Position numbers and translations under genes: made by a program. From assembly GCA_017618195.1 (NCBI GenBank), contig JAFZUW010000065.1:62001-126000 (forward strand): 64,000 nt of DNA. The letters are read 5' to 3'. This DNA comes from Lachnospiraceae bacterium. GTDB lineage: Bacteria; Bacillota; Clostridia; Lachnospirales; Lachnospiraceae. The notes beneath the pieces were generated by a model. It saw only the letters and a list, made by a program, of their open reading frames with translations. It did not search any database and was not told the DNA's origin. Of the stretch, positions 1-64,000 are shown piece by piece. Position 1 is the stretch's first letter, and the number at the start of each line of letters is the position of its first letter.

Positions 1-128
1 GTCTTGTCGTAAACGATATAAAGAAGTTTAAGAAGATGTGCGGATGCATTATCGCAAACCGTTATGACACGGTTCTGGATGATGTTAAGGAAAAGGTGTA
101 CACAAGAGACTTGTTCCGCAGGGACTAG
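1..128 (+). CDS. Nucleotide-sugar dehydrogenase paralog, 3' end only
   Basis: Only the last 41 codons are inside the window, read in the frame that begins at base 3 and stops at TAG 126-128. The deduced tail ([11 protein letters not shown] ... [11 protein letters not shown]) closely matches the C-terminus of the complete dehydrogenase that starts 40 bases later, and the last eleven residues [11 protein letters not shown] are identical. This is therefore the end of a tandem paralog of a UDP-glucose/UDP-ManNAc dehydrogenase-type enzyme. Its catalytic parts lie outside the window, so its substrate cannot be judged. The DNA differs at many third positions from the downstream copy, so the duplication is not very recent. 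Confidence 0.8.
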
Positions 129-168
129 TCCATCGATAATGAAATAACGATTAAGGAGATTAACAACC

Positions 169-1392
169 ATGAAAATCACAGTCGCAGGCGTAGGATATGT
201 AGGTCTGTCACTCGCAGTCCTTCTCGCACAGAAACACGAAGTAACAGCCATCACCACCACGGAGAAGAAAGCCGAGAAACTGAACAAGTTCCTGAGTCCC
301 ATCCAGGACGATGAGATTGAGCGTTTCTTCAAAGAAGCACGCGAAGGTGAGAGAACCCTTAACCTTCACACAACGACCGATAAGGCTGCTGCTTACGGCA
401 ATGCGGATCTTGTAATCATTGCTACTCCCACCAACTACGACGACGAGCATCACTTCTTTGATACCAGTGCCGTTGAGGATGCCATCGAGTGGACGCTCAA
501 GGTTAACCCCAACGTTATGATGGTAATCAAATCCACCATTCCGGTAGGATATACCGAAAGCGTTCGTAAAAAGTACGGTATCCGAAATATCCTCTTCAGT
601 CCGGAATTCCTTCGCGAGTCCAAAGCACTGTATGATAACCTCCATCCGAGCCGTATCGTTGTCGGATGTGACGATGACCAGAAGGAAGCCGCACAGCAGT
701 TTGCGGATCTTCTTTTAGAGGGTGCACGTACCGAAGAACAAAGAGCCGGTCAGGCTCAGCAGAACATCCCCGTTCTTCTGACACACCTCACGGAAGCGGA
801 AGCAATCAAGCTGTTCGCAAACACCTATCTTGCAGTACGTGTCAGCTACTTTAACGAACTCGATACCTATGCACAGATCAAAGGTCTCGACACCCAGATG
901 ATCATCGACGGTGTCTGCCTGGATCCGAGAATCGGCGGTCACTATAACAACCCCTCGTTCGGCTACGGCGGCTACTGTCTCCCGAAAGACACGAAGCAGC
1001 TCCTTGCGAACTATCAGGGTGTTCCTCAGACGATGATCAAAGCGGTTGTAGAGTCCAACATTGTTCGTAAGGCCTTCATCGCGGACCAGATTCTTTCTAA
1101 GAATCCAGACACCGTCGGTGTATACCGCCTTACGATGAAGAGCAACAGCGACAACTTCCGTGCGTCTGCTATCCAGGACATTATGAAGCAGATCAAAGCC
1201 AAGGATGTTTCAATCATCATTTACGAGCCCACTCTTGAAGACGGCAGCGAGTTCTTCGGATGTAAAGTCGTAAACGATCTCGCAAAGTTCAAGAGTGAAA
1301 GTGATGCAATTCTTGCCAATCGTTTTGATCAGGATATTTTGGGAGATGTTGAAGAAAAGGTTTACACAAGAGACCTGTTCAGAAGGGATTAA
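169..1392 (+). CDS. ugd: UDP-glucose 6-dehydrogenase
   Basis: 407-residue NAD-dependent nucleotide-sugar dehydrogenase, which oxidises UDP-glucose in two steps to UDP-glucuronate for surface polysaccharide. The N-terminal Rossmann motif GVGYVG is at residues 7-12. The family's catalytic Lys (about 214, in [14 protein letters not shown]) and nucleophilic Cys270 (GGYCLPKD) are present. The length matches the short single-chain bacterial form. An AAGGAG site precedes the ATG by about eight bases. The gene lies 40 bases after a paralog's end and 37 bases before a UDP-glucuronate 4-epimerase, which supports UDP-glucuronate as its product. A UDP-ManNAc or UDP-GlcNAc dehydrogenase is the alternative and cannot be excluded from motifs alone. 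Confidence 0.85.
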
Positions 1393-1429
1393 AACCGTCA
1401 TTTCAGTCCATTAAAGGAAGGATGATCGT

Positions 1430-2521
1430 ATGAGTAAAGTACATGTTGAACTCAACAATAAGACAATCCTTGTAACCGGTTCTCCCGGTTTTATCGGTGC
1501 CAACCTTGTCATTCGCTTGTTAACCGAAATGACGGGTGGAACAATCATCAGTTTCGACAACATGAACGATTACTATGATCCGGCTTTGAAAGAATACCGG
1601 CTTGGTTTAATTGAACAGGCTGCTGAGAAATCCAATGTAAAGCACATCTTTATCCGCGGTTCCATTGCTGATAAGGAACTGGTGGACAAGACCTTTGCCG
1701 AATATCGTCCTTCCGTTGTTGTGAACCTTGCCGCACAGGCAGGCGTACGTTACAGCATCGACCATCCTGACGTTTACATTGCAAGCAATCTGATAGGCTT
1801 CTACAACATTCTGGAGGCATGCAGAAACTCCTATTCATTAACTTCCGATGAAGAATACCGCGGAGTGGAACATCTCGTATATGCAAGCTCCAGCAGCGTA
1901 TACGGCGGCAACAAGAAGGTTCCCTTCAGCACCGATGACAAGGTAGACAATCCGGTAAGTTTATATGCCGCTACCAAGAAGAGCAACGAGCTCCTTGCTC
2001 ATGCCTACAGTAAACTTTATAACATCCCATCCACAGGTCTTCGTTTTTTCACCGTATACGGACCTGCCGGACGGCCTGATATGTTCTATTATTCCGCGAC
2101 ACAGAAACTTGTTGCCGGTGAAACAATCAAGATATTTAACTACGGAAACTGCAAACGTGACTTTACTTACGTTGATGATATTGTGGAAGGCGTATTCCGC
2201 GTTATGCAGGGTGCTCCCGAGAAGAAGAACGGTGAAGACGGTCTTCCGCTCCCGCCCTACGCCGTATATAACATCGGCGGCGGTCAGCCGGAAAATCTGC
2301 TCGATTACATCTCCACCTTACAGGAGGAACTGGTTCGCGCAGGTGTCCTTCCCGCAGACTATGATTTCGAAGCGCATCGCGAACTCGTCGGCATGCAGCC
2401 CGGTGATGTACCGGTAACATTCGCCGACTCCGAGGCGCTCGAAAGAGATTACGGATTTACTCCGAAGATTGGAATCAGGGAAGGATTAAGGAAGTTTGCG
2501 GAGTGGTATAAGAACTATTAA
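1430..2521 (+). CDS. UDP-glucuronate 4-epimerase
   Basis: 363-residue extended short-chain dehydrogenase. It has the NAD-binding motif GSPGFIG (17-23) and the catalytic YxxxK at Tyr179/Lys183. Two stretches are characteristic of UDP-glucuronate 4-epimerases (the LpsL/CapI group): RDFTYVDDIVEGV in the middle, and MQPGDVPVTFAD with a C-terminal FAEWYKNY. It would convert UDP-glucuronate, made by the gene just upstream, into UDP-galacturonate. An AAGGAAGGATGATCGT leader precedes the ATG. It is the last gene of the rightward unit and faces the leftward polysaccharide operon across a shared terminator. Confidence in the SDR family is very high; confidence in the exact substrate is moderate to high. 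Confidence 0.82.
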   Translation: MSKVHVELNNKTILVTGSPGFIGANLVIRLLTEMTGGTIISFDNMNDYYDPALKEYRLGLIEQAAEKSNVKHIFIRGSIADKELVDKTFAEYRPSVVVNLAAQAGVRYSIDHPDVYIASNLIGFYNILEACRNSYSLTSDEEYRGVEHLVYASSSSVYGGNKKVPFSTDDKVDNPVSLYAATKKSNELLAHAYSKLYNIPSTGLRFFTVYGPAGRPDMFYYSATQKLVAGETIKIFNYGNCKRDFTYVDDIVEGVFRVMQGAPEKKNGEDGLPLPPYAVYNIGGGQPENLLDYISTLQEELVRAGVLPADYDFEAHRELVGMQPGDVPVTFADSEALERDYGFTPKIGIREGLRKFAEWYKNY

Positions 2522-2601
2522 AACATCAGATGATTTCCCATTGTCTCATGATTTCAATCACGAAAAAAGTCCTCTATAGGATATATTTTGCTCAGGAAGA
2601 C

Positions 2602-2643
2602 AAAAAGTGATCCAAGCGCATTCAAGCTCGGATCACTTTTTTT
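2602..2643. terminator. Bidirectional intrinsic terminator between converging operons
   Basis: AAAAAGTGATCC (2602-2613) and its complement GGATCACTTTTT (from 2630) form a 12-bp stem with a T run on either strand. The stop codon of the leftward flippase gene lies inside the loop. The hairpin therefore ends both the ugd/epimerase unit and the long polysaccharide operon. Confidence 0.85.
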
Positions 2644-4190
2644 ATCCAGCCAACAGCTTTCTTATACATCCCGTTTCTATGCCATATAATCCACCAAAGC
2701 ACTATCGCCCAGAAAGAACAGATCAGGAGCCGTCCTCCTAAACACAAAACACCTTTCGCCTTGCTTTTCTCGATCAACTGCATCGGCAACAGGCATTCAC
2801 AAAACAGCCAACTTGTCCCTGCCGTTATCAGCATTGTAATAGTGTAGGCAATATGATCCGTCCAATACTCATTAATCTTTCCATTCTGAAAGTACTGTCT
2901 GAATAAAACTCTCGGACATAGGAAGCAGTTCGTAACAAAAACCGATATTACTGTTGCCAGAACGATTCCCAGTACACCCAGCACTTTGCAAAGTACAATG
3001 TTCATAACGGTATTGGCAATAGCCTCTCCGATCATGATAAATCGGCATTCATACCACAGTCCGGCTCCTTCATGGTAAACCCAACGGATATCTCCGGATT
3101 TAAGGATATAGAAGTATACGCAGAGAACAATCATGACAGGCAGTCCGAACAGCATGTCCTTACCAAGCCACACGAAAATAAACGGCTGATAAAGGCATAA
3201 CAGACATACAGTTCCCCACACCGCAACGGCCATATAAATGAAATCGAAAAGCCGCATGTCTTCATAGTTTTTCTCCCTACTTTCCGATGCAATACTGTTA
3301 CCCACACTTGACATCATGGAGTTCAAGACTATCGTACTAACCGAAATGACCGCTGCCATAATATGATAGTATATACTATATACTCCTGTCACCGTTAGCC
3401 CGACAAATGCCGAGATACAAAGCGTGTCTATGCTGTTTCGGGAAACTCCGGTAACCTTTCCGATAATCAGTCCGGACACTTTCTTGGTAAGATCTTTCTT
3501 TTGATCCCCGTCAAGTTCCCCTCTGCATCTCAGTTCGGGATACCGTCTTCTTATCACATGCGCGGTAACAAGGTTACGTACTATTGTCAGTACGGGGATT
3601 GAAAGCAGATAGAAATAGAAATTCCTGCTGACGAGTAATAGGAGAAGTTTTACCAGACACTGAGGGATGCTGAACCACAGATTTACCTTGCTTAAGACAT
3701 CTCTTCGCTGATAAGCCAAAGGAATCGATGTCATATATCCGAAGAGCAGATAGCTGATTACCGCATCACTTAAAAAGATCAAGTAGCACAAGTATAAATT
3801 GAGACCGCCGGGAAGTGTTTGCTCCTTAACGAAAAACCGAAGAAACGGCATAAGGATCGATCCCACAACTAAAATCGCCGTCCCGATCAAGGCATACATC
3901 TTTCTGTAATAAGCAAGATAACGGCATATCAAGTCCGTATCATTGTCTGCAACCGGCTTATACATGCTGTACACAACAGCAGTCCCGAAGCCGAGTTCCA
4001 TAAGAGACAAGACACTAAGAATAGAAGTAAAAAGACTGCTCAGTCCAAGGTAATCGGCTCCGAAACGATAGATAATGATTGTTCTGAGAACAAACGGCAG
4101 CAACTGAGAAACGGTAACCTGCAGAAGCCCATAGAACATGTTCCGCTTGGTATTCACAATTCGTCCTGTTTTCCCGGTATTCTTCTCCAT
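2622..4190 (-). CDS. Polysaccharide flippase (Wzx-like), copy 1
   Basis: About 520 residues with roughly 12-14 hydrophobic segments, in the MATE/MurJ-like polysaccharide transporter superfamily. It would move undecaprenyl-linked repeat units across the membrane. The N-terminus (NMFYGLLQVTVSQLLPFVLR) and the following YLGLSSLFTSILSVLSL are typical of Gram-positive Wzx proteins. The start is uncertain: the frame is open to a TTG at 4241 directly after the preceding gene's stop. ATGs lie at 4223, 4205 and 4190, and none has a well-spaced ribosome binding site. It is the last gene of the operon. A second, clearly different flippase is encoded at 10257-11822. Confidence 0.8.
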   Translation of the reverse strand: MEKNTGKTGRIVNTKRNMFYGLLQVTVSQLLPFVLRTIIIYRFGADYLGLSSLFTSILSVLSLMELGFGTAVVYSMYKPVADNDTDLICRYLAYYRKMYALIGTAILVVGSILMPFLRFFVKEQTLPGGLNLYLCYLIFLSDAVISYLLFGYMTSIPLAYQRRDVLSKVNLWFSIPQCLVKLLLLLVSRNFYFYLLSIPVLTIVRNLVTAHVIRRRYPELRCRGELDGDQKKDLTKKVSGLIIGKVTGVSRNSIDTLCISAFVGLTVTGVYSIYYHIMAAVISVSTIVLNSMMSSVGNSIASESREKNYEDMRLFDFIYMAVAVWGTVCLLCLYQPFIFVWLGKDMLFGLPVMIVLCVYFYILKSGDIRWVYHEGAGLWYECRFIMIGEAIANTVMNIVLCKVLGVLGIVLATVISVFVTNCFLCPRVLFRQYFQNGKINEYWTDHIAYTITMLITAGTSWLFCECLLPMQLIEKSKAKGVLCLGGRLLICSFWAIVLWWIIWHRNGMYKKAVGWIKKVIRA

Positions 4191-4243
4191 ACTCCTGCCA
4201 TTCATCCGCTCACAACACTTCATCGGGGGGCGAACCGTCAAAG

Positions 4244-5257
4244 TTACGCCCGAAAACCTCTGTAGGCTTGTTTAAGCTTATGAATTATTCCCTTTTCTTT
4301 TATGATCTTATCCTCATATTGCTTACAAAAACGGTATACGTCTGCTGCCATCAGGCGTTCCGTCTCATCAATGAATTCAGCCGAAAGATTTAACTCTTTC
4401 AACCCCCTCTGTTTCTCAAGAATGTATTCCTGCAAAGACTTGTATGCCCTGTTCACAAAGAAGTCTTCATGCGAACCGTAATATTGACAGTAGTCTATAT
4501 ACATGCGGGCATTGATTACTCGCTTCTGCGACTTGGAAAGCCTGTTCCAGATTCCTCCCTCCGTGAGCCGGTATACGCCCACCATGCGGTCATCATAATA
4601 GGCCGGTCCCTCTTTCAGGTGCATGATAAATCTGCCCCGATCTCCTTCAAAGGAACGTTCCGAGCGGGTACCGATTGCATTTTCCATAACTTCGGGTATC
4701 CCATTCCGGAATATACAATTTCGGAAGAACATTCCCGTGGTCTGCGTAATAGGAATCGGCTCATTCCGCAGAAACATTTCTTTGGTATATGTCCCGGAAC
4801 GGTGCTTAGTTGACAGAAAAGGTCTTCCTTTCGTCTTACCTTCAGCCACAACTTCCACATTGGATTCATAGATGACACATTCCGGATGTCCTTCCAGATA
4901 ATCATATGCCCGTTGCAGAAAGTCCGCATCGGTCCAGTAATCCTCCACATCCAACAAGCAGAAATAATCGGTCTTCGTCCGTTCCTTGGCTCGCAGTATA
5001 TTGGTCAGGTATCCGCCATTCTCTTCGGCAAATATGGTCTCTATATTACTATGCGCCTTTGCGTAATCTTTTATCCAGTCTATGCTGCCGTCCTTTGTGG
5101 AGTGATCGTCGGTAATGATCACCCGGAACGGATAATTCACCCTTTGCGCATAGATCGAGTCCAGCGTTTCCGCGAGATGCTTCTCCTGATTATAGTTGGA
5201 AACGATAATCGTCAGCTTATATTGTTTGTTCAGCGGCTCCTGCTCTGTCACAGTCAT
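4244..5257 (-). CDS. Family 2 glycosyltransferase
   Basis: 337-residue GT-A fold transferase. The sugar-nucleotide binding start is LTIIVSNYNQEKHLAETLDS, followed by the first acidic motif ITDDHS. A second acidic cluster, LLDVEDYW, stands at the usual metal-binding position. I place the start at the ATG at 5257: it overlaps the stop of the preceding acetyltransferase gene in an ATGA arrangement and has GGTGAG just upstream. An upstream in-frame extension runs inside the neighbouring gene and is unlikely to be translated. The product is a cytoplasmic or membrane-associated enzyme adding one sugar of the repeat unit. Donor and acceptor are unknown. Confidence 0.82.
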   Translation of the reverse strand: MTVTEQEPLNKQYKLTIIVSNYNQEKHLAETLDSIYAQRVNYPFRVIITDDHSTKDGSIDWIKDYAKAHSNIETIFAEENGGYLTNILRAKERTKTDYFCLLDVEDYWTDADFLQRAYDYLEGHPECVIYESNVEVVAEGKTKGRPFLSTKHRSGTYTKEMFLRNEPIPITQTTGMFFRNCIFRNGIPEVMENAIGTRSERSFEGDRGRFIMHLKEGPAYYDDRMVGVYRLTEGGIWNRLSKSQKRVINARMYIDYCQYYGSHEDFFVNRAYKSLQEYILEKQRGLKELNLSAEFIDETERLMAADVYRFCKQYEDKIIKEKGIIHKLKQAYRGFRA

Positions 5258-5739
5258 CTCACCATGCGGTACCATATATACGTTTCCTTTTCTTCTTCTG
5301 TGTATCCGGATGCATATTCGGGAGCATCGCACCTTACGGCGTTATGTTTCTCATAAAAACGAACTGCTCTCAGATTCATCGGGTCCACACACCAATATAC
5401 GGAATCAATCCCCTTTTCCGTGAATCCATATTTCAAAATCTCTCTCATGCCAAAGGAGGCATAACCTTTTCCTCTCGCACATTTTCTTAAAACGATAGCG
5501 AATTCAGCGGTATGATCATGAATATGTTTCAGACTGACCGTTCCCATGTACTCATCCGAATCATTCACGATTGCCATGTGAACGTTTTGCGTTTCATCCG
5601 ACGAAGCATCTATGAAAGCGAGGCAATCACTGATACTCTGGTCAGAGAAGTTCTCCTTAAAGTACCGGACCGTATCATCATCGTGCATCCATTCGAACAT
5701 CCATTGTGCATCTTTCGACAACAGTTTTCTAAGCCTCAT
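5254..5739 (-). CDS. GNAT-family N-acetyltransferase, probably for a 3-amino sugar
   Basis: 161-residue GNAT protein of the RimJ/RimL-like type: N-terminal MRLRKLLSKDAQWMFEWM, the acetyl-CoA pyrophosphate loop around RKCARGKGYASFGM, and a C-terminal NLRAVRFYEKHNAV. It sits 26 bases downstream of an FdtB-like aminotransferase and overlaps the next glycosyltransferase by four bases. By context it would acetylate the amino group of a dTDP-3-amino-3,6-dideoxyhexose. In the characterised Fuc3NAc and Qui3NAc routes this step is done by a left-handed beta-helix enzyme (FdtC/QdtC), so a GNAT here would be a non-homologous replacement. The function is inferred from neighbours; the fold assignment is secure. 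Confidence 0.75.
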   Translation of the reverse strand: MRLRKLLSKDAQWMFEWMHDDDTVRYFKENFSDQSISDCLAFIDASSDETQNVHMAIVNDSDEYMGTVSLKHIHDHTAEFAIVLRKCARGKGYASFGMREILKYGFTEKGIDSVYWCVDPMNLRAVRFYEKHNAVRCDAPEYASGYTEEEKETYIWYRMVR

Positions 5740-5765
5740 GATTCATCCCCGCATACGTGTTTATA

Positions 5766-6881
5766 CTACTCAAAACGATTTATCACATCAATCACATAGT
5801 CTGTTTCCGCATCTGTCATTCCGTAGTACAACGGAATGCTGAGCTCCGTCCTACTGATCGTCTCCGCAATCGGAAAATCTCCTTTCCGATACCCCAGATC
5901 CTTATAGCATTCCTGAAGATGTATCGGAATCGGGTAATGCTTATTGGTTCCGATTCCATTTTCATTCAGATATGTTTCCAGTCTGTCTCTTTCCATGCAT
6001 CTGACTGCAAATATGTGCCACACCGGATTCGTGTACTCGGGAATGATCGGAAGAATCACTCTCTCACTTCTGATGCCGTTCAGATACTTTCCGGCGATTC
6101 TCCGTCTTTCCGCATTCATCTTCTCAAGGTGAGAAAGTTTAGCAGACAGAAATGCCGCCTGAAGCTCATCCAGACGACTGTTATATCCCCGATAGATGTG
6201 ATGGTATTTGTAATCCGAGCCGTAGTTTCCGAGCGCTCTCACGCATTCGGACAGTTCCCGGTCATCGGTAACGACCGCACCGGCATCTCCCAAAGCTCCG
6301 AGATTCTTCCCGGGGTAGAAGGAAAATGCAGCCGCGTCTCCGAATGTCCCCACCTTGCGATTCTTATAGGTCGCTCCATGTGCCTGCGCACAGTCCTCTA
6401 CAACCTTCAGATTGTGCTCACGGGCGATCCTCATGATTACGTCCATGTCACAGGCTTGTCCGTAAAGATGTACGGGAATAATTGCTCTGGTTCGCTCCGT
6501 AACGGCAGTCTCAATTTTATCAGCGTCTATATTGAACGTTTCTATTCCGGGCTCCACAAGTACCGGTTTAGCACCGGTCCTTGACACAGCCAATGCAGTA
6601 GCAATAAAGGTATTGGCCGGAACGATAACCTCGTCACCCTGCCCGATTCCCATTGCTCTCAGGATTAATGTCAATGCATCCAGACCGTTTCCGACTCCGA
6701 TACAGAAAGAACACCCACAGTATTCTGCAAAGCGCTGCTCGAATTCCGTTCCTTCCTGTCCTGCAATATATCGGGAATTCTCTAAAACCCGTTCAAATGC
6801 CGTCCGAATCTCCGAACCTAGCTCCTGCTCCAGCGGGCGAAATGTGCAATAAGGAATCTTCATCTCATGTTGCTTCATCAT
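5766..6881 (-). CDS. DegT/DnrJ/EryC1/StrS sugar aminotransferase (FdtB/QdtB-like)
   Basis: About 371 residues of a PLP-dependent sugar aminotransferase. It shows the substrate/PLP region [18 protein letters not shown], the aspartate motif [11 protein letters not shown], and the PLP lysine in [16 protein letters not shown] at about residue 190. The gene follows an FdtA-like ketoisomerase, so the likely reaction is transamination of dTDP-3-keto-6-deoxyhexose at C3. The start is not certain: GTG 6887, ATG 6881/6878 (behind AAAGGGTGG) and ATG 6863 are all possible. I use 6881. Overlap with the ketoisomerase gene indicates translational coupling. Sibling families use C4-keto or C5 substrates, so the exact substrate rests on context. 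Confidence 0.83.
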
Positions 6882-7290
6882 TTCCACCCTTTTGGTTCTT
6901 GATATAGTCCAGAAAATCCTTGTAATCTCTGATATAGTCAGACTCCTGATAAAGCTCCGATGCTAAGACCATCAACACGGCATCCGGTGAGAAATCATAC
7001 ACTTCGCGCCACATGGTATTGGATAGATAAAGCCCCTCATTCGGTTTATCAAGCGTTACTATCTCGCTTTCCCTACCGTCATCAAGTTTAATCTTACAAC
7101 TGCCGTGTACACAGATTATCACTTGCTCAAGCGACTTATGTGCGTGACGTCCTCTCACAACATCGTTTTTAGTATCATACATGTAATATACACGCTTGAC
7201 TTGAAAAGGGACTTCCTTGAACTCTTCAAGAGCAACTAGGGTACCGGTATTGTCTCCGTGCATTTGAAACTTTAACTTATGAATATCCAT
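6865..7290 (-). CDS. dTDP-4-keto-6-deoxyglucose 3,4-ketoisomerase (FdtA/QdtA-like)
   Basis: 141-residue single-domain cupin of the WxcM/FdtA family. Diagnostic stretches are the conserved [11 protein letters not shown] histidine motif, the [12 protein letters not shown] beta strand turn, and a C-terminal [16 protein letters not shown]. It would shift the keto group of dTDP-4-keto-6-deoxyglucose from C4 to C3 before amination by the next gene. The start is ATG 7290, with GGGAGA six bases upstream; a longer frame from 7308 would overlap the preceding glycosyltransferase. The rmlA/rmlB genes needed to make its substrate are not in this window, so they must be elsewhere. Confidence 0.87.
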
Positions 7291-7291
7291 C

Positions 7292-8257
7292 TTATTCTCC
7301 CACTTCATCTGGAATGTTGGTAAGCCTCGGAAAGAAATGTTGCTTTATCCATAGAAATGGTCTTCCTTTGATAAAAAACTTATTTAATTTGTTGGATTTG
7401 CTGTTCCGAACCAAGCCGTTCACCAATTTACCTTGAAACGCTGAATCATCTTTCTTTGCAAACATAATTTGATCTAGTTTATGCTTGTCTTCTAATATTC
7501 TCCCTCTCCACGCCAAGTCACCAGATGATGATATCCCATCTCCATATTCATAGTAAACTGTCGTACTAGGATAATAATCTCCAACCTCGCCATAAAACAT
7601 CATTAATTTGTAAATTAGATCTTCGCAGTATCTTATTCCCTTTTCTTTCAACACTTCACAATACTCTTTCTGAATATGAGTTACTCCTAAGATTGACGCA
7701 CCGTTTGCGATATCATGAAGCACGATATAATTCCAAGCACACTTTGCTTTATTCCTTGTAATATATGGCCTTATAACTTGTGGCATTGCTTTCGTTTGAA
7801 ACGGTATAGCTTTCCCATTAACGAAACGATAATAGATTGTATCTGAGAAAGACCATACTACATTATTATCGTTCATAAAGTGAACCCAATTATATAGAGT
7901 TTTTCTATCAACCAAACAATCTCCAGAACCAAGAAGTTTAGAATACCTTCCTTTGGCTTTTGTTAATCCGGAATAATAGTTGGATACTGTCCCCCCATTA
8001 TGTTCATGAAAGACCAATGAATACCTACAGAAGTCCGTTTTAGAGAAAAACTCTCTAATATCTTTTTCAAAGCACTTTTCCGAACCATCATCGCATATTA
8101 TGATTTCAAAAGAAACATTCTCTTGAATCACTATAGACTCCAAGGTCCTGATTGTTTTGCTTAAATTTTGATTATAAGTAACAACTATCACAGATACTTC
8201 AGGTGAATTCGTTACAATCACACTCTCTAGTGATTCACTGTCATTTATGAAAGTCAT
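7292..8257 (-). CDS. Family 2 glycosyltransferase
   Basis: 321 residues. The GT2 signature starts near residue 21 (VSVIVVTYNQNLSKTIRTLE), followed by the IIICDDGS motif and a later GSGDCLVD at the metal-binding position, where DxD is relaxed to GDC. The ATG has AAAGGA about nine bases upstream. The DNA looks more AT-rich than the ketoisomerase and aminotransferase genes just downstream. It is the first intact gene left of the IS21 remnant, so its transcription depends on reading through that element or on an unseen local promoter. The substrate is unknown. Confidence 0.8.
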   Translation of the reverse strand: MTFINDSESLESVIVTNSPEVSVIVVTYNQNLSKTIRTLESIVIQENVSFEIIICDDGSEKCFEKDIREFFSKTDFCRYSLVFHEHNGGTVSNYYSGLTKAKGRYSKLLGSGDCLVDRKTLYNWVHFMNDNNVVWSFSDTIYYRFVNGKAIPFQTKAMPQVIRPYITRNKAKCAWNYIVLHDIANGASILGVTHIQKEYCEVLKEKGIRYCEDLIYKLMMFYGEVGDYYPSTTVYYEYGDGISSSGDLAWRGRILEDKHKLDQIMFAKKDDSAFQGKLVNGLVRNSKSNKLNKFFIKGRPFLWIKQHFFPRLTNIPDEVGE

Positions 8258-8412
8258 AAGAACTTATCCTTTTTCAATTGGTATTGTTTCCCTGAAAGAT
8301 CTGCCACAAAGTATAGAGTAGTACTACAACTATTACAAACACAGATTTATACTTTTCAAATGATCAACTCTTCTTAAGCGGTAAAACCAGATAAAACCAG
8401 AGTGTGCCACAC

Positions 8413-8925
8413 TTAATTGTCTCTTTTACTCTCATGAGTACCAGAGTGTTTTTCCTCTTCGCCCGGGACGGTTGTTCTCCCATGGTGATTCCATTCAATA
8501 GTTTTGCCCCACCGTTCAACAGGCATCTTCGCGTCTCGCTTGCCGAACGTCCGGTCCACGAATTCGGAATAGAGTTCGTAGAAGCGTGACTGTTCGTACC
8601 CGTCCGGGTGTGCCTGTTTGTATTCCAGCCAGCAGAAGGCAAGGTTCACCTTGCTCCCTTTGGCATGGATACGGTCATAGAAGTACTGGAAGTCAGGTAA
8701 CGGGATCTTCTTCCTGCGGAGATTCTCCGGCGGATAAAACCGTTCTTCGACTTCATGCGGGCTCATAGCCCTGAGTTCCTCCAATGTCAGCCCTGACGCC
8801 TCGAACCGGTCCAGAATCCTCTGTGTTGTTCCTGAACCGATGTGATAGCGTGCCTGGATGACATCGAAGGTGCATTCGTTTCGGCGCATTTGAATGACGC
8901 CGATGATAGTGTTGTAGTCTTGCAT
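8413..8925 (-). pseudogene. Truncated IS21-family transposase (IstA N-terminal part)
   Basis: 170 codons. The first ~130 residues resemble the N-terminal helix-turn-helix region of IS21 IstA transposases: MRRNECTFDVIQARYHIGSG, then SGLTLEELRAMSPHEVEERFYP, then FQYFYDRIHAKGSKVNLAFCWLEY. After about YSEFVDRTFGKRDAKMPVER the frame degenerates, and the DDE catalytic core is absent, as is the IstB ATPase gene. The start is firm: an ATG at 8925 with AGGAGG nine bases upstream. A nine-base inverted repeat (8939-8947/8960-8968) sits just before that site. It is a decayed mobile element inside the polysaccharide operon. It could still make a DNA-binding fragment, but that is speculative. Confidence 0.75.
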
Positions 8926-8990
8926 GCGTGCATGCCTCCTTTCGTAGTTTTTCGTTTGACTACGAAAGAAACTATAACACAGATCTTTTG

Positions 8991-9082
8991 AGTATGCCGT
9001 TAAACCGGAAACGCGTGCCGTTGCGTCGGAACAGTCATGCCGTCGTAATTGGAAACGGCGTTCCGTTCAAGCGGAATTTGCA
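8991..9082. repeat. Multiple subterminal repeats of an IS21-type element end
   Basis: Four imperfect copies of a motif close to (T/G)(G/T)CCGTYnnnnnnGGAA begin near 8995, 9016, 9038 and 9061, about 21-23 bases apart. Repeated transposase-binding sites at the ends, upstream of istA, are typical of IS21-family elements. The array lies directly upstream of the truncated istA. No matching array is visible at the other side (8258-8412), which fits loss of that end. Confidence 0.6.
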
Positions 9083-9111
9083 TTATAGGAACTATAAAAA
9101 GTTCAACTATT

Positions 9112-10257
9112 TCACTTTTTTGCAGAAGAAATCTTTTTCTTTATCCTTCTCTTTATTTCTTTCAGCCAGTCGATCCTCACATATTTCTTCTTCAACTTTG
9201 TAAATGATAGATTATCTAAATCTTTGAAAAAACAATCTCGCTCTTTCGGTTTCTCCACCGAAATAAAGTCCGTTTTATTCTTCTCTATTGCAACGGAATA
9301 ATCCACTTCCTGTAATTCAACACTGTCCCGTATAGTTTTAACTAACTCCATGCCCAACTCTGTTCTACAGACAATCAAAGACGCTCCTGTCCCATCATTG
9401 AAATCAGGCACCATTCGCTCAATTCCCCAAAAATCTCCAAGCGTCAAATCCGAATATCTTTCCGTTTTCGCTTTACAGGAATAACAAGACGGTCTAAGCG
9501 ACAGATTCTTTAGGAAGAGCTGAAAATAGGAATCTGTCTGCTTGGGCGAGTAAAAGAATTGATGGTCTTCGTTTTCAAGCAGGAGTCCATAGTCCTTCCA
9601 CCCATCTTTTTTATATCGGAAGCTAACTTTTCGAACACTTCCCACCTTAGCTTGCCGATAGTTCAGATATTTTTCCCAGAGCTTCGCTGACGGAACTCCA
9701 TGGCAGATTACATCTACGCAGAAAAGGTTCTGATCATCCTTCCCCACAAAACGTTTCAAAGCGTTTACCTGACAGGGCGTTCCGGAGAATAAGACTTTTT
9801 GTCCTCCTTTAATTGTCTTGCTGATTGTCTCATAAAGTGTCATCGGATCAGTCTGAATATACTTTGACCCTCTAATCCGAGCCAACTCGCTGACATCCCG
9901 AATTATTATATGACGCGCGCTCTTACAGTCATCATCCATTGCCACTCCTATAACAATCCCGCCATCAGATAAAAACCTCTCCGCCAAATGGTAAAATACC
10001 CCTCCTGACGAACTGTTTATTCGAACTTCATTATTTCTGCTTTTTGCAGCATATGAAACCAACACATCTTTACCTTTTTCATCATGTAAGAAAGGACATA
10101 CGGTCTCACAACGCATACAATTGATACATTCGCTCAAATCAACGGAAGGATAATAGAATCCCTCCTCATCCGTAACCATGGTAATACATCTTTTCGGGCA
10201 GACATTTGCACAAGCGGAGCACCCACAGCATTTTTCTTTTTCATTGATTTGAATCAT
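9112..10257 (-). CDS. FrhB-type iron-sulfur oxidoreductase of polysaccharide clusters (stand-alone)
   Basis: 381-residue protein annotated in relatives as coenzyme F420 hydrogenase/dehydrogenase beta subunit. Two [4Fe-4S] motifs open it: Cys10/13/16/20 (CCGCSACANVCP) and Cys44/47/50/54 (CINCMRCETVCP). FrhB N- and C-terminal domains follow, with SSSGGVFYHLAE, SGTPCQVNALKRF and CVDVICHGVPS. These proteins are often found beside polysaccharide pyruvyl transferases. Their reaction is not settled; a redox change of a sugar or flavin-linked electron transfer is assumed. Its ATG overlaps the TAA of the preceding flippase gene, with AAGGAG upstream. A second copy of this domain set is fused to a pyruvyl transferase at 13945-16263. 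Confidence 0.85.
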   Translation of the reverse strand: MIQINEKEKCCGCSACANVCPKRCITMVTDEEGFYYPSVDLSECINCMRCETVCPFLHDEKGKDVLVSYAAKSRNNEVRINSSSGGVFYHLAERFLSDGGIVIGVAMDDDCKSARHIIIRDVSELARIRGSKYIQTDPMTLYETISKTIKGGQKVLFSGTPCQVNALKRFVGKDDQNLFCVDVICHGVPSAKLWEKYLNYRQAKVGSVRKVSFRYKKDGWKDYGLLLENEDHQFFYSPKQTDSYFQLFLKNLSLRPSCYSCKAKTERYSDLTLGDFWGIERMVPDFNDGTGASLIVCRTELGMELVKTIRDSVELQEVDYSVAIEKNKTDFISVEKPKERDCFFKDLDNLSFTKLKKKYVRIDWLKEIKRRIKKKISSAKK

Positions 10258-11822
10258 TATTTCAGTCTCCTTGCCCGCGATCGTGTTTTAAGCATTTTGA
10301 ACGGCTTAAGAATCAAATCTTTTTCATATTCGTTCATTCCCAGCTTCCACATTGAGAACCCGTACGATAAAGAGTAAATAGCTATACAGACCAACAATAC
10401 CAATACCGAATGGTAGTCAACAAAATACATCATTCCCACTCCGATGGCGGCAGGAATAATCAATCCCCTCGACATCATTATTATGTTTTTCCAGAACAGT
10501 ACCACATCCAGTCCACATTTCTTATGGTAGTAAATATTCATTATAAATCCATTTGCCACTATCAAAGCAAACGCAGTTCCAAACGCCGCGCCTACTGCAC
10601 CATATAACTGACATAGCACGATAGACATGCCTAAATTAATAAATGCCATAATCAGATATGCTATACTTCGGAATTGATGCTTATTCTCTGCTCTTTGGAT
10701 TTCTATCCCAAGATTCTGAATCAAGGCAATGGTAGAAGGCAAAGTCAGTAAAAGTGCAACATAATATGACTCACCATACCCCTTACCAGCCCAAAACCCA
10801 ATAAAGGGTTTTCCAAAGAAAATCAAACCGCTCCCTATCAAAGCCAGAATAAGATACTGGACTCTGCCCACTTTAGTAAACAATCGGGTCAACTCATTAT
10901 TTCTATCATCCAGGTTATCGGAATATTGGTTTATTATCTTATGAACCCGCGGGGTAAAGACCCCGGAAACAGCTTTCGAGAACATGTTATAATATGAATG
11001 TAAAGAAAAACCTACCGCATATATCGCAACTACCTCTGTTCCGCGAAACCGCCCCAGTAATAACTTATCCACGCTCCAGTTAATCTGATCAACAATCATG
11101 TTTATAGCTATGAAACTGGTATATGTAAACAAACTGCGCATTATCCCTGGCTCAAATCCGGAGAAAACAAACCTGTTCTTTAATACCGCTATAACATAAA
11201 AACAGAAAATAACATCTGTAATCAGATGGATGGAAACCGTTACGGCTACCATTGCAATTGACTTATATCCCATTAACAGCAGCGGTAACGTAACCAACGG
11301 TGAGAGTATTGTCTTTATCATTCCGAGTGTTTTCAGAAAGATAAATCTCTCATGGGCGGAAATGATGCTTTGAAAAACACTCATCGGAAAAGAAAACGAC
11401 AGATTAATTGTTAACAGCAGCATAAGAATGGTCGCTGTCTTATACTCCGATGCAGATAATCCTTCGTCAAAGACCAATTTAAGATTAAAAGTGAAAAACA
11501 GACCGCAAACGAGAGCAATCAAACCTATCACAGAGAAAATTATTATGAATAATCCATTTAATCTGTAGATGGACTCCGAATCCTCGTTCTTCTTGTACTT
11601 GGAGTAATACCTTATGTATGACGAATTAAAGCCAAGACTCAATACGGAAAGCATTGAAATGGTCGACGAAATAGTATTATATAATCCATATTCGCTTTTT
11701 CCCAAAAGTCTGATCATTATCGGAGTATATAATAACCCTATTATAACTCCCAGCGCCATTTGCACGTATGATAATATGCTTCCTACAAATAGCTGATTAG
11801 GCTTTCTACGAAGTTTCAACAT
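10257..11822 (-). CDS. Polysaccharide flippase (Wzx-like), copy 2
   Basis: 521 residues with about 14 predicted membrane segments. The N-terminal NQLFVGSILSYVQMALGVIIG and LLGKSEYGLYNTISS are typical of the polysaccharide-biosynthesis MATE-like transporters that flip lipid-linked repeat units. The central QINWSVDKLLLGRFRGTEVV is also characteristic. An AGAGGAAGAG site precedes the ATG, and the stop overlaps the next gene's start. It is distinct from the flippase at 2622-4190, so the locus either exports two different units or is a mosaic of two clusters. Confidence 0.87.
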   Translation of the reverse strand: MLKLRRKPNQLFVGSILSYVQMALGVIIGLLYTPIMIRLLGKSEYGLYNTISSTISMLSVLSLGFNSSYIRYYSKYKKNEDSESIYRLNGLFIIIFSVIGLIALVCGLFFTFNLKLVFDEGLSASEYKTATILMLLLTINLSFSFPMSVFQSIISAHERFIFLKTLGMIKTILSPLVTLPLLLMGYKSIAMVAVTVSIHLITDVIFCFYVIAVLKNRFVFSGFEPGIMRSLFTYTSFIAINMIVDQINWSVDKLLLGRFRGTEVVAIYAVGFSLHSYYNMFSKAVSGVFTPRVHKIINQYSDNLDDRNNELTRLFTKVGRVQYLILALIGSGLIFFGKPFIGFWAGKGYGESYYVALLLTLPSTIALIQNLGIEIQRAENKHQFRSIAYLIMAFINLGMSIVLCQLYGAVGAAFGTAFALIVANGFIMNIYYHKKCGLDVVLFWKNIIMMSRGLIIPAAIGVGMMYFVDYHSVLVLLVCIAIYSLSYGFSMWKLGMNEYEKDLILKPFKMLKTRSRARRLK

Positions 11823-11835
11823 TCTCTTCCTCTTC

Positions 11836-13008
11836 TCATTTTTCTACTGCTTCTTGTAAAAACATCTTTGATTGATTTCTGTAATTGAGAAGTTTTTCTT
11901 CAATCACAGAATAATCCATATCTTGCGCAGAACACAAATACACAGAATTCCTTCGTTCCTTTGCGGTGCAGAACCTGTCCTCTATTTCCAAAGAACTAAC
12001 GAGTGACTCTATTCGCGTTCCTGACCCTTCCAGTTTTCGCCTTGGAAATACAAAAAACTGTTTGTGAAAAATCAAAGAAAAAACCGACGCATGAAAACTA
12101 TCCGTGAGTACATATTGGGCATTTTGAATCAATGACAGGAAGCGTGGCGGAGATACTTTATTGTCACGAAAATCAGCGAAGCAAAGATCCGCAAAACAAA
12201 ACTTGTCGTTAGCATACGGAAGTGTTACTATCTTCAGATCCTTAGCACGTGCAAACTTTCGCGCGAGCTTCCTATTCGCAACATCGTCTCCCAAAAAGTA
12301 ACAAAAAATATACTTCTCTTCAATCCCCGGTTTCTCAGATTCAGCAATCGTCTGCCACTTTGATACGGGTAAAAGAAATGTCGGATCCAATACCCACTCT
12401 GCATTTTTTATACCGACAGACTGAAGAATACCGACCGTTTCCTTCTCTCTTACCGAGACTGCATCAAAACTTCTCAAAGATTCAAATAATGCGCTCCTTT
12501 GTGTTTCATTCAACACATTAGTTCGCAAACTGGCTGCATAAGATATTTTTTTCCCTTTTTCCGCAAAAGACAGGTAATATGGGTCACCGATACTTTTCTC
12601 ACTCCAGACCCTGTCACTTCCGGTAATAAAACAATCAACCGCATCATCCAGTTCTTTTAATGCGGATACGCTGTAGACTTTGTCACTGTGCGGAATGGCA
12701 TCCCGAAAATCTGTAACGGCTTTCTTTTTTTCTTCGATTTTCTTCTCTACAATCAATCGTGTAAGTTTCTTTTCTATTCCCGCACTAATCTTTTTGTTTA
12801 TTCTTCCGATTTTCTCATTCAAAGACGCTTCACGGAAACGTTCTGCAGTAGTAAGTCTGTATTTTCTTTTTTCAAGCTTTTCGTCAAAACAGATTTGAAA
12901 TGCATTATACCCACAACTGTTAAGATACTCAGCAAGCGCAAAAGCCTGCAGTAATCCTCCGTAATTTGCCGAATTATAGTACTTTGTGATGATTCCTACC
13001 TTCTTCAT
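11836..13008 (-). CDS. Polysaccharide pyruvyl transferase family protein (stand-alone)
   Basis: 390 residues of the PS_pyruv_trans family, which adds pyruvate ketals from phosphoenolpyruvate to sugars of wall or exopolysaccharides. Family landmarks are the start KVGIITKYYNSANYGGLLQA, the GSDRVWS motif, WVLDPTFLL, FCYFLGDD and the late TDSFHASVFSLIF. It lies 13 bases upstream of a flippase and one gene away from a stand-alone FrhB protein. That repeats in split form the domain pair fused in the gene at 13945-16263. Several homologues in this family act on substrates other than pyruvate, so the family is sure but the exact reaction is not. Confidence 0.85.
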   Translation of the reverse strand: MKKVGIITKYYNSANYGGLLQAFALAEYLNSCGYNAFQICFDEKLEKRKYRLTTAERFREASLNEKIGRINKKISAGIEKKLTRLIVEKKIEEKKKAVTDFRDAIPHSDKVYSVSALKELDDAVDCFITGSDRVWSEKSIGDPYYLSFAEKGKKISYAASLRTNVLNETQRSALFESLRSFDAVSVREKETVGILQSVGIKNAEWVLDPTFLLPVSKWQTIAESEKPGIEEKYIFCYFLGDDVANRKLARKFARAKDLKIVTLPYANDKFCFADLCFADFRDNKVSPPRFLSLIQNAQYVLTDSFHASVFSLIFHKQFFVFPRRKLEGSGTRIESLVSSLEIEDRFCTAKERRNSVYLCSAQDMDYSVIEEKLLNYRNQSKMFLQEAVEK

Positions 13009-13036
13009 CTATAGCCTCCAGCAAGCTTGTCTTAAT

Positions 13037-13894
13037 CTATCGAAACGATTCCTTTCCAAACTCATTTACCAGATTTTTTACTGCCGTATCATTTCCCGAA
13101 TCATAGAGATTATAAAACTTGAGTGCCTGATCTTGAGTGTGATTAATCTTTAACAGTGATCTTTCGTGATTATTTAACGGGACATTAACTATTTTACGAC
13201 CAATCAGCCGGCACATGCAATTCAGCCAGACATCATCAGCCGAAAAGGAAAGTTTTTTTATGGTCTCCAAATCAAAAGCTCTTTCGTCAAAACAGTGCGG
13301 AGGAAATAAAGTGCCGGCACCACTGGTAAAAAACAAGTCTGTGGAAGCCACATTATATCTTTGACTGTTTTTTATCCACTTGGAATAAGGCAACGGTATT
13401 CCTTGCCCGTCATACAGTATTTCATGCGTACGCATCGCACATATACACTCCGGAAATGCACAATATGTATCATATAGTTTTTTAATCATGTCCTTGTGAT
13501 AAATCAGATCATCGTCTACAGTTACTACCAGAGAATCTCCGTATTCCCGCAATGAATAATAGTACTTTTTATGAGATTTCAAGTCATCAACAAAACGAAT
13601 TTCCAGCCCATGCTTTACAAGCTTTTTTATTGACTCCGGAATCTTCTCTTTTTCAACATCATCGCCCAAATACAATACAATCTTATTGGGTTGAAGGGAT
13701 TGATTAAACAAACTCCCTAAAGCGATATACAAGTTATCCAGTCTAGGCGAAAAACTTGTCATACTCACCACTATCGGGGGAACTGTCCCCTCATTTTTCA
13801 AGGATTTAATATTCCTACCCTTACTATAGCGTCTTTTCAGAAAAGCAGAGATTATCTTATTTTTGTATCTGTTAATCGTACTACTGTTTCGCAT
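13037..13894 (-). CDS. GT-A type glycosyltransferase
   Basis: About 285 residues. The core starts at PIVVSMTSFSPRLDNLYIAL, with IVLYLGDDV and the metal-binding VTVDDDLIYHKDM, as in GT-A transferases often left as hypothetical or family 2-like. A later SADDVWLNCMCRLIG matches the common acceptor-side D/ED position. I choose the ATG at 13894 because GGAGAG lies five bases upstream; an in-frame ATG at 13906 has no such site. It has the same general AT-rich composition as its neighbours. The sugar is unknown. Confidence 0.72.
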   Translation of the reverse strand: MRNSSTINRYKNKIISAFLKRRYSKGRNIKSLKNEGTVPPIVVSMTSFSPRLDNLYIALGSLFNQSLQPNKIVLYLGDDVEKEKIPESIKKLVKHGLEIRFVDDLKSHKKYYYSLREYGDSLVVTVDDDLIYHKDMIKKLYDTYCAFPECICAMRTHEILYDGQGIPLPYSKWIKNSQRYNVASTDLFFTSGAGTLFPPHCFDERAFDLETIKKLSFSADDVWLNCMCRLIGRKIVNVPLNNHERSLLKINHTQDQALKFYNLYDSGNDTAVKNLVNEFGKESFR

Positions 13895-13944
13895 AAAACT
13901 CTCCATTCATGCAGCTCTTTTATGGCCACAAGAAACAAAAGGCA

Positions 13945-16263
13945 TCAGTTCCCGATTATATGCCGTTTAACCTTTCTTATGACTTTTTTTGTAAACCCGG
14001 GAAGCAATAAATACTTCTGCCGAATGTAGTCATAGCCATATTTTCTGTAATAATAAAATAAAGTATCACGCTCTGCTGCCTTCCTGCTTGATGAGACAGC
14101 ACTCTTATTATACTTGATGCCGTCTTCAAACGATACTTCCCGAAAAACCAAGTCATTCTTTATTCGTTCAAACAGTGCTTCTCCCTTATCAGAGTTAATA
14201 ATCGTCAGCGATGTTCCGTCACCATTATATATCGCTCCGACTTTTTTGGCCCCCCAGAAGTCGGCAATTGTAATATCCGAAACCCTGGGATAAGAAGAAA
14301 ACCTGCATTCAAAGCAAGACGATCGCAGCGTTTTGTTTTTAGAAAAAGCCTGAATAAACTCATCTTTGTACCATCTGCGTTTTTCAATCGTGCCATCATC
14401 ATATTCTATCTTCACACAAGGCTTATTCCATCCCTTCGATTCATCTCTGAAGATATATTTGACAACACGCTTACCAGTTTTCAACTCATAATCATGAAGA
14501 TAATCTGCAAAAACCCCCGGAGAAGCGACCCCATGGCATACAACATCGCATAATATAATGTTTTCGTTTCTGCCAAACATTGTTCTAATTGCAGCCACTT
14601 GACAACCCGTTCCAGTGAAGAACACTTTTTTCCCCTCTTTAAGCGCTGCTTCGATCAAGCCGTATATATTCTCAATGGAGCTTTGAACATATTTGCTTCC
14701 TCGACATTTTGGCAAATCTTCAACTCGCTGTATGGCAATATGCCGGACAGTGTTATCTTCCTGCATTGCAGCACCAACTACAACACCATTGTTATTAAGG
14801 ATCTCTGTTGCTAGGGCTGAAAAGATTCCTCCCGAACTGCTATTTTTTCTGACGGCATTATCTTTATTCCACGCTGCATATGCCATACGTTTCATGCCGT
14901 CCGGAATCACCGGTTTGTTTACTGCAGGGCATAATTTCACACATGCTCCACACGCGATACACTTATTTCTATCAACAGTAGGTCTCCAGAACCCATCTTT
15001 ATCCAATTTTCCTGTAATCGCGCCATGCTTGCAGACATTAACACACAAACCGCACCCTACACACTTCTCCTCATCTGCCGGGAGACCAATGCCCTCCGTT
15101 TTTTCGGCATGATTTACAAAAGATGTTGCCATACGAAGAAATTGCATGGATTTCTGTATCTCCAAATCCAACCTTCGTTTTACGTCTTCATAATCGATGG
15201 TCTCATTTTTGATTACTTGTTTAGTCCCAAGTTTTCGGTTTAGAAGATTGATTTTCGCAAGAATATTATCAATTCTTCCTCCCCGCTTTTCAAATGGCAG
15301 TTCACTTTCCGCGTTATAAACAAAAAATTCTTTTTCCAGTTTAATCGATAAAGCTGTTCCGTGAAACGAGTCTGTAATAACCAACTCTGCGTTCATGATC
15401 GCATCTAGAAATTCTATCGGTCCCATTCCATAAGCCGGAATCCATGAAGAATCAATTGCCGCACATTTGGGATGAAACACAATTACCTTTAAATCATTCT
15501 TTTTCGCAAATGCGCATACCTCTTTTTTTATTTGGTATGCAGACATATAATTCAGAAAGTAGCAAAAAATGTATCTTTCTTTCTCTGCTACATCACATTT
15601 CACCAGAGATTCCCACGATTCTTTTTCAAGCAAAAATGTCGGATCCAGAACACATTCCACATTTCTTCCCGTTATGCTTGAGATTAATTCTGCACCTTTT
15701 TCTTCACGCACAGAAACATAATCAATTCCGAGAATCAGTCTCTTATAGTCACTGATTAACCCATCCGGGATTGTATCTATTCCCAAACTGGGGGCATAAG
15801 CTATTTTTCGAGCTCCCTCGGGTGCAAATGAAAGGAAGAACGGTTCAGAAGTATCAAACCTTTCCGGATTCCAAATCTGGTCGCTGCCGCATATATATAA
15901 ATCATATTGCGGCGGTTCTTCCATTATCTCAGACACCTGTGTATACTTTCTCTTTGAAACATGTAAGTATTTCTCTCGGAAAGTATCACATGCCTTTTTT
16001 CTTTTCGGTTGATCTCTTCGTAAAGCCGGCAGCCCCTTGGCTTGAAACCAGATTATTTTGGGGCTTCTAGCTTTCTTTTTCCTGACTTTGATTCTATTTT
16101 CAGATTTCTGGTCTTGTTTTATAAATCTATTATGGTCTATAAACTCACAATCAATACCCAGCCGTGTCATCACGGTTTGCAAAGCATATGCCTGAAGCAG
16201 CGCCCCGCAGTTTTGTGAGTCATGAACCGTAATTATGCCGCCTTTAAGAAAGTGATTCTCCAT
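13945..16263 (-). CDS. Fused polysaccharide pyruvyl transferase - FrhB iron-sulfur protein
   Basis: 772-residue two-part protein. Residues ~5-370 are a PS_pyruv_trans domain (KGGIITVHDSQNCGALLQAY, CGSDQIWNPERF, DPTFLLEKESW, ITDSFHGTALSI). Residues ~395-772 are a ferredoxin-FrhB unit: clusters CVGCGLCVNVC near 400 and CIACGACVKLCP near 433, then NSSSGGIFSALA, TGTGCQVAAIR and CDVVCHGVASP. The start is ATG 16263 with AAAGGG eight bases upstream; a GTG at 16293 is less likely. The start overlaps the polymerase gene by 20 bases. The same two domains occur as separate genes at 11836-13008 and 9112-10257, suggesting the two activities work on the same intermediate. Confidence 0.88.
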   Translation of the reverse strand: MENHFLKGGIITVHDSQNCGALLQAYALQTVMTRLGIDCEFIDHNRFIKQDQKSENRIKVRKKKARSPKIIWFQAKGLPALRRDQPKRKKACDTFREKYLHVSKRKYTQVSEIMEEPPQYDLYICGSDQIWNPERFDTSEPFFLSFAPEGARKIAYAPSLGIDTIPDGLISDYKRLILGIDYVSVREEKGAELISSITGRNVECVLDPTFLLEKESWESLVKCDVAEKERYIFCYFLNYMSAYQIKKEVCAFAKKNDLKVIVFHPKCAAIDSSWIPAYGMGPIEFLDAIMNAELVITDSFHGTALSIKLEKEFFVYNAESELPFEKRGGRIDNILAKINLLNRKLGTKQVIKNETIDYEDVKRRLDLEIQKSMQFLRMATSFVNHAEKTEGIGLPADEEKCVGCGLCVNVCKHGAITGKLDKDGFWRPTVDRNKCIACGACVKLCPAVNKPVIPDGMKRMAYAAWNKDNAVRKNSSSGGIFSALATEILNNNGVVVGAAMQEDNTVRHIAIQRVEDLPKCRGSKYVQSSIENIYGLIEAALKEGKKVFFTGTGCQVAAIRTMFGRNENIILCDVVCHGVASPGVFADYLHDYELKTGKRVVKYIFRDESKGWNKPCVKIEYDDGTIEKRRWYKDEFIQAFSKNKTLRSSCFECRFSSYPRVSDITIADFWGAKKVGAIYNGDGTSLTIINSDKGEALFERIKNDLVFREVSFEDGIKYNKSAVSSSRKAAERDTLFYYYRKYGYDYIRQKYLLLPGFTKKVIRKVKRHIIGN

Positions 16264-17482
16264 AATTGTAACCCTTTTCGTTATTCTGATCACACAGTTT
16301 GATATACGAAATAACCAATCCTAAGAACAACCATAAATAATAAGACTGCCTCAATGAGGAAGAGCAAGTCGTTAAAAAGCAATACAGCACCATAAATGAA
16401 AAGAAGAATTTCGCCTTCTCTTCTTTCCGAAACGGCCAAAGTCTTTTAAATATCATGAAACACCACGAAACGATACATCCTAATCCAAAGAGTCCGAAAT
16501 CCTCAAGCACCTCCAGAAAGTAGTTATGTACCTCGAATATGCCGCCTGTAAAGTAATAACAGAACTTCTCGTTTGCGATTGCGCTATTCCCGACTCCAAC
16601 TCCAAAGCCCCACGTCCTGATGGTATTTCTGATCGCATTTCCCCAGATTGGAATTCTACGTTCCTCTCCTAATGAAATGCTCGCAATATCATTAAAGCCT
16701 CCGCTCAAAAAAAACCAATACCTTCTTATTAAAAGCAGAATCACAGCCAATACAACACTGCCTCCAATGATTCCGCTGAAATTTTTTTTAGGGAGAATCC
16801 ATAAAAAGAATACAGCGCAAAGAATAATCCCCAAACGCGAGTCCGTTAAGAATACGCAGAACGAGCAGAACAATACACCCGCATAACGGAGCAGCATCTT
16901 ATGTCGTAACTTTTCAACTGCAATGCAAAGTATCGGCATAATCGCGACCATAAAGGTTGCAAAGTCATTTGTATTATAAAACAGCACATGTGGGTACTTC
17001 CATCCAAAGTAGTTGGTAACCCACCAGAGTTCATATCTTTCTTTTGTGACCAGAAATGCTTTCCCCGTTACACTTTCATAAACTCCCATAACACCAATTA
17101 AAAGTGCAACCAATGTTGTTATCCTGCAAATCAAAATAACATCCGATACATCTTTAACCAAGTACAACACCAAAAAAACAGTAAAGATACTTGTAAGATA
17201 TATTATTTCACCTTGAATACCCTTGCTTAAACTAATGCTCCACACCAAACTTATAATACCATATCCCCACAGACCCATAAGTTTGGTTTTCGTTTTATTG
17301 TACAGAGCGTAATGCTGTTTTTCTAACAAAAAAATGACACCATACAACAGAGCGATTATTCTCAGCGGGAACATTGTTCCTATTCCAGGTATTTTGATTC
17401 CCGGAAGTCGATTACTGCCGATTGCAAAAACAGGCAACAGCATCAGAATCAGTATTCTCGTGTTTTTTGATGACAGTTTCAT
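16244..17482 (-). CDS. O-antigen ligase/polymerase family protein (Wzy-like)
   Basis: 412 residues with about 11-12 hydrophobic segments and a large external loop between residues ~270 and 330. LTDSRLGIILCAVFF and EVHNYFLEVLEDFGLFGLG are the usual landmarks of the Wzy_C (O-antigen ligase/polymerase) family. Together with the two flippases and the phospho-sugar transferase it defines a Wzx/Wzy-dependent assembly route, with polymerisation at the outer membrane face. It is followed after 3 bases by the end of a family 4 glycosyltransferase, so it is tightly co-transcribed. Confidence 0.83.
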   Translation of the reverse strand: MKLSSKNTRILILMLLPVFAIGSNRLPGIKIPGIGTMFPLRIIALLYGVIFLLEKQHYALYNKTKTKLMGLWGYGIISLVWSISLSKGIQGEIIYLTSIFTVFLVLYLVKDVSDVILICRITTLVALLIGVMGVYESVTGKAFLVTKERYELWWVTNYFGWKYPHVLFYNTNDFATFMVAIMPILCIAVEKLRHKMLLRYAGVLFCSFCVFLTDSRLGIILCAVFFLWILPKKNFSGIIGGSVVLAVILLLIRRYWFFLSGGFNDIASISLGEERRIPIWGNAIRNTIRTWGFGVGVGNSAIANEKFCYYFTGGIFEVHNYFLEVLEDFGLFGLGCIVSWCFMIFKRLWPFRKEEKAKFFFSFMVLYCFLTTCSSSLRQSYYLWLFLGLVISYIKLCDQNNEKGYNYGESLS

Positions 17483-17485
17483 ACT

Positions 17486-18607
17486 TTAACCCTTGCTAAT
17501 ACATTTCCTGTATTCTTCTTTAAGATTTTCCGCAACATCATTCCAGTTAAATCTTTTTGATAATTCGAAGCAACTCTTGGATAAGGAATCATAATTCTTC
17601 ATAACAGAAATGATTCCGGTCTTAATCTCGTCGACAGAATCGCATGCCACAGCATATCCTACCGTTCCCTCTTCAAATTGTTCATCAAATCCCTGCCCTC
17701 TCGTATAAATGACCGGAAGTCCTTGTGTCATAGCCTCTGCATAAACCAATCCAAATGTTTCATTTGTTGAAGCCAGTACAAAGAGGTCATTATTACGATA
17801 TTCATTTATCAGTTGCTCTTTTGGCATAAAATCTTTGATCTCTACAAAGCTTTTTTCTTTTATTATATCAACTAATTTCGTGTCTTCCTTTTTCCCGATT
17901 ATCTCGTATTCAATGTTCATTCCCTCTTTTTTCATTTCTTCTATCGCATCAGCTACAGTAACCTGATTCTTACGCTGACAAATCTTCCCAACAGTGATAA
18001 TTCTCCACTTGTCATTCAGTTCATTGTTCTTTACTTTTTTAGGCGATCGATTTTGGTGCCAGAAATCATCAATACCATTGGGGATAACACTTATTTGCGG
18101 CATTATTGCCTTTTCCTCACCGGAGAGTCTATTAATCAGCTGCTTCTCTGAAGATTTCGATAAAACAATAATCTGCCTGGCATATTTAATTATGTCTAAT
18201 ACTATTTTCTTATATGGTTTCCAATTCCAAAACGGTTTGAAGTGGAAATCACTATCTCTGACCGTAACTACATACGGTATTCCCCATTTTCTGTATGCCT
18301 GCAATGCAAGATATCCATCTTCAATAAGCGTATGCGCGTGAATGCAATCAAAATCATGGTTTTCTTCATATGTTTTCATCATTCTTTTGGCCACGATATT
18401 CAATCTTGCAAATCGGCAATACGGGGAAGGAAGAAAAGAAGCATTGACCGAGCATGAATCCACATATGATTGAGTAAACTGTTTCAGCCCAATCTTTCTG
18501 GTTTCATAATAGAAAACTCTTTTTTCAATCTCTTTCTCTTCCTGAGCTTTCATTAATCCCATAAACATAGGATTACGAAAATAAATACAAATATGTAATA
18601 CGCGCAT
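17486..18607 (-). CDS. Family 4 glycosyltransferase
   Basis: 373-residue GT-B retaining transferase. The N-terminal MRVLHICIYFRNP and DCIHAHTLIEDGYLAL are the acceptor-side Rossmann half. The donor half contains ITVGKICQRKNQ and the E-x7-E element ETFGLVYAEAMTQGLPVI, with both glutamates present. It probably transfers a hexose or 6-deoxyhexose from a nucleotide sugar. There are 61 bases between it and the upstream gene, and 3 bases to the polymerase downstream. Confidence 0.87.
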   Translation of the reverse strand: MRVLHICIYFRNPMFMGLMKAQEEKEIEKRVFYYETRKIGLKQFTQSYVDSCSVNASFLPSPYCRFARLNIVAKRMMKTYEENHDFDCIHAHTLIEDGYLALQAYRKWGIPYVVTVRDSDFHFKPFWNWKPYKKIVLDIIKYARQIIVLSKSSEKQLINRLSGEEKAIMPQISVIPNGIDDFWHQNRSPKKVKNNELNDKWRIITVGKICQRKNQVTVADAIEEMKKEGMNIEYEIIGKKEDTKLVDIIKEKSFVEIKDFMPKEQLINEYRNNDLFVLASTNETFGLVYAEAMTQGLPVIYTRGQGFDEQFEEGTVGYAVACDSVDEIKTGIISVMKNYDSLSKSCFELSKRFNWNDVAENLKEEYRKCISKG

Positions 18608-18668
18608 CTTAATTCACACTTCCGTTTATTCCCTTATTTATCACGCTTCAATTCTATCCGGCTTTTAA

Positions 18669-19547
18669 TCAGGCCTTTCTGTATCTGACAAAATAGTTGA
18701 GCCATCCGAAGGGGAAGCAAAGCACTGTCAAAAGACTACTGGGTGATTTATAAATCTTACTCCAGTCATGGCTAAGAATACACCCTGTATCATACGCAAT
18801 ACATGCTTTAATTTTGAACAATATCCCCGGTGCTATGATTATTTGATTTTTCTTGAACTCCGTATATCCTTTTGGATTCTTCTTAATCAGTTTTGCATGT
18901 GATTTTGTAATTCCATCGGAATGATATTCGCAAACCATGGTTGGCTCACGAAAAAGCATAAACCGATATTTCTGATCCATAAGATCCTGTGTATAACTTA
19001 ACGGAATGTATTTTTCATTCTCGATAATCGGATACTTATACTCCTTCAGCACATTTGTTTTGTATACCTGAACGTATTCCGGATTAACCTTGTATTTGTA
19101 TCGAATATTAAACTGAGTCTCATACAGCAACCCTTCCGGCAATCCTTTTCCCATCATAGGTTCCCGTTCAGGATTGGAACGGACCGAAAACAATCCGCAA
19201 ATTTCTTCTTGTTCTTTGATAAGCGGATAATACTTCTCATATACAGAAATTGCATCAGGCAGGAAATAATCATCCGAATCAAGACAAACCCACAACTCAG
19301 TTCCGGTTATTTCCATACTGAGGTTTAAAGCAGACATTTTTCCCCCGTTAGGTTTCTTAACATATTGTATTTCAATTCTTCCCTCAGAGATAAAGTGCTC
19401 AACCTCTTTCTCCGTATTATCGGTTGACCCATCATCAATAATTTGCCATATAAAATTCTGTGACGTCTGAGTGAGTAGACTCTCGTAGCATCTCTTGAGT
19501 AATTTCACTCTGTTATAGGTCGGAGTACAAACAGTAATTAATTTCAT
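18669..19547 (-). CDS. Family 2 glycosyltransferase
   Basis: 292 residues when started at ATG 19547, which overlaps the stop of the preceding acetyltransferase (ATGA) and has an AAAGGAATTGGG leader. A longer open frame to 19697 is the shadow of that gene. The protein begins directly with the GT2 motif KLITVCTPTYNRVKLLKRC, then IIDDGSTDNTE and WVCLDSDDYF, which carries the metal-binding acidic residues. The C-terminal part is basic and lacks membrane spans. Donor and acceptor are unknown. Confidence 0.87.
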   Translation of the reverse strand: MKLITVCTPTYNRVKLLKRCYESLLTQTSQNFIWQIIDDGSTDNTEKEVEHFISEGRIEIQYVKKPNGGKMSALNLSMEITGTELWVCLDSDDYFLPDAISVYEKYYPLIKEQEEICGLFSVRSNPEREPMMGKGLPEGLLYETQFNIRYKYKVNPEYVQVYKTNVLKEYKYPIIENEKYIPLSYTQDLMDQKYRFMLFREPTMVCEYHSDGITKSHAKLIKKNPKGYTEFKKNQIIIAPGILFKIKACIAYDTGCILSHDWSKIYKSPSSLLTVLCFPFGWLNYFVRYRKA

Positions 19548-20005
19548 TTTCCCAATTCCTTTATTTTTCTGGCCGGAACTCCTCCATAGAGGCATCCTTC
19601 CTCCAACAAATCCGATGTCACTACTGCACCGGCAGCAACAATTGAATTTTTCTCTATGGTCACTCCTGCGCAAACAACCACATTTGCTCCTAGCCAAACA
19701 TTATCGTTTATTACTATCGGTTTAGTAAGATGAACGTCTTCATCTCCTTTCCGTTCTCTCCATTTCGATGTATCCAATCCCGTAGAAAAAATGCTGACTC
19801 CATGTGAAAGGACACAGTAATCTCCGATGGATACATTTCCAACTGCATTAATAAAGATTCCATCATTGATATGAACTCGTTTTCCCAATTTCAAACGATT
19901 ACCATAATAAACTCTGGGCACTTCAAACATAACTGCATTGAAGAATTTCGGATGAAAGACCTTATAAAGAACCGTTTTAGTTTTCCTTACTATTCTCCCT
20001 ATCAT
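19544..20005 (-). CDS. Left-handed beta-helix acetyltransferase (maltose O-acetyltransferase type)
   Basis: 153 residues made largely of hexapeptide turns. Visible units include RVHINDGIFINAVGNVSIG, PIVINDNVWLGANVVVCAG and NSIVAAGAVVTSD, ending with the usual GVPARKIKELG. It would O-acetylate (or N-acetylate) a sugar of the polymer. The histidine in CVLSHGVSIFS stands where the catalytic His is expected. It is coupled to the downstream glycosyltransferase by an ATGA overlap. It could instead be the acetylase for the 3-amino sugar, but that pathway is 12 kb away and has its own GNAT. Confidence 0.83.
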   Translation of the reverse strand: MIGRIVRKTKTVLYKVFHPKFFNAVMFEVPRVYYGNRLKLGKRVHINDGIFINAVGNVSIGDYCVLSHGVSIFSTGLDTSKWRERKGDEDVHLTKPIVINDNVWLGANVVVCAGVTIEKNSIVAAGAVVTSDLLEEGCLYGGVPARKIKELGK

Positions 20006-20092
20006 CTTTTTTCTCCTCTAACTCATATCATAGCACTCCGGTTACAAAAGCCTTCAACAATTATCACTGCTAAAAACAGTGTTCTCTGAATC

Positions 20093-20923
20093 CTAATCCT
20101 TTTTAACTTTCACTCGTAAGAAATTATCGGAAACAGCCTTCATAATCCTCATTGGCGCCAAAAAAAGACCAACCTGACATACTGATACAACAATTAAATC
20201 CCAAAGCGAGCAATATCCGCGCTTATAATTCTGCCTCTCAACTTCGATATAACTCTTACAGTATTCCCAGCTTTTTCTTCTTTTATAATTGTTTTCATTC
20301 GATCGAAACAACAACAAAGATTCATTAATATTCAGGGCGTAACACCCCATATTTATCATGCGGGCAAATAAATCCAAATCCTGCTTGCGTCGCATCTTTC
20401 CATATCCGCCGCAGCGAATCACTTCTGATTTTCTGAACATCACCGTAGGATGATTAAACGGACTCCTTCGCCGCATGAATTTGCATATGCTTTTATAATC
20501 ACTTGGGACAATTCTTGATGAAACAATATGAGTGGGTTCATCATAAAACTCATCAATATTCGTACCGGCAACAGACAATTTCGGATTCACTTCAAATAAC
20601 GCAAGTAATTTTTCGCATCGATTGGGAAGAGAAATGTCATCTGCATCCATTCTTGCCACCAAATCATTTCTGCATTTCTCTAATCCCGCATCTAACGCTT
20701 TTCCCAATCCGCTATTCTGCTCAAGTCTGACAATAGTGAACAAATCGGATTTTTCCGCATATTCTTGAATCACTTCCGATAGTTCCGTTCCGATTGGTCC
20801 ATCTTCAACCAGAACGAATTGTTCGCACGGTGCCGTTTGCGTAAGCATCGAGTCTATACTTTGTCTAAGCTCATCAGAGGAATCCTTATGATATACAGAC
20901 ATTAATACAGAATACTTTTCCAT
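20093..20923 (-). CDS. Family 2 glycosyltransferase (amylovoran AmsE-like)
   Basis: 276 residues. YSVLMSVYHKDSSDELRQSI opens the GT2 fold, with VLVEDGPIG as the first acidic motif and LVARMDADDISLPNR as a full DxD region. The pattern with SPFNHPTVMFRKSEV and KQDLDLFARM is characteristic of the AmsE-like subgroup that extends exopolysaccharide repeat units. The gene's ATG overlaps the TAA of the upstream SDR gene by one base. An 87-base gap follows before the acetyltransferase gene. Confidence 0.87.
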   Translation of the reverse strand: MEKYSVLMSVYHKDSSDELRQSIDSMLTQTAPCEQFVLVEDGPIGTELSEVIQEYAEKSDLFTIVRLEQNSGLGKALDAGLEKCRNDLVARMDADDISLPNRCEKLLALFEVNPKLSVAGTNIDEFYDEPTHIVSSRIVPSDYKSICKFMRRRSPFNHPTVMFRKSEVIRCGGYGKMRRKQDLDLFARMINMGCYALNINESLLLFRSNENNYKRRKSWEYCKSYIEVERQNYKRGYCSLWDLIVVSVCQVGLFLAPMRIMKAVSDNFLRVKVKKD

Positions 20924-21810
20924 TACTCCTCCGATTTTTCAATACTTGTCCTTAAATCAACCAGTTGATAAGGAAAATCATATTGACTCATGCTTTGATC
21001 ATAACTCAAGTTTCCAAACGCTTTGTCGACTAACCTTCTGGTTTTTCCGGGAATGAATCTGCCCACTATCACAACCCAGTTCCAACATTTTCTTACATGA
21101 ATTCTATGCTTCGACACCGAAGCGATAAGTTTGACCATTTCTGAAGTTCTTGTATATTCCGAATTCTGCGGCCAAAATATACCTTTTTCACCGCGAATCA
21201 TTACCTGTGCAAGGAACTCACAGAGATTTTCAATATAGAGCATGGAACGTTCATTTTGAACATCCGGAAAAATCGGCAGTTCCTTTGCCAGCTTTGCAAG
21301 CGTAGGATAGTTCCCCTTTGATCCCTTGCCGTATATCATCGGCGGTCTAAGAACGCATACCGCAAAACTGTCATCAGCCAATGCCCTTACCTCTTTATCA
21401 GCCTGCCATTTGGAATTTCCATAGAAATTAGCCGGCTTGGGTTCCGTCTCCGCAGTAATCCGTTTGCTTTTTCCATACGGAGCGCTGTCGCCGTAAATAA
21501 TTGCCGATGACATAAATACAAATTGTTTTACCCCGTCCGCTTTAGCCTTACAAGCCGTTTCAACAGCCAGGTCCGTGTTAATGGCGTAATACTTTTGTTT
21601 GGTTGCTTCATCAACTTTGCCGACATCCGCATGCGCAATTCCCGCAACATGGTAGACGATATCATAGGTTGAGAAATCCTTTCCCCTCCAAGCCCCATCT
21701 ATCATATCAACGGTATCAACAGATAATTGCTCGCTGTAATGTTCCGCAACATACTTTTCAAAACTGCATCCTATATAAGAATCAGCCCCGGTTATGAGAA
21801 CCTTCTTCAT
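20923..21810 (-). CDS. NAD-dependent epimerase/dehydratase (sugar-nucleotide SDR)
   Basis: 295-residue extended SDR. It has the cofactor motif LITGADSYIG at residues 5-14, VYHVAGIAH, VFMSSAIIYGD, and the catalytic pair in ANFYGNSKWQADK (Tyr and Lys three residues apart). It resembles the WbpV/WbiG-type group that reduces or epimerises nucleotide sugars next to the initiating phospho-sugar transferase; many members reduce UDP-4-keto-6-deoxy-GlcNAc made by a CapD/PglF-type dehydratase. Such a dehydratase is two genes upstream, so UDP-QuiNAc or UDP-FucNAc is the plausible product. It starts in an ATGA overlap with the transferase gene. Confidence 0.82.
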   Translation of the reverse strand: MKKVLITGADSYIGCSFEKYVAEHYSEQLSVDTVDMIDGAWRGKDFSTYDIVYHVAGIAHADVGKVDEATKQKYYAINTDLAVETACKAKADGVKQFVFMSSAIIYGDSAPYGKSKRITAETEPKPANFYGNSKWQADKEVRALADDSFAVCVLRPPMIYGKGSKGNYPTLAKLAKELPIFPDVQNERSMLYIENLCEFLAQVMIRGEKGIFWPQNSEYTRTSEMVKLIASVSKHRIHVRKCWNWVVIVGRFIPGKTRRLVDKAFGNLSYDQSMSQYDFPYQLVDLRTSIEKSEE

Positions 21811-22640
21811 TTTGTTCCTCTCTTATGGATTTCTCCTGTTCCGCCTTCCACAACACTCTTGTCTCCGCCAAACACTCCGATACTTCCAAGGAAGCACTTG
21901 ATATCCATTTTAAATCCGAGATTCTTTATGTAATCTCCGTCCAGTTTTGCTTTTACCGGTATTTCCAACTCATCACGTCCGTTAATCTGAGCCCATCCGG
22001 TAAGTCCGGGTTTAATGTCATTGGCCCCGTACTTATCCCTTTCGGCCGTCAGCAAATCTTGATTCCATAAGCCCGGCCTCGGGCCGATAACGCTCATGTT
22101 TCCGATAAAGATATCCCAAATTTGAGGAAGTTCATCTAAACTATGTGCACGAATAAACCGTCCGACTTTAGTGATGTATTGTTCCGGATTCTCAAGCATA
22201 TGAGTAGGCTTATCATGCGGCGTACACATTTTCATACTTCTGAATTTATGCAGTTTAAAATACTGCTTGTTCTTTCCGGTACGTTTTTGCGTGAACATAA
22301 CCGGCCCGGGATCATCTATAACAATTGCAATGCTGATTCCGAGTAGAATTGGAGATAATATTAGAAGTCCGAAGAATGACAGTATAACATCAAGGGCTCT
22401 CTTAACGCCCCCCTCATACATCCCTGCACTGTGACTCCTTATTCCGATTGCTTCCAAATGTCCCCTGACACCATCCGCATTCTCCGGCTCCTCTTGATTC
22501 TCTACAAAGAGAACTTCCTTTCCTTCCATTGGATTCTGCTCGCTCTGATTACCCCTGTAAACGGAAGCCGGTTTGCATATAATTCCGATTATCATCAGAA
22601 CAAAAAAAATAAAAAGAACAACATAAAGGAATGTTAGCAT
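21807..22640 (-). CDS. Undecaprenyl-phosphate phospho-sugar transferase (initiating enzyme)
   Basis: 277-residue bacterial sugar transferase (PglC/WcaJ core, PF02397-type). An extra N-terminal hydrophobic segment (residues 2-22) precedes an acidic linker and the core from about residue 80. Core signatures are GVKRALDVILSFFGLL, GPVMFTQKRTGKNKQYFKLHKFRSM, SLDELPQIWDIFIGNMSVIGPRP and GLTGWAQINGRDE. It starts repeat-unit synthesis by moving a phospho-sugar from UDP to undecaprenyl phosphate. Given the dehydratase and SDR beside it, UDP-QuiNAc, UDP-FucNAc or UDP-GlcNAc are likely donors. The N-terminal single-span plus linker is longer than in minimal PglC. Confidence 0.9.
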   Translation of the reverse strand: MLTFLYVVLFIFFVLMIIGIICKPASVYRGNQSEQNPMEGKEVLFVENQEEPENADGVRGHLEAIGIRSHSAGMYEGGVKRALDVILSFFGLLILSPILLGISIAIVIDDPGPVMFTQKRTGKNKQYFKLHKFRSMKMCTPHDKPTHMLENPEQYITKVGRFIRAHSLDELPQIWDIFIGNMSVIGPRPGLWNQDLLTAERDKYGANDIKPGLTGWAQINGRDELEIPVKAKLDGDYIKNLGFKMDIKCFLGSIGVFGGDKSVVEGGTGEIHKRGTK

Positions 22641-22686
22641 TTTCTATCTCCCAAGCCATTAACATACAACATTAATCCTAAACATA

Positions 22687-22714
22687 GAAAAACGGCAGTC
22701 CTTGCGAACTGCCC
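22687..22714 (-). terminator. Possible intrinsic terminator/attenuator inside the polysaccharide operon
   Basis: On the minus strand a six-base stem GGCAGT/ACTGCC (22694-22699 with 22708-22713) is followed by GTTTTT. It lies just after the dehydratase stop and before the sugar transferase. A short stem suggests partial termination that would set the ratio of the first gene to the rest of the operon. Confidence 0.5.
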
Positions 22715-22725
22715 GTGCAGGGCAA

Positions 22726-24624
22726 CTAAAACGATCCCGGTTTGTATGTCGGGACGATCTCCTGCACGTATTTTTTGATGTTTTCATCATCTTCACGGCT
22801 GTCGCGATCAAGTTCATTCAGCTTAGTGCGGAACCATGCGTCATCCATTTCAATCGGTTTACCGATGAAGATAAGCTTATTGTTGGTTGTCTGCATACCT
22901 TCCTCGTCCATAAGCTTTTCTTCATAAAGCTTCTCACCGGGACGAAGTCCGGTATATTCAATCTTAATATCTACATCCGGAGTATATCCGGAAAGCTTGA
23001 TCAGGTTGCGGGCCAAATCGTCAATCTTAACGGGTTCACCCATGTCAAGAACGAAGATCTCGCCGCCTTTTGCGTATTGCGAAGCCTGCAGTACCAGAGA
23101 TACTGCCTCCGGAATCGTCATAAAGAAACGGGTAATGTTTTTGTCGGTAACCGTTACCGGACCGCCTTCCGCAATCTGCTTTTTGAAGAGCGGAACAACC
23201 GAACCGTTGGAGCCGAGCACATTGCCGAAGCGGACTGCGACGAAATTTGTGACGGTATCCCTGCGGTTCATCATCTGAATGATCATCTCACAGATACGCT
23301 TGCTGGCGCCCATCAGATTAGTCGGGTTAACCGCTTTATCTGTGGAAATCAGAACGAATGTCTTAACGCCGGCCTCGGCTGCTGCCGTTGCCGTCTTATA
23401 GGTACCCATGACATTGTTCTTGATGGCCTCATTCGGGCTTTCCTCCATAAGCGGCACATGCTTGTGTGCCGCGGCATGGAATACAATATCGGGTTTGTAT
23501 TGCATCATTACGCTGCTGATACGGTGCGTATTACGAACCGAACCAATCAGTGTTACCAGATTCAGATTGTTCTTATACTTTCTTAAGAGTTCCTGCTGAA
23601 TCTCGTATGCATTATTCTCATAAATATCAAAGATGATCAGCTGCTTCGGATGGTGTGCGGCGATCTGACGGCACAACTCGGAGCCGATGGATCCGCCTCC
23701 TCCGGTAACAAGAATCGTCTTCCCAGTGATCATCTGAAATACTTCATTGTTGTCGATAGTGATCGGCTCCCGGCCGAGAAGGTCCGTCAGTTCAACATCC
23801 TTCAGTCTGCTGACGCTGACTTCGCCGTTTGCCAGCTGATACATACCCGGAAGCGTTCTGAGCTTGGCACCGGTATCCTTACAGATATTGAGGATATTCT
23901 TACGATCCGCAGCACTTGCCGTAGGGATTGCGAAGATAATCGTTCCGACATTGTACTCGGCAACCCTTTCCACAATCGAGTTGCGGTCGCCGACAATCGG
24001 AATGCCGTAGAGGTATTTGCCGATCTTGTTCGGATTGTCGTCGATAATGCAGACCGGTCTCTTATTCTGATGCGAGTCATTCTTCAGTTCACGGATTATA
24101 ATGCTTCCCGCTGCACCGCCGCCGATGACCATGACATTTTCCGTTTCGCCTGCACGCTCGGAATTACGCCGTCTTGCGCCGCGGAGCAGAAAACGAAGAA
24201 GGCGGTACGAGAAACGAAGTCCCAGATGCATACCGAAAGCAAGTACAATACCGATCGCATAGAACGATCTCGGCATATGCACATCCAGCGCAAACTTGGT
24301 CACGATGAAACAAACAATCAGCACGAGATATGCGATCATCATCGTACACGCTTCGTCAATGCTGACATACGTCCAGACGCTCCGGTACAGACGGAATAAA
24401 CCGAACACGGCCACAGTCAATACACACCAGATCGGAATGATAAAAACATAGGTTTCCAGATATACTTTGGGAATCAGATCAATAGAGAAATCAAAGCGGG
24501 CCCAGAGCGCCACGAAGAACGCGAGCCACACAATAAGAATATCAAAGGCAAATACGAATAAAGACCTCGAGATACGCCTCTGCCCGGGCTTGCGGGTACT
24601 CGGTTTTGGATCTTTTTTAGCCAT
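22726..24624 (-). CDS. UDP-GlcNAc 4,6-dehydratase, membrane-bound (CapD/PglF/WbpM type)
   Basis: 632 residues. Four membrane helices occupy residues ~18-145. A first Rossmann domain (VMVIGGGAAGSIIIREL, near 165) is followed by the catalytic SDR domain with VTGGGGSIGSELCRQI, IVFHAAAHKHVPLMEE, the FVLISTDKAVNPTNLMGASKR region and RFGNVLGSNGSV. This family uses a serine/threonine-Met-Lys type active site rather than the classic Tyr, and the TNLMGASK stretch shows it. It makes UDP-4-keto-6-deoxy-GlcNAc, feeding the SDR at 20923-21810. It is the first gene of the long leftward operon, with ATAGGA upstream and a good promoter at 24676-24704. Confidence 0.92.
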   Translation of the reverse strand: MAKKDPKPSTRKPGQRRISRSLFVFAFDILIVWLAFFVALWARFDFSIDLIPKVYLETYVFIIPIWCVLTVAVFGLFRLYRSVWTYVSIDEACTMMIAYLVLIVCFIVTKFALDVHMPRSFYAIGIVLAFGMHLGLRFSYRLLRFLLRGARRRNSERAGETENVMVIGGGAAGSIIIRELKNDSHQNKRPVCIIDDNPNKIGKYLYGIPIVGDRNSIVERVAEYNVGTIIFAIPTASAADRKNILNICKDTGAKLRTLPGMYQLANGEVSVSRLKDVELTDLLGREPITIDNNEVFQMITGKTILVTGGGGSIGSELCRQIAAHHPKQLIIFDIYENNAYEIQQELLRKYKNNLNLVTLIGSVRNTHRISSVMMQYKPDIVFHAAAHKHVPLMEESPNEAIKNNVMGTYKTATAAAEAGVKTFVLISTDKAVNPTNLMGASKRICEMIIQMMNRRDTVTNFVAVRFGNVLGSNGSVVPLFKKQIAEGGPVTVTDKNITRFFMTIPEAVSLVLQASQYAKGGEIFVLDMGEPVKIDDLARNLIKLSGYTPDVDIKIEYTGLRPGEKLYEEKLMDEEGMQTTNNKLIFIGKPIEMDDAWFRTKLNELDRDSREDDENIKKYVQEIVPTYKPGSF

Positions 24625-24675
24625 ACTGCAACAGTCCTATCCTAACTTACTTTTATATACGCATACCTAGTTGTA

Positions 24676-24704
24676 ATTATACTAAAATGCCCGGTTTTAT
24701 GCAA
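24676..24704 (-). promoter_or_regulatory. Sigma-A type promoter of the polysaccharide operon
   Basis: Minus strand: -10 TATAAT (24676-24681) and -35 TTGCAT (24699-24704), 17 bases apart. It lies 52 bases upstream of the dehydratase ATG and left of the terminator closing the upstream unit, so it is the natural start point for the roughly 22-kb operon. No operator or JUMPstart-like element is obvious. Confidence 0.7.
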
Positions 24705-24717
24705 CTAATCTTACATT

Positions 24718-24769
24718 AAAAAAAAGAAAAAGCCGGGAATTTCGGCAATAATCCGAAATAAACCCGGCT
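24718..24769 (-). terminator. Strong intrinsic terminator with nested stem
   Basis: AGCCGGG (24731-24737) pairs with CCCGGCT (24763-24769), and an inner TTTCGG/CCGAAA stem fills the loop. On the minus strand it is followed by TTTTTCTTTTTTTT. It ends whatever is transcribed leftward through 24775-24960 and insulates the polysaccharide promoter. Confidence 0.85.
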
Positions 24770-24774
24770 TTTGC

Positions 24775-24960
24775 ATGATTCTTTATGGAATCGTTATAAG
24801 GGATTGAGGCTCAAATATCCCTTCCGACTGCCTTCCCCATTGAAGAAAGCATGATTCTGTCATACGAAAAATCCTTATCATTAGGATGCGCCTCCGTCCC
24901 CCAAACAGTGATTTCTCCCCGATTGGACCCCTAAGCCCGGAATATCCTCCCGGCAGACGG
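24775..24960 (-). ncRNA. Candidate structured RNA between two terminators
   Basis: This 190-base stretch has no credible reading frame but shows paired segments on the minus strand. CCGTCTGCC (24960-24952) can close with GGCAGTCGG (24832-24824) around one mismatch. AAGGGAT/ATCCCTT (24823-24817 with 24804-24798) forms a second hairpin, and ATCCT/AGGAT lies in the interior. A -35/-10-like pair, TTGCGG (24984-24989) and AATACT (24961-24966), 17 bases apart, lies just upstream, though a start six or seven bases after that -10 would cut into the first stem. A 6S-like or other regulatory RNA is possible; no family is recognised. Confidence 0.25.
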
Positions 24961-24986
24961 AGTATTGTTCTCGAGAAAAGACTCCG

Positions 24987-25026
24987 CAAAAAATCCCTAC
25001 GGCCGCGGATTTTCGCAGCCGTAGGG
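24987..25026 (-). terminator. Intrinsic terminator of the NYN-protein gene
   Basis: CCCTACGGC (24995-25003) and GCCGTAGGG (25018-25026) form a nine-base stem; the minus strand continues with ATTTTTT. It lies 44 bases after the stop of the gene at 25070-26335. Confidence 0.85.
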
Positions 25027-25069
25027 TTCTCATCATTTCATCCGTTTTCTCATTGGGTTAACCGCCGTG

Positions 25070-26335
25070 TCAGCCGTTATTCTTCTTACCTACCTTGTGC
25101 TTCTCTGCCTTGTAGATCTCGGTGGCGCGGTCGTTGTCACGAAGCTCTTTAAGGATGTAGTTGTGGAAGTCGCCGAGGTTGTCGGTTTCGTCGAGGGCGC
25201 GGTTCACGAGATCGCGCTCCGCATCGGTCATCTCAAGCTTGGCAGCAGGCTTGGGCGCTGCCTTTGCGGACTGTGCCGCGGGAGCTTCCTTCTTCACGTT
25301 CAGCTTGGCGCGAAGATCCGCGATGCTTAAATCGTCGAGGTAGCTGTCATCCGATGTAATCAGGCTCGACGAAACCGGTTTCGGGGCATTGGCCTTGGTT
25401 TCGGGCGCTTTTGTTTCCGGCGCCTTCGGTGCGGGAACCGCAGGCTTCTGTACGGGCTTTGCTTCCGCCGCAACCTTCACGGTAACCGGCTTGCTGTCCG
25501 GTGTTGTCTTGCTGTCAATGCCGCTTTTCGCGGTGACAACCTTCGTCTCCGCACCGCTCTTCGCGGTCACTGCCGGCTTCTTGGCGGCAGCGTTCTCGGC
25601 TCCGCTCTTGGCGGTGACTACCTTCACATTGGGTGTCTTGGCTGCCGTATTGTCCGGCTTCTTAACACTGTTTTGTGCATTGTTCGTACGCGCATTGTTC
25701 GGGGCGCCGTTTCTCGGGCGGTTGTCGTTACGGCCGCCTGCAGGGCGGGTGCTGCCCGCTCCGTTACGGTTGTCGTTCGGACGGCTTGCCGACTGGTTTT
25801 TGGAACCGTTTCTGGCGCCGCTTCCGGAACCGTTCCGGCTGCTGTTCGAACCGTGTCCGCCGGTACGCCCTTTCTTATTGAGCACTTCGTGTTCGGTCGT
25901 ATTTTCCACAACAGGCTTTTTCTTCTTGAACAGTCTCGCGAACCAGCCGGTCTTCTCGACCTTGCGGGCGGCTGCCTGCTCGATGTCGGCAAAACGCTCG
26001 ATCATCTCGCCGGTCTTGCTCTGCATTTCGTGAATGGCGGGTTCGTAGCCTTTGTCGTTACTGATGATGAAAAATGCGTCTCCCTGGCGCTTCGCGATGT
26101 CATATCCAAGATGCACCATGATGATGAAGTCAAGCGCGTTCTTGCCGATCTGGTCGTTCTTGATGAGCACCACGGTCGCATCGCAATGCAGTACAGACTC
26201 TGCTTCGATGAGAGACATCTTGGAACACTTCGGTCCAAGGAAAATCTTCACCTCGTCATTGTCCGTCAGCTTCTGTATGCCGTTCAGGCCCGCAGAACTG
26301 ACATTTTCAAAATCAACATATAAAATTCTCTTCAT
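25070..26335 (-). CDS. NYN/PIN-type nuclease-like protein with long disordered linker
   Basis: 421 residues. The first ~125 form a NYN/PIN-like fold: LYVDFENV (Asp8, Glu10, Asn11), KNALDFIIMVHLG (Asp69) and FFIISNDKGYEPAI (Asp94) place the acidic metal-binding residues expected of an RNase. Residues ~150-320 are low-complexity: first Arg/Asn/Gly-rich, then Ala/Lys/Pro/Val-rich with repeats of VTAKSG. A conserved-looking C-terminal part of ~75 residues (MTDAERDLVNRALDETDN) is probably helical. GGAGG precedes the ATG by 14 bases, and a ten-codon out-of-frame ATG frame lies between them. It follows a nucleotidase gene. RNA binding or cleavage is inferred, not shown. Confidence 0.72.
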   Translation of the reverse strand: MKRILYVDFENVSSAGLNGIQKLTDNDEVKIFLGPKCSKMSLIEAESVLHCDATVVLIKNDQIGKNALDFIIMVHLGYDIAKRQGDAFFIISNDKGYEPAIHEMQSKTGEMIERFADIEQAAARKVEKTGWFARLFKKKKPVVENTTEHEVLNKKGRTGGHGSNSSRNGSGSGARNGSKNQSASRPNDNRNGAGSTRPAGGRNDNRPRNGAPNNARTNNAQNSVKKPDNTAAKTPNVKVVTAKSGAENAAAKKPAVTAKSGAETKVVTAKSGIDSKTTPDSKPVTVKVAAEAKPVQKPAVPAPKAPETKAPETKANAPKPVSSSLITSDDSYLDDLSIADLRAKLNVKKEAPAAQSAKAAPKPAAKLEMTDAERDLVNRALDETDNLGDFHNYILKELRDNDRATEIYKAEKHKVGKKNNG

Positions 26336-26421
26336 GTTCGGTCATGTTTCCTCCGTTTTCCTGATTGCCGGTCCGCCCGCAGGCGGTCCGTTATACGGAA
26401 GCATGAAACCCGGTTCAGCCG

Positions 26422-27006
26422 CTAACGGCTGATCTCGTCCAACGTCTTTTCATAAGACGGAAGGAACTCTTCTAAGAACAGACGCGCCTCCGGCACATCC
26501 ATTCTGTCAATCGACTCCTCGATTGTTCTGCGGGCGTGGTCAAATTCGCGATTGCCCGCCTTGCCTTCCTCGATGCATTTGATCAATGCGGAAATCTTGT
26601 CGGCCGCCTTTACGAGCTTCTTTAACGACTCTTCCTCAGCCGGCGGAAAGAAGATTTCCTGATAGACACTTCTCATATCCTCGGGCAGCATCGCAAGGAG
26701 CGATTCCGCCGCGCAGTCTTCTATCCCGTGAAACATCTTCTGCATCTCGATACTGGAATACTTTACAGGGGTGGGCATGTCGCCGGTAATGATCTCGTTG
26801 GCGTCATGATAGATTCCGATAACCGCAGCGCGGTCGGGGCTGTAATTCTTCCCGAGCCTGCAGTTACCGAGAACCGCCAAGGCGTGCGCGATCATCGCCA
26901 CCTCAAGAGAGTGCTCGCTGATATTTTCCTTCTCGGAGTTCCGCATCAGCGCCCAGCGCTCAATATATTTCATGCGCGATACCATCGCAAAGAAATGACT
27001 GCCCAT
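26422..27006 (-). CDS. yfbR: HD-domain 5'-deoxynucleotidase (YfbR-like)
   Basis: 194 residues, very similar along its length to E. coli YfbR, which removes phosphate from deoxynucleoside 5'-monophosphates. It shares the start SHFFAMVSRMKYIERWALMRN, the metal-binding SEHSLEVAMIAHAL (His32) and IYHDANEIITGDMPTPVKY (His67, Asp68), and ends near PSYEKTLDEIS, as YfbR does. It lies in a leftward run between uvrA and the NYN gene, 55 bases after uvrA's stop on the other side. The role would be nucleotide pool control or salvage in the cytoplasm. Confidence 0.9.
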   Translation of the reverse strand: MGSHFFAMVSRMKYIERWALMRNSEKENISEHSLEVAMIAHALAVLGNCRLGKNYSPDRAAVIGIYHDANEIITGDMPTPVKYSSIEMQKMFHGIEDCAAESLLAMLPEDMRSVYQEIFFPPAEEESLKKLVKAADKISALIKCIEEGKAGNREFDHARRTIEESIDRMDVPEARLFLEEFLPSYEKTLDEISR

Positions 27007-27061
27007 ATCTCACCTGTATTCCGATAGTCCTTCGCTTCCGCGGCGTGTTCCGCGTTAAGCG

Positions 27062-29938
27062 TTAAGACTTATCCATGTTCCTTTTCCGTCTCTCCTCGTC
27101 CCGCTCAAGCTGCTTGCGCAGGTATTGACCGGTATAGGATCGTTCACATTTCATGACTTCCTCCGGAGTTCCCGAAGTAATGACGGTACCGCCGCCGTCG
27201 CCGCCTTCCGGTCCGAGGTCGATGATGTAATCGGCCGTCTTAATGACGTCCAGATTATGCTCGATCACGATGACCGTATTGCCTTCCTCCGCGAATCTCC
27301 GCAGTATCCGGATCAGCTTCTCCACGTCCGCAAAATGCAGTCCCGTGGTGGGCTCATCCAGGATATACACCGTCTTTCCGGTGCTTCGTTTTGAAAGCTC
27401 CGTTGCAAGCTTTACGCGCTGTGCTTCGCCTCCGGACAGAGAGGTTGAGGGATGTCCGAGCTTCAGATATGACAATCCCACTTCGTTCAATGTTTCGATC
27501 TTCGAGCGGATCGAAGGGATTCCGGCGAAGAAAGGAACCGCTTCCTCTACCGTCATCTCGAGTACTTCGTAGATGCTCTTTCCCTTGTAGGTTGCTTCGA
27601 GCGTTTCGCGGTTGTAACGCTTTCCTCCGCACACCTCACACGGAACGTATACGTCCGGCAGGAAATTCATCTCGATCTTAATAATTCCGTCGCCCTTGCA
27701 GGCTTCGCAGCGGCCGCCCTTTACGTTAAAGCTGAACCGTCCTTTGTTGAAGCCCCTTACCTTTGCCTCCTTCGTATTTGCGAACAGGTCGCGGATCATG
27801 TCGAAGACGCCGGTGTAGGTCGCCGGGTTGCTCCGCGGGGTCTTCCCGATCGGAGACTGGTCAATGTCGATAACCTTGTCGAGCTGTTCGGTGCCGAGTA
27901 TCTCATCGTGATCGCCCGGTGACGCGATTCTTGCCCGGTTCAGTTTTCTTGCAAGAGACTTGTACAAAATCTCGTTAACAAGCGAACTCTTTCCGGAGCC
28001 TGACACACCCGTTACGCAGGTAAATACGCCGAGCGGGATGTCCACGTCGATGTTCTTGAGGTTATGCTCTCTGGCACCTTTCACGGTAATCCATCCGGTC
28101 GGTTTCTTACGCTCCGAGGGGGTAGGAATGAAGCGCCTTCCGGCCAGATAATCACCCGTGATACTGTCTTTGCAAGCCATGATGTCGGCCGCGGTACCTT
28201 CTGCGACAAGCGTCCCGCCGTGCTGTCCCGCGCCGGGTCCGATGTCCACAATCCAGTCGGCCGCAAGCATCGTATCCTCGTCATGCTCCACAACAAGGAG
28301 CGAGTTGCCGAGGTCACGAAGCCCCTTTAACGACTTCAATAGCTTGTCATTGTCCCGCTGATGCAGTCCGATACTCGGCTCGTCGAGAATGTAGGCAACG
28401 CCCACAAGTCCCGATCCGATCTGCGTCGCAAGACGGATTCGCTGTGCTTCCCCTCCCGAAAGGGATGCCGTTGCACGTGCAAGCGTCAGGTAATCAAGGC
28501 CGACGTCGCACAGGAAGCCTACTCTCGCCCTGATCTCGCGAAGCACCATTTCACCGATCTGCTGCTTCATGGGGCTGAGCTTCAGTTCCTGCAGGAATGT
28601 CCGGAGTTCGCGGATCGGCAGATTGCACACCTCGTCGATGTTCCGTTCTCCCACCGTTACGGCCAGCGCTTCCTTCCGAAGACGCTTGCCGTTACACTCC
28701 GTACACGGCTTGATCTCCATATAGCTTTCGTACTCTCTGCGCATCGATTCGGACGCGCTTTCGCGGTACCGGCGACGCACATTTTCAAGAAGCCCTTCAA
28801 ACTCCACGTGGTAAGTGCCGTGGCCGCGCTGGCTCGTGTACTCCATCGTGATCTTCTTGCCGTCCGTACCGTAGAGGATGATCTTCTTAGCCTCGTCCGA
28901 AAGCTGTTCGTAGGGCGTCTCTAAGGAGAACTTGTACTCCTTTGCAAGTCCCACGAGCATGCAGTTCGAGAAGCTCTGCGGATCGCTTGCCGAATTCCAG
29001 CCGGGGCACGCGATGGCGCCTTCCTTAAGGCTCAGACTCGGGTCCGGGATCAGCCCGGCTTCGGTAAATTCCATCGTCATACCGATACCGTGGCAGGCGG
29101 GACACGCGCCGAACGGATTGTTGAAGGAAAATGTACGCGGCTCGACCTCATCCACGGTCGTTCCGCATTCCGGACAGGCGAAGCTCTCGGAGAACCGGAG
29201 TCTCTCGCCGTCGGTCGTGTCGACATACACGAGTCCTTCGGAAAGTTTGAGCGCATTTTCCAAAGAGTCCGTAAGCCGCTTCGTGATTCCTTCACGCACA
29301 ACGAGACGGTCGATCACGATCTCGATGTTGTGCTTGCGGTTCTTGTCAAGCTTGATCTCTTCGGTGAGCTCATAAGTATTACCGTCCACAACGGCTCTTA
29401 CATAGCCGCTCTTGCCTGCCGCCTCGAGCACCTTCTGGTGCTCTCCTTTACGGCCGCGTACGACCGGGGCGAGGATCAAAATCTTCGTTCCCTCAGGGAG
29501 CGTCATGACCGAATCGGCCATCTGGTCCACGGTCTGTCTGGCAATCTCGGTTCCGCAGTTCGGGCAGTGCGGGGTACCGATGCGGGCGTACAGAAGACGA
29601 AAATAATCGTAGATCTCGGTCACGGTTCCGACGGTCGACCTCGGATTACGGTTCGTCGATTTCTGGTCAATGGAAATAGCGGGAGGAAGCCCCTCGATGC
29701 TTTCGACGTCGGGCTTCTCCATCTGTCCGAGGAACTGGCGCGCGTAGCTTGAAAGCGACTCCATGTAGCGGCGCTGTCCCTCCGCATAGATTGTGTCAAA
29801 TGCGAGCGAACTCTTGCCCGAGCCCGACAGTCCGGTCAGTACGACCAGCTCGTCCCGGGGGATGTCCACACTCAGATTCTGCAGATTGTTCTCATTCGCG
29901 CCTCTGACGCGGATGCATTTTCTCTTATCGGTATTCAT
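27062..29938 (-). CDS. uvrA: Excinuclease ABC subunit A
   Basis: 958 residues, the normal UvrA length. It has two ABC ATPase units: the first with Walker [16 protein letters not shown] near residue 35, the second with [15 protein letters not shown] near 645. ABC signature [18 protein letters not shown] and [15 protein letters not shown] are both intact. Zinc fingers show as CPNCG and CPECG in the first half and [11 protein letters not shown] with [10 protein letters not shown] in the second. It recognises bulky DNA lesions and loads UvrB. It is downstream of uvrB with a 98-base gap, so the two are probably co-transcribed leftward. No uvrC is in the window. Confidence 0.98.
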
Positions 29939-30054
29939 GAAACGGTTCTTTCTATGGTATTACGCGTCTTTCGTGACACACGGGCGGTGCCGGCAGGCGC
30001 CGAAACGTTTCTTTCCGAAGCGTCCGGCGGCAGGCGCGGTGTTCCGCGCGTCGT

Positions 30055-32037
30055 TTATGCGTTTCTGTGCTTTCGGATCTCCGCAATCTCGTCACGCAGC
30101 TCTGCCGCGCGCTCGAAATCGAGCTCGGCTGCTGCGGCGTGCATCTTGCCCGCAAGCTTCGTGATCAGTGCGTCGAGCTCCTTCACGCTCATCGATTCGT
30201 AATCCTTCTCGATGTTGTTCGTAATCTTGTCGGCCTTCTTCGAGATGCTGATCAGATCGCGCACTTCCTTGCGGATCGACTGCGGCGTGATGCCGTGCTC
30301 CTCATTATATGCCGCCTGCACTTTGCGGCGACGGTTGGTTTCATCGATTGCATAACGCATCGAATCGGTGATCGTGTCGGCGTACATGATAACGTGTCCG
30401 TCCGCATTTCTCGCTGCACGTCCGATTGTCTGAACAAGCGATGTCTTCGACCGAAGGAAGCCTTCCTTGTCGGCATCAAGAATCGCAACAAGTCCGATCT
30501 CGGGAATGTCAAGTCCCTCACGGAGCAGGTTGATTCCGACAAGCACGTCGAAACGGTCCATACGCATGTCGCGGATAATCTCACCGCGCTCGAGCGTGTC
30601 GATGTCCGAGTGCAGGTAGCGGACGCGGATGCCGACATCCTTTAAGTAGTCGGTCAGTTCCTCCGCCATGCGCTTCGTGAGCGTCGTAACGAGCACCTTA
30701 TTGTTCCTTGCGGTTTCCTTGCGTATCTCTCCGACGAGGTCGTCAATCTGCGTCTCAACCGGGCGCACGCTCACCTCCGGATCAAGAAGTCCGGTCGGAC
30801 GGATCACCTGCTCCGCGCGGAGCAGTTCGTGCGTCTCCTCATACTCGTCGGGCGTAGCCGAAACGAACAGCATCTGGTTGATCTTGCTTTCGAATTCGTC
30901 AAAGGAAAGAGGGCGATTGCATTTGGCGGAGGGCAAGCGAAATCCGTATTCTACAAGTGTAGACTTACGCGCCTGGTCACCGTTGTACATACCCCTGATC
31001 TGCGGAACCGTAATATGCGACTCATCGACGATAATCAGATAGTCATCCGGAAAATAATCCATCAGCGTGCTCGGTGAATCGGCCGGCGTATGACCCGCCA
31101 GATGCATCGAATAGTTCTCGATTCCGGAGCAGAAACCGGTCTCGCGGAGCATCTCGAGGTCATACCTCGTCCGCTCGTTGATTCGCTGTGCCTCGATGTA
31201 TTTTTCTTCACGCTGGAAATAGTCCACGCGCTCCGCAAGCTCTGCCTCGATGTTCTTAAGCGCCTGTTCGCGGTGCTCGGGATTGACTACGTAATGGGAG
31301 GCGGGAAATACGACCATATGCTGCAGTTCCGCCTTCACGGCACCGCGCAGTGCGTCGATCAATCGGATCCGGTCAACCTCGTCACCGAAGAACTCCACCC
31401 GGTATGCTTCGCCGTCGCCGCCCGCGATCGGGTATATCTCGACAACGTCGCCGCGCACGCGGAACGTACCGCGCCGGAAATCCATATCGCTTCGGGTGTA
31501 CTGCATGTCAACGAGCCGCTCAAGCACGTTGTCGCGGTCCCTCTTCATGCCGGGACGCAAAGAAAGCGTCATGTTCTGGTAATCGATCGGGCTGCCGAGT
31601 CCGTAGATGCACGAAACCGAAGCCACAACGATCACGTCGCGCCGCTCCGTAAGGGCCGCGGTCGCGGAATGGCGCAGCCGGTCAATCTCCAGATTGACGT
31701 CCGCGTCCTTCTCAATGTACGTGTCCGATGAGGGCACATACGCTTCCGGCTGGTAATAATCGTAATAGCTTACGAAATACTCGACGGCGTTGTCGGGGAA
31801 GAACTCCTTGAACTCGCCGTAAAGCTGCGCCGCAAGCGTTTTATTGTGGGATATGATCAAGGTCGGGCGCTGAAGCGCCTGGATGATATTGGCCATCGTG
31901 AAGGTCTTGCCGGAACCGGTAACGCCGAGAAGCGTTTCAAACTGGTTTCCCTCGCGAAACCCTTCGACAAGCTTTGCGATTGCCTCCGGCTGGTCACCGG
32001 TCGGGGCAAACGGCGCTTTCAGTTGAAACTGTCCCAT
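30055..32037 (-). CDS. uvrB: Excinuclease ABC subunit B
   Basis: 660 residues. It has Walker [15 protein letters not shown] near residue 38, the Tyr-rich beta-hairpin [19 protein letters not shown] used to clamp DNA, helicase motifs through [14 protein letters not shown] and [17 protein letters not shown], and the C-terminal UVR coiled coil ([20 protein letters not shown]) that contacts UvrC. The start is ATG 32037 with AGAGGA seven bases upstream; a GTG at 32055 is in frame but has no better site. It lies upstream of uvrA and 93 bases after prfB. Confidence 0.98.
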
Positions 32038-32130
32038 ACCTATTCCTCTCTTCACGCAATACGGCTGACCGGCATCTCCGGATGCTCCCGATGCTCGGCA
32101 CGCTGCCGCTGCCGGCTGCTGCCTGCCGGC

Positions 32131-33258
32131 TTATTCTTCTCCTTTGGCGGTGCCTCCCGTTGCGAGCCACTTCAGATAGCCGTTGATGAACGGGTCGAGG
32201 TTTCCGTCGAGCACGCTCTGCGCGTTGCCGACTTCGACCGCCGTACGGGTGTCCTTAACCATTGTGTAAGGCTGCAGGACGTAGGAACGGATCTGGCTTC
32301 CGAAGTCGATTCCGCGAACCTCGCCGCGGATGCCGGACGTCTTGTCCTCCGCCTCCTGCTGCTTCAACAGATACAGCTTCGCCTTCAGCATCTGCATCGC
32401 CTTGTCCTTGTTCTGGAACTGGCTCCGCTCGTTCTGACACTGCACCACGATGCCGGTCGGCAGGTGCGTGATACGGATTGCCGAAGACGTTTTATTGATG
32501 TGCTGACCGCCCGCACCGCTTGAATGGTACGTGTCGATCCGCAGGTCCTTCTCGTTGATCTCAACGTCGAGATCGTCCTCAATGTCCGGCATGACATCGC
32601 ATGAGACAAATGAGGTCTGTCTCTTGTTGTTCGCATTGAACGGGCTCAGTCTGACAAGCCGGTGTACGCCGTGCTCGCTCTTAAGATGTCCGTATGCGTT
32701 CGTGCCGTTTACCTGGAACGTAACCGCCTTGATCCCGGCTTCGTCGCCGTCCTGGTAGTCAAGCGTCTCGACCGTGTAGCCCTTCTTCTGCGCGTACTTC
32801 TGGTACATGCGGTAAAGCATGCTCGCCCAGTCGCAGCTCTCGGTGCCGCCGGCACCTGCGTGGAGGGTAACGATCGCATTTTCCTTATCGTAGGGACCGG
32901 AAAGGAGCGTCTCCAGACGGAGGTCGTCAAGCGTCGTCGTGAACTCGTCGAGCTCGGCCTGGATCTCGGGGATCATCTCGGGGTCGTTCTCTTCGTAACC
33001 CATCTCAATGAGCGCCTCGATATCCTCATACTGACGCTGCAGCTTCTGATAGCCTTCGACCGTCTGCTTGAGCTCGTTCAGCTCGCGGGAGCTCTTCTGC
33101 GCCCGCTCCACATTGTCCCAGAACCCGGGGGACTCAAGAAGTCCCGAGAGCTCCTCAATCTTTCTTGTCTTCGCCTCGAGCTCGAGCGAATCGCCCACTT
33201 CCTTGAGCGGCTGCTTGTAAGCCCCGAGCGTTGCTTTCATCTGATCTAATTCAATCAT
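32131..33258 (-). CDS. prfB: Peptide chain release factor 2
   Basis: 375 residues. It has the RF2 tripeptide region VRLSPFNANNKRQTSF (SPF), which reads UGA/UAA, and the catalytic SGAGGQHINKTSSAIR (GGQ). The start is ATG 33258, with GGGAGA six bases upstream. Unusually, the reading frame is continuous from the start: residues MKATLGAYKQPLKEVGDSLE run straight through the place where most bacterial prfB genes have an in-frame UGA and a programmed +1 shift. Autoregulation by frameshifting therefore appears to be lost. It lies between secA and uvrB on the same strand. Confidence 0.96.
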   Translation of the reverse strand: MIELDQMKATLGAYKQPLKEVGDSLELEAKTRKIEELSGLLESPGFWDNVERAQKSSRELNELKQTVEGYQKLQRQYEDIEALIEMGYEENDPEMIPEIQAELDEFTTTLDDLRLETLLSGPYDKENAIVTLHAGAGGTESCDWASMLYRMYQKYAQKKGYTVETLDYQDGDEAGIKAVTFQVNGTNAYGHLKSEHGVHRLVRLSPFNANNKRQTSFVSCDVMPDIEDDLDVEINEKDLRIDTYHSSGAGGQHINKTSSAIRITHLPTGIVVQCQNERSQFQNKDKAMQMLKAKLYLLKQQEAEDKTSGIRGEVRGIDFGSQIRSYVLQPYTMVKDTRTAVEVGNAQSVLDGNLDPFINGYLKWLATGGTAKGEE

Positions 33259-33446
33259 GTTGATTCTCCCATCGTTGTATGTGAAGGTCCGTCGCGGCGC
33301 GAGGACTGTTTGAGCGAAGCGGGTTCCGAAACGGCGCTCTCGCATATGAGAGCTCATCCGCGCTTAGAACACACTAAGAGCCCGCGGGCTCAGGCATGTT
33401 CCATGGAACTATTCACTCCGCAGAAGCGGAAGTCTTCACATCATCG

Positions 33447-36041
33447 TCACTTCAGAGAGTCTTTCTTCATGCAGCAGAATTTGTACTTCTTGCCGCTGCC
33501 GCAAGGACAGGGATCGTTCGGCATGATCTTCTTCGAAGCACGGCGCACGGGCTCGCGGGACGAGGTGTCGTCCTTGTTCGTTCCGGTAACCTTGGCAACC
33601 TCTTCACGCTCAACCTTCTCCTGCACGCGGATGTGCATGAGTGCGCGGACGGTGTCCTCGGCAATCGCGTCGGTCATCTCGTTGAACATGTCATAACCCT
33701 GGAACTTATATTCCTGAACCGGATCTCTCTGGCCGAAGGACTGCAGGCCGATACCCTGCTTCAGCTGTTCCATGTCATCTATGTGGTTCATCCATTTGCG
33801 GTCAATCGCACGAAGAAGGAATACACGCTCAACCTCACGGAACTGGTCAACACTGCCGTCGCCGACGGGGATGAACTGCTCTTCCTGCTCTTTATAACGC
33901 TTCTCAATCGCTTCCTCGAGGGTTGCGATGATCTCTTTGTTCTTCATGCCGCCGAGCGACTCAACGGTATATCCGTCAACCGGAATATCGAAGATACCGG
34001 CAACCTCGGTCTTGAATGCGCCGAGATCCCATTCCTCCGGAACGACGTCTTCGTTGATATAGGTGCTTACGAGCTTCTCCAGCGTACGCTTTGCCATCAT
34101 CATGATGTTTTCACGCATGTTCTCGCCGTCCAGAACCTTGCGGCGCTCTGCGTAAATGATCTCACGCTGCTCGTTGTTTACGCGGTCATACTCAAGCAGG
34201 CTCTTACGAATACCGAAGTTGTTATCCTCAATCTTCTTCTGCGCACGCTCGATAACGTTCGAGAGCATCTTGTGATGGATTTCCTGACCGTCATCAAGGC
34301 CGAGCGTCTTGAAGATGCCCATCATACGCTCGGAACCGAACAGACGCATCAGATCGTCTTCAAGCGAGATGTAGAAGCGGGATTCACCGGGGTCGCCCTG
34401 ACGACCGGAACGTCCGCGCAGCTGGTTATCGATACGTCTCGATTCGTGACGCTCCGTACCGATGATCTTCAGACCGCCGAGCTCCAGAACGCCTTCGCCG
34501 AGCTTAATATCGGTACCACGGCCGGCCATGTTGGTTGCGATCGTTACGGCGCCCTTCTGACCTGCGTCCGCAATGATCTCGGCCTCTATTTCATGGAACT
34601 TCGCGTTCAGCACTTTATGAGGGATGTTTCTCTTACGAAGCGCGTCGCTGATTGTCTCGGATGCTTCGATCGTAATCGTTCCGACAAGCACCGGCTGGCC
34701 GATCTGATGTGCTTCCACAACCGCATCGACGATAGCGTTCAGCTTTTCCCTCTTGGTACGGTATACGGCGTCCTCATGGTCGATACGCGCGATCGGCTTG
34801 TTGGTCGGGATGCAGACTACGTCCATTCCGTAAATCTCACGGAATTCGCGTTCCTCGGTCTGCGCCGTACCAGTCATACCGCACTTCTTTTCGTATTTGT
34901 TGAAATAGTTCTGAAGGGTAATCGTTGCGAGCGTCTTGCTCTCACGCTTAACCTTAACATGCTCTTTCGCTTCAATCGCCTGATGAAGTCCGTCGCTGTA
35001 ACGGCGGCCCGGAAGAATACGTCCGGTAAAGTCATCGACGATCAGGACCTCGTCGTCCTTAACCACGTAGTCGTGGTCTCTCTGGAACAGGTTGTGCGCC
35101 TTCAGAGCGAGGTTTACGTTGTGCTGGATCTCAAGGTTCTCGGCATCGGCAAGGTTGTCGATACGGAAGAACTGCTCTACCTTGTGAACACCCTGCTCGG
35201 TAAGGTTAACCGTACGCTCTTTCTCGTTTACGACAAAGTCGCCGGTCTCTTCGCCCTGCTCGCCCATGATGATGTCCATCTTGCTGAGCTCGGTCTCGGT
35301 ACCTTTCTGGAGCTGACGGACAAGGATGTCGGCAACTTCGTAAAGCTTCGTCGACTTTCCGCTCTGTCCGGAAATGATAAGAGGCGTTCTCGCTTCATCG
35401 ATCAAAATGGAGTCGACCTCATCGATTACGGCAAATGCAAGGTCTCTCATGACAAGGCGCTCTTTGTAAATAACCATGTTGTCACGGAGGTAGTCAAAAC
35501 CGAACTCGTTGTTCGTACCGTAAGTGATGTCGCATGCGTACTGCGCGCGGCGCTCGTCGTTGTCCATGTGGTTTAAGATACATCCGACGGTCAGACCGAG
35601 GAAACGATGGATCTGCCCCATCCAATCCGAGTCACGCTTTGCCAGATAATCGTTGACCGTTACAACGTGTACGCCTCTGCCGGTAAGGGCATTCAAATAT
35701 ACCGGAAAAGTAGCCACCAACGTTTTACCTTCACCGGTTTTCATCTCGGCGATACGGCCCTGGTGCAGTACGATACCGCCGATCAGCTGTACGCGGAACG
35801 CGCGCTGTCCGAGCGTTCTCTTACCTGCCTCACGAACGGTTGCAAATGCTTCCGGCAGAATGTCATCCAGCGTCTCGCCGTTTGCAAGGCGTTCCCGGAA
35901 TTCCACTGTTTTATGTGCAAGCTGCTCATCGCTCAGCTTTTCATACTCCGGTTCAAGTGCTTCTATCCGGTCCACAATAGGATTGATGCGCTTCAGCTCA
36001 TGATCGCTGTGTGTTCCGAATATCTTAGTAATAAGTCCCAT
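33447..36041 (-). CDS. secA: Preprotein translocase ATPase SecA
   Basis: 864 residues. It has Walker [21 protein letters not shown], Walker B-like [20 protein letters not shown], the preprotein cross-linking domain after about residue 225, [12 protein letters not shown], and [15 protein letters not shown]. The C-terminal tail is the zinc-binding SEC-C motif ([16 protein letters not shown]), which contacts SecB or ribosomes. It drives post-translational export through SecYEG, which the many secreted proteins here require. It has its own promoter at 36125-36153 and an 84-base leader. Confidence 0.98.
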
Positions 36042-36337
36042 TCTAGTCTCTTCCTTCCCTCAGAAATACTGCTTTCGTCCCCCGCTCAGGACGCGGGAGA
36101 CCATATGAACCCATATTCCGTGTTATTATACCACTTTGTGCACTATAAGGCAACTGAATTCTTTCTGCGGGGCGGGCCGGAAGCCCGTCTGACAGGTTCT
36201 GCGTCAGTGTTTCTCAACACGCACATTCCGTAAGCCTCCCCGAAACGCGGCAATCCCGCCGGAATCACCGGCGGGACTGCATTTTAACTTTGTTTTTGAT
36301 TGTTGATAAGTTGTGGATAATCTTAATTTGCTACGAA
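36042..36337. other. Intergenic region between secA and the HD-GYP gene
   Basis: The 296 bases contain the secA promoter and a perfect nine-base inverted repeat TCCCGCCGG/CCGGCGGGA (36254-36262 with 36268-36276). On the + strand this repeat is followed by T-rich sequence, but no + strand gene ends here. On the minus strand, where the HD-GYP gene ends, no T run follows. I see no reading frame or RNA gene. Confidence 0.5.
36125..36153 (-). promoter_or_regulatory. secA promoter
   Basis: Minus strand: -35 TTGCCT (36148-36153), 17-base spacer, -10 TATAAT (36125-36130). The leader before the secA ATG can form a short CCCGC/GCGGG hairpin around 36080-36100. Confidence 0.75.
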
Positions 36338-39300
36338 CTACGATTTGTCTGCAGGCTTGTCCTTCGGAGCTTCCCCGGCAGGCTTCTCTTCGTCTGCGGC
36401 AGGCTCCTTGGGTGCCTCGGCATCGGCTCCTTCAGCGGGCTTCGCTACTGCCTCGGCATCGTCCTTCTTCGGCAGTTCTTCTGCAGGTTTCGTCTCTGCT
36501 TCCTCCGCCTTCTTCTCCGCAGCTTCCCCCTTATTCAGCGTCTTATGGATGTTGTTGATATCCTCGGTCGTGCCGCCGCCGACATCGTCGGGCGCGCGGA
36601 ATTCGCCTCTGTCCACAAGTCTTAAGAACGCCTCGACAACGTCCTTTTCAAGCTGTGTCCCGGCACCGTCGCGGATGATCGAAACCGCCTTCTCGAAGTT
36701 CATTCTCTTCCGGTACGGACGGTCGGAATACATTGCGTCAAATGTGTCCGCCACCGCGATAATCTGCGCCACGCGTGGGATTTCGTCGCCCTTGAGTCCC
36801 TTCGGGTATCCTTTTCCGTCCGGGCGCTCATGGTGCGCCGCCGCGCCGATCGCCAGCTCGGGCATGATCGAAATGTCTTTCAGAACGTTATATCCGCGCG
36901 AGGAATGCGACTTGATGATCGCGAATTCTTCGTCGGTCAGCTTGCCCTGCTTATTCAGCACTGCAGCCGGCACGCCGATCTTACCGATATCGTGCAGAAG
37001 CGCAATGCGGTGGTATTTGATGACATCCTCGTCGCTGTATCCGAGTTCCTTCGCGAGCATGCTCGTGTAATCCGCAACGCGGAAGGAATGACCGTTCGTG
37101 TAACGGTCTTTCATATCGATTGTCTTCGCGAATGCTTCAATCATCTCGGTGATGAAGATCTGCTGCTGTTTCTCTCGTTCCACATACTTGCGGATCTTCC
37201 TGCGGACATACAGGAATATGATCCACGCCGCGAGACCGAAGGTCGCGCTTGCCGCCATCAGCCGGAACCAGTACGTTTCGTAAAACGCCTTTTCCTTCGT
37301 GATCTTGACCGAAATATCGGTCTTCGTGTCGCTCAGGATATCGATCATGTGCATCTCAAAATAGTAGATGCCTCCGCGCAGGTTCGTATAGTCGAGCGGA
37401 ACGAGTTCGCTCCGCATCATCGTCTTATAATTCTTCTCGACGCCCTTCAGCCGGTAGGAAATGACCGGATTGATCAGCGAATAGTTGAAGATATGGCAAT
37501 GGATCGTGAGTTTCTTCACATTTGCCGGAATCACGAACGAGCCGTCCGGCTCCGGATAGTAGATGACGCCCTCCGCCTCGATGTAGGAAACCGCCGCTTT
37601 CGGCTGCTCTACCGCGTCAAATGCGCGCTCGATGTTCACCTTTGCCACGCCCTTGGAGCACGCGATGTAAAGGTCGCCGTCTTCGGTCAGGTCGCTGTAA
37701 GAGTTGGACATCGGAATACACGGCAGACCGTTTTCGCGGCCGAAATAGATCGTGTCAAATTCGCCGTTCTTGAGCATCTCGGCGGCGCTCGCCACATAGA
37801 TACCGTTGCTGCTCATGATCCACACTTCGTCCTTGCTGTTGATGTAAAGGTCGAAGTTGTTTGAGTACGGAAATTGCTGAATGGTCTGTATCCGCATATT
37901 CGCGTCGGCAAATGCGAGCGAGTTGCTTGTTACGATCCAGTAAATATCCCTCGTCGAATCCTTTTTGATACGCATGATAACGCCCGAGTTAAGCCCGTCC
38001 GCGGTTCCGTAATGCCTTGTTTCTTCCCCGTCGATCACATAGATTCCGTCGCCGTCGGTACCGATCAGAATTTCTCCGTTCACGCCTTCCTCAACGGTCA
38101 GAACCTCTGTGTTCTCAACACCGTAGCTCTCGTTATAAATCTCTTTGATCTCATCCCCGACGATGCGCACAACGCCGCCCGTACAGGCGACAAGAATCGA
38201 TCCGTCGGCGCACTCACGGATTGTACGGATACGCGACGACGGCATTCCGTCGCTCTTTTTGAAGAACACCGCATGCCCGTTATAGTATCGGATCAAACCG
38301 TAATCGTCACTGTATGTGGAAATCCAGACGCGGTCCTTGCTGTCGCGGATGACGGAGCGGATACGGACCCCGTATAGGGTTCCGACCAGTTCCCGGGCAT
38401 CTATCGGTTTGCCGGAAGCGTCTACCGCATCTTCCAGGAACAGTTTGCCGAGTTTTCCGCTGTTGTTTAAAACAAGCAGGCCGTTTTCCGTGCCGAGAAG
38501 CACGCGGTTTCTGTATACACATGCCGAGTTTACGACGATTTTCTCGTCATCCACTCCGAGCTGCTTGAGTTCGTCCCGGTACTGCTTCAGCACGTTCGTG
38601 AAACGGTTCGGAACGACCTTCATGACGCCCTGACTCGAAGACGCGAACCAAAGGTTTCCCGCATAATCCTGATGCACGTTTTCAATGGAGTTCGTGAGCG
38701 GGCTGCCCTGCAGAATACGGATGTGGCTGCCGTCCAAAACGCCGGTTCCGCCGTTGTCCGCGCATACCCACAGGCTGCCTCCGACCTTTGACATTGAGTT
38801 GATGTGTACAAGCGGGGAAACATCGTAGGCCTCCATGTCCTCCGTTCCGCCCGTAATGTTCACGCGGTAGATCATCGATTCTTCGGTTCCGAGATATACG
38901 TATCCGGGCGCATCCGGATCCGGGAATATGCTGGAAATGACCTCATCGATACCGAGCTTGCTGACATACTGGTAGCCTTGCATTTGTCCCTTCTCAACAA
39001 GCGTAAAGATCTCACCCTTCTGCGTGAGTCCGTACACGACACCGTCCGCACCGGTGCTGATGTCGCGGATATACTGGCCTTTGATGACATAATGATCGAC
39101 GATCTGCAGATCCATATCCGTGTTGATACGGGCAATACCCTTGGCCATCGCGATATAGATGCTGCCGTCCGCCGCTTCCGTGATTCCGCGGATCGTGTCC
39201 GAAGTCATGCCGTCCTTCATACGGTAATACCTGGTCTTGTTCCGCTCGATTACGGCAACACCCGCATCGTTGGTTCCGACCCAGAGACGGTCCTTGCTGT

Positions 39301-39730
39301 CCACGTAAAGGCATACGACACTGGCGATACCGGTGGTGGAATCCATACGGAGGAACGTATTGCCGTCATAGCGGATCAGGCCGCTGTAACTGCCGATCCA
39401 CAGGAATCCGTCGGACGTTTCCGCGATCGCATTGGCTTCGGACGTCGGCAGACCGTTCTCGTTATCGTAAAGAACCGCCAAATACCCTGTCCCCGCAACC
39501 GTCGGATCGAACTTGATCGTGCTTCTCTTGGTTTCCTCCTGCACCGTTTCCGCCGGTTCCTCTTCCGCCGACGCGCCGGGCATCCATCCCCGGAACAGCC
39601 CCAAGAAAAAAACAAAACACAAGAATACAGCCATACGTCCCGCGTATGAACTCTTCTTGTGTTTACCATTTCCCAAACATTTCCCCGCACAGTCTTTCCG
39701 ACCATGCATGATTCGCCCAGAACTCATCAT
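36338..39730 (-). CDS. Two-component-type propeller / Y_Y_Y receptor with HD-GYP output
   Basis: About 1130 residues. After a signal or anchor segment (MAVFLCFVFFLGLF) comes a long extracellular beta-propeller made of Reg_prop-like repeats such as GFLWIGSYSGLIRYDG and DRLWVGTNDAGVAVI. A Y_Y_Y-like domain (VISYRLKGVEKNY) and one membrane helix near 820-845 follow. The cytoplasmic part is an HD-GYP domain with HDIGKIGVP (near 913) and HHERPDGKGYP (near 966), both intact, predicting cyclic-di-GMP hydrolysis. The last ~80 residues are Ala/Glu/Lys/Pro-rich and probably disordered. The start is uncertain among ATG 39730, 39727 and 39709; a GTG at 39778 is in frame. Confidence 0.85.
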   Translation of the reverse strand: MMSSGRIMHGRKDCAGKCLGNGKHKKSSYAGRMAVFLCFVFFLGLFRGWMPGASAEEEPAETVQEETKRSTIKFDPTVAGTGYLAVLYDNENGLPTSEANAIAETSDGFLWIGSYSGLIRYDGNTFLRMDSTTGIASVVCLYVDSKDRLWVGTNDAGVAVIERNKTRYYRMKDGMTSDTIRGITEAADGSIYIAMAKGIARINTDMDLQIVDHYVIKGQYIRDISTGADGVVYGLTQKGEIFTLVEKGQMQGYQYVSKLGIDEVISSIFPDPDAPGYVYLGTEESMIYRVNITGGTEDMEAYDVSPLVHINSMSKVGGSLWVCADNGGTGVLDGSHIRILQGSPLTNSIENVHQDYAGNLWFASSSQGVMKVVPNRFTNVLKQYRDELKQLGVDDEKIVVNSACVYRNRVLLGTENGLLVLNNSGKLGKLFLEDAVDASGKPIDARELVGTLYGVRIRSVIRDSKDRVWISTYSDDYGLIRYYNGHAVFFKKSDGMPSSRIRTIRECADGSILVACTGGVVRIVGDEIKEIYNESYGVENTEVLTVEEGVNGEILIGTDGDGIYVIDGEETRHYGTADGLNSGVIMRIKKDSTRDIYWIVTSNSLAFADANMRIQTIQQFPYSNNFDLYINSKDEVWIMSSNGIYVASAAEMLKNGEFDTIYFGRENGLPCIPMSNSYSDLTEDGDLYIACSKGVAKVNIERAFDAVEQPKAAVSYIEAEGVIYYPEPDGSFVIPANVKKLTIHCHIFNYSLINPVISYRLKGVEKNYKTMMRSELVPLDYTNLRGGIYYFEMHMIDILSDTKTDISVKITKEKAFYETYWFRLMAASATFGLAAWIIFLYVRRKIRKYVEREKQQQIFITEMIEAFAKTIDMKDRYTNGHSFRVADYTSMLAKELGYSDEDVIKYHRIALLHDIGKIGVPAAVLNKQGKLTDEEFAIIKSHSSRGYNVLKDISIMPELAIGAAAHHERPDGKGYPKGLKGDEIPRVAQIIAVADTFDAMYSDRPYRKRMNFEKAVSIIRDGAGTQLEKDVVEAFLRLVDRGEFRAPDDVGGGTTEDINNIHKTLNKGEAAEKKAEEAETKPAEELPKKDDAEAVAKPAEGADAEAPKEPAADEEKPAGEAPKDKPADKS

Positions 39731-39825
39731 ATTACGCACCGTCCTCAATACTGCTCTTGTTTGGTAACATTGTAGCACACGAAAGTGTATAAGAAAAGAG
39801 AAATTTTTTTATGTATTTCCATGCA

Positions 39826-39865
39826 TAAAAGAACGGCAAATGTCACATTTTCGTGGCATTTGCCG
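39826..39865 (-). terminator. Terminator of the XRE regulator gene
   Basis: CGGCAAATG (39834-39842) and CATTTGCCG (39857-39865) form a nine-base stem, followed on the minus strand by TTCTTTTATG. It begins right after the regulator's stop codon. Confidence 0.8.
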
Positions 39866-39870
39866 CCAAA

Positions 39871-40869
39871 TTATCGGTCATTCCTGTCGCACACCGATTT
39901 CACGATTATGCACAGTGCCGCAAAGAGCACTCCGGCAACCGGCCAGATGATCCAGCTCTTATCCCAGCTGTTGCCGATAAAGCTCCAGCCGAGGTAGATC
40001 GCGGTCGCTGCAAGCCAGAAGGTTCCGGCAAATGCGCCGACTACCGTGTTGCTTTTCTTCTCACGGATCGAGTAGTCGCCTTCCTGAAGGAGCTTGTCAA
40101 AAGCTCCCATCATGGAACCGGCGCGAACGAAGAGGTTCACTGCCGCTGCAACCATCGCAAGAAGCACTACGACCATGAACAGGACGAGGGCATTTTGCGG
40201 AAAGATACAGGATACCATAACAAGCGGAACCACGCCGAGGATGCACAGCAGAACGCCGCCGGCGATCATGCGGCCGTGCTTTTCTTTGAGCATGTTCTTC
40301 CGTTCGTTAACCATGCCGGACACTCCGTACATCGTCTCGATCGGTTCGGTTTCAAGGTACTGGAAGGGCTTTCTCTTAAGCCCGTCAAGAACAAGGACGC
40401 ATACCGCCGCAGCAATCATTACAAGGAGTGCGCCTACGCCGCAGGCTACCATTACGCCTTCCAATGACTTGTTGCCGGGGATCTGGGAAATCGCGAGCAG
40501 TGCGATCAATACTGCCGGTCCGAGAATGATCAGGCTGACCATATTGGCAAGGCGGGGGCTGAGTCTTTCTTCAAGGGCAAGAAACTCGTTGGCTTCTTCC
40601 ATCGAAACCAGTCGGTATCCGGTCGTGCTTTCATCGTAGGAAACCATGCCTCCTGCCAGGTCGGCGGGCTCCATTTCGTCCTTTAAAAGGTAGTCGGTGC
40701 TGACACCGAAAAGGTCTGCCATCTTAATGATCTTCTGAATATCGGGAATCGCCTGTGCGCTCTCCCATTTGGAAATGGACTGTCTGGAAACGGAAAGCTG
40801 CTCCGCAAGCTCTTCCTGAGACCAGCCGTTTCTTTTTCTTTCGTTGATTATCTTATCTGCTAAAATCAT
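39871..40869 (-). CDS. XRE-family regulator with multi-pass membrane domain
   Basis: 332 residues. Residues 1-60 are a helix-turn-helix of the Xre type: NGWSQEELAEQLSVSRQSISKWESAQ, then PDIQKIIKMADLFGVSTDYLL. A ~50-residue linker leads to about six hydrophobic helices (for example LIILGPAVLIALLAI and WIIWPVAGVLFAALCIIV), so the DNA-binding head is held at the membrane. Such HTH-membrane fusions are common in Clostridia and usually control nearby or their own genes. The start is ATG 40869, with AAGGA seven bases upstream. A consensus promoter overlapped by a palindrome lies at 41046-41084, suggesting autoregulation. The signal sensed is unknown. Confidence 0.87.
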   Translation of the reverse strand: MILADKIINERKRNGWSQEELAEQLSVSRQSISKWESAQAIPDIQKIIKMADLFGVSTDYLLKDEMEPADLAGGMVSYDESTTGYRLVSMEEANEFLALEERLSPRLANMVSLIILGPAVLIALLAISQIPGNKSLEGVMVACGVGALLVMIAAAVCVLVLDGLKRKPFQYLETEPIETMYGVSGMVNERKNMLKEKHGRMIAGGVLLCILGVVPLVMVSCIFPQNALVLFMVVVLLAMVAAAVNLFVRAGSMMGAFDKLLQEGDYSIREKKSNTVVGAFAGTFWLAATAIYLGWSFIGNSWDKSWIIWPVAGVLFAALCIIVKSVCDRNDR

Positions 40870-41045
40870 ATTAATTCCTTTCTGCATGTGCGATGTGTGC
40901 GGGCGTGTCCGCCTTCTGCCCGTCCGGATAGGTTTCAAATTTCTGTTATCCGGATGGGTTCGGACCGCCTGCCGCGTCCTTCATCGTCTGCCTGTGTTGT
41001 TGTCTCGCTTAAGCAAGTTCATCGTAACAAAACAGTCGGTTGCAG

Positions 41046-41084
41046 TCTATAAACCCGGCTTTTCAATTTGTCAACCGGCGGTTG
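41046..41084 (-). promoter_or_regulatory. XRE gene promoter with overlapping palindromic operator
   Basis: Minus strand: -35 TTGACA (41069-41074) and -10 TATAGA (41046-41051), 17 bases apart. A perfect palindrome CAACCG-G-CGGTTG (41072-41084) overlaps the -35. The half-site CGGTTGCA recurs at 41037-41044, 42 bases away and just past the -10. This layout fits a dimeric HTH repressor binding both sides of the promoter. Confidence 0.65.
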
Positions 41085-41186
41085 CATTTGCCGTAAAATA
41101 AGGGTTTACAGCAGGTTTTCCCCTGTTAAAGCATAACATGACGGAGGGATTGCGTCAATCCTTTCAATCACTGAAAAACGGGTATA

Positions 41187-41223
41187 AAAATCCCCGCGAA
41201 ACCGGTTATAAAGTTTCGCGGGG
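41187..41223 (-). terminator. glyS terminator
   Basis: CCCCGCGAAAC (41192-41202) and GTTTCGCGGGG (41213-41223) form an 11-base stem; the minus strand continues with ATTTTTA. Confidence 0.9.
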
Positions 41224-41256
41224 TATTCATTTTACCATTCTGTTTTTGAAACTCGC

Positions 41257-42645
41257 TTACCATTCGAACTTGGAAGCAAAATAGCTCTTCAGATCCTCGA
41301 TCTTAATTCTTTCCTGCTCCATCGTGTCACGGTCGCGGACGGTTACGCAGCCGTCGGTCTCGGAGTCGAAATCGTAGGTTACGCAGAACGGAGTTCCGAT
41401 CTCGTCCTGACGGCGGTAACGCTTACCGATGTTTCCGCGGTCATCGTATTCGCAGTTGTAGTATTTGCTGAGCTCTGCATAAATCTTGTCAGCGCCTTCG
41501 GCAAGCTTCTTCGAAAGCGGAAGCACGCCGATCTTAACCGGTGCAAGTGCCGGATGGAAATGAAGCACGGTACGTACATCACCCTCGGCAAGCTCTTCCT
41601 CGTCGTATGCTGCGCACAGGAACGCAAGAACGACACGGTCTGCACCGAGTGAAGGCTCAACAACGTAAGGGGTGTATCTCTGCTGCTTCTCGTCATCAAA
41701 GTAAGTCAGATCCTCGCCGGACGTATTGATGTGCTGCGTCAGGTCATAGTCGGTACGGTCCGCAATACCCCAAAGCTCGCCCCAGCCGAACGGGAACAGG
41801 AACTCGATATCGGTCGTGCCCTTCGAATAGAAGCACAGCTCCTCGGGAGCATGGTCGCGGAGACGCATCTCATCTTCCTTGATACCGAGCGAAAGCAGCC
41901 AGTCACGGCAGAATGCTCTCCAATACTGAAACCACTCAAGGTCGGTACCGGGCTCGCAGAAGAACTCCAGTTCCATCTGCTCGAACTCACGGGTACGGAA
42001 CGTGAAGTTACCGGGCGTGATCTCGTTACGGAAGCTCTTACCGATCTGGCCGATACCGAACGGAATCTTCTTACGGCTCGTACGCTGTACGTTCTTGAAG
42101 TTTACGAAGATACCCTGTGCGGTCTCCGGACGGAGATATACGGTGTTCTTCGCATCCTCGGTAACGCCCTGGAACGTCTTGAACATCAGGTTGAACTGAC
42201 GGATGTCGGTGAAATTATGCTTGCCGCAGGTCGGGCACGGAACGTTATTGTCCTCGATGAATGCCTTCATCTCTTCCTGGGAAAATGCGTCGATCGGCTT
42301 CGGAAGCGTGATGCCTTTCTCAGCCGCGAAATCCTCGATCAGCTTATCCGCACGGAAACGCTCGTGGCACTCCTTACAATCCATCAAAGGATCGCTGAAA
42401 CCGCCGAGATGACCGGATGCAACCCAAGTCTGAGGGTTCATCAGGATCGCGCAGTCAACGCCTACATTATAAGGATTCTCCTGAATGAACTTCTTCCACC
42501 AGGCTTTCTTAACGTTGTTCTTTAACTCTACTCCGAGGTTACCGTAATCCCAGGTGTTGGCCAGGCCGCCGTAGATTTCGGAGCCCGGATATACAAAGCC
42601 TCTCGCTTTCGCGAGTGCAACAATCTTGTCCATAGTCTTTTCCAT
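41257..42645 (-). CDS. glyS: Glycyl-tRNA synthetase, single-chain type
   Basis: 462-residue class II enzyme of the homodimeric (archaeal/eukaryotic-like) type, not the alpha2beta2 type. The N-terminal [20 protein letters not shown], the zinc-site [13 protein letters not shown] and [25 protein letters not shown] (motif 2 region), [15 protein letters not shown] and the motif 3 stretch [14 protein letters not shown] are all present, followed by the anticodon-binding domain. The start is ATG 42645; a GTG at 42660 lies within the GTGAGG binding site. The leader is about 30 bases, too short for a T-box. Confidence 0.97.
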
Positions 42646-42681
42646 AGTGTTGTACCTCACTTTTACTGTAATTACTTCAAT

Positions 42682-42710
42682 ATATTAGCCTTGAAAAACG
42701 GCAATGTCAA
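42682..42710 (-). promoter_or_regulatory. glyS promoter
   Basis: Minus strand: -35 TTGACA (42705-42710), 17-base spacer, -10 TAATAT (42682-42687), giving a short leader to ATG 42645. Confidence 0.75.
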
Positions 42711-42914
42711 ATCCTTTTTTGCAAAAACCATGCAACCGTTTTGTTTCCGTGTCGAATAATTAGATGGAGGGAGAAATACTTCCGGCGCGGATATTTCATT
42801 CCGGCCCTCAAAGAGGAACGGCGCCTGACGCGGAATAAGCGGTTCGAAGGCCAAGAGCAAGCGGCACCGCGCGCGCCGGATAATACAATCTGTTTTGTAA
42901 AAAGGAGGATTAAT

Positions 42915-43874
42915 ATGAATAGAGAACAGTTTCTTGATGCCGTCGGTCAGACCGACGAACAGCTGCTTTCAGAGACCGAGCAGCTGCGGAAGGCATCCTC
43001 TGCCGGCAGCACGGTATCCTATCGCTCCGCCGAAACGCGCAGGCCGATCAGGCGGCGTGTAGTCTTCGTGCTTGCGGCGTGTCTGGTTCTCGCTATGGGC
43101 GCAGTCGCTGCGTATGCATCCGGGGTATTCCGAAGGAGCGGTTCGACAAGCACGGGAACGGACGACGAAGGAAATGAGCTTTTGTTTTTCGTGCCCGATG
43201 AGGACATGCGGCTTCCGGTTTCCTCATTTGCCGGCGAGGTACGCAACTCGACAACATACATGTATGAATACTGGCAGCGCTCGCAGGGCGTGGAATTCCC
43301 GTATCCGGACCCGAGGGACGCTCAGGACGGCTTCCACCTGCCTGATACAAAGGATGTTCCTTATATGCACGCGGTCGCATTTGCCTCAACGGCTGAGGCA
43401 GCTGCTTACATCGGCTACAGCAGCCTGAAGCTTCCCGCATTTGTTGCCGACGCTGCACCGCGCTATTTATATGTGTGCTCCATGGGTGATGACCATGAAT
43501 TCATGATCGGCGACAAAACCGAACCGGATTTTCAGCTTGCCTGGATCCAGCTTCATTCCGAGTATGACATGAACGGTATCAAAGTCATCTCGAACATCTA
43601 TCTGATTACGGAGCATTTCATTAATCGCAGGGCCATTTATGCTTCCGGCTCGCAGGGTACCGACGGAATCACACTCAGTACCGAGGTTGTAAATGACCGT
43701 GAGTTCCAGGTCGCAGACTACGGTCCGTCCGTCTATGCCCTTAGTGCAGGCAATATCGAGAAGGAAATCATCTGGGCCGAGGACAAGGTGGAATACCACC
43801 TGAACATCAGTTATCCCGAATCACAGGAAGAGGAGGCAAACCGGATCATCGCAGATTGGATGAACGGCTTCTGA
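42915..43874 (+). CDS. Orphan single-pass membrane protein, anti-sigma-like layout
   Basis: 319 residues, not recognised with certainty. An N-terminal cytoplasmic part of ~46 residues (MNREQFLDAVGQTDEQLLSE) is followed by one membrane helix at ~47-68 and an extracytoplasmic part of ~250 residues with several mixed beta stretches (HFINRRAIYASGSQ, VEYHLNISYPESQEEEANRI). This layout matches Clostridial membrane-anchored proteins encoded beside ECF sigma factors, but no sigma gene is adjacent. Its start has AAGGAGG six bases upstream. It is the only rightward gene between the epimerase at 1.4-2.5 kb and pepF at 59.5 kb. An anti-sigma or surface-sensing role is a guess. Confidence 0.6.
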   Translation: MNREQFLDAVGQTDEQLLSETEQLRKASSAGSTVSYRSAETRRPIRRRVVFVLAACLVLAMGAVAAYASGVFRRSGSTSTGTDDEGNELLFFVPDEDMRLPVSSFAGEVRNSTTYMYEYWQRSQGVEFPYPDPRDAQDGFHLPDTKDVPYMHAVAFASTAEAAAYIGYSSLKLPAFVADAAPRYLYVCSMGDDHEFMIGDKTEPDFQLAWIQLHSEYDMNGIKVISNIYLITEHFINRRAIYASGSQGTDGITLSTEVVNDREFQVADYGPSVYALSAGNIEKEIIWAEDKVEYHLNISYPESQEEEANRIIADWMNGF

Positions 43875-43890
43875 TAAACGCAGCCCAATC

Positions 43891-43979
43891 AAAAAGAGGA
43901 CACCGCAAATGTACCGCCCTGCAATCGCCGGATATAAGGTCTGACGATTGGGGACGGTACATACGGATGTCCTCTTTTT
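43891..43979. terminator. Nested 89-base hairpin, bidirectional terminator
   Basis: The outer stem AAAAAGAGGACA (43891-43902) pairs perfectly with 43968-43979. Inside it, CCG/CGG and ATGTACCG/CGGTACAT (43909-43916 with 43955-43962) pair, and then CAATCG/CGATTG (43922-43927 with 43945-43950). It has an A/T run at both ends and lies between converging genes. The three-tier structure is larger than a terminator needs and may be a mobile repeat. Confidence 0.75.
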
Positions 43980-44065
43980 ACTTGTTAATATTCCTGCTTC
44001 ACAGGCGGCTCCCGGCCGGGCGTTTTACTCCGCCTTCCATGCCGGCGGCTCTGCAGTTCCCGGTT

Positions 44066-44800
44066 TCACTCCGCGGTCTCCCCGGCAAGTGCCGCGGCAG
44101 CGGCTGTCTCCTGCTGTTTAAGCTTCTTACGGAACATCAATACCGTCACAACGATACACAGGATTTCATACAGGAATAATGCATATCCGAATATCGAATA
44201 AATCAGCCCGTATATATTCCCAATCGTTTTGAAGCTCTCCGGGCGGTTGTAAACCAACACTGTCATAACCGCATTAATCAGCCGCATCGCGAATTCGATA
44301 ATCACGCAACAGAAAAACACTTTCCACAGCTTCGCAGTGTCCTCGGAGAAAGGTTTTACCATATTCCTCATACCGAGCGCGTAGATAACCCGCCAGCCCA
44401 ATACTGCCAACAGAAGTATTAACGTAAAAATCTCAGTCGTTGTGTTATACGGGGCGTTCCAATAGAAAGCCGTATTGATAAAATTCAGCGCCGTCGCAAA
44501 AAGCCCTATGACAGCCGCAAGCAGCAGCTCTTTCGAGTACTTACGCAGTAAAAGCATGGTAAGAAAACGAGCGAGCAAAAAGGCGATTGCGATGTAGATT
44601 AAAATTTTCCCGTGCTCTGCCAGAAATCTGACAAACTTTACCTTGAAATCACTCGGCTCAATTCCCTTTTCCGCATTATCTTTCTGCGCTTTCGTGGCGA
44701 TTTGGATGCATATACTCTCAAGAACACTGTAAATCGTTCCTGCGAGAAACACCCACCAAAACAGTTTCAGTCTTTTGTAGAACTCCTTTTCAACAACCAT
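44066..44800 (-). CDS. Multi-pass membrane protein of unknown function
   Basis: 244 residues with about seven hydrophobic segments (WWVFLAGTIYSVLESICIQI, ILIYIAIAFLLARFL, ELLLAAVIGLFATALNFI, IFTLILLLAVLGWRVIYALGM, FFCCVIIEFAMRLINAVM, ALFLYEILCIVVTVLMF) and an Ala-rich tail. No family motif is recognised. It lies 37 bases downstream of recO on the same strand and may be read with it. A role cannot be assigned. Confidence 0.65.
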   Translation of the reverse strand: MVVEKEFYKRLKLFWWVFLAGTIYSVLESICIQIATKAQKDNAEKGIEPSDFKVKFVRFLAEHGKILIYIAIAFLLARFLTMLLLRKYSKELLLAAVIGLFATALNFINTAFYWNAPYNTTTEIFTLILLLAVLGWRVIYALGMRNMVKPFSEDTAKLWKVFFCCVIIEFAMRLINAVMTVLVYNRPESFKTIGNIYGLIYSIFGYALFLYEILCIVVTVLMFRKKLKQQETAAAAALAGETAE

Positions 44801-44837
44801 ATTCCCCTCCCTCGGACGGGTCTTCGGACCGTCCTAT

Positions 44838-45632
44838 TTATATTTTCAGCGTCTCCAAAAACGCGAGACTTCGAAACGTGCGGTGCACCCTCTCCCGAAG
44901 GAATGCATCGACAGCCTTTGTCAGCTCCTCTAACACCGGTTCGCTCAATGTGAAGCTGTACAGTTTCTCCGGCGGCGTCGCTCCGATAAACCGGATTGCA
45001 TACCACGCCGATTCACTCAGATTCATAAAATCGTTGTCCGCGATTCCGAGGCGGATTTCCTTATCCCGCCGTGCATCCGGATAATAATCGTCGGCCGCGC
45101 ACTGCCTGCAGACACGCCCGCCCGAGCGCACGCTGAACACATATTCCGGCGCGGTACTGCGGCATCTTACGCATCGTTCCGTCTCCGGTCCCTCGCCGTT
45201 CAGATAAAGCATTTTCAACTCAAAAACGACCTTCGCAAGCTTCGGTCCGATGCTTTGGTTGGTCAGTGCCCGGAGCGATTGATATAAAAGCTTTAAAACC
45301 TCCGATTCGTCATTTCCTTCCATCGTCGCATACTCGGCAAATTCGAGCATGTAGCTTCCGTAACAGGTGAGTTCCACGTCCTGCGTCAGTTCCGGAAAGA
45401 ACCGCACGCCTTCAAGCCCCGTCACATTGTATGCCGAGCGTCCTTCCACCATCCGGAATTTCGCGAAGGTAAACGGTTGCGTGCACGCCAGCAAAGTGCT
45501 TCCCTGCCTTCTCGCGCCGCGGGCAAATGCGACGATCTTGCCCCTTTCCTTCGTCAGAATCACAAGCCTTCGGTCGTAGTCGCCTGACGGAGACGTTTCC
45601 AAAACCATTCCCGTTAAGATTATCTGGTCCAA
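44838..45632 (-). CDS. recO: DNA repair protein RecO
   Basis: 264 residues. It has the N-terminal OB fold (LTGMVLETSPSGDYDRRLVILTKERGKIVAFARGARR), a helical middle and a zinc-binding set CVRCRSTAPEYVF...CRQC, as in Gram-positive RecO. It helps RecR and RecF load RecA at gaps and anneals single strands. The start appears to be TTG 45632, because AGGAGG is placed ten bases upstream; the first ATG is eight codons further in and would cut into the first strand. It follows era on the same strand after 75 bases, a common era-recO order. Confidence 0.93.
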   Translation of the reverse strand: MDQIILTGMVLETSPSGDYDRRLVILTKERGKIVAFARGARRQGSTLLACTQPFTFAKFRMVEGRSAYNVTGLEGVRFFPELTQDVELTCYGSYMLEFAEYATMEGNDESEVLKLLYQSLRALTNQSIGPKLAKVVFELKMLYLNGEGPETERCVRCRSTAPEYVFSVRSGGRVCRQCAADDYYPDARRDKEIRLGIADNDFMNLSESAWYAIRFIGATPPEKLYSFTLSEPVLEELTKAVDAFLRERVHRTFRSLAFLETLKI

Positions 45633-45707
45633 CCCGTCAGGTCCTCCTTCCTGTCATAAATCCGGTCCTGCCCAAACGGGCGGATTCTTAAGCCGTGCTC
45701 CGTGCCG

Positions 45708-46622
45708 CTACTCTTCCTCGTCGTGGTTCACATATCCGTAGTTCTTGAGCATGACGTCATTGTCGCGCCAGTCCTTCTTCACCTTTACCCAAAGCTGAAG
45801 ATTGACTTTGCAGCCGACCATCATCTCAATCTCCTTGCGCGCGTCCTGTCCGATCTTTTTGAGCATCGAGCCCTGCTTGCCGATAATGATCCCCTTGTGG
45901 GAATCGCGCTCGCAGATGATCGTCGCCTCAATATCGATCAGCCGTCCGCCCGGTCTTTCATGCATCTTTTCGATCGTAACGGCGATTCCGTGCGGCACTT
46001 CATCGGAAAGGTTACGGAGCGCCTTCTCACGGATCATCTCGGCGGCAATCTGCCGCTCGGGCTGGTCGGTCACGGTATCTTCGTCAAAGTACATCGGTCC
46101 TTCCGAAAGGTGTGAGAACAAAACCTCGAGGAGGTGGTCCGTATTTTCCCCTTTCAGCGCCGATACGGGAACGATCTCGGCAAATTCCATCTGCTTCGCG
46201 TAGTTCGCGATAAATCCGAGCAGTTCCTCCTTCTTCACGCGGTCGATCTTGTTGATGACAAGGATGACCGGCGTTCCGCAGTTTTTGAGTTTCTCGACGA
46301 TGTACTGCTCGCCTGCGCCGATATAGTCGGTCGGCTCCACGAGCCACAGGATCACGTCGGCGTCGGTAAATGTGCTTTCGGCCGTCTCCACCATAAACTC
46401 GCCGAGCTTGTTCTTCGACTTGTGGATGCCCGGCGTATCAAGGAAGATCACCTGCCCGCGTTTGTCCGTATAAACGGTCTGAATGCGGTTTCTCGTCGTC
46501 TGGGGCTTGTTCGAGGTAATGGCAATCTTCTGTCCGATCAGGCGGTTCATCAAGGTGGATTTGCCGACGTTCGGCCGCCCGACCAGTGCGACAAATCCGG
46601 ATTTAAACTTTTCCATACTCAT
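45708..46622 (-). CDS. era: GTPase Era
   Basis: 304 residues. The G domain has GRPNVGKSTLMNRLIG (G1), FLDTPGIHKSK (G3) and LVINKIDRVKKEE (G4). The C-terminal KH domain is seen as HKGIIIGKQGSMLKKIGQDAR. Era binds the 3' end of 16S rRNA and assists 30S assembly. The start is ATG 46622 or 46616, with GGAAAG upstream; the frame is open to 46709 but that extension lacks a binding site. It precedes recO. Confidence 0.97.
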   Translation of the reverse strand: MSMEKFKSGFVALVGRPNVGKSTLMNRLIGQKIAITSNKPQTTRNRIQTVYTDKRGQVIFLDTPGIHKSKNKLGEFMVETAESTFTDADVILWLVEPTDYIGAGEQYIVEKLKNCGTPVILVINKIDRVKKEELLGFIANYAKQMEFAEIVPVSALKGENTDHLLEVLFSHLSEGPMYFDEDTVTDQPERQIAAEMIREKALRNLSDEVPHGIAVTIEKMHERPGGRLIDIEATIICERDSHKGIIIGKQGSMLKKIGQDARKEIEMMVGCKVNLQLWVKVKKDWRDNDVMLKNYGYVNHDEEE

Positions 46623-46742
46623 ATTCTTTCCATTTCGTAACAATATCGTTCGTATATTTGTACCCGTGCTGAGGGGTTCCCGGAGATTCTTCCGCGCAGC
46701 TCCCGGCAACGGTCCTGTCCGAAGGAATCCTTCCCGGCCGGC

Positions 46743-49691
46743 TTACCTTAACGGCTTCACCTCAAGGAACAGATCCTTTTCCTTCTCAATCGCGCTCTCC
46801 GAACCGAAGCAGCATACGAAGCCCTGCTTCAGGACCGTCTCGATCATATCCGCGTGTGAACGGAGTTCGTCCTCCGTAACATCGAGGATCTCGTTCCGGA
46901 TCTTCTGCGCCCTTTCCGGATCGCGGCCGCCGAGGATATAATTGACCGCCGTCTCGCCCTGCACCATCGGGCTCATCGGGGCGTCCATGACGCTGATCGT
47001 TCCGATCACGTATTTCGTAAGCTCGCGCTCGCCGAGTTCGAGGTTTCGGACGTAATCCGGAATCGCATGATACACGTCGTACGTCTTTCCGATCGACGGA
47101 TCCCGGAAGGAAACGAACCCGAGCGAACCCATCGCCGACGTATGCGCCGCACGGCAGCCGTACGCGCCTCCTTTGACGCGGACGTTCTGCCACAGGTACT
47201 CTCTCGAAAGGATCGTGTTCAGCACCTGCAGGGAACCTTTCTCTTCGAATCCCGCATCCTTATAGCAGCCTGCCGCAGCAACATAGTTTACCTTGCTTGC
47301 GAAGGTGTATGCCTCATTGGTCTTCCTAAGCGTATAGCCGCCTTCCCACGGAAGCTTCTCCGCCGGCTTCGGCGCGTCCACCGAAGGATCGGGCCGCAGC
47401 TTCGAAAGCGTATCCGGAAGCATCTTCATAACGGTTTCATAGTCCTCTGGCGTGGCGAACAAACCGATCTTGAAACGCTTCTGATCAAGCGTGTAAGCCA
47501 TGATGCCGTACAGGTGACGCATGATTTCGTCTGCATCGTCCTCATAATGATCGATACAGTCGCAGAGGAATTCGTACTGTCCGAGACGGTTCGCATCCTG
47601 GATAAACATGTCGCACTCGCAGAAATACGACTGGCACCGCTTAAGAGCCGCCGTATGACCCGCGCTGATCACGCCGGAACGCATTCCTCCGCGTCTTTCC
47701 CTGATCACGTCAAGGATACGCTTCTTGTCCTCAAAAAGCGTATCTGTGAGCATTTCCGTGAAGAATCCGAGTGCAACCGGCATCTCTTCCGTAAGCGCCT
47801 TCATCGTATGCTTCAAAACGGCGCGGAATTCATGATGGTTCTGCTCCGTCATGACGCCGTAGATGGAACTGTACAGATCGCCGATATGCAGATGCATCTC
47901 GTCGCTCAAATCGCTGTAGGAATGCTGCTTTGTATCCACCTCAAGAAGGAGTGTCGCGAACAGTCCGAGATACGGAACCTCCTCCTTCGGGAGATCTGTC
48001 ACGTCGATCATCAGCTGCAGGTACGTAATACCCGGCAGATTCGTGTCAAAGTGGTAAACCGGAATGCCGTTGATCTCCGCCTGATTCAGCGGATACCTGC
48101 GGATCTCACGCGTCAGGTCGCTCCGCTTAAGCATCGGAATCGACTCCAGCGCTTCGGGTGTTTCCGGTGCTTCCTGATATTCCCTGAGTGCCTTCGTCTG
48201 TGCAACCAGAGCATCAATCTCGGCTTCCGAAAGGCCTGCCTTAAACTCTTCCAGTTTCTTTGCAAGCGCTTCCTCCTGTTCCTTGTCGATTCCCTTCTTC
48301 GGATTCATGACAAGACGCACTTCATGCTTGTGGGAAAGAAGCACTTCCTCCGCAATCTTTTCGAAATAATCCGTGTCGACTTTGGCGCGGAGCTTCTTGC
48401 ATGCCGCGATCGAGCGGCAGGCGCGGAACGCCTTCTTCTGATCGTACATCATCTCGCACATGATCGTACAGCCGAGTCCGAGACCCTTCGGCATGTTGTC
48501 CGAGACCATCTCGCGGTACATAAACTCGACGCCCGTCAGGTAGCCGAGAATTGCCTTTTTGTTAAGGCCCTTCTTCAGCTCCTTCTCAATCTCTTTGAAC
48601 AGGAGCTCAAAGAAGTCATCACGCCTTGTGGCATCGGCTCCCTTTGCGTACAGAACGAACATCGGCTGCTTTAAGTCGATGTCGGTATAATCAATAATGT
48701 CGGTACCGATTCCCGCATCGATCAGCGCCTGCTTTACCGGCGCGCCCGTGCGGTCGAACAGCGTCGAGGTTACCGCATTCCACGCAATCTCCTTCTCCAG
48801 TTCACGCTCGACGCTCATTGTCGCGAGGACGAAGTAGGATTTGTCTCCCTCATCCTCACTGTCGCTGATCGGATAGTCATACGTCTTCTCAAGGATGCCG
48901 GCCGGCTTCTGGTCCTCGATCGAAACCGCCTCGCCGAGGTCATAATCCGACAGATACTCGCGGTCGAGATAATCGAGGTACTCGTACATGTTCATGTCGC
49001 CGTAGAGATAGATCACGCTGTTCCCCGGATGATAATACTTCCGGTGGAAATCGAGGAACTTCTCGTAAGTCAGACTCGGGATCACTTCGGGATCGCCGCC
49101 CGACTCGGTCCGGTACGTGTTGTCCGGGAACATGCTCTTTTTGGTGACGCGGTACAATACGCTCTCGGGGTCGGAAAATGCGCCCTTCATCTCGCTGTAC
49201 ACAACGCCGTTCAGCGTCACCGGATCGTCCCTGTCCTCAAGATGGTAGCGCCATCCTTCCTGCAGGAAGATCTCTTTACGGTCGTAAATGTTCGGATGCA
49301 GCACCGCGTCCATATAGACGTCCACAAGATTGCGGAAGTCCTGATCATTGCAGCTGGCGACCGGATAGATGGTCTTGTCCGGATAAGTAAATGCGTTCAG
49401 AAACGTCTGCATGGAGCCCTTTAAAAGCTCCACAAAAGGATCCTTCAGGGGGTATTTGCGCGAGCCGCACAAAACCGAATGCTCGAGGATGTGCGCAACA
49501 CCCGTGTCATCGTACGGGATGGTCCGAAATCCGATGGCAAATACCTTCTGCTCGTCGTCATTTGACACAAGGCATACCGCCGCGCCCGACTTCTTATGGC
49601 GAAGCACCAGACCGTCGCTTTTATACTCCGTAAGCCGCTCGCCGTAGAGCCGTTCGTACGCCTCATGCTGTAAGGTTCCCAAATCTCTCAT
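46743..49691 (-). CDS. M16C metallopeptidase (presequence-protease / Cym1-like)
   Basis: 982 residues in four repeated alpha/beta domains forming a closed chamber. The inverted zinc motif HILEH is at residues 67-71 (GVAHILEHSVLCGSRKYP), with the distal glutamate expected in NLVDVYMDAVLHPNIYDRKEIF. The family's AFTYPDKTIYPVASCNDQDF is also intact. It degrades peptides in the cytoplasm; bacterial members are poorly studied. It lies 120 bases upstream of era. The 149 bases before it hold only the next gene's terminator. Confidence 0.92.
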   Translation of the reverse strand: MRDLGTLQHEAYERLYGERLTEYKSDGLVLRHKKSGAAVCLVSNDDEQKVFAIGFRTIPYDDTGVAHILEHSVLCGSRKYPLKDPFVELLKGSMQTFLNAFTYPDKTIYPVASCNDQDFRNLVDVYMDAVLHPNIYDRKEIFLQEGWRYHLEDRDDPVTLNGVVYSEMKGAFSDPESVLYRVTKKSMFPDNTYRTESGGDPEVIPSLTYEKFLDFHRKYYHPGNSVIYLYGDMNMYEYLDYLDREYLSDYDLGEAVSIEDQKPAGILEKTYDYPISDSEDEGDKSYFVLATMSVERELEKEIAWNAVTSTLFDRTGAPVKQALIDAGIGTDIIDYTDIDLKQPMFVLYAKGADATRRDDFFELLFKEIEKELKKGLNKKAILGYLTGVEFMYREMVSDNMPKGLGLGCTIMCEMMYDQKKAFRACRSIAACKKLRAKVDTDYFEKIAEEVLLSHKHEVRLVMNPKKGIDKEQEEALAKKLEEFKAGLSEAEIDALVAQTKALREYQEAPETPEALESIPMLKRSDLTREIRRYPLNQAEINGIPVYHFDTNLPGITYLQLMIDVTDLPKEEVPYLGLFATLLLEVDTKQHSYSDLSDEMHLHIGDLYSSIYGVMTEQNHHEFRAVLKHTMKALTEEMPVALGFFTEMLTDTLFEDKKRILDVIRERRGGMRSGVISAGHTAALKRCQSYFCECDMFIQDANRLGQYEFLCDCIDHYEDDADEIMRHLYGIMAYTLDQKRFKIGLFATPEDYETVMKMLPDTLSKLRPDPSVDAPKPAEKLPWEGGYTLRKTNEAYTFASKVNYVAAAGCYKDAGFEEKGSLQVLNTILSREYLWQNVRVKGGAYGCRAAHTSAMGSLGFVSFRDPSIGKTYDVYHAIPDYVRNLELGERELTKYVIGTISVMDAPMSPMVQGETAVNYILGGRDPERAQKIRNEILDVTEDELRSHADMIETVLKQGFVCCFGSESAIEKEKDLFLEVKPLR

Positions 49692-49780
49692 TCAGGGGGT
49701 TCCTCCCTATATTCTCAATTGCAAATATTATCCCATATCCGGGGGGAATTTTCAAGCAAAACAGGGGCCGCCCGTACATA

Positions 49781-49809
49781 CAAAAAACCGGGCGCCGAAG
49801 CACCCGGTT
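49781..49809 (-). terminator. Terminator of the cohesin gene
   Basis: AACCGGGCGC (49786-49795) and GCACCCGGTT (49800-49809) form a ten-base stem with one G-U pair. On the minus strand the loop is a UUCG tetraloop, followed by a run of six Ts. Confidence 0.9.
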
Positions 49810-49841
49810 GTCATTCGTTATTCGGTTGATTTTAAGACCTC

Positions 49842-51380
49842 TTACAGATAGTCGTCCGCGTCGTCGTAAAGGTCCGTATCGTCCGGTGCGAACCGTCTTG
49901 CGTAGCGTCCCTTCTGCACAAGGTAGAGGATCAGGAACACAAGCATCAGCACGAACAGCAGTCCCGCGGTACCCATCCACAGATAATCCGCAAACGTCTT
50001 TCCGCTCTTCGTGTCATCAGCGGCCATCGATGCCTTCTGCGGCTCGTCGTTCGATACCGCCTCGGTCGGCTCCGGCGTGGGCGTCGCGGTCGGCTCCGGG
50101 GTAGGCGTAGGCGTGGGAGTCGGAGTAGGCGTCGGGATCAGAGTCACGTCCTCGGTATTGAACCGCTGGAATGTACCAACGGTCGTATCCCACTGATACC
50201 ATCCGGCAATGCCCTTCACGTCCTTCGCATATACAAGCGCGTACTCGCTCGTCTCCGAGGAGATGTATGCGGTGATCTCCGTGCCGTTCAGATTCCGCAT
50301 GGTCTTCCGGTATCCGGTCGGAACGGTTACGTTGTCGTCCGCTTCCACCAGAACGATGCTCTGCTTCGGGTTATCGACTACCATGTAGCGGTAAGCGGTC
50401 CCCTTTTCCGTATCGAGAACGTACAGATTTCCGTCGGAAAATTCGACTACCGTGTCTCCGGTAACCAAATTCTTAAGGGCTTCTATCTTGCATTTCTTAT
50501 ATTCTACTGTTGTAGACTGCCAAACTTCCGTCTCTTCGAGGTACTTCGCGTCCGGCTTTCCGTTTACTTCAAGCTCGGTCTCGCCGACCTTTGCCTTAAC
50601 CGGCGGCGTAGGCGTCGGTGTAGGCGTCGCAGGCTTCGGTGTCGGAGCCTTTCCCCGGTTCACGGTAATGGTGTATGTTTTGGTCGTACTGCCGTCTTCG
50701 GCCGTAACCTTTACGGTAACGGTATTGTTACCTTCCTTGAGGTTATCGGTTCCGGATTTTACAACCTTTGCCTTTGCATCTTCGGGTTTTGCCGTAACCG
50801 TAACTTTTGTAACGGTACCGTCAACCGATGCCGTATAAGCAAGTGTCTCTTTGTTAAAGTCAGGGGAAATCTTCACTCCGCCGAGCGAGAGTTGCTCCAG
50901 ATACGCATTGTGAGACGCTTCCGGAGGAGCGGTAACGGTAATCGTTCCGTTACTTTTGTGAAGCGGAAAATCATTACCGATATTGAAATCCATCGGGCAT
51001 ACGACAACATCCGCTAAAGAAAGCGATGTAGTTCCCACTGCAAGAGCTTTAAAGGTAAACTCATAAGAGAATTTATCTGCTCCCGGATTCACCACTACAA
51101 TGCGGTTATTCGGATCACCTTTCTCAATATGATCACAAGCGCCGCTCACATATTCCAGTTTTGTTTTATCATAAACCAAAGTAAACTGGAACATAGCGAT
51201 TTCGCTCGTTGCGGAAACCTTAACCGTAACCGAAAACTCTTTCCCGACCTCCACAGATTTAGAACTTACCGAAACTGTTGCCGATTCCGCGGCATAGGCC
51301 GGTTTTACTCCGACAGTACCCGTAATCAAAACAATTATCAGCATGCAAACAATCGCTGATACTCTTTTCATACAGTGCAT
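49842..51380 (-). CDS. Membrane-anchored cohesin-domain surface protein
   Basis: 512 residues. A signal peptide (residues 1-30, ending KPAYA) precedes a cohesin domain at ~33-160 (ATVSVSSKSVEVGKEFSVTV, AMFQFTLVYDKTKLEYVSG, FEFTFKALAVGTTSLSLAD as approximate strands). A cadherin-like beta-sandwich at ~165-250 (YLEQLSLGGVKISPDFNKET) and a Thr-Pro linker follow, then an unassigned domain at ~275-400 and a second Thr-Pro linker. One C-terminal membrane helix (LLFVLMLVFLILYLV) comes before a basic patch and acidic tail. The start is ATG 51380, behind AAAGGA. It should display its cohesin on the cell surface to bind dockerins such as that of the next gene. No LPxTG motif is present. Confidence 0.85.
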   Translation of the reverse strand: MHCMKRVSAIVCMLIIVLITGTVGVKPAYAAESATVSVSSKSVEVGKEFSVTVKVSATSEIAMFQFTLVYDKTKLEYVSGACDHIEKGDPNNRIVVVNPGADKFSYEFTFKALAVGTTSLSLADVVVCPMDFNIGNDFPLHKSNGTITVTAPPEASHNAYLEQLSLGGVKISPDFNKETLAYTASVDGTVTKVTVTAKPEDAKAKVVKSGTDNLKEGNNTVTVKVTAEDGSTTKTYTITVNRGKAPTPKPATPTPTPTPPVKAKVGETELEVNGKPDAKYLEETEVWQSTTVEYKKCKIEALKNLVTGDTVVEFSDGNLYVLDTEKGTAYRYMVVDNPKQSIVLVEADDNVTVPTGYRKTMRNLNGTEITAYISSETSEYALVYAKDVKGIAGWYQWDTTVGTFQRFNTEDVTLIPTPTPTPTPTPTPEPTATPTPEPTEAVSNDEPQKASMAADDTKSGKTFADYLWMGTAGLLFVLMLVFLILYLVQKGRYARRFAPDDTDLYDDADDYL

Positions 51381-51454
51381 TTTATGACAATCCTTTCTCC
51401 CAACAGATTCCCCAGTGTTTTCTCTTCCCACAAAAAGACAATAAGCAAGGAAGC

Positions 51455-54289
51455 CTAATAAACCGTTTCTGCGGTTTTAGGCTGTTCAAGCAGCGAAACC
51501 CCAATCATATGCCTTTTGATATACAGCATATCGTAAATATCCGCCACCGAATCCGTTTTTACGTTTGCACCACGAAACGCCGCATCATCCAGCTGAATCA
51601 TATTCAGCATACTTCTCTTGATGTAAAGAAGATCATATATGGAAATCAATCCGTCTTTGTTCACATCGCCGTATATTACTACAACAAACTGATGTTTAGG
51701 CGTACAGATCTTATAACCGGTTCCGATTACCGCATCGTCCGCAACGGCCGTTCCGTCCGGATTCAAAATAGTAACTTCACCGCCTTCATCAACTTTAAAA
51801 TGCGTTTTAAACGCCGCTGCCGTTGTGGAAGGATCCACTCCGGTAATGTAACCGTCCTCTGAAAGAACATAAATAGTCCTGATATGCTCTACCGTCTCAA
51901 CCGGGTTGGCCGTTCCGGCGTTTGGATCGGTCGTGCCCGCGTTCGGATCGGTCGTACCCGCGTTCGGATCGGTCGTGCCCGCGTTCGGATCGGTCGTGCC
52001 CGCGTTCGGGTCGGTCGTACCGGCGTTCGGATCAGTTGTTCCGGCGTTCGGATCGGTCGTGCCCGCGTTCGGGTCGGTCGTGCCCGCATTCGGGTCGGTC
52101 GTGCCCGCGTTCGGGTTAGTTGTTCCGGCGTTCGGGTCGGTCGTGCCTGCGTTCGGGTCGGTCGTGCCCGCATTCGGGTCAGTTGTTCCGGCGTTCGGGT
52201 CAGTTGTTCCGGCGTTCGGATCGGTCGTGCCCGCATTCGGGTCGGGATTGTTATTCGGAATCGTAGGATTCACTTCCGGATTCTCTCCCGGAAGTTCACG
52301 ATAGATATTCAAAACATAGGTCACACTGTTACCGTATGCAGCCGTTGAGAGCACCTTGATCTCATTGAGACCGGGCTGAAGCTGTACGGTTCCGCTGCCG
52401 ACACTCGTCGTCGTCGCAAGCGGTACCGCATTTACTTTCACGGAAGCCGTCTCCGCACTTACGTTAACATCATACGTAAGCTGCCTGTAATCAAATCCGG
52501 GAGTAAGGCTGCAGCCTTCCACCTCGAGACTTGCGAGATACGGGTTCGGGTTCGCTTTGGAACCTCCTCCCGGATAAGGTGCCGGCGTATCGGACATATT
52601 CTCGTATACGGGAATCTTAAATGTCATAGCCGTATCAAGATCCGGACATGCCTTCCACATGGTTCTGGCCTCATTGGCCGGAGCCTGAATATTGGTCATA
52701 TACTGATGCGTATACTTGTTGCCTGCTGACACCGCGCTCGATACGTTAAACTTCTGGAAGTAAAGCGTATCCTGTCCTTTTTCTTTATATTCACGTCCGA
52801 CAAGAATTGCTCCGCCGTAAAGAGCCTTCCATCGTTTATTCCAAGGACGGACGGTCTCTTTGGCGCTCGCAAGATAGTTGCTTGCGCTCTTCGCTACATC
52901 GGCACTTCTGCTTGCGTAGAACAATCCCTTCGTGATGGCATCCGTCTTACCGTCTGCATAGGTATCAAAATCATAATAATTGTACAATCCGGGATACTTC
53001 GAATGCTTCCCGGAAATGATCAGCGAAGTTCCTTCCGAACCCATTTCCTGAATTATACGCGCAACAAGCATATCCGGATTTACACCGGAAATCTTGGCGG
53101 ATTCCAGAATCACGTATGCATAAGTAAGCGGGGTACCGCTCGTTGCTTCTACTGTATCAACACTTATTATTTTGCCCTTTTCATTGCGGTTAACCGTTTG
53201 TGAAGTCCACATGTACTCACCCGGGATATCACCGGCCATGAACGTTCCCTCAAGGAGCGCCTGTACGCGTTCAAGGGTATGAATCTGCTCGTCATAATCC
53301 GCCGTCTCAAACTGGAATACTTCCGACTCGGTCAGGAAGTTTCTCGGATCCATAAAGTATGCCGTCGCGGTACGATTCGCAGCATGCCAGTATTTGCCGT
53401 CCAGTCCCTTAAAACCGCCGTCAACATTGTCCGCATTTTTAAATGTGTATGAAAGATCATCAACCCACTTCCAGGACGTAGGGCTCGTATAATATACAAG
53501 GCTCTTCCCAAACTGACTCTCCGCATCCACTGAGGCATTCCAGTCAAGACCGGTTTTATCCGCAATAAACACCCAATTCGGATGCTGCGCATGCAGGATT
53601 CGTAAAGACTCGATATAAGAATCCGGGAATCCCTGTGCCTTCATCTGCGCAACGAACTCTTCATCGCCCGCGGGCGTCGTATACAAGCGCACGAAATCGG
53701 CATAAAGCCAACCGACTTTCTGCTCTCCGTCAATCATGATATTGCATTTGTAATAACCGTTCTGGTAAGCAAGCGCCTCCACACGGGTACCGTTGTTCAA
53801 GGTCACGTTCTGGCCGTTCTTGTCCTTCACCATTGCATAGTTCTGACCGGGGCCGGAGCGTACATTCGTTTCCGGTGAATAATCCACATAGGCAGGTCTC
53901 GGAGAAGCATAAGTCTCATTGGCCGGCTTCGGAGTGTAGATCTGAATATAATCCGCAAATCCGTAAGCCTCCGTCTGCGTACCGTTGTTGTTGAAACGGA
54001 TCTTGTACCATAACTTGCCGTTGGAGTATTTCTTCGTACCGAGCAGTTCCACGATGGTTCCGTTCGGAATCGGGGCAACCAAAGCAGAGGATGAACTTGC
54101 ATCCGCACGTGCGTTCAAAGCATCGGCAACATTGGCCGGTACATTAATCTTACCCATCTTCGGCTTCAAATACGTCTGTTCGTTCGCTGTTGCTGCAGAA
54201 GCACAGTTATCAAACGCCGTACCCGGTACAAGCGCAAAAAGAACCAGAATCAGAAGAACGGCCATTAAGCGTCTTCCCATCAGTCCCAT
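51455..54289 (-). CDS. Dockerin-bearing secreted glucosaminidase with SH3 and repeat linker
   Basis: 944 residues. A signal peptide (MGLMGRRLMAVLLILVLFAL) precedes two SH3b-like wall-binding domains (~35-105 and ~110-195). An endo-beta-N-acetylglucosaminidase (LytG/GH73-like) domain at ~205-545 has LVARIIQEMGSEGTSL around the probable catalytic Glu. A cadherin-like sandwich follows, then 16 heptapeptides of the TTDPNAG type. The C-terminus is a type I dockerin: first loop DVNKDGLISIYDLLYIKR complete; second loop ANVKTDSVADIYDMLYIKR lacking some calcium ligands. The start is ATG 54289, with AGGAGG seven bases upstream. The cohesin gene lies 74 bases downstream on the same strand, implying an interacting pair for wall remodelling. 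Confidence 0.88.
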   Translation of the reverse strand: MGLMGRRLMAVLLILVLFALVPGTAFDNCASAATANEQTYLKPKMGKINVPANVADALNARADASSSSALVAPIPNGTIVELLGTKKYSNGKLWYKIRFNNNGTQTEAYGFADYIQIYTPKPANETYASPRPAYVDYSPETNVRSGPGQNYAMVKDKNGQNVTLNNGTRVEALAYQNGYYKCNIMIDGEQKVGWLYADFVRLYTTPAGDEEFVAQMKAQGFPDSYIESLRILHAQHPNWVFIADKTGLDWNASVDAESQFGKSLVYYTSPTSWKWVDDLSYTFKNADNVDGGFKGLDGKYWHAANRTATAYFMDPRNFLTESEVFQFETADYDEQIHTLERVQALLEGTFMAGDIPGEYMWTSQTVNRNEKGKIISVDTVEATSGTPLTYAYVILESAKISGVNPDMLVARIIQEMGSEGTSLIISGKHSKYPGLYNYYDFDTYADGKTDAITKGLFYASRSADVAKSASNYLASAKETVRPWNKRWKALYGGAILVGREYKEKGQDTLYFQKFNVSSAVSAGNKYTHQYMTNIQAPANEARTMWKACPDLDTAMTFKIPVYENMSDTPAPYPGGGSKANPNPYLASLEVEGCSLTPGFDYRQLTYDVNVSAETASVKVNAVPLATTTSVGSGTVQLQPGLNEIKVLSTAAYGNSVTYVLNIYRELPGENPEVNPTIPNNNPDPNAGTTDPNAGTTDPNAGTTDPNAGTTDPNAGTTDPNAGTTNPNAGTTDPNAGTTDPNAGTTDPNAGTTDPNAGTTDPNAGTTDPNAGTTDPNAGTTDPNAGTTDPNAGTANPVETVEHIRTIYVLSEDGYITGVDPSTTAAAFKTHFKVDEGGEVTILNPDGTAVADDAVIGTGYKICTPKHQFVVVIYGDVNKDGLISIYDLLYIKRSMLNMIQLDDAAFRGANVKTDSVADIYDMLYIKRHMIGVSLLEQPKTAETVY
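51907..52242. repeat. 16-copy 21-bp tandem repeat encoding TTDPNAG
   Basis: On the + strand the unit is close to GTTCGGATCGGTCGTGCCCGC, given here in two parts as GTTCGGATCG and GTCGTGCCCGC. Copies differ mainly at synonymous positions (ggatcg/gggtcg, gcccgc/tccggc), and one copy changes Asp to Asn. The variants are shuffled, as expected after slippage or unequal recombination. It is a coding repeat, not a CRISPR array. Confidence 0.93.
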
Positions 54290-54330
54290 GTGATTGCCTC
54301 CTTTCCTGACAAAACCTGTAAGCTGCATGA

Positions 54331-55170
54331 TTAATCGTTGTCCGTGTCGACCGTTCCCTCAAATACCGTTACGGCAGGGCCGGTCATGTAAATGATATCG
54401 TCCGCCTCATCGTAGCGGATCTGCAGGTCGCCGCCGAGCAGATGCACCGTTACCTCGGGACCCGTAAGTCCGTTCCGGTAGCAGGCAAATGCGGTCGCGC
54501 ACGCCCCCGTTCCGCACGCCCATGTTTCGCCGGAGCCTCGCTCCCATACCCGCATGGACACTTCGCGGTCGCTGATTTTCTTAACAAATTCGACATTGAC
54601 GCCTTCGGGAAACATCGGGCTCTTCTCAATCGGCTCACCGACCTTCTGAACCGGAAAATCCTTCGTCTCATCGACCATGATCACCGCATGGGGGTTACCC
54701 ATCGATACCGGAGTGAATTCCCACTCGCGTCCGTCGGACGTTACCTGATAGGTGTCCGCCTGTTCCTTTACAATTAACGGAAGGCTTTCCGGTTTCATAT
54801 CGGGATGACCCATGTTGACCGTTACGCTCTCCACCAGATTATTCTTTACGTGAAGGGACAGATACCTTATTCCTGCAGGCGTGTCCACCGCAAGTTCGAT
54901 TTTGTCCGTAAGGCGGTGGTCGTAGACGTATTTGCCTACGCAGCGGATTCCGTTGCCGCACATCTTACCGAGACTACCGTCCGCGTTGTACATCTCCATG
55001 AAGAAGTCGGCGCGGTCGCTCGGACGGATCAAGATCAGTCCGTCGCCGCCGATTCCGGTGTGGCGGTCACTCAATTTAACGGCAAGCGCAGGAGCATCCT
55101 TCAGATACTCCTTCGTGCAATCCACATATATATAATCGTTCGCACATCCGTGCATTTTCGTAAACTTCAT
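54331..55170 (-). CDS. dapF: Diaminopimelate epimerase
   Basis: 279 residues. The two catalytic cysteines are in MCGNGIRCVGKYVYD and TWACGTGACATAFAC, with the N-terminal MHGCANDYIYVD and the RHTGIGGDGLILI loop typical of DapF. It converts LL- to meso-diaminopimelate for lysine and peptidoglycan. The start is ATG 55170 with GGAG six bases upstream; an in-frame GTG two codons earlier is inside that site. It has a full-consensus promoter at 55219-55247. It lies upstream of the dockerin hydrolase gene, 41 bases apart, so the two may be partly co-transcribed. Confidence 0.96.
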   Translation of the reverse strand: MKFTKMHGCANDYIYVDCTKEYLKDAPALAVKLSDRHTGIGGDGLILIRPSDRADFFMEMYNADGSLGKMCGNGIRCVGKYVYDHRLTDKIELAVDTPAGIRYLSLHVKNNLVESVTVNMGHPDMKPESLPLIVKEQADTYQVTSDGREWEFTPVSMGNPHAVIMVDETKDFPVQKVGEPIEKSPMFPEGVNVEFVKKISDREVSMRVWERGSGETWACGTGACATAFACYRNGLTGPEVTVHLLGGDLQIRYDEADDIIYMTGPAVTVFEGTVDTDND

Positions 55171-55218
55171 ATTCACTCCGCTTGATGCGACACTACGGCA
55201 TTTTAAGTTTGGATATTT

Positions 55219-55247
55219 ATTATAGCGTTTTTATAAAGAATTGTCAA
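55219..55247 (-). promoter_or_regulatory. dapF promoter, full consensus
   Basis: Minus strand: -35 TTGACA (55242-55247), 17-base spacer, -10 TATAAT (55219-55224). All twelve bases match the sigma-A consensus. Confidence 0.9.
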
Positions 55248-55546
55248 ATATTGACATTTATAAACGGAATTTCTCTGAAAAACATGTTTTTATCCACCGG
55301 AAAATGTGGACATTTCCGACCCGGAAAAGCGAATTCCGAAGCGCCTTTTCGGGGCAGATACATAATTAGTATAACACAATAATGTGAAGATGCTGTGAAT
55401 TCGCCGCAGGACGGACAACGGGCGGAGGAAATCCGGAAATCCCTCCGCCCATTGTCCATCCTATCAATCTTGTCAGCTCTCATTTCGGTTCATCTTGAAA
55501 GCCTCCGACCACTCTTCAAAGACTCTTTAACCACTTTTCTTTAAAC
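55248..55546. other. Intergenic region with long inverted repeat
   Basis: About 300 bases between the dapF promoter and the broken hydrolase. GGACAA-c-GGGCGGAGG (55413-55428) pairs with CCTCCGCCC-a-TTGTCC (55442-55457): 15 pairs around one mismatch. No T run follows on either strand, so it is not a standard terminator. Nothing else is recognised. Confidence 0.55.
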
Positions 55547-56622
55547 TTATTTGTGGATAAACTCAGAAACCTTTTCGTACACTTCCTTTTCAACAATCAT
55601 TTCACTATGGGTAAAGTTCTTGAACTCAATTACTTCTTTATCGCCTGCAATGGTCTGAATTAGATTGCGACTAAGCCGAGCTGGAATAATCTCATCCTTG
55701 GTGGAATACAAAATCAAGGTCTTTGTTTTTACGTTTGAAGCATAACTATCACTTGGAAACGGGTTCTTAACCAGCCTTGCCAACGGTCCATAGAAAACAG
55801 GTAGCTTGGAATTGAACACGTTTGTCATATTATCATAGGGTGCCAAAAGAATAATGCCATCGAACGAATAGGATGCCGCCGAATAGACCGCCACTCCAGT
55901 CCCGATGCTGTATCCCATCACATAAACCTTTTGGTACTCTGACAGACTCAGAGCGTAACGATTCACAGCATCAGCCATTTCAAAAAAGGATTGTTGTGAA
56001 GGCGCCCCCTCACTTCTTCCGTACCCAGGATAATCCACCGTAATAATATCGATATCTGAAAAGAGATTCCTATTCCCAATTCGACGGAAGACCTTCATCG
56101 CTGAAGCACCACTCTGCGCGTTTCCTCCATAGAAAACCAATAGGATCCTCGCACCATTTTGTTTGTAAAACCCATGATATTTTTTTCAAGAAGAAAAGTC
56201 GACACCTCGTCGTCGTTTTCCAACTCAGCCCCATCAAAAATCCCATCATCAGGATAGAAAAGCATCTTGTCCTGAACCCAATAAACCCCGACTAATGTCA
56301 GAAGAAACAGTACTAAAAGGGAGATGATTATAACGGCCATTCTATGACTTCCGCAAAAAACCAAGAACACATCAAGGGGGCGCTCCCATTCGTTTTTTAT
56401 TCGCATTTTTCTGACCATCCGCCATATCAGAAATAGAATTGCTTCCGCAATAGCAGCCCCCATGACGAATACCATAATGATATCCCCGGTGCCAATGCTT
56501 GAACCGGGACTCGGCTTATGCGTTAGCATAACATATCCCAAAAAACAGATGAATGCCAATGGGAATAAGATTAAAAGAATCCAAGACGACGTTTCAATCA
56601 GTTGGGTCGTTTTTTTCTTCAC
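55547..56622 (-). pseudogene. Membrane-anchored alpha/beta hydrolase, interrupted by a frameshift
   Basis: Two leftward frames make one protein of ~358 residues. The 5' frame (56095-56622) encodes about three membrane helices and runs to KNIMGFTNK. The 3' frame continues exactly with NGARILLVFYGGNAQSGASA once a single A is restored in the run CAAAATGG near 56153-56158. The hydrolase part is intact: YPGYGRSEG, nucleophile GYSIGTGVAV, acid STKDEIIPA and histidine FTHSEM. The codon context at the break does not match a -1 slippery site, so a deletion or a sequencing error is more likely than programmed shifting. The gene is AT-richer than its neighbours. Confidence 0.8.
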
Positions 56623-56715
56623 CAGATTTTTTCACCTCATATATTTTTTTCCCTTGTCGGATAAACACTCTTCCTATTTCCTTTTTTGGAATATAAACTG
56701 TTTTTTCTGAAGAAG

Positions 56716-56745
56716 GAAGCCGGTCCGAAATCCCGGACCGGCTTC
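56716..56745 (-). terminator. Probable terminator after acpP
   Basis: GAAGCCGGTCCG (56716-56727) and CGGACCGGCTTC (56734-56745) form a perfect 12-base stem 12 bases past the acpP stop. The following minus-strand sequence is only moderately T-rich (CTTCTTC). Confidence 0.65.
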
Positions 56746-56757
56746 TCGTTTCTTTGA

Positions 56758-56988
56758 TTATTCAATTCCCTTATTTGCAAGAAATTCAATTACATCACCG
56801 ATGCTCTTGATATCGTCCAGCTCCTCGGGCTGAATCTCAATTCCGTACTCATCCTCGAGTGCGGTAACCAACTCGTAAAGGTCAAGAGAGTCAATCCGGA
56901 GATCTTCACGGAACGTGGTATCCTCGGTCACGCCGGCAGTATCGATGCCGAGCTGTTCTTCCATAATCTGCAATATCTTTTCAAACAT
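56758..56988 (-). CDS. acpP: Acyl carrier protein
   Basis: 76 residues, acidic and helical, with the phosphopantetheine serine in RIDSLDLYELVTALEDEYG. The usual helix I (MFEKILQIMEEQLGID) opens the protein. The start is ATG 56988, behind AAGGAG; a longer frame to 57045 covers the promoter and is not real. It is monocistronic here, away from any fab cluster, so it could be the main ACP or a dedicated one (for example for D-alanylation or a secondary metabolite). The DSL motif and length favour fatty-acid type. Confidence 0.93.
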   Translation of the reverse strand: MFEKILQIMEEQLGIDTAGVTEDTTFREDLRIDSLDLYELVTALEDEYGIEIQPEELDDIKSIGDVIEFLANKGIE

Positions 56989-57033
56989 ACACTTACTCCT
57001 TCTTACCGGACCGATTATCTGTGTCCACCCCGA

Positions 57034-57062
57034 ATAATATGCCAACCGTAAGCGTTTGTCAA
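57034..57062 (-). promoter_or_regulatory. acpP promoter
   Basis: Minus strand: -35 TTGACA (57057-57062), 17-base spacer, -10 TATTAT (57034-57039), leading to ATG 56988. Confidence 0.8.
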
Positions 57063-57099
57063 TAACATTTTTCGCGGCGGAACCGAGTCCGTTTTTTGA

Positions 57100-57543
57100 T
57101 TACTGAATAGCGTCCGGAATACCGTCTCCGTCCATGTCGACTGCGTCATCATTGCCGGGGCAGTCATCACCCATATGATGCATTCCGCCCATCATTCCGT
57201 AGAATTCCTTGCCGACAACATTCTTCTCGTTTCGAACCTGCTCGATCAAGGTCGAAAGAAGCCTCCACACATCACGGGAATGCTTAACGTTCTTCAGCTG
57301 GATGACATGCTGCGTATCCACGCGGGTGAACACCTCAACCGTGCCGGTTCCGAAGATCTTCTGCATAAGCGTACGGCTCAAACGAAGGTCAACGATACGG
57401 TACAGCAGCGTTTCATCATAACTCGTCCGGAAGAAGCCCTGCTGAACGTACAGCGAAGTCTTCGATACCGAGTATTTGGTAAAAGAAAACGGGAACCAAA
57501 GGTGGTGTTTTCTGTCTTTCCAGAGAATTTCCTCTTCGGGCAT
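57100..57543 (-). CDS. Bacterial PH-domain (bPH2/YdbS-like) protein with calcium-loop tail
   Basis: 147 residues. Residues ~5-115 match the bacterial pleckstrin-homology-like fold: EEEILWKDRKHHLWFPFSFTKYSV, SLYVQQGFFRTSYDETLLYRI, VDLRLSRTLMQKIFGTGTVEV, then HVIQLKNVKHSRDVWRLL. These domains usually follow membrane helices, but none is present here. The C-terminus DMDGDGIPDAIQ looks like a DxDxDGxxD calcium-binding loop of the thrombospondin-3/EF-hand type, which is odd for a protein with no signal peptide. The start is ATG 57543, with AGGAGG nine bases upstream. The function is unknown. Confidence 0.75.
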   Translation of the reverse strand: MPEEEILWKDRKHHLWFPFSFTKYSVSKTSLYVQQGFFRTSYDETLLYRIVDLRLSRTLMQKIFGTGTVEVFTRVDTQHVIQLKNVKHSRDVWRLLSTLIEQVRNEKNVVGKEFYGMMGGMHHMGDDCPGNDDAVDMDGDGIPDAIQ

Positions 57544-57725
57544 ATGCAATCCCCTCCTTCTTGCCTGAACTTCAATCCTTTCGGACTCTGAATTCATTAT
57601 ATATGGGCATTTTCCAAAATACAAGTGGGTGTAAAAGAATTTTACAATCCTCGCACTGCGTCCGCGAATGACAAATCACAATGCACCGCAGTCCGCTGTT
57701 TTCACAGGTTTCCCTGCATCCCGCA

Positions 57726-58679
57726 TCAGATCAGCCCAAGGCTTCTTAAGATAAATACGAGCGCCGTGATCGTGACGGACGAAACAAGCGTCGTGATCAT
57801 GACGATTCCCGAAACGAGCTGCGCGTCATTCCGCATATTGCGCGCCATGATGTAGCACGCCACCGTCGAAGGCGAAGCAAGCATCACGGAGATTGCCACG
57901 AGCGCTTCGTTACGAAACCCGAACCAGACGGCGGCAGGCACGAACAGAAGCGGCAGCAGGAGCACCTTGATGAACGAAGCCGTAAGCGTAAGTCCGAGTT
58001 TCTGTCTGGTCGAGCGGAACTCGAACCCCGCGCCGAGAATGATCAACGCGAACGGTGTCGCGATCACAGCGAAATTGTTCAGTACCTTGGTCGGGATTGC
58101 CGGGATGTGAATCCGAAGAAGTGCGAACGGCAGCGCCAGCGCCACGGCGATGATTAAAGGATTGGTAACCACCTGCAGAAGGATCTTCCCGAAAGGGATC
58201 TTGCTCTCCTCTCCCTCGGGGCGCTTCGCATAGATCGTCAATATGATTACGGAAAATGCGTTATAGAACGGAACTACCGAGACAACCATCAAAGGCGCCA
58301 GTCCGGTGCTCCCGTAGATGTTGGTCACAAGCGCGATCCCGAGAACCGCCGCGCTTCCGCGGAAGGACGCCATGGTAAACGCGCCGATCTGCTCCCTGTT
58401 GTTCTTAAGAAACAGCACCGCGCCGCCCCAGATCAGGAAAAATGCCGCGCAGGACACACCCATGCAGAACAGCATGAACTCGATATCATAGCTGCTTCCG
58501 AGATTGGATGTGGCAATGTCCGTGAACAGCAGAACCGGCAATGTTACGCGGAACGTAAACCGGTCGGCCGCTTCGGTGAATTTCTCGTCAAAGAATCCGA
58601 GCCGCTTCAGAATGTATCCGATCATGATCGTGATGAATACCGGAAGCGTCGCATTCAGACTGAACAGAAAAGTATCCAT
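57726..58679 (-). CDS. AEC-family (auxin efflux carrier) transporter
   Basis: 317 residues, about ten membrane helices in two inverted halves. The start LFSLNATLPVFITIMIGYILKR, RFTFRVTLPVLLFTDIA and the second-half ASPSTVACYIMARNM are typical of the AEC family. Bacterial members carry malate or other small organic anions, with no reliable prediction of substrate here. It lies alone, between greA and the PH-domain gene, with a 115-base gap upstream. Confidence 0.88.
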   Translation of the reverse strand: MDTFLFSLNATLPVFITIMIGYILKRLGFFDEKFTEAADRFTFRVTLPVLLFTDIATSNLGSSYDIEFMLFCMGVSCAAFFLIWGGAVLFLKNNREQIGAFTMASFRGSAAVLGIALVTNIYGSTGLAPLMVVSVVPFYNAFSVIILTIYAKRPEGEESKIPFGKILLQVVTNPLIIAVALALPFALLRIHIPAIPTKVLNNFAVIATPFALIILGAGFEFRSTRQKLGLTLTASFIKVLLLPLLFVPAAVWFGFRNEALVAISVMLASPSTVACYIMARNMRNDAQLVSGIVMITTLVSSVTITALVFILRSLGLI

Positions 58680-58793
58680 GGTTCCTCATCTCCGGAAGGA
58701 AATCCTTCCCGTATCGGACGGTCAGTAACGCAGTCCCGACGGAATCACAGGCCGCCTTAACAGCCGCTGTTTACTCCGGGATTGCCGGCCGCC

Positions 58794-59297
58794 TTAGTAA
58801 CTGCTGATCTCGTCGTCGGAATCGTCCACCGTCTTCTCGATGGAACGGATTACGACATAATAAGACTCGCCGTTATCAAGTGTCACCTGCAGGCGCTCGC
58901 CGACTTTGTGATGGTAGATGGCCTGCCCGATCGGCGATTCGATGCTGATCAGCCCCTTGAACGGCTTTGCACGAATGGTCGTAACGATCCGCATGGTCAT
59001 ATCCTTGCCCGTACGCTCATTGAAGAGCACTACGGTATTGTTCATGTCCACCTCATCCTCGGACACATTGCTCTCAATGATATCGGCGGTTTTAATCATA
59101 TTCTCAAGATAACGGATGCGGCTTTCGTTGATGTTCTTCTCACGCTTGGCCGCATAGTATTCGAAATTCTCGGAAAGGTCGCCCTGCGCACGCGCCTCCT
59201 TTACGGCCTGAATGGCCTCGGGACGGACAACGAGCTTACGGTGTTCGATTTCCTTTTTAATCTTTTCAATGTCGCTTTCGGTCAGTTTATCGTACAT
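58794..59297 (-). CDS. greA: Transcription elongation factor GreA
   Basis: 167 residues. It has an N-terminal coiled coil with the acidic tip ARAQGDLSENFEYYAAKREK, which inserts into the RNA polymerase secondary channel to stimulate cleavage of backtracked RNA. The C-terminal FKBP-like domain has IVTTIRAKPFKGLISIESPIGQAI. The start is ATG 59297, with GGAG seven bases upstream; an ATG at 59321 lacks one. The C-terminal tail DDSDDEISSY is unusually acidic. Confidence 0.95.
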   Translation of the reverse strand: MYDKLTESDIEKIKKEIEHRKLVVRPEAIQAVKEARAQGDLSENFEYYAAKREKNINESRIRYLENMIKTADIIESNVSEDEVDMNNTVVLFNERTGKDMTMRIVTTIRAKPFKGLISIESPIGQAIYHHKVGERLQVTLDNGESYYVVIRSIEKTVDDSDDEISSY

Positions 59298-59451
59298 GCT
59301 GGGTCTCCGGTTTCGTATCATTTTCCTGTCGCGGCAGGGTATTTCAGCCGCTCGATTTCAATCACAATATCTTCCTCCATTATATATGATGACGGGTATT
59401 GTTTCAACCCATTTTGCCCCCTTCGGGCCCGACATTTTCCCCCTCCCGATA

Positions 59452-59480
59452 TTGCTGATTATCGGCAGATGTGGTATGAT
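59452..59480 (+). promoter_or_regulatory. pepF promoter
   Basis: -35 TTGCTG (59452-59457), 17-base spacer, -10 TATGAT (59475-59480). It lies 32 bases upstream of the pepF ATG. Confidence 0.7.
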
Positions 59481-59512
59481 AATGGGTACAACGTTTATGG
59501 GAGGAATTCAGT

Positions 59513-61318
59513 ATGGCTGAAACTTTAAAAGAACGAAAAGATATAGACCCGAAGGATCTGTGGGACCTGACACCGATTTACGCTTCCGACGAGGCATGGG
59601 AGAAGGCATTTGCCGAGACCGCCGATCTTGCGGAGCGGTTCGCGGAATATCCCGGAACGCTCGGACAGTCTCCGGAGAGACTTCGCGAGTTCTATGATCT
59701 CATGTACAACGCATTTGACACGATGAACACCTTGAACGGATACGCGTTCCAGCGTAAGACCGAGGACAACCGTCAGGATGCGGCGCAGAGCATGTATTCC
59801 CGCTCTTACACGCGTTTTGTACAGCTGTACAGCGCCGTTTCTTTCGTGGAGCCCGAGATTCTTGCGCTGCCGGACGAAAAGATCGAGGCGTACCTGAAGG
59901 CGGAGTGTCTTGCTCCTTATCTTCACATCCTCGAGAACACGATCCGTACCCGTGAGCATACGCTGACCGCTCCCGAAGAGGCGATCCTTGCTTCCCTTTC
60001 GGAAGTGACCGGTTCGTTCGGCGACATCGCGGAGATGCTGACCGACGCAGACTTCACATTTGACGCAATCCCGGATCCCGAGAAGGAAGGCGAGACGATT
60101 GAACTGACCGAGAGTAACTACATCCTTCTGCAGCGCAACCAGAACCGTGCCATCCGTGAAGCGGCATTCCGCAGCTATTATAAGACGTACAAGGGACACA
60201 ACAACACGTTCGGCGCTATGTATGCGACGCAGGTTAAGTCGGATGCGGTGCACGCAAAGCTGCGTAAGTATCCGTCATCGGTTGCATGGTCTCTTTCGAG
60301 CAACAACATTCCGGTCAGCGTGTATGACAGCCTTGTGGAGACGATTCACGAGTTCATGCCGCTCATGTACCGTTATGTAGCGCTCCGTAAGAAGATGCTC
60401 GGCCTTGACGAGCTGCATTACTACGATGTGTACGCACCGCTTGTAAAGGATGTGAACAAGACCTACACCTACGAGGAGGCCAAGGCGCTTCTCCTTGAGG
60501 CGGTTGCCCCGCTCGGCGAGGACTATGTGAATACCGTAAAGAAGGGGCTCGCGGACCGCTGGGTGGATGTTTATCCGAACGTCGGCAAATCCGGCGGTGC
60601 TTACTCCATCGGCACACGTAAGGATCATCCGAACATTCTGATGAACTTCAACGGCACGCTCGACGATGTTTCGACGCTCTGCCATGAAATGGGCCACTCG
60701 ATGCACACTTACCTGACGCATCAGAAGCAGCCCGTACAGTATGACGATTACGCGCTCTTCATCGCGGAAGTTGCTTCGACGGTCAACGAGAATCTTCTCG
60801 TCGAAACGCTCCTCAAGAAGACCGATGACCGCGACATGAAGCTGTTCCTGCTGAACGAGTATATGGAAGGCTTCAAGGGAACGATCTTCCGTCAGACGAT
60901 GTTCGCGGAATTCGAGAAGATCTGTCATGACCGCATCGATGCGGGTGAAGCGCTCTCTTCGACCGCCCTCAATGACATTTACCGCGACCTGATCAAGCAG
61001 TACTTCGGTCCGGACCTTGTAATTGATGATGAGGTTGCTTACGAATGGAGCCGTATCCCGCACTTCTACCGCAGCTTCTACGTATACCAGTACGCGACCG
61101 GTTATTCTTCGGCCGTGGCACTCTCCGAAGCGATCCTGAATGGAGGGGCTCCCGCAGTGAAGCGTTATCTCGAGTTCCTGTCGCTCGGCGATTCCGTATA
61201 TTGTCTCGATGCCCTGAAGCACGGCGGCGTGGACCTCTCCACTCCCGAGCCGATACGCATGGCAATGAAGAAATTCGAGAAGATCCTCGACATGGCGGAA
61301 GCGCTTGTGAATGAATAA
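59513..61318 (+). CDS. pepF: Oligoendopeptidase F
   Basis: 601 residues, M3B family. The zinc site HEMGH is at residues 391-395 with the third ligand Glu419 (ALFIAEVASTVNE). FRQTMFAEFEKICHD, RIPHFYRSFYVYQYATGYSS and GGAPAVKRYLEFLSLGDS are further conserved blocks. It cleaves peptides of roughly 7-17 residues in the cytoplasm and helps recycle signal peptides or transported oligopeptides. Translation starts at ATG 59513, with GGGAGG seven bases upstream. It is one of the few rightward genes in this half. Confidence 0.96.
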   Translation: MAETLKERKDIDPKDLWDLTPIYASDEAWEKAFAETADLAERFAEYPGTLGQSPERLREFYDLMYNAFDTMNTLNGYAFQRKTEDNRQDAAQSMYSRSYTRFVQLYSAVSFVEPEILALPDEKIEAYLKAECLAPYLHILENTIRTREHTLTAPEEAILASLSEVTGSFGDIAEMLTDADFTFDAIPDPEKEGETIELTESNYILLQRNQNRAIREAAFRSYYKTYKGHNNTFGAMYATQVKSDAVHAKLRKYPSSVAWSLSSNNIPVSVYDSLVETIHEFMPLMYRYVALRKKMLGLDELHYYDVYAPLVKDVNKTYTYEEAKALLLEAVAPLGEDYVNTVKKGLADRWVDVYPNVGKSGGAYSIGTRKDHPNILMNFNGTLDDVSTLCHEMGHSMHTYLTHQKQPVQYDDYALFIAEVASTVNENLLVETLLKKTDDRDMKLFLLNEYMEGFKGTIFRQTMFAEFEKICHDRIDAGEALSSTALNDIYRDLIKQYFGPDLVIDDEVAYEWSRIPHFYRSFYVYQYATGYSSAVALSEAILNGGAPAVKRYLEFLSLGDSVYCLDALKHGGVDLSTPEPIRMAMKKFEKILDMAEALVNE

Positions 61319-61375
61319 ATGACAACCCGCCAGTCGGATTTACGCGGATTTTACACGGAAAATCTCACGAACTAT

Positions 61376-61403
61376 TGATTTTCCCATATGGTATGCTATA
61401 CTT
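61376..61403 (+). promoter_or_regulatory. Promoter of the small membrane protein gene
   Basis: -35 TTGATT (61376-61381), 16-base spacer, -10 TATACT (61398-61403), 42 bases before the ATG. Confidence 0.7.
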
Positions 61404-61444
61404 TTGGTATCGATTAAATCTCTCACTCTCACGGAGGTATCACT

Positions 61445-61714
61445 ATGGAGAATTTTGACATTCAGAAGATCAAGAAGTATTTTCCTCTCGTTGATAAGGC
61501 AACGGACAATAACGGCCTGCTTACCTGCATTATCGCTTACCTCATCGTAGCTGTAGTCGTCAGCGTTGTGATGGGTATTCTGAGCATTCCGGTTATTTCC
61601 TGGCTGATCGGTACCATTGCAAGCCTCTGGGCTTTGATCGGCATCCTGCTCGGCATCTTCACCTGGCTCGGAGCACAGAACGGTGGAAACAGCAACAGCG
61701 GAAACCAGCAGTAG
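61445..61714 (+). CDS. Small two-helix membrane protein
   Basis: 89 residues. A charged N-terminal helix (MENFDIQKIKKYFPLVDKAT) is followed by two membrane helices (LLTCIIAYLIVAVVVSVVMG and IGTIASLWALIGILLGIFTWL) and a Gly/Asn/Ser/Gln tail. GGAGG lies seven bases before the ATG; it has its own promoter and a strong terminator. No family is recognised with certainty. It resembles small conserved inner-membrane proteins found alone in Firmicutes. Its function is unknown. Confidence 0.75.
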   Translation: MENFDIQKIKKYFPLVDKATDNNGLLTCIIAYLIVAVVVSVVMGILSIPVISWLIGTIASLWALIGILLGIFTWLGAQNGGNSNSGNQQ

Positions 61715-61736
61715 CTTTTCTTATATTTTTGCATTT

Positions 61737-61771
61737 AAAAGCCCCGGAAGCTTTCGTTTCCGGGGCTTTTT
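61737..61771. terminator. Bidirectional terminator
   Basis: AAAAGCCCCGGAA (61737-61749) pairs with TTCCGGGGCTTTT (61758-61770), then one more T. It serves both the small membrane protein gene and the leftward surface-protein gene. Confidence 0.9.
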
Positions 61772-61781
61772 CAGCGGGGCC

Positions 61782-64000
61782 TTAATCCGTTCTCGGTTCT
61801 ATAATCAGCCGAATCTTAACCTGCTGATATATTGTAGATCTCCAAACAACGTCATACTCAATAATCAGATTATTCTTAATGTTGTAAATCGAAGAATCAT
61901 TCGTAAGGCTTTCATCCATCTTGATAATCTTCGGATTCTGAACCCATATGGACCCGCCGGACAGGTATTCGACGTCTTCTCCACTCCTCGTCCCGTCCTC
62001 ACTGTAGAACAGGTCGAAAATGCTGTCCCAAATCCATCCGTTCCTCATCCATTCTTCCGAGAGCAGGATACCGATCTTCATGTCGAGATCATCCACGTAA
62101 AGCCGATTCATCAACTTTCGTATGGTTATTTCATCCCCCGGATGGCTTGTTACCGGAACATGGAACTCATATACGTTGTCCGCTTTTTGGTCAAGAACTT
62201 TCTTCGCTCTCGCATCATATACGTACGGCTTCAACAGAGGTGATACGTGATCCTTTCTCATACCGCATGTTTCACACTTCTTGTAGGATACGCTAGGGTA
62301 CCACAGTATTCCTCCGTAATTTGTATAATACGGTTTTTCATAAACATCTTTCCAGCTGTGTTTATGATTGCCGGTAATTGTAAAGTTCACCCTGGCTTCC
62401 TTGAAATAAGAGGTCTGTCCCATTACAACAACGGGACCTTCGTATTCATATCCGAGAAATCTCTCTTCGTACTCTGCACCGGGATAATCCGGAGATCCGA
62501 ATCCCAGAGTGATCGGAATGACAAATTCCGTTATTGTTCCGCTCTGGAATCCTTCTTCCAAATCAGCCAGCGTTATGTTCTCAACACTTTCATCATAATT
62601 CATTGCAAACAGTTCCAGAGTAAAGGAGCCCGTACCGTCCGGGGAAGTCGCGAGCGGGATTGCGATTTTAGTCTTCCCGTCGACGAACCAAACTACCTTA
62701 TCATCAAGCTGATGATATAACTCCTGGTCTTCCGAAAGGAAATCATAGAAATCCACTTGGGTAATCGTCAGGGTGGGCGTAATCGGAACCTCTACCGTCG
62801 ACCCCTCTTTCTTCTTCCTGCACTTCGAGCATATCTCGTATTGCTCTGCAGGATGAAGAGTCGCCACTTCCGTTGCTGTCATCTCCACCCATGCGCGCTT
62901 CGTCTCAGTTACCCATTCATGGCTACATACGGAAACCGGAATAACTTCTTCCTGTTCCCAAGTTCCGAGGGCGGAGTTCCGAAATGCCGCACTGTACAGC
63001 AGGATGCCGGTCTCCAGCTCAGTAGCCGCTTTCTTGATTTTCGTTTCCACAGGCGCGGTTTCGGTCTCAAAATGGTTCCCGTTCTTTATGCAGTATCTGG
63101 TTGCGACAACAGTACGTTTATCATCGCTCAATCTGTATGTGACCTCACCCCATTCATGCGGAATCATGTCAATAACCTCATAGTCCGTCTGTTTTGCGAA
63201 TGCGGGATTTGTAAAGGTTGCGGCGTATTCCCTGCTTCCTTTTTCGCCGCATGTGGTTTCACGCGCAATCCTCGTTACGGTCTTTGCGGTTTCCGTTTCC
63301 ACATGGCTGCTGTCGTTTTTACATACACGCTTTGCAATAACCTGACTCTTATCCGCAGACCATTCATAAGTCGGTTCATTCCAGTCGTGAGGCTTCTTCG
63401 GAATTACTTCACCGCCTTCCAGCAAGGCTCCGCAATCTTCACAGTATTTCGCCGACGTAAGTCCTTCCTTATCGCAGGTCGCAGGGGTCTCCGCTTCTTC
63501 TCTTCCGATGCGATGTCCCGACATTTCGTACTGACTGTGATAATTCGGATCCTTTTCACCGATGACAACATCCCAGTATTGTTTGCATCCCAAGCAATAA
63601 TAGGTATCAACCTGCGGTCCCACGCAGTCCGCCCGCTTGGAACTGTGAACAGATACTTTGTAATGATTGTTCGGATCCTTTGGAATATCTTCCCGACGCT
63701 CTGCGCCGCACGTCTGACAGGTATACTTCATCCATCCGACATTGGCGCAGTCAGGCTCTTTGCGCACTCCGTCATCCCATTGATGCGTGTGACGGAGTGT
63801 GCGAAGTGTAGTATTACCGCCTACTAACGAATAGCCATCATAGATTTCTATTTTTTCATCGTCGGCATATACCCACTTTACAACTTCATTTTCTCCGATT
63901 GTGACCTTCGGCGCGTGCAGTACCGAACCGTACAAAACGGTTTCCGTTTTGATGACTTTATCGCCGTCCATCCAGGTTACTTTATAGTTCATTGGAACGA
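61782..64000 (-). CDS. Large surface protein with InlB-type repeat and CxxC modules, partial
   Basis: At least 738 residues; the frame is open to the window edge, so the N-terminus with any signal peptide is missing. The visible part opens with an InlB B-repeat-like strand set (NYKVTWMDGDKVIKTETVLYG), followed by at least five CxxC modules (YTCQTCGAE, YYCLGCKQY, YCEDCGALLE, EICSKCRKKK, KKCETCGMRK). Between these lie alternating HDW/HEW stretches such as IPKKPHDWNEPTYEWSADKSQVIAKR and its relative with VIDMIPHEWGEVTY. The C-terminal ~300 residues are mixed beta sheets with no motif. Paired Cys could bind metal or form disulfides. Such proteins are common on Lachnospiraceae surfaces; the function is unknown. 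Confidence 0.72.
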   Translation of the reverse strand, partial: VPMNYKVTWMDGDKVIKTETVLYGSVLHAPKVTIGENEVVKWVYADDEKIEIYDGYSLVGGNTTLRTLRHTHQWDDGVRKEPDCANVGWMKYTCQTCGAERREDIPKDPNNHYKVSVHSSKRADCVGPQVDTYYCLGCKQYWDVVIGEKDPNYHSQYEMSGHRIGREEAETPATCDKEGLTSAKYCEDCGALLEGGEVIPKKPHDWNEPTYEWSADKSQVIAKRVCKNDSSHVETETAKTVTRIARETTCGEKGSREYAATFTNPAFAKQTDYEVIDMIPHEWGEVTYRLSDDKRTVVATRYCIKNGNHFETETAPVETKIKKAATELETGILLYSAAFRNSALGTWEQEEVIPVSVCSHEWVTETKRAWVEMTATEVATLHPAEQYEICSKCRKKKEGSTVEVPITPTLTITQVDFYDFLSEDQELYHQLDDKVVWFVDGKTKIAIPLATSPDGTGSFTLELFAMNYDESVENITLADLEEGFQSGTITEFVIPITLGFGSPDYPGAEYEERFLGYEYEGPVVVMGQTSYFKEARVNFTITGNHKHSWKDVYEKPYYTNYGGILWYPSVSYKKCETCGMRKDHVSPLLKPYVYDARAKKVLDQKADNVYEFHVPVTSHPGDEITIRKLMNRLYVDDLDMKIGILLSEEWMRNGWIWDSIFDLFYSEDGTRSGEDVEYLSGGSIWVQNPKIIKMDESLTNDSSIYNIKNNLIIEYDVVWRSTIYQQVKIRLIIEPRTD

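What the first reader, a model, noticed from the sequence alone, without database searches (positions are those of the whole stretch)
49842..54289. Adjacent cohesin anchor and dockerin-tagged wall hydrolase: a possible two-protein surface machine not built for cellulose
A membrane-anchored cohesin protein (49842-51380) sits 74 bases downstream of a dockerin-ended glucosaminidase with SH3 domains (51455-54289), on the same strand. Cohesin-dockerin pairs are best known in cellulosomes, where dockerins carry plant-wall enzymes. Here the cargo is a peptidoglycan hydrolase, both proteins carry cadherin-like sandwiches, and dapF sits immediately upstream. A simple reading is that the cell tethers a wall-remodelling enzyme at its own surface through a cohesin-dockerin clasp. 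The dockerin's second loop is degenerate, so the binding mode may differ from classical type I.
Basis: partly seen in the sequence, partly recalled or inferred. Interest (0 to 1): 0.75.

Follow-up and report, generated by a model that had tools for sequence, protein, structure and literature searches.

The report
Cohesin-dockerin clasp for wall hydrolase
A lock-and-key protein pair known from cellulose-digesting machines seems here to hold one wall-cutting enzyme of the bacterium at its own membrane, and the same two-gene arrangement recurs in dozens of related genera, sometimes with the key missing.

Summary
In detail: a membrane-anchored cohesin protein (49842-51380) lies 74 nt downstream of a secreted hydrolase ending in a dockerin (51455-54289). 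It is not incidental. In the genus 18 of 22 genomes show the adjacent pair, 3 are cut by contig ends, and one nearly complete genome lacks both dockerin and cohesin gene here. In 299 family genomes, 45 of the 48 with the strongest X-dockerin hits outside the genus have a cohesin hit or a member of the anchor family directly downstream. In 14 of 20 such genomes it is the only dockerin found. The enzyme is GH73-like by profile, and the two dockerin halves vary in concert, as a working dockerin should. Best reading: a one-to-one clasp that tethers a peptidoglycan glucosaminidase at the membrane, working like SagB-SpdC of Staphylococcus aureus. Against a simple clasp: half of the family genomes lack the cohesin profile; 38 of 79 anchors examined have no dockerin protein beside them; in 13 genomes no such hydrolase was found. 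In one dockerin-less clade a short C-terminal strand stands in the dockerin's place (14 of 17). The degenerate second loop is a drift of this genus. New variant of a known kind.

The parts
51455..54289 (-). dockerin-bearing GH73-like glucosaminidase, 944 aa
   Evidence: ORF; domains
54191..54289 (-). signal-peptide-like N-terminus of the hydrolase
   Evidence: read from the sequence, coordinates
53945..54124 (-). bacterial SH3 domain
   Evidence: Pfam PF08239 43.2 bits; coordinates
52520..53674 (-). catalytic region, GH73-like; putative catalytic Glu415 at 53045-53047, invariant in the 27-row alignment A3
52295..52534 (-). cadherin-like beta-sandwich of the hydrolase
   Evidence: Pfam PF12733 35.7 bits; coordinates
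51914..52249 (-). repetitive linker, 16 copies of PNAG in TDPNAGT repeats
51680..51877 (-). X module in front of the dockerin, conserved in the genus
   Evidence: alignment A2, coordinates
51482..51673 (-). dockerin; loop 1 canonical (51632-51667), loop 2 with Lys at position 3 (51530-51565)
49842..51380 (-). membrane-anchored cohesin protein, 512 aa, signal-peptide-like start 51288-51380
50925..51296 (-). cohesin domain
   Evidence: Pfam PF00963; profile A1 matches solved cohesins 1g1k, 2vn5
50655..50867 (-). cadherin-like beta-sandwich of the anchor
   Evidence: Pfam PF12733 58.6 bits; coordinates
50181..50594 (-). MID domain: conserved region of the anchor family, no Pfam match here or in the 7 related anchors scanned
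49845..49994 (-). transmembrane segment and short acidic cytoplasmic tail (ends YDDADDYL)
   Evidence: read from the sequence
54331..55176 (-). dapF, first gene of the probable three-gene unit
   Evidence: Pfam PF01678 206.9 bits
55219..55247 (-). promoter-like site matching the sigma-70 consensus in 12 of 12 positions, upstream of dapF
   Evidence: pattern match only
49786..49809 (-). terminator-like hairpin, 10 pairs then TTTT, just after the cohesin gene
   Evidence: pattern match only

Best explanation
A dedicated one-to-one clasp. The GH73-like glucosaminidase is secreted, and the dockerin at the end of its long repetitive linker is gripped by the single cohesin of the membrane protein made from the next gene. 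The enzyme is thereby held at the outer face of the membrane, within reach of new peptidoglycan, and cuts glycan strands there. It works like the SagB-SpdC pair of Staphylococcus aureus, a membrane protein that holds and orients a glucosaminidase, but with a cohesin-dockerin joint. Shown by computation: domain relations, gene order, conservation, dockerin symmetry, joint absence in one species. Inferred: export, membrane topology, catalytic activity, cohesin-dockerin binding, effect on the wall.
For: Genus: 18 of 22 genomes (own included) show the adjacent pair, 3 are cut by contig ends (G014, G015, G017), 1 lacks it. That one, G012 (98% complete), lacks the dockerin on its hydrolase, the cohesin gene at this place and any PF00404 match at E<=0.01; its one PF00963 match is in a 1592-codon frame on C23. 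Family: of the 48 genomes outside the genus whose best X-dockerin hit has E<=1e-12, 41 have a cohesin hit downstream on the same strand, 40 of them 91-216 nt away and one 484 nt, and 4 more (G312, G267, G143, G286) have a divergent member of the anchor family there. Dedication: exactly one PF00404 dockerin in 10 of the 19 dockerin-bearing genus genomes; in 14 of 20 pair genomes elsewhere the pair's dockerin is the only one found at E<=0.001. The recognition segments of the two dockerin halves vary together: identity 0.73 within a protein, 0.28 between proteins, 0 of 10,000 shuffles as high, 40 genomes; shared residues use the same codon in only 157 of 309 cases, 0.51 against 0.44 expected, so recent copying is not the cause. 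In G277 the 11 other dockerins have, by eye, other recognition segments than the hydrolase. G013 and G019 carry further adjacent dockerin-cargo/cohesin pairs, with leucine-rich-repeat and, in G013, ricin-lectin/Flg_new cargo. In G286 the dockerin sits inside the catalytic region, yet the anchor is still next door. A 12-of-12 promoter match before dapF and a ten-pair hairpin after the cohesin gene bracket dapF-hydrolase-cohesin.
Against: No complex or fold could be predicted. Dockerin and cohesin distances do not correlate beyond those of the flanking domains (partial Mantel r 0.08, 573 of 5000 permutations as high; 33 of the 40 pairs, those with all four domains), while catalytic domain and cohesin do (r 0.37, 0 of 5000). 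The cohesin profile matches only 152 of 299 family genomes. Of 79 anchors examined, 24 stand next to the hydrolase without a dockerin and 15 have none directly upstream, though one of these (first anchor of L175) has a dockerin hydrolase downstream. Of 20 genomes of these kinds 14 show no PF00404 dockerin; of 14 with no hydrolase beside the anchor 13 show no such hydrolase at E<=1e-5. So the anchor has some job that needs no dockerin. Loop 2 of this dockerin has Lys at a calcium-ligand position. PF00404 can miss a pair's dockerin (G146), so single-dockerin counts are approximate.
Confidence: 0.7

Rival explanations
1. The membrane protein is primarily an envelope adaptor whose outer head is a cohesin-like fold, whose MID domain and cytoplasmic tail do the main work, and the dockerin is one of several ways to bring cargo to it. 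In other lineages it serves the hydrolase without dockerin, or a LytR-CpsA-Psr wall-polymer ligase. This can be true together with the clasp.
For: 38 of 79 anchors without a dockerin protein beside them; LytR-CpsA-Psr protein next to it in L184 (PF03816 3.8e-35), with like-looking neighbours in L187, L188, L190, L195, L201 (by eye); the tail end carries an acidic-aromatic-D-L motif in 47 of 69 long tails against 102 of 843 control windows (pattern chosen after seeing the data); catalytic domain and cohesin distances correlate.
Against: Does not by itself explain why the dockerin of so many genomes sits exactly beside the cohesin, nor the joint absence in G012.
Confidence: 0.45
2. A mini-cellulosome or general surface station: the one cohesin anchors any dockerin protein of the cell, including the three SGNH hydrolases of this genome.
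For: 4 dockerins but 1 cohesin in this genome; 12 dockerins in G277, where the cohesin profile matches once. The Hungate1000 paper proposes a single surface cohesin of this kind for Ruminococcus albus (PMC6118326, passages).
Against: By eye the SGNH dockerins have quite different recognition segments (ALAVLRIAAKL against LLYIKRSML); so have those of G277. Many genomes have one dockerin only. No plant-wall enzyme among the four here.
Confidence: 0.15
3. No clasp: the cohesin and dockerin folds are relics or structural modules, adjacent because both genes belong to a wall operon.
For: No dockerin-cohesin covariation beyond background; cohesins without dockerins exist; this genus's loop 2 is degenerate.
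Against: Concerted variation of the two dockerin halves across 40 genomes, all five loop 1 ligand positions filled in 40 of 40 family and 17 of 19 genus sequences, second adjacent pairs with other cargo in G013 and G019.
Confidence: 0.15

Closest known systems
Type I cohesin-dockerin pairs of cellulosomes (Clostridium thermocellum, Ruminiclostridium)
   Same: cohesin by profile (1g1k 8.2e-6) and dockerin with two calcium-loop repeats (2ccl 1e-13); the enzyme carries the dockerin
   Different: one cohesin, one enzyme, no scaffoldin found, cargo is a GH73-like wall hydrolase, anchor is a membrane protein
SagB-SpdC of Staphylococcus aureus
   Same: a glucosaminidase held by a membrane protein that scaffolds and orients it (PMC10581084, passages); the best sequence match of the catalytic profile is 6u0o_B, listed as LYZ2 domain-containing protein and, from recall, SagB in the SagB-SpdC structure
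   Different: SpdC is described as a CAAX-protease homolog and no cohesin or dockerin is involved; SagB is itself membrane-associated
Single surface cohesin of Ruminococcus albus; amylosome of R. bromii; mucinolysome of Limousia
   Same: cohesin-dockerin joints outside classical cellulosomes (PMC6118326 passages; PMC12997984 passages and section 19)
   Different: those serve several dockerin enzymes that degrade outside polysaccharides; here one enzyme for the cell's own wall
Clostridium perfringens cohesin/dockerin glycosidases
   Same: non-cellulosomal single-cohesin joints (as told in PMC12997984 passages)
   Different: there the cohesin proteins are themselves glycoside hydrolases and the targets are host glycans; no membrane anchor family is mentioned in the passages seen

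Membership tests
cohesin (PF00963) | profile match over the curated cut-off | tested here: met
   30.7 bits, cut-off 24.1; A1 profile matches solved cohesins
cohesin (PF00963) | nine-stranded jelly-roll fold with 8-3-6-5 binding face (recalled) | not testable with these tools
   structure prediction switched off
type I dockerin (PF00404) | profile match over the curated cut-off | tested here: inconclusive
   26.9 bits in the genome search, over it; 21.3 bits on the whole protein, just under 22.9; relatives up to 65.9 bits
type I dockerin (PF00404) | two calcium loops D-x-[DN]-x-[DN]-G-x-x-[DNS]-x-x-D (motif recalled) | tested here: inconclusive
   loop 1 met; loop 2 has K at position 3 here and K/R in 16 of 19 genus rows, but only in 6 of 40 family rows
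type I dockerin (PF00404) | two similar cohesin-binding faces (dual binding mode; abstract of PMC5429695 in the listing) | tested here: met
   sequence symmetry only: 0.73 identity within, 0.28 between proteins, 40 genomes; binding not tested
type I dockerin (PF00404) | calcium-dependent binding to a cohesin | not testable with these tools
   needs purified proteins
cellulosome | scaffoldin with several cohesins | tested here: not met
   one PF00963 match in the genome
cellulosome | several dockerin-bearing plant-wall enzymes | tested here: not met
   4 dockerins: one on the GH73-like enzyme, three on SGNH/GDSL proteins
GH73 glucosaminidase | sequence relation to solved GH73 enzymes (their GH73 status recalled) | tested here: met
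   A3 profile matches 6 distinct sequences, 4.3e-22 to 1.1e-15; Pfam PF01832 matched only 1 of 27 members
GH73 glucosaminidase | catalytic glutamate kept (role recalled) | tested here: met
   invariant in A3 (E210) and aligned with a Glu of 6u0o_B
GH73 glucosaminidase | cleavage of peptidoglycan | not testable with these tools
   needs an assay
SagB-SpdC system | SpdC-like CAAX-protease membrane partner | tested here: not met
   the partner has cohesin and cadherin-like domains by Pfam and no protease family

The most novel reading that the evidence does not exclude
The membrane protein is a widespread transmembrane receptor for wall enzymes whose cohesin-like head takes interchangeable C-terminal keys: a dockerin in many genera, a short beta-strand peptide (such as GGSNVTIVP) in one dockerin-less clade, and whose conserved acidic tail end passes on inside the cell whether the enzyme is docked. 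Cohesin-dockerin joints would then be one solution in a general system that places and controls wall hydrolases, not an offshoot of cellulosomes.
Probability: 0.25. Interest if true: 0.87.

Novelty: new variant of a known kind. Interest (0 to 1): 0.72.

Why it matters
Cohesins and dockerins are read in surveys as signs of cellulosome-like polymer digestion; a 2026 paper states that their co-presence in a genome signifies such complexes (PMC12997984, section 19). Here a one-to-one pair seems to serve the cell's own wall, in many genera of one family, which would change how such genes are annotated. It also gives a natural, testable tether for an enzyme that could harm the cell that makes it, a possible counterpart of SagB-SpdC, and a set of natural experiments (joint absence, dockerin absence, replacement of the key).

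Tried and rejected
Rejected: chance adjacency; a cellulosome in this genome (one cohesin, no plant-wall dockerin enzyme); split dockerin genes in relatives, first suspected from stop codons in the table: in the loci with a whole gene the dockerin is in one ORF with the catalytic region; recent gene conversion as the cause of dockerin symmetry.

The class without dockerin may hide dockerins too diverged for my profile; the C-termini of its 24 hydrolases were read and none seen (that of G093 ends early). G232's strong dockerin hit is on another kind of protein; G185's was not fetched. The first anchor of L175 is labelled 'none' in the tree although a dockerin hydrolase lies downstream of it; this adds one change. 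In G134 the dockerin protein beside the anchor did not match my catalytic profile.

Literature: eight searches on cohesin and dockerin (listings capped at 20 of 48 and 25 of 42) and one on SagB in the open-licence library. Among the listed titles and abstract starts, and in the passages read of nine papers (PMC12997984 twice), I saw no cohesin-dockerin pair for a peptidoglycan hydrolase; eight of those papers were read by passages and none whole. PMC2914790 says that Butyrivibrio proteoclasticus has no dockerin on its secreted polysaccharide-degrading enzymes and lacks scaffoldin/cohesin parts (passages); PMC6785717 counts 80 cohesin proteins in 4,941 rumen genomes (passages), far fewer per genome than my profile finds in this family. 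Subscription papers are not covered. I recall, but did not see, a 2009 review of non-cellulosomal cohesin and dockerin modules.

Full report
What is there. On the minus strand lie, in order of transcription, dapF (54331-55176), a 944-residue hydrolase (51455-54289) and a 512-residue membrane protein (49842-51380). The hydrolase has a signal-peptide-like start, an SH3 domain, a large catalytic region, a cadherin-like domain, a linker with 16 PNAG repeats, an X module and a dockerin. The membrane protein has a signal-peptide-like start, a cohesin domain, a cadherin-like domain, a conserved region without Pfam match that I call MID, one membrane span and a short acidic tail. A promoter-like site with 12 of 12 consensus matches stands before dapF, and a ten-pair hairpin with a T run stands after the cohesin gene. 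These are pattern matches (7 promoter-like sites found, 7.1 expected; 15 terminator-like, 7.3 expected) and no proof, but the two best ones fit one transcription unit of three genes, with the M16 peptidase gene outside it.

What the enzyme is. Pfam's glucosaminidase model does not see it and matches 1 of 27 relatives, but a profile of those 27 finds six distinct sequences of solved structures: 6u0o_B (4.3e-22), 6fxp, 6fxo (bifunctional autolysin), 4pi7 and 4pi8 (autolysin E) and 5wqw (N-acetylglucosaminidase). That 6u0o_B and 6fxp are SagB, and that these are GH73 enzymes, is recalled. A glutamate in the motif IIQEMG is invariant in the alignment and stands opposite a Glu of 6u0o_B. The enzyme is therefore GH73-like; activity is inferred.

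Own genome. The genome (98.77% complete) has one cohesin and four dockerins at these thresholds. The other three dockerins end three tandem SGNH/GDSL-fn3 proteins on another contig. By eye their recognition segments differ strongly from that of the hydrolase.

Genus. Of 22 genomes (own included), 18 show the dockerin hydrolase and the cohesin anchor side by side on one strand, three are cut by contig ends (G014, G015, G017) and one, G012, lacks both. G012 (98% complete) has a 1184-residue hydrolase with another C-terminal part and no dockerin, no anchor between it and the M16 peptidase gene, and no PF00404 match at E<=0.01; its single PF00963 match lies in a long frame elsewhere. By PF00404, 10 of the 19 dockerin-bearing genomes have exactly one; by PF00963, 17 of the 19 cohesin-bearing genomes have exactly one. 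G013 and G019 have further adjacent dockerin-cohesin pairs in the same order: in G013 a ricin-lectin/Flg_new protein ending in a dockerin, and in both genomes a leucine-rich-repeat protein ending in a dockerin, each before a cohesin protein. Two of these cohesin proteins that I read to the end (L127, L128) close with what looks by eye like a sortase signal.

Family. In a draw of 299 genomes (298 genera) the cohesin profile A1 matches in 152 and the X-dockerin profile A2 in 91; about half of the family thus shows no such cohesin. Of the 48 genomes outside the genus whose best A2 hit has E<=1e-12, 41 have an A1 hit on the same strand within 1500 nt downstream, 40 of them at 91-216 nt and one (G151) at 484 nt (coordinates typed from the tables). 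Of the other seven, G312, G267, G143 and G286 have a divergent anchor directly downstream; G238 has its two hits at the ends of two contigs; G232 carries its dockerin on another protein; G185 was not fetched. Weaker A2 hits are adjacent less often: 5 of 9 at 1e-12 to 1e-10, and 2 of 12 that I entered at 1e-10 to 1e-7, not all of that range. I fetched 80 loci, chosen in part because they had or lacked an A2 hit, so the following are not frequencies. They hold 79 anchors: 40 with a dockerin protein directly upstream (39 of these match the catalytic profile), 24 with the hydrolase but no dockerin, 15 with neither upstream, of which one (first anchor of L175) has a dockerin hydrolase downstream. 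So 38 have no dockerin protein beside them. Gaps between hydrolase and anchor genes are under 100 nt in 39 of 40 and 23 of 24 cases. In G286 the dockerin lies inside the catalytic region and the anchor is still next door. At order level the MID profile matches 26 of 295 genomes: 20 in this family, 5 in a second, 1 weakly in a third.

Is the dockerin alive? Loop 1 has all five ligand positions filled in 40 of 40 family and 17 of 19 genus sequences; loop 2 in 25 of 40 and 2 of 19. Position 3 of loop 2 is Lys or Arg in 16 of 19 genus rows against 6 of 40 family rows. The two recognition segments within one dockerin are 0.73 identical, against 0.28 between proteins, with 0 of 10,000 shuffles as high (40 genomes). 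Codons at shared residues agree in 157 of 309 cases (0.51; 0.44 expected from the genes' own usage), so this is not recent copying. Halves that change together are what a dockerin with two equivalent binding faces should show. In G277, with 12 dockerins, the hydrolase's segment differs by eye from the 11 others.

Evidence against a simple clasp. Dockerin and cohesin distances are not correlated beyond the catalytic and MID domains (r 0.08; 573 of 5000 permutations as high; 33 of the 40 pairs, those with all four domains found), whereas catalytic domain and cohesin are (r 0.37; 0 of 5000). Twenty pair genomes and 20 dockerin-less ones were censused with PF00404 at E<=0.001: in 14 of the first the pair's dockerin is the only one, in 14 of the second there is none. 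In G146 the pair's own dockerin was missed by PF00404, so these counts are approximate. Of 14 genomes whose anchor has no hydrolase beside it, 13 show no such hydrolase at E<=1e-5; in G179 it lies elsewhere with a dockerin. In one such genome the neighbour is a LytR-CpsA-Psr protein; five more look alike by eye. On a tree of 85 anchors the dockerin state needs 5 changes (shuffled mean 27.8, 0 of 500 as low), with dockerin rows on both sides of the dockerin-less groups, which fits old dockerins lost in a few clades; but this is a quick tree with five long branches and no known root. The anchor thus does something without dockerins as well.

What stands in the dockerin's place. In the larger dockerin-less clade (17 rows) most hydrolases end in a glycine-serine-rich tail closed by a short hydrophobic strand such as GGSNVTIVP: 14 of 17 have the pattern in the last 14 residues, against 2 of 119 control windows in the same tails. 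One member of the clade, G303, ends in a dockerin instead. The anchors' cytoplasmic tails end in an acidic-aromatic motif in 47 of 69 long tails, against 102 of 843 control windows. Both patterns were chosen after seeing the sequences. They suggest, without showing it, that the anchor head accepts more than one kind of key and that the tail has a partner inside.

Mechanism. I take the pair as a clasp that holds a glucosaminidase at the membrane. The nearest working model is SagB-SpdC, where a membrane protein scaffolds a glucosaminidase for cutting strands to length (PMC10581084, passages). Shown here: domain relations, gene order, conservation, dockerin symmetry. Inferred: export, topology, binding, catalysis, wall effect.

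Place among known things. It is no cellulosome: scaffoldin and plant-wall dockerin enzymes were tested and not met. Cohesin membership is met by profile; dockerin membership is borderline by Pfam score on the whole protein, clear in relatives, with one degenerate loop. It works like, but is not a member of, the SagB-SpdC system. The Hungate1000 paper sorts Clostridiales into four cohesin/dockerin classes, none of which is one cohesin with one dockerin (passages); a 2024 survey lists single-cohesin proteins of unknown function and anchors with a C-terminal membrane helix (PMC11557425, passages). The searches made found no report of this pair (listed, with their caps, in Tried and rejected).

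Noticed in passing
L006:5729-9865 (own genome, contig C74): Three tandem SGNH/GDSL-fn3-dockerin proteins of about 450 aa with a recognition segment unlike that of the hydrolase; the genome's one cohesin match lies on another contig.
   Followed up: partly
C-termini of anchors in L162-L241: Acidic cytoplasmic tails often end in an acidic-aromatic motif such as DDDFEFMDLDD, in genomes with and without dockerin (47 of 69 long tails).
   Followed up: partly
hydrolases of the dockerin-less clade, e.g. L183:4566-6632, L185:4565-6817: In place of the dockerin a glycine-serine-rich tail closed by a short hydrophobic strand such as GGSNVTIVP (14 of 17).
   Followed up: partly
L204:237-2465: Dockerin inserted in the middle of the catalytic region of the hydrolase, with the anchor still next door.
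   Followed up: partly
L184:2791-5799; by eye also L187, L188, L190, L195, L201: Anchor of the same family next to a LytR-CpsA-Psr wall-polymer ligase instead of the hydrolase.
   Followed up: partly
L175:2268-8118: Two anchors flank one dockerin hydrolase (anchor - hydrolase - anchor).
   Followed up: no
L128:3168-8399 and L129:3003-7787: A resolvase-like gene (by eye) precedes the leucine-rich-repeat dockerin/cohesin pair in both G013 and G019, which may have moved as a unit.
   Followed up: no
L098:9024-12578: Hydrolase of G012 with three SH3 domains and an unnamed C-terminal part of about 300 residues in place of linker, X module and dockerin.
   Followed up: no
window 50181-50594: MID domain: found in 76 of 79 anchors examined, 18-30% identical to the window's in the 19 others aligned, no Pfam match in the window's anchor or the 7 others scanned.
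   Followed up: partly
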